28,995 bases of DNA from a virus (IMGVR_UViG_3300028925_013394:1-28995); one strand, 5' to 3'. Shown: positions 1 through 28,995, counted from the first letter of the stretch. Numbers and translations: made by a program. Notes: generated from the sequence alone by a model not told the origin.

Positions 1-210
1 CAAGCTTATATTAGTCATAAAGGATATGAGGTTGCAGTTGGGTCTGGATGGAACCAAGAGCAAAGAATTAAATATAATGCCAATCCAGATTTAATTATCG
101 GTAAAGAGATTACCGTCCAATACTTTGAAGAGACAAAGAATCAGAAAGGAGAATTGAGTTTGAGATTTCCTACCGTAAAGCATGTTTTTGAAAATGGTAG
201 AAATGTTTAG
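1..210 (+). CDS. ATP-dependent DNA ligase, C-terminal fragment (5' end outside window)
   Basis: The frame is open from base 1 to a TAG at 208-210, giving the last 69 residues of a longer protein. The fragment contains VGSGW, then IGKEITVQYFEET, then LRFPTVKHVF and ends at GRNV. This is the pattern I associate with the OB-fold end of phage ATP-dependent DNA ligases (T4 gene 30 type): a glycine-rich strand, a strand ending in an acidic pair, and an LRFP motif-VI-like segment. Such ligases seal nicks during replication and repair. The adenylation domain and its lysine would lie upstream, outside the window, so activity cannot be judged. A neighbouring UV-repair gene fits a repair context. The family call is from memory of the motif, not from a search. 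Confidence 0.7.
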   Translation, partial: QAYISHKGYEVAVGSGWNQEQRIKYNANPDLIIGKEITVQYFEETKNQKGELSLRFPTVKHVFENGRNV

Positions 211-212
211 GA

Positions 213-240
213 ATTACGAGATAAATTTATTATATTAATA
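213..240 (+). promoter_or_regulatory. 28-base (A/T)TTACG module upstream of uvsE (putative early/middle promoter)
   Basis: The module starts ATTACG and ends in the 16-mer ATTTATTATATTAATA at 225-240. It matches the copy at 3051-3078 at 24 of 28 positions without gaps, and a third copy lies at 22548-22575. It ends 2 bases before the uvsE start, so if its right part is a -10 element the transcript would be nearly leaderless. Promoter function is inferred from position and repetition. Confidence 0.5.
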
Positions 241-242
241 GT

Positions 243-1235
243 ATGAATGAGAAAGTAAGATTAGGATATGCATGTGTTAATGAAACATTGACACGGCGTC
301 CAAAAAAGGCCGGAGGTAGGGTTACAACATCTAGGACTGCCAGAAAAGTAACTTGGAAAAAAGGATCAGAGGATCCTAAGGATTGGGACTTACATTTATT
401 AGGCGAGAGGGCATTACTAAATGCAAACGATCTATTACATTACTTACAATGGAATAATGAGCATAACATTACATTGTTTCGTTTAGGGTCTGAATTGTTC
501 CCATGGCACGATCAATATGAGTTACATCAACTGCCTCAGTTCAATGAGATTGCAAAAAAATTAATGGAATGTGGAGATTATGCTCGCAAACATGGCATGA
601 GAATAACTACTCACCCAGGACCATTTAATGTGTTAGGCTCTCCCAAGTTAGATGTTGTTGAACGTACTATTATTAGTTTAGAAAGACATAGTGAGACATT
701 CGATCTTTTTGGGTTTGAGCCATCATTTGAAAATAAAATTAATATTCATGTAGGTGGTTCATATGGAGGCGACTTTGAAGGTACTGCAAAAAGATGGATT
801 GCAGGTTGGCATAGGCTGTCCGATAATTGTAAGAAACGATTAGTATTAGAAAATGATGATAAGGCAAGTATGTGGTCTGTACGTAAGTTGTATGATTACA
901 TTCATAAAGAAATTAACATACCGATCACATTCGACTATCATCACCATACATTCCATCCAGATGAAATGTCAGAACAGCAGGCATTAGAATTAGCCGGAAC
1001 AACTTGGCCGAAACATATTAGACAATGTTGTCATTATTCGGAGAGTAAGGCAAGAGAATACAAAGACGATTCAATTCGTCCACAAGCACATTCAGATTAT
1101 ATTATAGATAAAATTCGAACATATAATCATGAATTGGATATTGTAATAGAAGCTAAGGCAAAAGAATTAGCCGTTTTAGGATATCGTAATATTTATGCAT
1201 ATAATAACAAACTAAAAAAAGAAGTTTTACTATGA
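243..1235 (+). CDS. uvsE: UV-damage endonuclease, UvdE/UvsE family
   Basis: A 330-residue protein that reads as a full-length TIM-barrel UV-damage endonuclease. These enzymes nick DNA 5' of UV photoproducts and other lesions and start alternative excision repair. Visible hallmarks are the N-terminal RLGYAC, the strand ending ITTHPG (His124), NIHVGG (His169), VLENDD (Glu203), FDYHHHTFHP (Asp231, His233-235, His238), a later AHSDYI and the C-terminal IEAKAKE (Glu303). These are the expected metal-ligand positions of the family. The start is fixed by the conserved N-terminus. There is no Shine-Dalgarno sequence, and the (A/T)TTACG module ends 2 bases upstream. The stop overlaps the next start as ATGA. 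T4 repairs dimers with a different enzyme (DenV glycosylase), so this is a non-homologous solution to the same task. Confidence 0.93.
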   Translation: MNEKVRLGYACVNETLTRRPKKAGGRVTTSRTARKVTWKKGSEDPKDWDLHLLGERALLNANDLLHYLQWNNEHNITLFRLGSELFPWHDQYELHQLPQFNEIAKKLMECGDYARKHGMRITTHPGPFNVLGSPKLDVVERTIISLERHSETFDLFGFEPSFENKINIHVGGSYGGDFEGTAKRWIAGWHRLSDNCKKRLVLENDDKASMWSVRKLYDYIHKEINIPITFDYHHHTFHPDEMSEQQALELAGTTWPKHIRQCCHYSESKAREYKDDSIRPQAHSDYIIDKIRTYNHELDIVIEAKAKELAVLGYRNIYAYNNKLKKEVLL

Positions 1236-1405
1236 AAGACAGAGACAACGTATTAAGATTATTAGATGATACTGATAATATGATTATGATCATGCAACAA
1301 GCAGTTAAAAAACAATTACCGATTGACCCGGTCGACGCCACTCAGAGATTTGCGCGTATACGACAGAACCTAGCAACAATCACAGATCGCGTTACGGGTA
1401 GTTAA
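1232..1405 (+). CDS. Small uncharacterised protein (57 residues)
   Basis: An ATG overlaps the uvsE stop as ATGA, and the frame stays open for 57 codons to a TAA, 2 bases before the next start. The product begins MKDRDNVLRLLDD and is mostly helical by composition, with hydrophobic residues spaced for a helix (NMIMIMQQAV) and a C-terminal half rich in Arg and Gln. I do not recognise it. Support comes from the exact fit between its neighbours and the coupling-type overlap, which leaves no intergenic gap. Function unknown. Confidence 0.6.
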   Translation: MKDRDNVLRLLDDTDNMIMIMQQAVKKQLPIDPVDATQRFARIRQNLATITDRVTGS

Positions 1406-1407
1406 TT

Positions 1408-2499
1408 ATGAAAGCTAAGCTGTTTCCGTTTTTAATAGCTATAGCAGCTCTAGCGGTATCAGGGTCGGCGGCCATTTACTCTGTCATTGGATTGAGTAAG
1501 CTGTTCGCCGGCGCTAGTACACAAGTAATAATAATGGCCGGCTCATTGGAATTCGCTAAGCTAGTTGTAGCTTCTTTACTATACCAATACTGGGATACAA
1601 TTGGAAAGGTGTTACGTGCGTATCTATCAGTAGCCGTGTTAGTTTTAATGATAATCACTAGTGGTGGTATATATGGATTTCTTTCCGGCGCCTATCATGA
1701 AACAGCTACAAAGTCAGAGTTCCTCGACAAATCGCTAGCAGTATTGCAGATTAAGCAAACAAGGTTTGAGGAAAATAAATCAGATCTTAACATAGAAAAG
1801 AGACAAGTGGCCCAATCTATTTCTGATTTAAGAATATCACTATCTAACCCGGCGCAAGTACAGTATATAGATCGAGAAACACAGCAGCTAATTACAACAA
1901 CGTCCAGTTCTAGTCGAAAAGCATTGCAAGCGGAACTAGATAAGACTATCGAAGATCGAAACAACATAAATCTTAAGTTAGAAGTAATACAAGATTCTAT
2001 CATGTCACTTGATACTAGATTATTAGACTTAGAAATCTCAAATGAAAATGAAAGAGAACTAGGCCCATTAAAATATCTAGCGGAGACGACAGGCAGGGAC
2101 ATGGATCAAGTTGTTAATTGGTTCTTATTATTAATTATATTTGTATTCGACCCATTAGCAATTGCAATGGTAATAGCAGCAAATTTTGCATTTGCTCAAA
2201 TTAAACCTACTACAAAGTTTGGAATGTCTGAGGTTACACAGGAAGAAGTATTTGCAATATTAGATGCAGAAGATGATCCGCATAAAATGGACAATGAAGA
2301 TTTAAAAGGAACTGATCTCACATGGGTGTCGAATGATATTACAACCGAAGATATCAAGAACCAGTTTATAAAGCCTGGTCAGGAAGAGATGATTAAGAGA
2401 AATGAAGAGGTATTAGCAACACCTAAAGAAGATATATATAAAGAGAATGCACCACCACCGCCGGATCCCGTAGTAAAAGGCAAAACAGCATATTGGTAA
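1408..2499 (+). CDS. Membrane protein with three N-terminal helices, coiled coil and a fourth helix
   Basis: A 363-residue protein I cannot assign to a named family. Three hydrophobic segments lie at about residues 5-28, 37-62 and 70-96. A long Glu/Lys/Gln-rich predicted coiled coil follows (about 100-215), then a fourth membrane segment (about 236-264, including FLLLIIFVFDPLAIAM). The soluble tail is acidic and ends with a proline run just before VVKGKTAYW. If the N-terminus is cytoplasmic, the coiled coil faces the periplasm and the tail is inside. That topology would suit a membrane-associated phage function such as superinfection exclusion or lysis control, but this is only inference. The start follows the preceding stop by 2 bases with a weak GGGTAG upstream. 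Confidence 0.8.
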   Translation: MKAKLFPFLIAIAALAVSGSAAIYSVIGLSKLFAGASTQVIIMAGSLEFAKLVVASLLYQYWDTIGKVLRAYLSVAVLVLMIITSGGIYGFLSGAYHETATKSEFLDKSLAVLQIKQTRFEENKSDLNIEKRQVAQSISDLRISLSNPAQVQYIDRETQQLITTTSSSSRKALQAELDKTIEDRNNINLKLEVIQDSIMSLDTRLLDLEISNENERELGPLKYLAETTGRDMDQVVNWFLLLIIFVFDPLAIAMVIAANFAFAQIKPTTKFGMSEVTQEEVFAILDAEDDPHKMDNEDLKGTDLTWVSNDITTEDIKNQFIKPGQEEMIKRNEEVLATPKEDIYKENAPPPPDPVVKGKTAYW

Positions 2500-2514
2500 T
2501 AAATTAAAATAGTT

Positions 2515-3042
2515 ATGGCAAAGAAAAAAGTTACGCATAATTTTAGAACAAAAAGAAAGAACGGCAAAACATTAATGGTATGCAGAAATAGTATACCAGA
2601 CGAAAAATACGAGATGTGGCAATTCTTAGGAGACGGTCCTCGATGCAATTCATGGTCCGAAGTAGGCCCAGATGTTGCAGCAGTATTATGTTGGAAATGT
2701 GTCAACAAGACCGTAGGTCCTCCGGAAGTGTCCTCCGGATATATTTCAAAGGGCAGGCCTCGAGGTTGGCAGTTCATGAAAGAATTTATTGATCCACAAG
2801 GCAATGTATTTCATAAAGGAAAAGAACAGGTGGAGTTAAAAGGAACGTTGCAGCCAACAGTAGTCGATCGGACTCCTAAAAAGAAGTTATCTAAACAAGA
2901 GAAAGCCAGCCTTAAGGACTCTATATTACAACAGATGGCACTAGTAAGGGGGCAAGTAAAGAAGGCTAAGTACAAGAAAGACCTCAGGTCAGGTACTGCT
3001 CAATTAAAAAAATTGGGTCGTCAGTTAAAAAAGATGCAATAA
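2515..3042 (+). CDS. Small basic cysteine-containing protein, unknown function
   Basis: A 175-residue very basic protein. The N-terminal part is Lys/Arg-rich. Cysteines at 23, 44, 59 and 62 include a CWKC pair, which could bind zinc, although the first two are single cysteines rather than a CxxC knuckle. The C-terminal 60 residues are a Lys/Gln-rich helix, probably coiled coil, ending QLKKLGRQLKKMQ. Charge and possible zinc binding suggest nucleic-acid contact, but no family is recognised. No Shine-Dalgarno sequence precedes the start. The gene lies 15 bases after the membrane protein and is followed by the leader of the clpP-like gene. Confidence 0.7.
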   Translation: MAKKKVTHNFRTKRKNGKTLMVCRNSIPDEKYEMWQFLGDGPRCNSWSEVGPDVAAVLCWKCVNKTVGPPEVSSGYISKGRPRGWQFMKEFIDPQGNVFHKGKEQVELKGTLQPTVVDRTPKKKLSKQEKASLKDSILQQMALVRGQVKKAKYKKDLRSGTAQLKKLGRQLKKMQ

Positions 3043-3050
3043 TCTTTTGA

Positions 3051-3078
3051 TTTACGGAATATATTTATTATATTAATA
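3051..3078 (+). promoter_or_regulatory. 28-base (A/T)TTACG module upstream of clpP-like gene
   Basis: Second copy of the module, beginning TTTACG and ending with the same 16-mer ATTTATTATATTAATA (3063-3078). It lies in the 48-base gap between two genes and ends 12 bases before the next start. It also contains ATATTTAT at 3061-3068. A promoter role is inferred from the repeated sequence and its position. Confidence 0.55.
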
Positions 3079-3090
3079 TAAATTAGAAAG

Positions 3091-3699
3091 ATGAGTATAT
3101 ACGAAGAACACCAGCAAAAAGTACCATTAGCGATCGAACAACCACAAGCATCGTTATATGAAGCATTGAATAATCAATTAGGAACTTTATTAGATTATGA
3201 AGATTCGGTCATCTTTATTAATGATGAGATAAATGATCATACACTGACGGATTTCATTATTCGTATGAGAAGTTTATTGCAGCATAGAAAAGATAAAACA
3301 GCTCCAGTTAATTTAATGATTAACAGTCCAGGCGGAGATATTTATGAGATGTTTGGCATCATAGATTATATTGAATCTTTAGATGTAAAAGTAAATACAG
3401 TGTGTAGAGGAAGAGCATTTTCAGCGGCCGCAATTATTTTAACATGCGGTACCGGAAAAAGGATGATGAGTAAACGATCGACAGTAATGTTCCATCAATC
3501 ATCGAGCTTCTTAGGAGGCAAGATGAGTGACATAACAGCATTTTTAGATAATGTAAAAAGCTTAGAAAAGATTATTTACAGCATGTTAGCAGAAAAAACA
3601 AATCAAGATGCAGATTGGTGGAAGAATAAGATGCGAAGCGATATGTTTTTAACTGCAGATGAGTTATTAGAAATCGGAGTAATAGACCAAATTATATAA
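3091..3699 (+). CDS. clpP: ClpP-like serine peptidase
   Basis: A 202-residue protein of ClpP length and fold. The oxyanion-loop segment NSPGGDIYEM is at residues 78-87, the nucleophile Ser111 in GRAFSAAA, the His135 in VMFHQSS and Asp184 in RSDMFLTADE. The spacings Ser-His 24 and His-Asp 49 compare with 25 and 49 in E. coli ClpP, so the catalytic triad looks complete. The family forms double-ring proteases fed by Clp ATPases. No ClpX or ClpA gene is in the window, so the phage enzyme may use host ATPases or act alone. A head-maturation protease is an alternative, but no head genes lie nearby. The start has no proper Shine-Dalgarno sequence (AGAAAG abuts the ATG). The HD gene follows 3 bases after the stop. 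Confidence 0.88.
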   Translation: MSIYEEHQQKVPLAIEQPQASLYEALNNQLGTLLDYEDSVIFINDEINDHTLTDFIIRMRSLLQHRKDKTAPVNLMINSPGGDIYEMFGIIDYIESLDVKVNTVCRGRAFSAAAIILTCGTGKRMMSKRSTVMFHQSSSFLGGKMSDITAFLDNVKSLEKIIYSMLAEKTNQDADWWKNKMRSDMFLTADELLEIGVIDQII

Positions 3700-3702
3700 A
3701 TT

Positions 3703-4464
3703 ATGAAACTAACAGCAGAAACAATTGTCCAAAATTGGACGGACTTAATTAAAGTTATCGATGATAATTTTAAAGGCGATAGAAAAGATAAATTAAAAGC
3801 AATGTATCTAGATCTGGAAGATAGGATGTCAATGCAACCGGCTTCTAGTTTCGATCATTATCATAATGCATTTGAAGGCGGGTATGTCGATCATGTCTTA
3901 AGAGTAATTAAATGTGCAAAACATGTTTATGCTCTTTGGAAAGATATGGGCAGTGATATGTCTGGCTACACTGAAGAAGAACTAATCTTTGTAGCTTTGA
4001 ATCATGATATAGGCAAGATGGGATTTCCTGGAGAAGGGAATGAAATATACATTCCTAATGATTCTGAGTGGCATAGAAAGAATCAAGGAAAGATGTATAA
4101 GATTAATCCTAACAATGCTTTTAGCCTCGTAAATGACCTATCTATATGGTTGTTGCAACATTATAACATTACCATCACTTGGAACGAAATGCTAGGTATT
4201 AAACTGACAGATGGATTATATGATGAGTCAAATAAACCATACTTTATGTCAAGGACAGCTGATTCTAAACTAAAGACTAATTTAGGATATGTAATGCATC
4301 AAGCTGATAGTATGGCAGCTAGAATTGAATTTGAGACATGGTACAAAGACAATCCTGCAGGAACAGCGCCTATTAAAAAGCAATATGCAAAAAAAACACT
4401 AACGGATAGTAATGTATCTGTCAATGCACAAGAAATGTTTAAAGACTTATTTGGAGAAAAATAA
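3703..4464 (+). CDS. HD-domain metal-dependent phosphohydrolase
   Basis: A 253-residue protein with the ligand pattern of an HD domain: His52 or His54, His64 in GGYVDHV, the doublet His101-Asp102 in NHDIGK and a late Asp in HQADSMAARIE. The spacing and the GGYVDH entry helix resemble HD phosphohydrolases such as YhaM-type nucleases and nucleotide hydrolases. The substrate cannot be told from sequence; phage HD proteins can act on nucleotides, cyclic nucleotides or RNA. It has no Shine-Dalgarno sequence and sits 3 bases behind the clpP-like gene. Its stop overlaps the next start as TAATG, so it appears co-transcribed with the sigma factor gene. Confidence 0.82.
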   Translation: MKLTAETIVQNWTDLIKVIDDNFKGDRKDKLKAMYLDLEDRMSMQPASSFDHYHNAFEGGYVDHVLRVIKCAKHVYALWKDMGSDMSGYTEEELIFVALNHDIGKMGFPGEGNEIYIPNDSEWHRKNQGKMYKINPNNAFSLVNDLSIWLLQHYNITITWNEMLGIKLTDGLYDESNKPYFMSRTADSKLKTNLGYVMHQADSMAARIEFETWYKDNPAGTAPIKKQYAKKTLTDSNVSVNAQEMFKDLFGEK

Positions 4465-4748
4465 TGGTAACAACAATAGTAATATTATCAATAGTATTAG
4501 CAATTTCTTTATTTGTTAATATAAATCAATTACGTAAACAAGAAGCTGTCTCGGAGTATATAGATGAGTTAGAAAGTTCTAATACAGAATATTTTACATT
4601 CTTCTCCAGTTTAAAAACACGTGTCGGCGAATCTAATTCAAAACTAAAACAACTCGATCGATTGGGCTCATTCGAAGCCGATGATGAAACCGGATTTATT
4701 TTTGCAGAGATGAAAGATATTTTTGATAGTTTGAATAAAGGATTTTAA
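4464..4748 (+). CDS. Small membrane-anchored protein, unknown function
   Basis: A 94-residue protein with one N-terminal hydrophobic segment (about residues 2-21, VTTIVILSIVLAISLFVNI) followed by a charged helical region. Its end is acidic (EADDETGF) with a final hydrophobic helix. It could be a single-pass inner-membrane protein with its soluble part in the cytoplasm or periplasm. I do not recognise a family. Both ends overlap neighbours as TAATG, and GGAG lies 8 bases before the start, so translation is probably coupled to the HD gene before it and the sigma factor after it. Confidence 0.75.
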   Translation: MVTTIVILSIVLAISLFVNINQLRKQEAVSEYIDELESSNTEYFTFFSSLKTRVGESNSKLKQLDRLGSFEADDETGFIFAEMKDIFDSLNKGF

Positions 4749-5551
4749 TGGAAGACCTAAGCCCAGTAGATAAATTTTACGAATGGCATGCCGCGGAACT
4801 TCAGGAATTAGAAGATAACGGCCCTAAGAAAAAGCGCGGCCGCAAGCCTAGTAAAAAACAATATTTTACATACATTACCGATCAGGCTATAATAGCTTAT
4901 AATATCGAGCCAAGCTGGACTAAACGAAATAAAGTATTTCGTGACCATATAAATTATCCATTCAATAAATTAGTTGAAAATATATACCATACATTTCGAT
5001 TTAGTTATTTCGATGTCCCCTATGAAGATATTAAAGCAGAGGTGGTTGCATTTTTAACCGAGAAGATAGGTAAATTTAAAGAGGGCAAGGGCAAGGCATT
5101 TTCATACTTTTCTATAGTTGCAAAAAATTATCTTATTATTCAAAATAATTCGAACTATGCAAAATTAAAGAAACGGTCTGATTTGGGCGCTGTAGATAAA
5201 AATAGAAATATACAAGGGGAATTAACACTAACCGACCATCAAGAATCATTACGAGATTTTACCGACCAATGGTGTATATGGTATGATGATAATCTTAATA
5301 AAGTGTTTACAAGTAAACGAGATATTATAGTCGCTGATACTATATTAGAATTATTTCGTATGAGAGCAAATATCGAAAATTTCAATAAGAAAGCTCTTTA
5401 TATTCTTATAAGAGAACGTACGGGCCTCAAAACTCAGAATATAACTAAAGTGATTAATATCATGAAACGAGATTATGCAAAAATGTATTTAGTTTATAAT
5501 AAGTCCGGGCATATCGTAAGTGCATATAGTCTACCCGATCTAAATCAGTAG
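4748..5551 (+). CDS. 55: Late-transcription sigma factor, T4 gp55-like
   Basis: A 267-residue protein. A basic linker (KKKRGRKPSKK) is followed by a region that matches my memory of marine T4-like gp55: YITDQAIIAYN, then HINYPFNKLVENIYHTFRF, then a segment with GKAFSYFSIVAKNYLI. The last corresponds to the sigma region-2 helix that contacts the RNA polymerase clamp and opens the -10 element. The C-terminal 80 residues are helical and more divergent. In T4, gp55 replaces the host sigma on late promoters together with gp33 and the sliding clamp. Here AAAGGA lies 6 bases before a TAATG overlap. The window has no recognisable gp33. This factor is the obvious candidate to read the ATATTTAT sites found before late genes. 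Confidence 0.85.
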   Translation: MEDLSPVDKFYEWHAAELQELEDNGPKKKRGRKPSKKQYFTYITDQAIIAYNIEPSWTKRNKVFRDHINYPFNKLVENIYHTFRFSYFDVPYEDIKAEVVAFLTEKIGKFKEGKGKAFSYFSIVAKNYLIIQNNSNYAKLKKRSDLGAVDKNRNIQGELTLTDHQESLRDFTDQWCIWYDDNLNKVFTSKRDIIVADTILELFRMRANIENFNKKALYILIRERTGLKTQNITKVINIMKRDYAKMYLVYNKSGHIVSAYSLPDLNQ

Positions 5552-5552
5552 T

Positions 5553-5573
5553 CCTTTATATTTATATAAAAGG
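5553..5573 (+). promoter_or_regulatory. Hairpin masking the ribosome binding site of the 5581 gene, with ATATTTAT motif
   Basis: CCTTTATA (5553-5560) can pair with TATAAAAGG (5565-5573) with one bulged A and a 4-base loop. The right arm covers AAGGA (5570-5574), the Shine-Dalgarno sequence for the gene at 5581. ATATTTAT (5558-5565) sits across the left arm and loop. A transcript starting just after that motif would lack the left arm and leave the ribosome site free. There is no T tract, so a terminator is unlikely. Confidence 0.4.
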
Positions 5574-5580
5574 ATGGAGT

Positions 5581-6009
5581 ATGAGTACAGAATTTGAGCT
5601 ATTCAAAGGCACTAATTTTTCAGATCTAATGCGTGATATTTATCACAATTCAAAAAAGAAGGCGCGGCAGATCGATGCATTAATTAAGAGCCTAGAACCA
5701 ATGATAAAGAATACAGGCGACGCTACTGTTGTCGTGCCAATGATAAAAGACTATCTAGATGTATCTGTTAAGAATGATGATGCATTAATTAAGTTAGCAG
5801 CCGTCGTGCAGCGTATTATATCAGCTAACAGTAAAGATGATGATTCTAATGAATTTGGGCTTACTGACGAAGAAAGGACTAAATTATTAGAAGAGGCCGA
5901 GTCCGAATTAGAAAAACTAAACCCACAAGTTAAGGTAGAAGATGGCATTAAAAACACAGATGGGGCAAGTGTTACAGACATGGTTGCCAACCCAATTCAA
6001 AAAGACTAA
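5581..6009 (+). CDS. Conserved-looking phage protein, unknown function (142 residues)
   Basis: An acidic, helix-rich protein. Residues 1-45 contain FSDLMRDIYHNSKKKARQID; residues 46-90 contain PMIKDYLDVSVKNDDALIKLA and a second helix VVQRIISAN; the rest is a Glu-rich tail. The segment NDDALIKLAAVVQRI is of a type I recall in marine T4-like phages next to baseplate genes, but I cannot give a function. AAGGA lies 6 bases before the start, within a possible hairpin. Its last 68 bases overlap the gp5-like gene in another frame. A small baseplate or assembly protein is a reasonable guess only from position. Confidence 0.7.
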   Translation: MSTEFELFKGTNFSDLMRDIYHNSKKKARQIDALIKSLEPMIKNTGDATVVVPMIKDYLDVSVKNDDALIKLAAVVQRIISANSKDDDSNEFGLTDEERTKLLEEAESELEKLNPQVKVEDGIKNTDGASVTDMVANPIQKD

Positions 6010-7075
6010 CGATCTTGATGGCAATGTGTTGCCCCCAGGGACTATACGCGTTCGCTTCGCCGCAGGCCAAAGCACTAACGAAGAATATGCGTACCCTAGT
6101 GACCCAAACAGAATGCCTATACCATTATATGGCGAGCAGGTAGTATGTATCAAGCAAATAGACGGGACAGCAACGGAAAGTGGCATCGCTCGTTGGTATT
6201 ATACGGCCGTAGTTAATGCCCATGGTAATGTAAATAATGCAATATTACCATACATGCAAGATAAGTTGACGACCCGACCTAATTATGGATCGGACCCTAT
6301 TGTAAAATCTAACAAGGGAGGCACTATAGAACAATTAAGTTTTGAGGAACAGGACATTGTATATATCCAGCCGTTCCAGGGAGATATAAATACAGTCGAT
6401 CGATTCGGCAGTATCTTAAGATTTTCCTCAACACACTTAGCCGCGGATACTACCTCATATCTTAAAAAGCCATTCTTTACCGGCAAAAGGAAGGGCGACC
6501 CATTTGTAGCATTGACGTGCGGAGTCAAAGAAGCCCGGGATGGCAATAGCATGTCGACATATTATGCAATAGAAGACCCAGAAATGGATTCTGCATTTAT
6601 ATACCTTTCATCATCCCAACGGTTTAATAAGTTCAAATTTGCTCAGGGGAGAGTAGGCGCTGGAGTTAAGACGTTAAATGTATATGATAGGCCCCAAGTT
6701 ATTATAGGGTCGGATAGATTAGTATTTAATGCTCGTAAAGATGAGATACTACTAGTAGCTAAAAAGGACGTAAAAATTGCAACGCCGGCATGGCAAACAG
6801 GTATGGATGAGTTTTTTACATTGACATTAGCTCTGGTTGAAGAAGTTATTGAGCAAAATAAAAACCTCGAGGCTGCGCATGCAGAAATAAAAGCAGTAGC
6901 AGCTGCACAAGCTGCCTCAGTACATCCTACGGGGATCGGCTTTACCGGCGTTCCTGCAAATCAAAGCGAGTTTGTTCAATCTTCATTTACATCGACAATA
7001 AATGCATCTTCTACAATATCAATCCGAGGAAAGATTGAAAAGATTAAGTCGGCACTTAACAATATGAAGCAATAA
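5942..7075 (+). CDS. 5: Baseplate hub protein, T4 gp5-like without lysozyme domain
   Basis: A 377-residue protein. An N-terminal OB-fold (about residues 1-115) includes PIPLYGEQVVCI at 59-70, matching the OB domain of T4 gp5/VgrG hub proteins. It continues with FGSILRFSS, a loop of GDPFVALTCG, and DRPQVIIGSDRLVFNARKDE (about 249-268), a pattern I recall in marine T4-like gp5. No lysozyme catalytic region and no long triple beta-helix repeat are seen, so peptidoglycan cutting must be done elsewhere. The C-terminal 100 residues are helical and Ala-rich. In the virion it would sit at the centre of the baseplate above the spike. AAGG at 5932-5935 with 6-base spacing supports this start despite the 68-base overlap with the previous gene. 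Confidence 0.8.
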   Translation: MALKTQMGQVLQTWLPTQFKKTNDLDGNVLPPGTIRVRFAAGQSTNEEYAYPSDPNRMPIPLYGEQVVCIKQIDGTATESGIARWYYTAVVNAHGNVNNAILPYMQDKLTTRPNYGSDPIVKSNKGGTIEQLSFEEQDIVYIQPFQGDINTVDRFGSILRFSSTHLAADTTSYLKKPFFTGKRKGDPFVALTCGVKEARDGNSMSTYYAIEDPEMDSAFIYLSSSQRFNKFKFAQGRVGAGVKTLNVYDRPQVIIGSDRLVFNARKDEILLVAKKDVKIATPAWQTGMDEFFTLTLALVEEVIEQNKNLEAAHAEIKAVAAAQAASVHPTGIGFTGVPANQSEFVQSSFTSTINASSTISIRGKIEKIKSALNNMKQ

Positions 7076-7680
7076 TGTCATTAGGTCGAAAGCGAAGTGC
7101 GCTTCAAGCAGACTTAGAATTGATACTAGGCGACCCAGGTAGCCCAATGTCCGGAATTAAATTATCCGGAGCTCTATCAAAATTTTCAGCTGGCATATTA
7201 CCACCAACAATAGGCATATTTACAGGAGTTATACCATCGGCGTTAGTATATACCAAAGCACCGGAGTTTCAAAAAACTAAAGGCATTGAAGATGCTATAA
7301 ATACATTTGCAAGCTTTAATGCGGCGGGTATGACGCCATTTGCATTTACAGGAACAGCGCCTCCTAAAATTAAAAACCTACAAATACTGTTTGATATAGT
7401 ACGTGACCGCAGTGGTACAGTAAAAGATATCGCGAAAGCAGTGTCATATGCAATTCTTATAAATTATACATTAGGTAGAGCCACTTTTAATCCATTATCT
7501 ATTATAATACCGACATGGAATATACCGGGACTACCATCCGCGGTAAGTGATGCACTAGATCAGAATGCAATTGATGCGAAAATGATAGAGTCTGCTAAAC
7601 ATGCAGCGGCACGAACAACAATAGAAATTGAAGGTCGGTTAGAACAAGACTCATTCTTCGACCGTATGTCCGGATCTTAG
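7075..7680 (+). CDS. Virion-module protein, unknown function (201 residues)
   Basis: The start overlaps the gp5-like stop as TAATG, so translation is probably coupled. The 201-residue product is rich in Ala, Ile, Pro and Gly, with stretches such as KFSAGILPPTIGIFTGVIPS and FNPLSIIIPTWNIPGLPS. These are too broken by Pro and Gly for ordinary membrane helices, and the C-terminal 40 residues are a charged helix. I do not recognise it. Coupling to the hub gene points to a baseplate or tail-tube part or a chaperone. The final residues are followed by a 56-base gap with a palindrome and the ATATTTAT motif. Confidence 0.7.
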   Translation: MSLGRKRSALQADLELILGDPGSPMSGIKLSGALSKFSAGILPPTIGIFTGVIPSALVYTKAPEFQKTKGIEDAINTFASFNAAGMTPFAFTGTAPPKIKNLQILFDIVRDRSGTVKDIAKAVSYAILINYTLGRATFNPLSIIIPTWNIPGLPSAVSDALDQNAIDAKMIESAKHAAARTTIEIEGRLEQDSFFDRMSGS

Positions 7681-7695
7681 GATTAAAGCCGCCCT

Positions 7696-7711
7696 GTTTA
7701 CCATGGTTAAC
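7696..7711. repeat. Imperfect palindrome centred on CCATGG
   Basis: GTTTACCATGGTTAAC is a 16-base inverted repeat with one mismatched pair, located between two genes and directly before an ATATTTAT site. In RNA it could form a short hairpin. It could be a weak processing site or a protein-binding site. No T tract follows, so termination is not supported. Confidence 0.35.
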
Positions 7712-7728
7712 ATATTTATTAAAAAGGG
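7712..7728 (+). promoter_or_regulatory. ATATTTAT site and AAGGG ribosome site before 7737 gene
   Basis: CATATTTATTAAAAAG (7711-7726) recurs identically at 18343-18358. ATATTTAT at 7712-7719 is 17 bases before the next ATG, and AAGGG at 7724-7728 is 8 bases before it. The site lies between genes. A late promoter is inferred; on the opposite strand it reads AATAAATA, one base from the T4 late consensus TATAAATA. Confidence 0.45.
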
Positions 7729-7736
7729 TATTTACT

Positions 7737-8195
7737 ATGAAAACAGATGGATTCTTAAAGTTATTACGTAAGGTAATTAGGGAAGAGGTCAGTAATGCTA
7801 TTAAAGCGGAACTAAGGCCTATATTAAATGAAATAAAAATTAATAGTCATATAGAGCCTACAAGGCGCGCTAAAAGTATTAGTCGTCCAGCTCCGGTAGC
7901 AACAAAAAAGCAATTTACAAAAAATGCAATGCTTAATGATTTATTAAATGAGACGACAGCAATGACTCCGGACCAAGGGATGGTTGATTATAGCACAATG
8001 GATTATAGCTCTGAGCTGGAACAATCTTATGGAGAGCAGCAACTAGTTGCTAGGCCAATGGCGCCATTAGTTACTAACGATATTAATGGCATACCTGTCA
8101 ATATGCAAAATGAAAATGTTGCTAAGACAGTTGGATTGATGACAAAAGATTATTCTGCACTAATGAAAGCGATAGATAAGAAGAAGAATAAATAA
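7737..8195 (+). CDS. Virion-module protein, unknown function (152 residues)
   Basis: A 152-residue hydrophilic protein. The N-terminal amphipathic helix contains LLRKVIREEVSNAIKAEL, followed by a basic Pro/Arg linker (about 42-58), a second helix MLNDLLNETTAM and a Met-rich tail ending IDKKKNK. The LRKVIREEV start is common in small phage proteins encoded next to tail genes, but I cannot name a function. AAGGG lies 8 bases upstream. Its stop overlaps the gp25 start as TAATG, suggesting coupled synthesis with the wedge protein. An assembly chaperone or small baseplate subunit is possible. Confidence 0.7.
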   Translation: MKTDGFLKLLRKVIREEVSNAIKAELRPILNEIKINSHIEPTRRAKSISRPAPVATKKQFTKNAMLNDLLNETTAMTPDQGMVDYSTMDYSSELEQSYGEQQLVARPMAPLVTNDINGIPVNMQNENVAKTVGLMTKDYSALMKAIDKKKNK

Positions 8196-8758
8196 TGGCA
8201 AGATCGATATACCAATATAAACCGGCTGAGAATAGTGAGCAAGCAATAGGAATCTTATTGCCTTTAAATAAGAGTGCTAAGGGGAAGTCGCCGGGTTCTA
8301 ATTACGCTACCAACCCGGGATCTGGTAAAGGTGTATTTGAATCATCATATACGACACAGGCAGCTGTTATATCGAATTTAAAAAATCTAATACTAACGAC
8401 AAAGGGTGAAAGATATATGCAACCCGAGTTTGGGACAAGTATAAGATCGGTACTCTTCGAAAATAATGTAGAGGATCTCCGTGATATACTAGAAGATACC
8501 GTACAAGATGATATCGAGCGATGGTTGCCATATGTGACATTAATTGACATAGAAACAGAGCTATCAGCGGATATGCATTCATTAACTGTTCGGTTATATT
8601 TCCAGATAACTTCTATAGGCGCAAATGTTGTAATTAATATTTTAGCTAATGAAAATGCATTTCAAGTAACAAATATATCACAAGACACGGAATTACAACA
8701 AGTGGGCTCATTCGGAGCTGCTGCAGCATTTGATACTGGGCTAGGAGGCTCATACTAA
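8195..8758 (+). CDS. 25: Baseplate wedge subunit, gp25/GpW family
   Basis: A 187-residue protein. The family core spans about residues 48-150: an N-terminal SSYTTQAAVISNLKNLILT, the signature KGERYMQPEFGTSIRSVLFE (about 70-89), then alternating helix and strand ending in VRLYFQI. This is the gp25-like (GPW) fold that starts contractile-tail sheath assembly and joins wedge to hub. It is longer than T4 gp25 (132 residues): it has an extra 45-residue N-terminal tail rich in Ser, Gly and Lys and a Gly/Ala-rich C-terminal tail. The start overlaps the previous stop as TAATG, preceded by AAGAAGAAG. gp6 follows 25 bases downstream, which is the usual partner order. Confidence 0.92.
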   Translation: MARSIYQYKPAENSEQAIGILLPLNKSAKGKSPGSNYATNPGSGKGVFESSYTTQAAVISNLKNLILTTKGERYMQPEFGTSIRSVLFENNVEDLRDILEDTVQDDIERWLPYVTLIDIETELSADMHSLTVRLYFQITSIGANVVINILANENAFQVTNISQDTELQQVGSFGAAAAFDTGLGGSY

Positions 8759-8783
8759 AGAATTAAAAGAGAAAGGTTAACTT

Positions 8784-10643
8784 ATGGCAGACTTAGTTAA
8801 AAAAGATGTGAAATACTTAAATAAGGATTTTGCTCAGTTTAGACAGAATTTAATAAACTTTGCAAAGAATTATTTTCCGGACACATATCAAGATTTTAAC
8901 GAATCTTCGCCCGGGATGATGTTCATGGAAATGTCATCATATGTAGGCGATGTATTATCATATTATACTGACACGTCCTTTAAAGAATCGTTATTATCGA
9001 CTGCTGAAGAGTCGTCTAACATATTAATGTTATCGCAGTTATTTGGCCATAAGCCAAGATTAAATGCGCCGGCAACATGCAATTTAGATGTATTCCAACT
9101 AGTGCCGGCAACAGTGACAGGCGGTGACGCGGCACCGGATATGGCATATGCCTTAACAGTCGCATCTGGCCTATTAGTATCGGATGAGAATGGGACGGAA
9201 TTTCATACTGAGGAGTCAATTGATTTCAATCATGATCCGGAAATTACAGTATATGAAATTGATGGTAGTGGTAATGTTGCTAGATATCTTCTTAAGAAAC
9301 GCGTGAAGATAATTTCGGGCGCTGTTAAAACGTCGACATTTAGTTTTGTGGACCCTAAGCCATATGACAAAATCATTTTACCGGATACTAATATTATTGA
9401 TGTTATTAGTATTACCGACTCTGCTAACAATAACTGGTTAGAAGTAGATTATCTAGCACAGGATACTGTCTTCGAAGATATTGCTAATATTCCTTTTAAT
9501 GACCCAGAGTTATCTGCCTATAGGTCGACGGTGCCATATATCCTAAAATTAAAAAAGACAGCTAGGAGGTTTATATCACGAGTGCGTGATGATGGCCGAA
9601 TCGAATTATGCTTTGGGTCCGGCGTTTCTTCTGATGCTGATGAAGAAATTATACCTAATCCTAAAAATGTAGGACATGGATTAGAATATTTAAGACGTAC
9701 TACAACGTCGACGGTTGATCCGACCAATTTTTTATATACTAGTACATATGGAATAGCGCCATCCAATACTACATTAACTGTTACATATTCGGTAGGAGGT
9801 AGTCTAGAAGAAAATGTAGGCGTACATTCTATAGTAAATATTACTAATGTAACATACTTAAACGAGACAGGTACAATTAACCTAGATGATACAAAAGAGT
9901 CATTAGCAGTTACTAATAGCGAGCCTGCATTAGGCGGTCGCGGCAAACAACACCTCGAGGGAATTCGACAGAATGCCATGGCATCTTTTGCAGCACAAAA
10001 TAGAGCCATTACTAGAGAAGATTATATTGCACGTGTGTATTCAATGCCATCTAAATTTGGAGCGATTTCAAAGGCATATATTGTAGGCGATACTCAGATA
10101 AATACTACAGATAAAACATATCCGGCCGAGACGATTGCTAACCAGTATGCATTAAATTTATATATTCTTGCACAAGATGCAACGGGCTGCTTTACAGAAG
10201 CAAACCAAGCTTTATTAGAAAATCTAAGGACATATATATCACAATATAGAATGTTAACAGATGCACTTAATATAAAGGCTGCATTTATTATTAATTTAGG
10301 TATTAATTTTGAAGTAATCCCTAAACCTAATTATAATTCAAATGAAATAGTATTGAAGTGTGTTAGTAGATTAAAGACGTTATTACATCGTGATAGAATG
10401 CAGATTAATGGAGCATTAAATATATCGTCCATCATATCGGATCTAGATGGACTAGAAGGAGTACAGAGTATACCAACATTAGAATTTGTTAATATGCATA
10501 AAGCCAGTTCCGGATATTCTGGTAACGAGTATCAGATGAATGGAGCTGTTAAGAATAACATATTATATCCATCATTAGATCCAAGTATTTTTGAAATAAA
10601 ATATCCTGATGGTGATATTAAAGGAAGGGCCATAAGGCCATAA
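8784..10643 (+). CDS. 6: Baseplate wedge protein gp6-like (baseplate J family)
   Basis: A 619-residue protein, close to T4 gp6 in size (660). The start is typical: KYLNKDFAQFRQNLINFAKNYFP followed by SSPGMMFMEMSSYVGDVLSYYTD (about residues 42-64), and SNILMLSQLFGHKPR. The middle has the conserved REDYIARVYSMPSKFG region (about 411-426), and later repeated beta-sandwich-like segments with AFIINLGINFEV. gp6 dimers form the ring of the wedge that links to gp7 and gp25. AAAGG with 8-base spacing supports the start. Together with gp25 upstream it defines the contractile-tail baseplate cluster. Confidence 0.93.
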   Translation: MADLVKKDVKYLNKDFAQFRQNLINFAKNYFPDTYQDFNESSPGMMFMEMSSYVGDVLSYYTDTSFKESLLSTAEESSNILMLSQLFGHKPRLNAPATCNLDVFQLVPATVTGGDAAPDMAYALTVASGLLVSDENGTEFHTEESIDFNHDPEITVYEIDGSGNVARYLLKKRVKIISGAVKTSTFSFVDPKPYDKIILPDTNIIDVISITDSANNNWLEVDYLAQDTVFEDIANIPFNDPELSAYRSTVPYILKLKKTARRFISRVRDDGRIELCFGSGVSSDADEEIIPNPKNVGHGLEYLRRTTTSTVDPTNFLYTSTYGIAPSNTTLTVTYSVGGSLEENVGVHSIVNITNVTYLNETGTINLDDTKESLAVTNSEPALGGRGKQHLEGIRQNAMASFAAQNRAITREDYIARVYSMPSKFGAISKAYIVGDTQINTTDKTYPAETIANQYALNLYILAQDATGCFTEANQALLENLRTYISQYRMLTDALNIKAAFIINLGINFEVIPKPNYNSNEIVLKCVSRLKTLLHRDRMQINGALNISSIISDLDGLEGVQSIPTLEFVNMHKASSGYSGNEYQMNGAVKNNILYPSLDPSIFEIKYPDGDIKGRAIRP

Positions 10644-10653
10644 GGGGTAAATT

Positions 10654-11820
10654 ATGTATAGAATATTTTACGCAGAAAAAGATACAACATTATATGAAAA
10701 ATATCCGGAGCAAAATACCGGCATTGATCAAATATTAGAACTGACAAAAGTAACATCGGCGTCACGCATGGACGGAGTTATTCAAGCCAATTCTTATAAT
10801 AGTCGCATCTTATTAGATTTCGGAACTGAAATAACAACATTATCGCAGTCAATTGCTGATGGTAATATTCCAATGCCAGAAGATCATATTATGTCATCAT
10901 CAGTTTATTTAAATCTACATGCTTCCGATGCATCTGACTTATTGCAAACGTATACAATTATTGCCGCGCCGGTATCAGAATCATGGAGTAATGGCAATGG
11001 TACTTTGAGCGATTTGCCAAAATCAAAGATTGGTGCATCGTGGTATAATAGAACAGGAGATGCATTTGCGCTAGGTGCAACTGCATGGAATACAGGCTCA
11101 CATAACGCTGGCGAGCTAGGCAATGGCGTGACAGAACAATATGGCGGCGGTTCATATATATTGTCCGGCATCGATGGAAGCTACGGCACACAGACATTTA
11201 CAAACCAATCTCCGGACGTCAGAATGGATGTTACAGATATTGTTCGAGGGTGGATTAAAGGCGACCGGCCTAATCACGGATTTCTAATCAAACGTCCTTC
11301 TGCAGATGAGCGATCTGGTGAAATATTGGGTTTGTTAAAGTTCTTTGGCAGAGAATCTCATACTATATTTGTTCCGAGATTAGAAGTTGGGTGGGATGAT
11401 TTAGGTAGTACCGGTGGATTGGCGCAAATAACATCTAATACCTATATTCCATATATTAAAAATATAAAACCAGAATATAGAAAATGGGAAATTGCTAACC
11501 TTAGAATAGGAGTACGGCCGGAATTTCCGACAAAGACATTCCAGACATCTTCATTTTATATGACGGATGAGATTCTTCCTGTTTCGAGTTCATATTCAAT
11601 TATCGATTCGGTAACAAACGAAACTATAATTCCATTTACAGAAATTAATAATAATTTTAGTAATTCAAAAACTAAAATAAGTAGTGATGGAAATGGAAGT
11701 TATTTTAAATTAAGAATGGACAACTTTATGCCGGAAAGGTATTATAAAATAATGTTAAAGTGCGAACGGACGACAGATGTACAAACATTTGATGACTTTT
11801 ATTTTAAGGTAGTGAACTAA
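10654..11820 (+). CDS. Baseplate-associated protein with CBM96/DNRLRE-like domain
   Basis: A 388-residue protein. Residues about 1-245 follow the layout of the DNRLRE/CBM96 jelly-roll family: an early SRILLDFG strand, VYLNLHA, SESWSNGNGT, an Ala-rich and Gly-rich loop with SWYNRTG and TAWNTGSH, then MDVTDIVRGWIKG at about 192-204, NHGFLIK, KFFGRES and the closing PRLEVGWDD at about 238-246. That family is found in secreted carbohydrate-binding and surface proteins. The C-terminal 140 residues are a separate domain with NIKPEYRKWEI and a beta-rich end. In T4-like phages this place holds gp7, gp8 or relatives, so the protein may be a wedge part with a glycan-binding fold. AAGGGG lies 8 bases before the start. 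Confidence 0.65.
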   Translation: MYRIFYAEKDTTLYEKYPEQNTGIDQILELTKVTSASRMDGVIQANSYNSRILLDFGTEITTLSQSIADGNIPMPEDHIMSSSVYLNLHASDASDLLQTYTIIAAPVSESWSNGNGTLSDLPKSKIGASWYNRTGDAFALGATAWNTGSHNAGELGNGVTEQYGGGSYILSGIDGSYGTQTFTNQSPDVRMDVTDIVRGWIKGDRPNHGFLIKRPSADERSGEILGLLKFFGRESHTIFVPRLEVGWDDLGSTGGLAQITSNTYIPYIKNIKPEYRKWEIANLRIGVRPEFPTKTFQTSSFYMTDEILPVSSSYSIIDSVTNETIIPFTEINNNFSNSKTKISSDGNGSYFKLRMDNFMPERYYKIMLKCERTTDVQTFDDFYFKVVN

Positions 11821-11821
11821 T

Positions 11822-14227
11822 ATGGCTAATATAGATAAGAAAGGTAATAATAGGTATACGCATGCCGCATCGCCGGAAGACGTGGTAAATGAAATCGACA
11901 ACAATAATGTCGTTTTAAACATCCTTAAGGACGAATTTCCAGATGACCCCTTCTTTGCACAAGATATGCTAGGCCCCTTGTCCCCAGATAGCCAAGCTTT
12001 AGATAGTGTTGAGGACATTCCTAGTATATTGTCACCAGCAGAACGTAACACAAAAAATGTTCTAGAATTGTCGACGGAACGAGATGAATATGCAAAATAT
12101 GAATTAGCTAAAACATTCCCGACAATTGATGAAGATATATTAGATGATATAATTGATGATGAGTGGAATTACTTTGAAGATTCAGATGGCGACGCTACAG
12201 TATCAGTAGAGGTGATTAAACCATCTGGCCTTTTTCTTGTAAATTCGGATGTAGATATACGCGACATGCATGATTTATATATCGATCGCGGTCCGCAAAC
12301 TATCGAAGAAAATGATATTGATATCGCCAATAGAGTTTTTTGTGTATTCTTTATACGAAATGGAATTGCATATGTAATTCCAACATATAAAACATTAGAA
12401 GTAATGCTAGTCCAAAGAGGATTGACATACGGTGCTGTTATCGAAGCCACTCCAGACCAAGCTAAAGAATTTGACTTGGCAATTGACGGCAAAGGCGACG
12501 AGGAATTTCTTAGTGAGAGCTCTCCATTAGGTGAATTTCGGAGCCGGTCATATCCAGTACTTGACAGCAATTGGAATTACAAAATACGATTCAAAAGTGG
12601 ATATGTGCCAAAGGCGCCATTTGTAAGAGATCCTGGCGATTACATTAAGCCAGAGAGTATGCGATCGCTTGATGGCAGACGGCCTATAGATGAAGATGGC
12701 AACCCATTGCCGACGGATATATATGTACTGGAAGATCCTAATGATAGATATTTTGATCAGGCGTTTCAAAAACAAACTTACCGCGAAAAATTACGAGAGA
12801 AATTTGAAGGGAAGATGATTGTAGGCGATTGGCCAGTCCCATATAAGATCTCACAAGTTTCTATGGGTACGGATATCGTATCTGATGATGCTGTATTAAA
12901 TTTACGTATGATGATTAATGGACATTGGAAATTCGTTAATGACGGGTCTGTTATGAAATCATATGCGTACTTAAATGATTACGACATTTCTAGCTTTGTC
13001 CAAGGCTCGGGTAGATATGGAACAAATGGCTACATACAATTATTAATAGACGCGGGAGGATGTACGGTTGTACAAGCCGGTGACGGGAATTCTAGACAGA
13101 ATGATGTGTTAGTAGGCGATTCGGATATAGCAAATGAAGTAGAGCCATTATGGAATGCCTTTCCCCATATAATAGAAGCAGATGACGACAACTTTCCGGG
13201 AGTAGATAAGTTTGAGTATCAAGAATACGTAGACCACTTTTCTAATGGAGGCGATCCATTTGGGATCGGACATTTACAGCCATATGAGCCTGCAGGGTCT
13301 ATTAAATATTACCACAAACAACAATATCAAGATCTTGTAGCACAAGCTATCTTGCAAGGCCAGATCAATGTCATTAAGGAGCAAATATATGAAGTTTGGC
13401 CGGAAGTGGCTGCCTCGATACAAAATACAAAAATACAATTCGATGCATTGCCTAGCAGTACTGATGAGCGGTATGGCCCTCTGAGATCACATGTTAGCAG
13501 CACTTTAGGGACTGAGGGACCGTTATATAAAGTAATGAAATCGACGGAAGGTAAATGGAATTTTGTTAAAAAGAAGAACGACGAGCATAAAATAAAAGCT
13601 TCCGAAAATCTTTTATTTAAACTTTGTTCAAAAAAATTACGTATAAAAAATTCATTGAATGAAAGTGAAGAACTTAAGTTCGTTGACAATTTTAAATGGA
13701 TGATAAATGAAGACGGTGAATATGATTTACCTCCATGGAGAAAGATGGCAGATGAAGATGAAGACCTCCCTCTCTGGAGGCAATCTATAACAGACCATCA
13801 TGATGTGAAGTTCACAGAATTTAGATTAGAGTCGACTACTGCCGATAAAGAAATGATGCAGGTATCCAAGGATATCAATGAGATATACGATGGCATGGGA
13901 AGTGTAGATGCCGAAATAATGGCCGCTAGTTCCGTAGAGGAGTTCCAACAACTATTTGAATATATAATATCTGTACGGAATTTATGTAATGACTTAAATG
14001 AAAATGGGTTATTCGAAAAAACAGTACTGTTACGTGATAACATTGATCTCTATTTAATAGATCAATTAAAAAGACAGTATGATGCAATACAATATTTGAG
14101 AAAGAAAGTGTATGAAGATACAAATTCGAGGAAGTATGGTATAATTTGGCCTGCAGGACCACAAAACATCTTGAACGAACATGTTCCCGGATGTACGTTT
14201 GACAATTACATACCAAAGGTAGATTAA
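11822..14227 (+). CDS. Large virion protein, unknown function (801 residues)
   Basis: An acidic 801-residue protein I do not recognise. The first 130 residues are Asp/Asn-rich and probably flexible. Residues about 130-250 form a compact mixed segment (SGLFLVNSDVDIRDMHDLYI). The middle is beta-rich (about 330-410). Residues about 490-790 are mainly helical, with conspicuous tryptophan-rich repeats PPWRKM and PLWRQS at about 639 and 653. No signal peptide or membrane segment is seen. It begins 2 bases after the CBM96-like gene and ends 2 bases before the gpI-like gene, so it belongs to the baseplate operon. By position it could be a wedge component, but homology is not visible. Confidence 0.75.
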   Translation: MANIDKKGNNRYTHAASPEDVVNEIDNNNVVLNILKDEFPDDPFFAQDMLGPLSPDSQALDSVEDIPSILSPAERNTKNVLELSTERDEYAKYELAKTFPTIDEDILDDIIDDEWNYFEDSDGDATVSVEVIKPSGLFLVNSDVDIRDMHDLYIDRGPQTIEENDIDIANRVFCVFFIRNGIAYVIPTYKTLEVMLVQRGLTYGAVIEATPDQAKEFDLAIDGKGDEEFLSESSPLGEFRSRSYPVLDSNWNYKIRFKSGYVPKAPFVRDPGDYIKPESMRSLDGRRPIDEDGNPLPTDIYVLEDPNDRYFDQAFQKQTYREKLREKFEGKMIVGDWPVPYKISQVSMGTDIVSDDAVLNLRMMINGHWKFVNDGSVMKSYAYLNDYDISSFVQGSGRYGTNGYIQLLIDAGGCTVVQAGDGNSRQNDVLVGDSDIANEVEPLWNAFPHIIEADDDNFPGVDKFEYQEYVDHFSNGGDPFGIGHLQPYEPAGSIKYYHKQQYQDLVAQAILQGQINVIKEQIYEVWPEVAASIQNTKIQFDALPSSTDERYGPLRSHVSSTLGTEGPLYKVMKSTEGKWNFVKKKNDEHKIKASENLLFKLCSKKLRIKNSLNESEELKFVDNFKWMINEDGEYDLPPWRKMADEDEDLPLWRQSITDHHDVKFTEFRLESTTADKEMMQVSKDINEIYDGMGSVDAEIMAASSVEEFQQLFEYIISVRNLCNDLNENGLFEKTVLLRDNIDLYLIDQLKRQYDAIQYLRKKVYEDTNSRKYGIIWPAGPQNILNEHVPGCTFDNYIPKVD

Positions 14228-14228
14228 T

Positions 14229-17200
14229 ATGGCATTAGATAGATTTTCAAATAAAAAAGAAATACAAGAAACTGATGGGGTTGTACGTGGCATTGTCTGG
14301 AACGAAGCAGATTTAGATATCTTACAACTTGATCTAAAAAATGTGATGCCGGAAGAAAGGCCGGTAGTAGAAATACATTTATACACAATCGGATCCGAAT
14401 CAACGTATATCACCGGCGGTGTGGTTGATGACTTTGAAATTAGAGGCAATAAACTACATATTAATTATGGACAAGCATGTCAATCCCTAGGGATCGAACG
14501 TGGGCAGTTTGAAGTTGTTGTTAATGTATATAAAAATTTGCTCGGGTCGGCTGCTGGACCAGACCTTTATATTAAAGAAATATCTGATGACCGGCAAGAG
14601 GTTTGGATAAAAGCGTTGCCAAACACAGAGTTGGATGTTGAGGGGTATATCGACAGTTTTGGTAGCGGCGAATATATTGAAAAGGTATACGAAACAAAAT
14701 TAGATGGTAATGGCAAGGAGACCTCAGTATTAGATGAATCCGGAAATCCAATAATACTTAGTACTAGAGAACGACCGCTGTCTGATGATTTAGCAGTTAA
14801 TTTAGGCAATAATAAGATTTATAAAATTATTAACCAAAAAGATTGGCATGGTGAAAATGATTTTGTAGTTAGATTATATGCACCATTGCCTGATGATATT
14901 GTTGCGAAACAAAAATTATGGACGATAGAGCAATTATCTGATGCATATATAGATAATATCAACCTATCAGGGCCAGGTCCGGAAGTCGAAATACCACATA
15001 GCCTCCGCGGGCCTAATTTTAACATAGACACAACGAGAGGCACTGTAACTGAAACTGATTTTAAATCATGGAATCAATTATTAGATGCAAATACATCAAC
15101 TTCTCAGCAAATCGTTGATCGAATATTTTCCGGGTCAATGGGACAATCCGTTAATATTGATTATTCCGGGTTTCAAAACTTTATCCATTTTTCATCCGCA
15201 ACAGAACGGTTAGCTAACTTTAAGTATAAGTTAGGACTAGTAGAATATTATGACGGCCGTATTAGTACGTTAAATGCAGCATCGGGGAGTGATACATCTG
15301 CATTGCAAGGCAATGTGGCAGTTAATCAAAAAAGAAAAGATGATGTAGTAGGTAATTTTGATGGATTCGAACGTTGGCTATATAATGACTCAACAAGTAG
15401 CTTATTTACATCACAAGATGTTTATTCAGATAATACTAATAAAGATGGCATGTATGTGGCAGAAGGCGGTTTCTTGGGCGCGCAACCATATCGTTTGACA
15501 TCATATCCGAAGTACCTATCTGGAAGCAAGTATTATTTACATTCATCGACTAGTGATATTGGGGAGGCTTGGTATACTGGATGGCATACGTCGGCATCAT
15601 TTTATGATAACGAAAACAATAATTCATTGTCTAGATCTATACCAGAACATATTAGACTAGATTCTAATAATAGCGAATATGAATTATTTGTAAATATGAT
15701 AGGACACCACTATGATATTTTATATACACATATTGAAAATTTAACAAAAGTCTATAAACCAGAGGAACATCCTAAATTAGGTCAGAGTAAAGATACATTA
15801 TACCAAGTTGCTCAATCATTAGGATGGACATTAGAAGATGGAAAACAGGCATCTCAACTATGGCAATATAAATTAGGAGTAGACTCTGGCTCCGGAGCGT
15901 TTGCAAACACCGGTGATATGTTTTCCAAGTCTGATGAAGAGATAACAACAGAAGTATGGCGTAGAATAGTTAATAATTTGCCGTATCTACTTAAAACAAA
16001 GGGTACTACAAGGTCGGTTAAAGCATTAATGAATACTTATGGTATCCCTCAGACTTTACTAAGCATTAGAGAATATGGCGGGCCAAAGGTTGCCGAAGAC
16101 GTGCCTACTCTGATTGAAGATAGATTTTCATATGCATTACAAATAGATTCGGGCTCGGGTAATCGTGCAAATATACAATATCAACGAGATTGGTATTCTA
16201 GTTCTATAGACAACTGGGGCATGGCTAATAATTATGATTCAACAAATTTAAATGGAATGTCTGCTGAAGAACGTCCGGCTGATACTATTGAGTTTAGATT
16301 TAAGCCTAATACAAAGACTACCATGACCATGCTTTCCCATGAAGGCTCGTCAGCAGACAACGTACATTGGAATTTAGGAGTGCAATATACTGGGTCTTAC
16401 TCCGGAAGTGATTCATATGGAAGATTATTTTTCCAGATGAGGACATATGGAGGAGATGATGGCGGATCGCATGCTACAAATAACACTACAAATGAATTTA
16501 CAGATTGGGTACCATTGTATGATGGAGAGTTTTGGAACGTACGATTGTGGACAGAATTTCCATTTGTAACGTCTAGTTTTGGAACCGGGAATGCTAAGAC
16601 CGTCCCTAACATCTATTTTCAGACACAAAAAGCTTCAGATTATATATCCGATAAAATAATACATCGAACATCTGGTTCACTTTACCCGGGGTCTGGATCG
16701 AGTGTTGCTAATGGAGAAAATGTTAGAAAGGGTTGGGCCGATGCTAATGGCACCAGATGGTTAGCATTGGGCGGAAGTACCGGGAGTGGTTTATTAACTC
16801 CAATCGCGGCCGGAGGATATCATGGGGAAATCCAAGAATATAGAGAATGGATGGAAGTATTAGATCAAAAAACATTTAATTTACATACTACAAATCCAAC
16901 ATCATATGTGTCTAGTTTATCTGCCACATCATCATATGATACATTAGTAAGACATTATCCATTTGGAACTGATATGAACGCTGTCGACCATAATGCCGGA
17001 GGTGGATTATTTATAACATCGAGTCATCCAAATTCTACAATATCAGATTTTTCTCCTCCGTATCCTGATGGGGCAAATCAATATGCGTCAGCATCAGGGT
17101 TTATATCCCCATCAAATGCACAAAGAGGTAATTATGCCCCAGTAGAAGAGACTTATTATATTCAGGGAGTGTCATTAGGTGGCAGCGTACCTAGATCACA

Positions 17201-18329
17201 AAAGATTAGACTCGAGTCAAATGAATTAGTACGTCGGCTCTCTCCAAATGCGTCGGCTGAAAAGTCAAGATTCGATCGCGCGTCAGTTGATACAAATCGA
17301 GTTGGCCTATTTTATTCAGCCGCGGACCAAATTAATAAAGAAATTTTTAATCATATAGGCGATGTTGCATTAGATGACTATGTAGGCGATCCGGACCATG
17401 AGATAGTATCAGAGTATCCAGATTTATCTAATTTTTCGAAAGAGTACTGGAAAAAGTATTCGGATAGAAATGACATAAATGCTTATTTGAGAATATTTAG
17501 TCAATTTGATTTTGCATTATTTAATCAGATAGAACAATTATTACCAGAGCGGGTCGATAATGTGATGGGACTATTAATTGAGCCGCATGCGTTAGAAAGA
17601 GCTAAGGTGAAATTAACAAATAGGCCTTCACTCGAGTCATTACACTATGATGGTATAGTGCCGGAACCAATTAAAGTCGTCAGCGGCGATGTACGGTTTT
17701 TATCAGCTAGTATTGATATGCCACATAAATATACAACTGCGGTCCAAGTGTTTAATATAGGAGATAGTGGATATTCAGATACAGGAAATCATATTGCCAA
17801 TCTCGCCGGCGAAAATGGAGGTCTCCCGGGAGGAGATCCATATACAGCAACGGTTTACAAACATATATATAGTATCCGCCCATACCAATTTGCATCAGCA
17901 TCTGCTGCAAACCTAGGTTTAGCATCTGAGATAACAGGCACATTGTCTCCATTGACATATTCGCCGTTTGGTAGTATAATATTAGACCAACGTGTGAGTA
18001 ATATTTTTAAGTTAGTAAAATATTATTATGGCACCGGATCTGCTACTTCAAAATATGAAAAAAACAAACAACAGGCAGTTAGTCAGAGTTTAGGATTATC
18101 GTATAGCCAAAGCCTCGAAGATGTTGGGTATAGGGACGATTTTTTCCAAATGACAGAGAACCAACGATATACTGGATGCAAATTAACAGGCCCAGGCATT
18201 AATGTTTCGACGACAGTAAATGGAATCAACCAAGGACCAGTAATTGAGGTGTTCGCGACTAACCCAAACACCTTAGTATTTAATAGTGCGCCGAATGCAC
18301 AAAATCCGGGCAATTTAGAAGTTAGATAA
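14229..18329 (+). CDS. Giant baseplate protein, gpI/gp7-like with internal LamG-like domain
   Basis: A 1366-residue protein. Residues about 577-610 contain RRIVNNLPYLLKTKGT followed by ALMNTYGIP, the helix-turn-helix signature shared by tail protein I and gp7-type wedge proteins that hold the fibre network. Residues about 640-890 look like a concanavalin/LamG beta-sandwich: ADTIEFRFKP, MTMLSHEG, HWNLGVQYTG, and EFWNVRLW, ending EIQEYREWMEVL. Residues about 1100-1130 have EQLLPERVDNVMGLLIEPH. The N-terminal 270 residues have repeated strands, possibly Ig-like. The C-terminal 200 residues are Ser/Gly-rich. It starts 2 bases after the previous stop. It would form the peripheral baseplate, with the LamG domain possibly exposed for host contact. 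The wedge assignment is inferred from one motif and position. Confidence 0.7.
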   Translation: MALDRFSNKKEIQETDGVVRGIVWNEADLDILQLDLKNVMPEERPVVEIHLYTIGSESTYITGGVVDDFEIRGNKLHINYGQACQSLGIERGQFEVVVNVYKNLLGSAAGPDLYIKEISDDRQEVWIKALPNTELDVEGYIDSFGSGEYIEKVYETKLDGNGKETSVLDESGNPIILSTRERPLSDDLAVNLGNNKIYKIINQKDWHGENDFVVRLYAPLPDDIVAKQKLWTIEQLSDAYIDNINLSGPGPEVEIPHSLRGPNFNIDTTRGTVTETDFKSWNQLLDANTSTSQQIVDRIFSGSMGQSVNIDYSGFQNFIHFSSATERLANFKYKLGLVEYYDGRISTLNAASGSDTSALQGNVAVNQKRKDDVVGNFDGFERWLYNDSTSSLFTSQDVYSDNTNKDGMYVAEGGFLGAQPYRLTSYPKYLSGSKYYLHSSTSDIGEAWYTGWHTSASFYDNENNNSLSRSIPEHIRLDSNNSEYELFVNMIGHHYDILYTHIENLTKVYKPEEHPKLGQSKDTLYQVAQSLGWTLEDGKQASQLWQYKLGVDSGSGAFANTGDMFSKSDEEITTEVWRRIVNNLPYLLKTKGTTRSVKALMNTYGIPQTLLSIREYGGPKVAEDVPTLIEDRFSYALQIDSGSGNRANIQYQRDWYSSSIDNWGMANNYDSTNLNGMSAEERPADTIEFRFKPNTKTTMTMLSHEGSSADNVHWNLGVQYTGSYSGSDSYGRLFFQMRTYGGDDGGSHATNNTTNEFTDWVPLYDGEFWNVRLWTEFPFVTSSFGTGNAKTVPNIYFQTQKASDYISDKIIHRTSGSLYPGSGSSVANGENVRKGWADANGTRWLALGGSTGSGLLTPIAAGGYHGEIQEYREWMEVLDQKTFNLHTTNPTSYVSSLSATSSYDTLVRHYPFGTDMNAVDHNAGGGLFITSSHPNSTISDFSPPYPDGANQYASASGFISPSNAQRGNYAPVEETYYIQGVSLGGSVPRSQKIRLESNELVRRLSPNASAEKSRFDRASVDTNRVGLFYSAADQINKEIFNHIGDVALDDYVGDPDHEIVSEYPDLSNFSKEYWKKYSDRNDINAYLRIFSQFDFALFNQIEQLLPERVDNVMGLLIEPHALERAKVKLTNRPSLESLHYDGIVPEPIKVVSGDVRFLSASIDMPHKYTTAVQVFNIGDSGYSDTGNHIANLAGENGGLPGGDPYTATVYKHIYSIRPYQFASASAANLGLASEITGTLSPLTYSPFGSIILDQRVSNIFKLVKYYYGTGSATSKYEKNKQQAVSQSLGLSYSQSLEDVGYRDDFFQMTENQRYTGCKLTGPGINVSTTVNGINQGPVIEVFATNPNTLVFNSAPNAQNPGNLEVR

Positions 18330-18333
18330 ATTC

Positions 18334-18364
18334 ATGCATAAGCATATTTATTAAAAAGATAGGA
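18334..18364 (+). promoter_or_regulatory. Short hairpin, ATATTTAT site and AGGA ribosome site before 18371 gene
   Basis: ATGCATAAGCAT (18334-18345) can form a 4-base stem. ATATTTAT at 18344-18351 lies 19 bases before the next start, inside the same 16-mer CATATTTATTAAAAAG found at 7711-7726. AGGA at 18361-18364 is 6 bases before the ATG. A late promoter is inferred from this repeat. Confidence 0.45.
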
Positions 18365-18370
18365 ATAACT

Positions 18371-19030
18371 ATGGGATACTTAAATAATTCAACGATTACA
18401 GTTGATGCCATTCTTACTAAAAAAGGAAGAGAACTTTTAGCGAGAGGCAGGGATGAATTCAAAATTACACAATTTGCTTTGGCAGATGATGAAGTAGATT
18501 ATGATTTATATAATCCTGATCATCCGTTGGGCAATGCATATTATGGCGCTGCTATAGAAAATATGCCGATTGTAGAGGCATTAGCAGACGAAACTCAAAT
18601 GTTAAAATATAAATTAGTAACATTGCCAAAAGGTACTGCACGTATACCGGTCGTAAGTGTTGGCCAAACAACAATTGAATTGCAGTCAAATGAGAGTGTT
18701 ACAATTACACCACAAACAGTTAACTTCCAAGGAGGGAATAGACGATTTGGCTACACCGCAATTTTATCAGATTCAGATGTTGCTGAAATTGTTGCAGTAA
18801 GAGGCGTAAGAGATCAAGCAGCATCTGTACCGCAGTTTATAGGTGACTCAGAGGCAGCACAAAGTATTACAGTTTCCGGCGTCCAATTTGAAATAACTGC
18901 AAAAGAATTATTAACCGCTGATAGGTCAATTACAATATTATTTATAGGCAATGAGACTGGCGGAAGAGCATCAGTTACATTGACAGTTAAAAAAGTTGAA
19001 ATAGCTACTACAGGACTAACAGCAGGATAA
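18371..19030 (+). CDS. Putative virion structural protein (219 residues)
   Basis: A 219-residue protein. Residues 1-60 contain ILTKKGRELLARGRDEF and then ITQFALADDEVDYDLY, a segment I recall at the N-terminus of structural proteins in marine T4-like phages. The rest is beta-rich with Thr, Val and Ile, possibly an Ig-like or jelly-roll domain, ending KKVEIATTGLTAG. It has its own ATATTTAT leader and Shine-Dalgarno sequence, and the next gene begins 14 bases after its stop. The family memory is not confirmed by search. Its exact place in the virion is unknown. Confidence 0.65.
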   Translation: MGYLNNSTITVDAILTKKGRELLARGRDEFKITQFALADDEVDYDLYNPDHPLGNAYYGAAIENMPIVEALADETQMLKYKLVTLPKGTARIPVVSVGQTTIELQSNESVTITPQTVNFQGGNRRFGYTAILSDSDVAEIVAVRGVRDQAASVPQFIGDSEAAQSITVSGVQFEITAKELLTADRSITILFIGNETGGRASVTLTVKKVEIATTGLTAG

Positions 19031-19044
19031 CAGGAAAATAAATT

Positions 19045-20307
19045 ATGGCAATAAATAACAGAGGACCAGTCGCATTTAACAGATCAACAAATCCGGTCGC
19101 GGCGACTGGCCAGGTTGAGGCATTAGCAAGGCAATTGGCTGATCAGATTATACGAGAACGTGAGCAAGCGAGGGCACGACAACGGTTAGGAAGAATATTT
19201 ACTAGTTTCGATCCTACCGATGACATATTGCCTAATAATGTTGAAATAGTGACGCGTGGCCTATTCGCCGGAAACACCGGTAGTTTAACTTCAATGTTTT
19301 TGAACTCAAATTTGACCGCAACACAACAAACATATTTCCAAGATATATATTCAACCGGCGATCCGGCGGATGATACCAATGCCAACCCTGAGTTATCAGT
19401 TGCATATGGACACTACGGAGGATCTGGGTCAATTGATACTACAGGCAATTTAAATAATGATACGCCTACGAGAGCAATATATAAACAATATGCCCAATTA
19501 TTACTATCTCCATTAGATAAGAAATTTACATTTAATGGCAGTGATTCCGATAGTATTTATGTATTAAATTTTAATAGGGCTAGATACAGAGAAAAGTTGG
19601 ACCCAGGAAATTTTGAATTATCATTAGCACAATTATCTGGCTCAATGGCGTCTAGTGTTGTTGGCAATGAGGGGCACACCGGATCGGCAGTTCAAGTCTC
19701 CGGCACGGGGCATTATGTACAAGTCATTGACGACTCTTCATTGACATCAGGAGGAAGTATTTCAGAAGGCGGACTAGTTTATAATTTAATCTCTGGTTCA
19801 ATTGATAATGGCACTGTTATTCATAATGCCGGGAACCCAACATATTTTGGATTATTGTATCCACAACATGGTATTGCAGTGTTAAATGCAGATCAATTGA
19901 ATAAGAAGCGCGCGAATGGTGGAGTTAATTTTGATAGTGTTTCAGGCTCATTAATACAAGGCGCAAATGCCATTAAGTTATTTAGGTCATTGTCCGGATC
20001 TCATGTGTTAACTCCGTCTGCTGTAACCGGCGGCATCCAATCTAGATCATCTGAGCAAGTTAAATCAACATATTACTTTGTTAGAGTTAAGAATGCAGAA
20101 TATAATTATTCAAATAACCCATCGTTTGTGACAGGCACATTAGGACAATTATTTTACAATACAATGATTAATGACCCTCAAGTATATATAACAACTGTTG
20201 GATTATATAATACAAGAAAGGAGCTATTAGCAACAGCAAAATTATCTCAGCCATTATTAAAAAATTATACACGAGAAGCTCTTATAAAAATTAAATTAGA
20301 CTTCTAA
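19045..20307 (+). CDS. Virion structural protein with shared C-terminal module
   Basis: A 420-residue protein. An N-terminal helix (about 20-48, rich in Arg, Glu and Gln) may anchor it. Next is a Ser/Gly/Thr-rich middle that is probably beta-structured, including VLNFNRARYREKLDPGNFEL (about 173-192). The last 40 residues begin YITTVGLYN and include AKLSQPL; they align without gaps to the end of the next protein, 17 of 40 identical. AGGA with 9-base spacing precedes the start. It lies in a run of three structural genes and is likely a tail or baseplate peripheral protein, role unknown. Confidence 0.65.
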   Translation: MAINNRGPVAFNRSTNPVAATGQVEALARQLADQIIREREQARARQRLGRIFTSFDPTDDILPNNVEIVTRGLFAGNTGSLTSMFLNSNLTATQQTYFQDIYSTGDPADDTNANPELSVAYGHYGGSGSIDTTGNLNNDTPTRAIYKQYAQLLLSPLDKKFTFNGSDSDSIYVLNFNRARYREKLDPGNFELSLAQLSGSMASSVVGNEGHTGSAVQVSGTGHYVQVIDDSSLTSGGSISEGGLVYNLISGSIDNGTVIHNAGNPTYFGLLYPQHGIAVLNADQLNKKRANGGVNFDSVSGSLIQGANAIKLFRSLSGSHVLTPSAVTGGIQSRSSEQVKSTYYFVRVKNAEYNYSNNPSFVTGTLGQLFYNTMINDPQVYITTVGLYNTRKELLATAKLSQPLLKNYTREALIKIKLDF

Positions 20308-20327
20308 TTAAAAATTAGTAAGATGAC

Positions 20328-22091
20328 ATGCCAATCATACCGTCAGTATTTCAGCCAATTCGAGCAAATGACTTTCAGCAACGCGCTATAAAGACTTATA
20401 AGCGGTATACGGTAACTTCGACTAATTTTTCAAACGCAATTGGATATTTTCGCCATGATGCAATTTTTCGTAAAATAACTCCGCACATTTTTTCAGGCAC
20501 GGGACAGGGCGTTGATGGCCAATTGTTCCCGGTTAATGTCGATGATGATACTAACAAACATGTTATTTGGAATGGTATAGACCATAAATATTATCGTAAT
20601 AATAATCCGGCGCAGTCAGCGGATTTTTTAGACATTGAGTTGCAAAAAAGATTTTTAGGGCATTCTGCTTCAATATTTACTGCACCATATGGGCAAGTAG
20701 GCGAAAAAATAAAACATGGCACATTTAAAGTGACATCGTCGTTTGGTACTACTACAATTAATTTAGCGGATGACGGCAACGGAAATTTATATGATACGGC
20801 AATTAACTCGACCACATTTGCATCATCGAGTAATAATTTCTTTTATATGTCATTTAATGGCCTATATCAGAAATTCCTTAATTATGATACCATGGGGCTA
20901 CATTCCGGGAGTATTGAATATCAATTAAATCATGTTAATAAAGCAGCATCAATTAATGGCGGAGTTACTATAGTCCCAGGAATTGACACGACGGGCGACT
21001 ATATAAAACCGTCCGGACTTGCCGCATATCTTGATGATTTACAATATATACGTATACCACAAGATAATAAATTTGATAGATTTGGTAGATGCGACGATTG
21101 GACAATATCATTCTGGTATTGTTCTAGGAATAATGCTGTTATTATTAATAAAGATATTATAACAAAATATGCTATTAAGACAGAGCAATACCTAGATAGC
21201 ATTGATGGCAAACGAAAAACACATGATATAATACAGCCTAGGACTGGCCTCCGAACACCAAATTCATTCGATAAAATTAAAACTCCATTTGTTATAGGAG
21301 CGGACCGGATTCCCAACCAAACTAAATTTTATTTTCAAGCATCAGATGGGTCAGACTCGTTATTCATATCATCATCGTATGTAACAAGCCACCCAAATGC
21401 ATGGAATCATATTGCAGTTAGAAATAAAAGTCAAGTATGTGAAATGTTTATAAATGGCTCTTCTATAGGCAATCTGTCTGGCTCAATACCACCGGGAATT
21501 ACAGCGAATGCAGCCGATATTATAATTGGAGTAGCAGATGGCACCTCAATCGACAAAGAAGTCGATTATGAAGTTGCAGAAATTAGAATGTATGATTATG
21601 CAGTAGATGCAACTGGATTATTATCATTAGCAAATGGTCATCATTCGTCAGGCTCTTTATATCAAACAAATATTGCCGGCAATGTATTTTATAAAAACGG
21701 CCAGGCAGTAGTTTCATCACCACTACCAAAATATAATACCGGGTCAGGCGTATTTGGAAACACTTGGAATTTAGAGTACCGTGGTACTCATACATTATAT
21801 GAAAACGAATGTTTAGTCCGTGTGCCAAAAGATCAATTCAATGTCACAATGAACCCATCATCAACGTATCGTCCTGTAACAGTTGGCGTCCCATGTGAGC
21901 CGAATGAAGCTAATATGCCTCCTGGCGAATTAAGAAAAAGTTTATTTGTATCAGGAACATTGAAACCTTATATAACATCAATAGGGTTATATAATGAGCA
22001 TGCCGAAATGGTGGCCGCGGCGAAATTAGCACAGCCCATCCAAAAAAATCCAGATGTGGACATGAACTTCGTTGTTCGTTGGGACTATTAA
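20328..22091 (+). CDS. Virion structural protein with LamG-like domain and shared C-terminal module
   Basis: A 587-residue protein. Residues about 230-440 form a LamG/concanavalin-like sandwich: DDLQYIRIPQ, DDWTISFWYC, FYFQASDG, HPNAWNHIAVRN with CEMFINGSSIGNLSG, and DYEVAEIRMYDYA. A region with GNVFYKNGQAVV and WNLEYRGTHTLYENECLVRVP (about 455-510) follows, of a type seen in phage fibre or baseplate proteins. The last 40 residues match the end of the preceding protein. The start has no clear Shine-Dalgarno sequence; an ATG 5 bases upstream is in another frame. The LamG domain suggests glycan or surface contact, but binding is not shown by sequence alone. Confidence 0.7.
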   Translation: MPIIPSVFQPIRANDFQQRAIKTYKRYTVTSTNFSNAIGYFRHDAIFRKITPHIFSGTGQGVDGQLFPVNVDDDTNKHVIWNGIDHKYYRNNNPAQSADFLDIELQKRFLGHSASIFTAPYGQVGEKIKHGTFKVTSSFGTTTINLADDGNGNLYDTAINSTTFASSSNNFFYMSFNGLYQKFLNYDTMGLHSGSIEYQLNHVNKAASINGGVTIVPGIDTTGDYIKPSGLAAYLDDLQYIRIPQDNKFDRFGRCDDWTISFWYCSRNNAVIINKDIITKYAIKTEQYLDSIDGKRKTHDIIQPRTGLRTPNSFDKIKTPFVIGADRIPNQTKFYFQASDGSDSLFISSSYVTSHPNAWNHIAVRNKSQVCEMFINGSSIGNLSGSIPPGITANAADIIIGVADGTSIDKEVDYEVAEIRMYDYAVDATGLLSLANGHHSSGSLYQTNIAGNVFYKNGQAVVSSPLPKYNTGSGVFGNTWNLEYRGTHTLYENECLVRVPKDQFNVTMNPSSTYRPVTVGVPCEPNEANMPPGELRKSLFVSGTLKPYITSIGLYNEHAEMVAAAKLAQPIQKNPDVDMNFVVRWDY

Positions 22092-22110
22092 TATTTATAT
22101 TAAATAAGGA
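22089..22110 (+). promoter_or_regulatory. ATATTTAT palindrome and AAGGA ribosome site before resolvase gene
   Basis: A 16-base perfect inverted repeat TTAATATTTATATTAA covers about 22088-22103 and includes the stop codon of the previous gene. ATATTTAT at 22091-22098 is 19 bases before the next start. AAGGA at 22106-22110 is 7 bases before it. The complementary strand reads TATAAATA, the T4 late -10 sequence, but pointing away from the gene. Confidence 0.45.
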
Positions 22111-22117
22111 ACTAGTT

Positions 22118-22537
22118 ATGGCATGGAGATCGAAATCTAAATTACGTGCGAACGCAATTAAACATGGTTACAGGAGTGGATTTGAACATACAGTATCAGA
22201 TCAACTTAAGGAAAATAAAATTAAATTTGGGTATGAAGATACGGTCATAGGCTATATCAAGCCGGAGACTAAACATACATACACGATTGATTTTACATTA
22301 CCAAATGGTATATTAGTAGAAACGAAAGGTAGATGGGTTCTAGAAGATCGTAAAAAACATCTACTAATAAAACAGCAAAAACCGGAATTGGATATACGAA
22401 TGGTATTCCAATCAGCTAATACAAAAATTAGAAAGGGTTCGAAGACAACATATGGAATGTTCTGCGATAAGCATGACATACCATGGGCGGAGAAGACTAT
22501 ACCGAAAAGTTGGTTAAACGAGAAAAAAAGCTCGTAA
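22118..22537 (+). CDS. Holliday-junction resolvase, T7 endonuclease I-like
   Basis: A 139-residue protein, against 149 for T7 endonuclease I. The catalytic residues Glu23 (RSGFEHTV), Asp58 (YTIDFTLPNG), Glu68 and Lys70 (VETKGRW) have the same spacing as T7 Glu20, Asp55, Glu65 and Lys67. The KGSKTTY segment and the C-terminal WAEKTIPKSWL also fit the family. The enzyme cuts four-way junctions and branched DNA before packaging. A longer in-frame start at 22079 exists, but 22118 is chosen because AAGGA sits 7 bases upstream and the family begins near MAWRSK. T4 itself uses unrelated endonuclease VII for this job, so this is a different family in the same role. Confidence 0.92.
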   Translation: MAWRSKSKLRANAIKHGYRSGFEHTVSDQLKENKIKFGYEDTVIGYIKPETKHTYTIDFTLPNGILVETKGRWVLEDRKKHLLIKQQKPELDIRMVFQSANTKIRKGSKTTYGMFCDKHDIPWAEKTIPKSWLNEKKSS

Positions 22538-22547
22538 AATATTTGCC

Positions 22548-22575
22548 TTTACGAAGTTTTTATAATATATTCATA
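22548..22575 (+). promoter_or_regulatory. 28-base (A/T)TTACG module upstream of primase gene
   Basis: Third copy of the module, 21 of 28 identical to the copy at 3051-3078 without gaps, beginning TTTACG. It overlaps an all-A/T inverted repeat (TATAATAT at 22561-22568 and ATATTATA at 22573-22580). It lies in a 130-base gap, 92 bases before the primase start, so its leader would be long, unlike the other two copies. Confidence 0.4.
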
Positions 22576-22624
22576 TTATATAAATTTTTATTGAATGTAT
22601 TTAATAAAACATTATTATTGAAAG

Positions 22625-22644
22625 TAATGAAATGATAATGAAAT
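22625..22644 (+). repeat. Two direct repeats of TAATGAAAT, 11-base period
   Basis: The 9-base sequence TAATGAAAT occurs at 22625-22633 and 22636-22644, with 2 bases between. It lies in the A/T-rich leader, 23 bases before the primase start. The period of about one helical turn would place two protein contacts on the same face of the DNA. It may be an operator or a replication-related site, or chance in A/T-rich DNA. Confidence 0.4.
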
Positions 22645-22667
22645 AAGTATAATTAATTAATTCGCAA

Positions 22668-23594
22668 ATGAGCAAATTCGCTGTTATAACTCTTCTTGAA
22701 TCTGTAATGGGTCGTGGTAAAATCAACTCAAATGATAATATTGCATTTCATTGCCCTCTTTGTCACCATGATAAAAAGAAGATGGAAGTTAATATCGTTA
22801 CACAATATTGGCATTGTTGGGTATGTAATGCTGCTGGGAGGAAATTACCGGTATTATTTCGTAAACTAAATGTCCAGCGAGAAAAGATCGCTAAACTAGT
22901 TGAACTATTAGATGATGTAGAATATAGGCCTAGCAAAACAACTACAGATACACCTGTATTACAATTGCCCGAAGGATATAGGCCATTATGGGAATTACAG
23001 GAGATGAGTCCCGAGTATAGAAATGCTATACACTACCTTAAGGGCCGGGGCATTGGCATTCATGATATCTTAAAATATAGAATTGGATATTGTAGGAAAG
23101 GTCTTTATAAAGGCAAGATTATCATTCCTAGTCATGATGCTAATGGAAGTTTAAATTATTTTGTAGCACGTGCGTATTATTTAGAGGATAAATATAAACA
23201 TAAAAACCCACCAGCATCGAAAGATATTGTAGGATTTGAATTACATATTAATTGGAATATGCCTATTATATTAGTAGAAGGCGCATTTGATGCAATTACA
23301 ATAAAACGGAATGCAATTCCTTTATTCGGCAAGACGATCTCAAATACATTGAAACGACGAATTGTAGAAAAGGGCGTACGGAAAATTTATATATGCTTAG
23401 ATCTAGATGCACGTAAACAGGCGCTAGAGACAGCACAATATTTTATAGCAAATGGGCTGGATGTATACTTCGTCGACATTACAGGGAAAGATCCTAATGA
23501 CTTAGGATTTGAAAAAATAACGGGTATATTAAATATGACAGAAAAAATGACTGATATGGAACTTATGGAACAGAGGATACTATGCGCACTATAG
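22668..23594 (+). CDS. DNA primase, DnaG/T4 gp61 type
   Basis: A 308-residue protein. A zinc-binding motif (Cys29-Cys32, Cys50-Cys53, reading CPLC and HCWVC) is followed by a linker and a Toprim domain: Glu204 in ILVEGAFDA and the Asp245-x-Asp247 pair in CLDLDA. These metal-binding acidic residues catalyse RNA-primer synthesis. It is shorter than E. coli DnaG (581) and near T4 gp61 (342), and has no helicase-like extension. The start has no Shine-Dalgarno sequence. The last 13 bases overlap the Mre11-Rad50-like gene. Function with a DnaB-like helicase is expected, but no helicase gene is in the window. Confidence 0.9.
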   Translation: MSKFAVITLLESVMGRGKINSNDNIAFHCPLCHHDKKKMEVNIVTQYWHCWVCNAAGRKLPVLFRKLNVQREKIAKLVELLDDVEYRPSKTTTDTPVLQLPEGYRPLWELQEMSPEYRNAIHYLKGRGIGIHDILKYRIGYCRKGLYKGKIIIPSHDANGSLNYFVARAYYLEDKYKHKNPPASKDIVGFELHINWNMPIILVEGAFDAITIKRNAIPLFGKTISNTLKRRIVEKGVRKIYICLDLDARKQALETAQYFIANGLDVYFVDITGKDPNDLGFEKITGILNMTEKMTDMELMEQRILCAL

Positions 23595-26500
23595 ATATTG
23601 GAATTGATACAATAGACAAGATATATCACATTGCTGATGTACATGTTAGAAATGTCACACGACATAAAGAATATAGACTAGTCTTTAACAGATTATATTC
23701 GTATATCAAAAAAACTAAAACTAAGAATTCTTTAATATACGTAGCCGGAGATATCGTGCACGCAAAAACAGATATGTCTCCGGAACTAGTACATGTAGTG
23801 TCGGAATTCTTTAAAAATCTAGCAGATTTGGCACCTACTATTATTATCATGGGCAATCATGATTGTAACCTAAATAATAGTTATCGCCTAGATGCCCTTA
23901 GTCCGATCGTTAAAGCCTTAAATCATCAAAGGCTACACTATCTTAAAGACAATGGTATATATTGTATTTCCGGAGTACACTTTAACGTAATGTCGGTGTG
24001 TGACAAGCCAGTAGATTATATTAGAGCTGATAGTTTTGATGGAGATTATAAAATTGCATTGCACCATGGATCGGTCCACAATGCCTCCACGGACGCCGGC
24101 TTTACTTTAAGTAACACCCATGTAACTACGACTATGTTCGATGGACATGACTTAGTATTATTAGGAGATATTCATAAGCCGCAATATTTAAATGATGAAA
24201 AGACTATAGCATATGCTGGGTCATTGATTCAACAAAACCATGGAGAAGCATTAGGCCATGGCATTATGGTATGGGACTTGGCATCTAAGGCATGTGAGTT
24301 TGTCGACATTCCAAACGACTATGGATATTATACATATCATATTGAGAATGGCAAGATAATGAACCCTAGTGATGCAGTGCCATTACGTCCTAGATTAAGA
24401 CTAAAAATAAAGGATACAGACTCAGCAACTGTTAAGGAACTAGTTGCAAAAATTAAATCACAACATAAAGTCCAGGATATATCAATTCAGAGAATTAATG
24501 GACTAAATACCACTGATTCAAAAAAGAAAATTAATTTTGGTAATATACGAGATGTGGAATGGCAAAATAAGGTCATTACCGAGTATCTAACAGCTGAGTA
24601 TGCATTAGATGATAAATTATTAGACACCATACGACATATAAATCGTACAGTACATAGTAAGTTGCCAGTAAACCCATTAACGAGAAATATAACATGGATG
24701 CCAAAGAAGTTTGAATTCTCTAATATGTTTAGTTATGGAGAAAATAATTCAATCGACTTTACAAACATGCATGGACTTTATGGTATATTTGCTCCTAATG
24801 CAGCTGGCAAGTCCACTCTGTTGGATGCACTATCATTTTGCTGTTTTGACAAATGTTCTAGAACAAAGAAAGCAAAGCATGTACTAAATAATAAAAAATC
24901 TAGATTTGATTGTAAGTTTGAATTTGAATTAGGGAAGTACAATTACTTTATCGAACGGAAAGCAAAGCGGCATTCAAATGGCCATGTTAAAGTCAATGTA
25001 AATTTTTGGAGAGTAGATGCATCTGGGAACGAAGAGAACCTCAATGGGGACCAAAGAGATTCAACAAACAAAAGTATACAGCAATATTTAGGTACATATG
25101 ATGACTTTGTATTGACAGCATTGTCATTGCAAAACAACAACACCGGATTTATTGATAAGAGTCAACGAGAACGTAAGGAATTATTGTCCCAATTCTTAGA
25201 CATCGATATATTCGAACAACAGTATCAGATTGGACATGATGAAATAAAAGATACTGCGGCATTAATTAGAGAATATAAAAGAAAAGATTTTTCAACCGGC
25301 CTTGCATCATCTAAAGATATAATTAGTCAATATACGGGCTCATATGAACAAATGAAAGTTGATAAGGTAGAGCATGATGAAATGAAGACTAGCCTCAATG
25401 ATATTATTTTCACTATGACCACGGAATTAAAGAAAGTTGATGCCACATTAGACTCGGTAGAAGATGTGAAATCTGAAATTGAAAGAATGGAAGGTGAGTT
25501 GCAAGAAGTAGTTGCAAATAGAAATACTCAAAAAGAAATGATCGTCGAACAGAAGGACATCATAAAAGAAACCGAACAGAAAATAAATAAAGTCGATGAA
25601 AAGGCATTACAACATGCATTGATTGAATTGAAGGACTATAAAGATACTGTTATAAAATTAAATAACGATTTAAAATTAAAACAGCTAAAAATTCAACATG
25701 CCCAAAAGATAGTATCTAAATTAGATAAACATGCATGGGATGAGAATTGTAGTTTCTGTATGGCCAATCCTTGGTTACATGAAACTAAACAAGTTGCAGA
25801 CCTGTTGCCAAAGTTAATTGACGAAGAACAGGTTATAGAATTTGATATTAAGCATTTTGAAGATGGTATTGCAAAGGTAGAGTATGAAGATATGCCAAAG
25901 GAAAAGTTAAAATTATTAGGAAAATTAAAAGCCAAGGCAACCGACTTGGATAGAACATTAAATAATCTAGAAAGAGAACTTGAACAATTCAAATGGAAAC
26001 TTCATAAATGTCGTGAAGACATAAAAACAAGTAAATTAGAACTAAAAAAATCATTAAAACAAAAATCTGACTTAGAATTTAATAAAAATAAGAATGCCGA
26101 GATACAGGAAATTCGAGATGAAATTTCTACCGTTAATATAGATATTAGCGAGTTTGATTCGAAATTATTAACGTTATCTGGCAAGCTAAAATTGGCAGAA
26201 AAGACGAAACAAGATGCCCAAGGCGGCATAGATAGATTAAAAGAACTAGAACAACAGTACCAAGGATATGAATATTATCAAAAAGCTGTTAACAGAGACG
26301 GAGTCCCATATCATTTAATAACAAAGGCGCTTCCTCAAATTGAATCTGAAATTAATAATATTCTTAACCAAGTAGTAGAGTTTACAATCGTATTACATAC
26401 AGATGGCAAAAATATAAATGCTCATATTGTTTATGATGATGATAATTATTGGCCATTAGAATTGACGTCCGGAATGGAAAAGTTTATTTCATCATTAGCA

Positions 26501-26740
26501 ATTAGGACTTCATTGATTAATGTATCAAATTTACCAAGACCAAATTTCTTAGCAATAGATGAGGGATTTGGAGTATTAGATTCAAATAACCTTAATTCAA
26601 TGTTTATGTTATTTGAATATCTTAAGTCACAATTTGGGTTTTTGTTATGTATTTCCCATATCGATTCCATGCGTGACATTGTAGATAAATTAGTAGAAAT
26701 AAAGAAAGTTAACGGATACTCTGAAATTAACTTTACCTGA
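23582..26740 (+). CDS. 47/46: Mre11-Rad50 (SbcD-SbcC, T4 gp47-gp46) single-chain fusion
   Basis: A 1052-residue protein. The N-terminal part (about 1-300) is a metallophosphoesterase with Asp19 and His21 (ADVH), Asp57 (AGDIVHA), Asn92-His93-Asp94 (GNHD), His161-His162 and Asp196/His198 (GDIHKP). The C-terminal part is Rad50-like: Walker A with Gly409-Lys410-Ser411-Thr412 (the first Walker Gly is Ala404), a Q-loop Gln near 514 (SLQNNN), zinc-hook Cys723 and Cys726, coiled coils on both sides (about 580-720 and 750-910), signature LTSGMEK (961-967) and Walker B Asp993-Glu994. The nuclease part trims ends and the ATPase part holds and senses DNA, for recombination-dependent replication. T4 makes these as two proteins (339 and 560 residues). 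GAGGA lies 5 bases before the start. Confidence 0.9.
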   Translation: MRTIDIGIDTIDKIYHIADVHVRNVTRHKEYRLVFNRLYSYIKKTKTKNSLIYVAGDIVHAKTDMSPELVHVVSEFFKNLADLAPTIIIMGNHDCNLNNSYRLDALSPIVKALNHQRLHYLKDNGIYCISGVHFNVMSVCDKPVDYIRADSFDGDYKIALHHGSVHNASTDAGFTLSNTHVTTTMFDGHDLVLLGDIHKPQYLNDEKTIAYAGSLIQQNHGEALGHGIMVWDLASKACEFVDIPNDYGYYTYHIENGKIMNPSDAVPLRPRLRLKIKDTDSATVKELVAKIKSQHKVQDISIQRINGLNTTDSKKKINFGNIRDVEWQNKVITEYLTAEYALDDKLLDTIRHINRTVHSKLPVNPLTRNITWMPKKFEFSNMFSYGENNSIDFTNMHGLYGIFAPNAAGKSTLLDALSFCCFDKCSRTKKAKHVLNNKKSRFDCKFEFELGKYNYFIERKAKRHSNGHVKVNVNFWRVDASGNEENLNGDQRDSTNKSIQQYLGTYDDFVLTALSLQNNNTGFIDKSQRERKELLSQFLDIDIFEQQYQIGHDEIKDTAALIREYKRKDFSTGLASSKDIISQYTGSYEQMKVDKVEHDEMKTSLNDIIFTMTTELKKVDATLDSVEDVKSEIERMEGELQEVVANRNTQKEMIVEQKDIIKETEQKINKVDEKALQHALIELKDYKDTVIKLNNDLKLKQLKIQHAQKIVSKLDKHAWDENCSFCMANPWLHETKQVADLLPKLIDEEQVIEFDIKHFEDGIAKVEYEDMPKEKLKLLGKLKAKATDLDRTLNNLERELEQFKWKLHKCREDIKTSKLELKKSLKQKSDLEFNKNKNAEIQEIRDEISTVNIDISEFDSKLLTLSGKLKLAEKTKQDAQGGIDRLKELEQQYQGYEYYQKAVNRDGVPYHLITKALPQIESEINNILNQVVEFTIVLHTDGKNINAHIVYDDDNYWPLELTSGMEKFISSLAIRTSLINVSNLPRPNFLAIDEGFGVLDSNNLNSMFMLFEYLKSQFGFLLCISHIDSMRDIVDKLVEIKKVNGYSEINFT

Positions 26741-26760
26741 TATTTATTATAAATAAAGGA
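26740..26760 (+). promoter_or_regulatory. ATATTTAT palindrome and AAAGGA ribosome site before 26769 gene
   Basis: TATTTAT (26741-26747) and ATAAATA (26749-26755) form an inverted repeat, giving ATATTTAT on this strand and TATAAATA at 26748-26755. AAAGGA at 26755-26760 is 8 bases before the ATG. CCT at 26736-26738 can pair with AGG at 26757-26759, so the Shine-Dalgarno sequence may be weakly masked. The adjacent TAAT-rich composition makes chance pairing likely. Confidence 0.35.
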
Positions 26761-26768
26761 TATGTTAT

Positions 26769-28995
26769 ATGCCCGCAGGAACATGGAATCTAGGTCGATT
26801 ACGAAAACATGCTGAATATGTAGGTCTTAAAGATCTAGGTATATCAATAATAGATACGACTGCCGATGCAGATCAATACTTTAATGTAGCAGAATTTCCT
26901 ACTACATTGACGGGAGGTAAAAACCTCTTTAAACTCAGGGCAAATGCAGCAACATTAGTCAAAAATTCTAAAATACATATTGAAGTTCTAGATTCCAACG
27001 GCGACCCAATTTACAACGAGCCTATTAGTTATTTAGAGTCTGATGGTACTCGAGTAATTGCGATATATATTTATCCGGATACACCATATGGTACGGCCAC
27101 GGTATATCTAGCAGGTCGAGCAATGATCGGCCCCAATGGCCGCAAATTAAGAGCCAGTCAAGATGTAAATGACCCAGATTATTTCAACTTCCCAAATACA
27201 TTATGGTCACGTACTATTCCATGTGCCCCATCTCGGTATAATACATCTGAAATTATATTTACGAGAAAGCCTAAAGTAACACTAACAGAAATTGTACAGC
27301 CATATCTGCAGCCACAAAATTTAACAAATGTTGCAACACAAAGTTTTGCAACCGGCACATGTATAATTAAGCCGAAGCCGTCAGCGATGACAACAACAGC
27401 TGTACAGTTAAATATCCAGGGCGACCCAGCACCGGCTGCGTTCCAAGGCGATGTTGCATCAAATACACCGGCGCCATACCTAGGTACGCAGATAATACCA
27501 TCACCATCAGCATTAGCGTTAGCTGACGCCGGCGGAATAGATGAAGTTGTGGCAAATGGGACATTTGATATAGCACTTGGACCAGTTACCGCAACAACAA
27601 CGAATATCATAACTGCATTAGACGAATCAATATTCGAGACGTCAGACGCATTTTTTACAACCGATATTGGCACCGGCGACGTTATTACAGTTGTGAACCC
27701 ACAGGTTCAGCCGACACAAAATGGCGCCCTATTAAATTCTAATACACAGCTAGTTCCTGGCACACAACACAACGAAGGAGTGAATTCGGCCATAGCGAAT
27801 AATATATATTCATTATCCGGATCATACCACTTTGTCATTAGTAGTGTTATTACAACAAAAAAGGCCAATGTAATACTAATACCAGAGCCTGCAGGATTCA
27901 AAAACATATCAGATGCTAATACAGGGGGAAAGTGGCAAGTAGAACTTAACTCAGCTGATGGGGTCGGTCAGATAATTGACGAAGTACAGCCAACATCTAA
28001 TTATACATGTAGTTTCACATTACCATTTGTGTATTCAACGACAGAGCAGTCTCAGTCATTTGCAGAAATAAAGATTGCAGATATAGAACCGGCAACCGGC
28101 GATGTTTATAAACTAAGGACATATTACAAAGCTGGAGGAGCGTTCGGCGATTTTATTGACGCCGGCGAAACAGTAATAGAACAATTAGAACTTCTAGAAG
28201 ATATTAATGCATTTGAAGGAACTCCATTGGATGGTGCCCAATATAATAGAATAGGGGTCTTTACTAGCTTAACAGATTACCAGACATATTGGACGTCTAG
28301 TCAAGGAGCTATACCACCAACAATTGGCATTACAGAATCATTTGAGCCAGATGATATGATGAGTGGTATACGACTAACGCCATCTGGCAACTACGGCGCA
28401 GATGACTTTGGTTATATTAAAATTAAAAATGCCTATAGGCCTACTCTAGCAAAAAATACACAATACATATTAGCAATAAATGCTTTCGCAGACCTCGCCT
28501 TTACATCAACAGACCCAAATGTTACTGATACGCCCCAATTGGATATATATATCTCCGGCAGCCAAGGAAACATTAACGTCGACGGCTTAACTTTAAATGC
28601 AAATATAACGTCGCCATTTGATATATATGAAGATTCCTTGCAAGGCAATTTTGCAGACGATGGAGCATTTGGTATCCGGATCGGGTCAATACAAGCACCC
28701 CCTCAAATAGACGACCCTAATTACCCGGCCATTTTTAGATTTGAAAGTCTATCAGACCAGATAGTTGATTTAATCATTGTCCAACGAAATGGACGATTTA
28801 ATATAGGCAATATAAGTGTAAAGACATTCAACGAATCTAAATTTACACCGAACTTTACTAGAGTCAATACACGTATCCCGACTCAGTTTTTAAAAACGCC
28901 GTTAACATTTAAGATAGTATTTTATGATAAATTAAGTAATCAGGCAGACACTGAAGCAGTAATATACCCTGTCACATTTACGGGAGAAAACACCG
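26769..28995 (+). CDS. Large virion structural protein, N-terminal part (3' end outside window)
   Basis: An ATG preceded by AAAGGA with 8-base spacing opens a frame that runs 742 codons to the last base with no stop. The N-terminus reads MPAGTWNLGRLRKHAEYVGL, then an Ile/Val-rich beta segment with YNEPISYLES. Most of the rest is Thr, Ser, Asn and Gly-rich with strong beta composition, including IYSLSGSYHFVIS near residue 352 and FTLPFVYSTTEQ near 420. It has no signal peptide or membrane segment and no catalytic motif I can see. It resembles tail or fibre proteins in composition. A rival ATG at 26762 is in another frame and stops after 17 codons, so 26769 is chosen. Confidence 0.75.
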   Translation, partial: MPAGTWNLGRLRKHAEYVGLKDLGISIIDTTADADQYFNVAEFPTTLTGGKNLFKLRANAATLVKNSKIHIEVLDSNGDPIYNEPISYLESDGTRVIAIYIYPDTPYGTATVYLAGRAMIGPNGRKLRASQDVNDPDYFNFPNTLWSRTIPCAPSRYNTSEIIFTRKPKVTLTEIVQPYLQPQNLTNVATQSFATGTCIIKPKPSAMTTTAVQLNIQGDPAPAAFQGDVASNTPAPYLGTQIIPSPSALALADAGGIDEVVANGTFDIALGPVTATTTNIITALDESIFETSDAFFTTDIGTGDVITVVNPQVQPTQNGALLNSNTQLVPGTQHNEGVNSAIANNIYSLSGSYHFVISSVITTKKANVILIPEPAGFKNISDANTGGKWQVELNSADGVGQIIDEVQPTSNYTCSFTLPFVYSTTEQSQSFAEIKIADIEPATGDVYKLRTYYKAGGAFGDFIDAGETVIEQLELLEDINAFEGTPLDGAQYNRIGVFTSLTDYQTYWTSSQGAIPPTIGITESFEPDDMMSGIRLTPSGNYGADDFGYIKIKNAYRPTLAKNTQYILAINAFADLAFTSTDPNVTDTPQLDIYISGSQGNINVDGLTLNANITSPFDIYEDSLQGNFADDGAFGIRIGSIQAPPQIDDPNYPAIFRFESLSDQIVDLIIVQRNGRFNIGNISVKTFNESKFTPNFTRVNTRIPTQFLKTPLTFKIVFYDKLSNQADTEAVIYPVTFTGENT

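Follow-up and report, generated by a model that had tools for sequence, protein, structure and literature searches.

A fused Mre11-Rad50 (SbcD-SbcC) gene of the Mimivirus R555 type on a probable contractile-tailed phage contig

The window analysed here, a linear IMG/VR fragment of 28,995 bp, contains a gene in which an Mre11 nuclease and a Rad50 ATPase are joined in a single chain (Table 1). It very probably encodes a single-chain Mre11-Rad50 enzyme of the R555-like type from a contractile-tailed marine phage, which would act as a homodimer in end processing for phage recombination and replication. The frame runs from ATG to stop over 1052 codons without interruption, its start overlaps the end of the primase gene by 13 nt, and a Shine-Dalgarno-like GAGG lies 5 nt before the ATG. 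Along the chain, the N-terminal Mre11/SbcD nuclease leads into two helices that make up a Rad50-binding segment; past a short linker comes the full Rad50/SbcC ATPase, CxxC hook included. Pfam recovers Metallophos at residues 13-200 (6.7e-11), the AAA_23 N-lobe at 380-673 (1.7e-06) and SMC_N toward the C-terminus (best stretch 809-1044, 4.8e-06), and the PHROG match is the SbcC-like phrog_77 (residues 309-1050, 1.1e-46). A preliminary description had claimed that one polypeptide holds both the nuclease and the ATPase, and the open frame, the Pfam and PHROG matches and the motifs bear this out.

Table 1. Positions of the fused gene, its motifs and its conserved upstream neighbours in the window
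Feature	Position	Strand	Remark
T7-type endonuclease I (Phage_endo_I)	22079..22537	+	conserved, upstream of primase; Pfam, locus comparison
DNA primase (phrog_47, Toprim)	22668..23594	+	conserved upstream neighbour; PHROG, locus comparison
Fused Mre11-Rad50 (SbcD-SbcC) gene	23582..26740	+	1052 aa, ATG start
Nuclease motif I, D19-V-H21	23636..23644	+	invariant in 26 relatives where residue covered
Nuclease motif II, GD57-I-V-H60	23747..23761	+	T. maritima Mre11-like GDxxH; alignment of 26
Nuclease motif III, GN92H93D94	23852..23863	+	alignment of 26
Nuclease motif IV, H161-H162	24062..24067	+	H162 invariant
Nuclease motif V, GD196-I-H198	24164..24175	+	Asp in place of first His of GHxH; alignments
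Two-helix segment, 325-340/344-358	24554..24655	+	matches Mre11 C-terminal Rad50-binding helix-loop-helix; AF2 model, conservation
Linker, residues 359-371	24656..24694	+	variable; alignment, AF2 model
Walker A, 404-411, APNAAGKS	24791..24814	+	Ala404 invariant in close family
Q-loop Gln517	25130..25132	+	alignment of 26
Coiled-coil arm 1, residues 543-715	25208..25726	+	AF2 model
Zinc hook C723-S-F-C726	25748..25759	+	Cys invariant in 26
Coiled-coil arm 2, residues 730-903	25769..26290	+	AF2 model
ABC signature T962-S-G-M-E966	26465..26479	+	alignment of 26
Walker B region NFLAID993E994	26543..26563	+	alignment of 26
D-loop L999-D1000	26576..26581	+	alignment of 26
Switch S1025-H1026	26654..26659	+	alignment of 26

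Motif invariance was scored in an alignment of 26 full-length relatives (43-91% identity), in which the key nuclease and ATPase residues are invariant and the variation is mostly found in the coiled coils. In the nuclease half, the two-metal phosphoesterase set is kept at D19, H21, D57, N92, H162 and H198, while the seventh position (PfHis206) is taken by Asp196, which may still be a metal ligand; motif V reads GDIH in the window protein as opposed to GHxH in the split enzymes. With the register set against T. maritima Mre11, the features stated for R555 are seen as GDIVH at 56-60 and GDIH at 195-198, with invariant residues. A profile of the nuclease domain, in which some split phage nucleases were included, matches T. 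maritima and other Mre11 structures as well as bacterial SbcD. In the ATPase half, the Rad50/SbcC motif set is complete from Walker A to the switch His, with Ala404 and Met965 as the departures. The motifs listed in the preliminary description are all present at their key residues, and are to be refined in two points: motif V reads GDxH in place of the canonical GHxH, and Met stands where the signature would have its second Gly. Because an Asp replaces a metal-ligand His in motif V and a Met replaces a signature Gly, activity cannot simply be assumed.

Ala404, which stands for the first Gly of Walker A, is present in all 26 relatives, and LR756501 and PTm1, which are further removed, have Gly there. 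Ala is permitted at that position by the general P-loop pattern [AG]xxxxGK[ST] (PROSITE PS00017). It had been suggested that this residue may matter for ATP use; since it is fixed in the family and allowed by the pattern, it is rather a clade trait than a lesion, and loss of ATP use is not to be inferred. A crippled P-loop is rejected, as the close relatives with Ala404 keep all other ATPase motifs.

The AF2 model of the fused protein is of moderate confidence (pLDDT 70, pTM 0.38), with pLDDT values below 50 over most of the ATPase C-lobe (918-997). In this model the nuclease is followed by cap strands (227-305), the two helices and the ATPase N-lobe from residue 372, and then by two equally long arms that flank the CxxC hook and by the low-confidence C-lobe. 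Matching PDB structures are the C. thermophilum Mre11-Rad50-Nbs1 (7zr1) and the T. maritima Mre11:Rad50/Mre11 (3qg5, 3tho). The best matches in the viral structure library are mimivirid-type and align over nearly the whole length; they come from Tupanvirus (25% identity to the window protein), Harvfovirus, Yasminevirus, Catovirus and other giant viruses. Tenacibaculum phages are next, and the list further includes A7KV18, the protein that Yoshida et al. named from a Bacillus phage. A 1009-aa 'recombination exonuclease' of Listeria phage LMTA-57 (BFVD A0A068CB47) aligns over most of the fused protein, and may be another fusion in a group with split relatives.

The head maturation protease and baseplate wedge genes of the window suggest that it most likely derives from a contractile-tailed phage. 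Its gene order is endonuclease I, primase and fusion. According to two scans, the primase is directly upstream of the fusion in relatives at 36/37 and 62/65 loci, and endonuclease I is upstream at 35/37 and 15/65 loci, respectively. On the other side of the fusion, a 742-aa open frame (26769-28995) is cut by the contig end; it is a conserved downstream neighbour (seen at 26 loci by one scan and at 44 by a second) and has no Pfam or PHROG match. The far end of the contig (243-1235) encodes a UV-damage endonuclease, UvdE (PF03851, 7.4e-53).

Homology to MR complexes suggests that two fused chains would pair into the usual M2R2 complex, which would have a pair of nuclease sites and a pair of composite ATP sites. 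The Rad50 heads would sandwich ATP and the coiled-coil arms of ~173 residues would be joined via zinc at the C723/C726 hook, while the helix-loop-helix and the ~13-residue linker would tether each nuclease domain to its own ATPase head. ATP-gated binding of DNA ends may then expose these to the two-metal nuclease, by which they would be trimmed or opened. Such end resection and opening of blocked ends would serve recombination-dependent replication and repair of the phage DNA, and the enzyme probably works together with the primase and the junction-resolving endonuclease I encoded next to it. Joining nuclease and head may also help the subunits to stay together when copy number is low, and allow the gene to move as one unit. 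The fusion was also said to fix a 1:1 stoichiometry, which is trivially true and adds little, as split Mre11-Rad50 complexes are already M2R2. This is the best explanation. What the analysis establishes is a single frame, the order of its domains, the conservation of motifs and of neighbouring genes, the class of fold and a wide distribution among phages; that the protein is active, forms a dimer and takes part in recombination-dependent replication is inferred. It is unlikely that the fused protein is mainly used for host-genome degradation or counter-defence instead: T4 gp46/gp47 are annotated as needed for host-DNA degradation too, but the conservation of primase and endonuclease I next to the fusion speaks for a part in replicating and recombining DNA, and the two roles are not mutually exclusive.

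At the junction, a capping region, a segment of helix-loop-helix length and a linker are placed between nuclease and ATPase as in R555, judging from the AF2 helices and the linker that extends to residue 371. The two-helix segment has the pattern G-x-(I/V)-R-D-(V/I)-E ... I-N-R conserved in the alignment of 26. The linker of ~13 residues compares with an estimate for T. maritima, where the end of Mre11 is ~28 angstroms from the start of Rad50 and 9-12 residues can bridge this distance (PMC3175470). An ATG at codon 373 is located directly before the ATPase N-lobe, and internal initiation at such a codon would also yield a separate Rad50-like product and hence a partly classical two-subunit complex. 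We consider this very improbable: relatives have Thr, Leu, Gln, Ile or Val at this position, and the 20 nt before Met373 contain no clear Shine-Dalgarno sequence by eye. A conserved internal start giving a separate Rad50 is therefore unsupported.

The fusion is confirmed as real and intact. Our IMG/VR scan with the window protein returned 51 loci, and at 34 of them, besides the window, the same frame is closed at both ends with no stop (44-91% identity over the whole length). The complete genome of Microcystis phage Mel-JY01 has a full-length fused homologue (43% identical), and the same uninterrupted fused frame occurs in a more distant relative from Tenacibaculum phage PTm1. Moreover, a scan of IMG/VR with a broader profile gave at least 503 related stretches, whose dereplicated members form a clade that is fused throughout; the sole 'split' row in it (L058) is a fused gene broken by an insert. 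The region 24550-24750 (codons 323-390) had been flagged for a possible frameshift or join, and no break is found there. Across codons 300-380, the window and one relative (L002) differ at codon positions 1/2/3 by 7/5/27; of the changed codons 25 are synonymous and 8 non-synonymous, and these mostly third-position differences indicate that the junction region is coding sequence. For the ungapped comparison with another relative (L006), the part beyond ~codon 540 was excluded, being out of register from coiled-coil indels. In T4, Twort-type phages and E. coli the nuclease and the ATPase normally have a gene each, but there is next to no chance that a sequencing or assembly error joined two such genes here, as the preliminary description had allowed for, given the 34 independent contigs, Mel-JY01 and PTm1, the coding pattern at the junction and relatives fused throughout the tree of the group.

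A full-length fused relative was not found among the PLSDB plasmids searched. A contig binned in an archaeal MAG (Candidatus Nitrosopelagicus; L055) encodes an 80% identical fused protein, and is most likely mis-binned phage sequence.

The architecture is already known, and the window protein very probably belongs to the Mimivirus-R555-like fused group. Mimivirus R555 was described as an Mre11/Rad50 fusion together with twelve more, including that of Bacillus phage 0305phi8-36, and plasmids, bacteria and eukaryotes are represented among them (Yoshida, Claverie and Ogata, Virol J 2011, PMC3175470). The nuclease of R555 is peculiar in having GDxxH and an Asp for PfMre11 His206. Its homologues are abundant in aquatic viral metagenomes, on scaffolds with phage primases (SPO1, Twort and S-PM2 types) and T7-gp3-type endonucleases; in that study the fusion was confirmed only for a few long environmental scaffolds and a phage origin was only suggested (PMC3175470). 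The window protein shares with R555 and these homologues the N-terminal Mre11, C-terminal Rad50, GDxxH, motif V Asp, helix-loop-helix and short linker, and a calcineurin-like phosphoesterase precedes the SbcC/Rad50 ATPase within one frame; with the aquatic homologues it also has in common that phage primase and T7-type endonuclease genes accompany it on its scaffold. Unlike R555 (1351 aa with longer coiled coils, as compared by its published description), it has 1052 aa and resides on a probable contractile-tailed-phage contig.

Several isolated phages possess comparable proteins. For instance, WWT39521.1 of Mel-JY01, named 'AAA domain containing protein', is a full-length fusion with a DNA-primase-like gene upstream, although a short ORF that is absent from the window lies between the two. 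PTm1 gp075, a 'metallo-phosphoesterase' (cf. phrog_35725), is likewise fused and has the SGME signature and GDIH in motif V, but differs by its 1318 aa, ~20% identity, longer coiled coil and Walker A Gly. The Group-B fused SbcDC proteins (Vibrio phages 150E35-1 and Va2, Rhizobium phage Y65, Acinetobacter phage Ab1-TPeters, E. coli phage IME392 and Thermus phage phiLo) also have nuclease and then ATPase on one chain with GD(I/V)H in motif V, whereas their LSGGQ signature, the lack of the HLH segment in the alignment, their 866-1082 aa and a separate clade set them apart. The fused proteins of the isolated Vibrio, Rhizobium, Acinetobacter, Escherichia and Thermus phages carry generic names. T4 gp47/gp46 and E. 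coli SbcD/SbcC consist of the same two enzymatic parts and motif set, but as two polypeptides with GHxH in motif V, so that the contrast drawn earlier with these separate proteins is upheld by the compared sequences. The fusion is not noteworthy as new, since proteins of this architecture were reported in 2011 and are common among aquatic phages and in phage sequence data. The preliminary description had itself considered that a common family of this kind might already be described, and the 2011 paper and the many phage fusions show this to be the case.

In a survey of all loci, collected with patterns that did not include motif V, the motif V Asp is found in 145/146 fused frames, and the split nucleases, with few exceptions, have His. 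The exceptions are the fused protein of Yersinia phage YerA41 (L073, GHIH), a split nuclease with GDIH (L080), L195 (GDYH) and L064 (GDFH). However, the association of Asp with fusion rests on only two clades (two independent pairs in the tree), and may therefore reflect simple inheritance. It seems rather doubtful that the fused proteins represent a distinct enzyme type in which covalent linkage and a changed metal site were perhaps selected together. In a 22-row nuclease tree the fused rows come together with weak support (64/32), in the ATPase tree they are separated without one clade being rejected (p-AU 0.137), and an 80-row nuclease tree needs three changes of state; the trees fit either one or two fusion events among the phage fusions.

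A few loci show other arrangements of the gene. In a 484-kb phage (LR756508; L058, 3564-4629), an insert of ~1 kb interrupts the fused gene near codon 201-210, just past motif V. The insert encodes a TnsA-like endonuclease domain (PF08722) in an ORF of 305 aa, had no Rfam match as a group I intron, and looks like a mobile element. In YerA41 (L073, 1402-4439), the nuclease and the ATPase N-lobe form one 827-aa gene while the C-lobe is a separate 185-aa gene, and the chain is hence cut at a different place from the usual nuclease/ATPase split. Within the genus Cuauhnahuacvirus, two genes are annotated in RHph_TM39 (L074; its record is marked as a partial genome) and one fused gene in RHph_Y65 (L070), a difference for which fission, a frameshift or an assembly problem is possible.

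A one-gene MR enzyme of ~1050 aa would be a convenient target for expression and cryo-EM. For the family, there is a modest gain: the aquatic homologues of R555, previously represented by short scaffolds, are now many full-length fused proteins on tailed-phage contigs.
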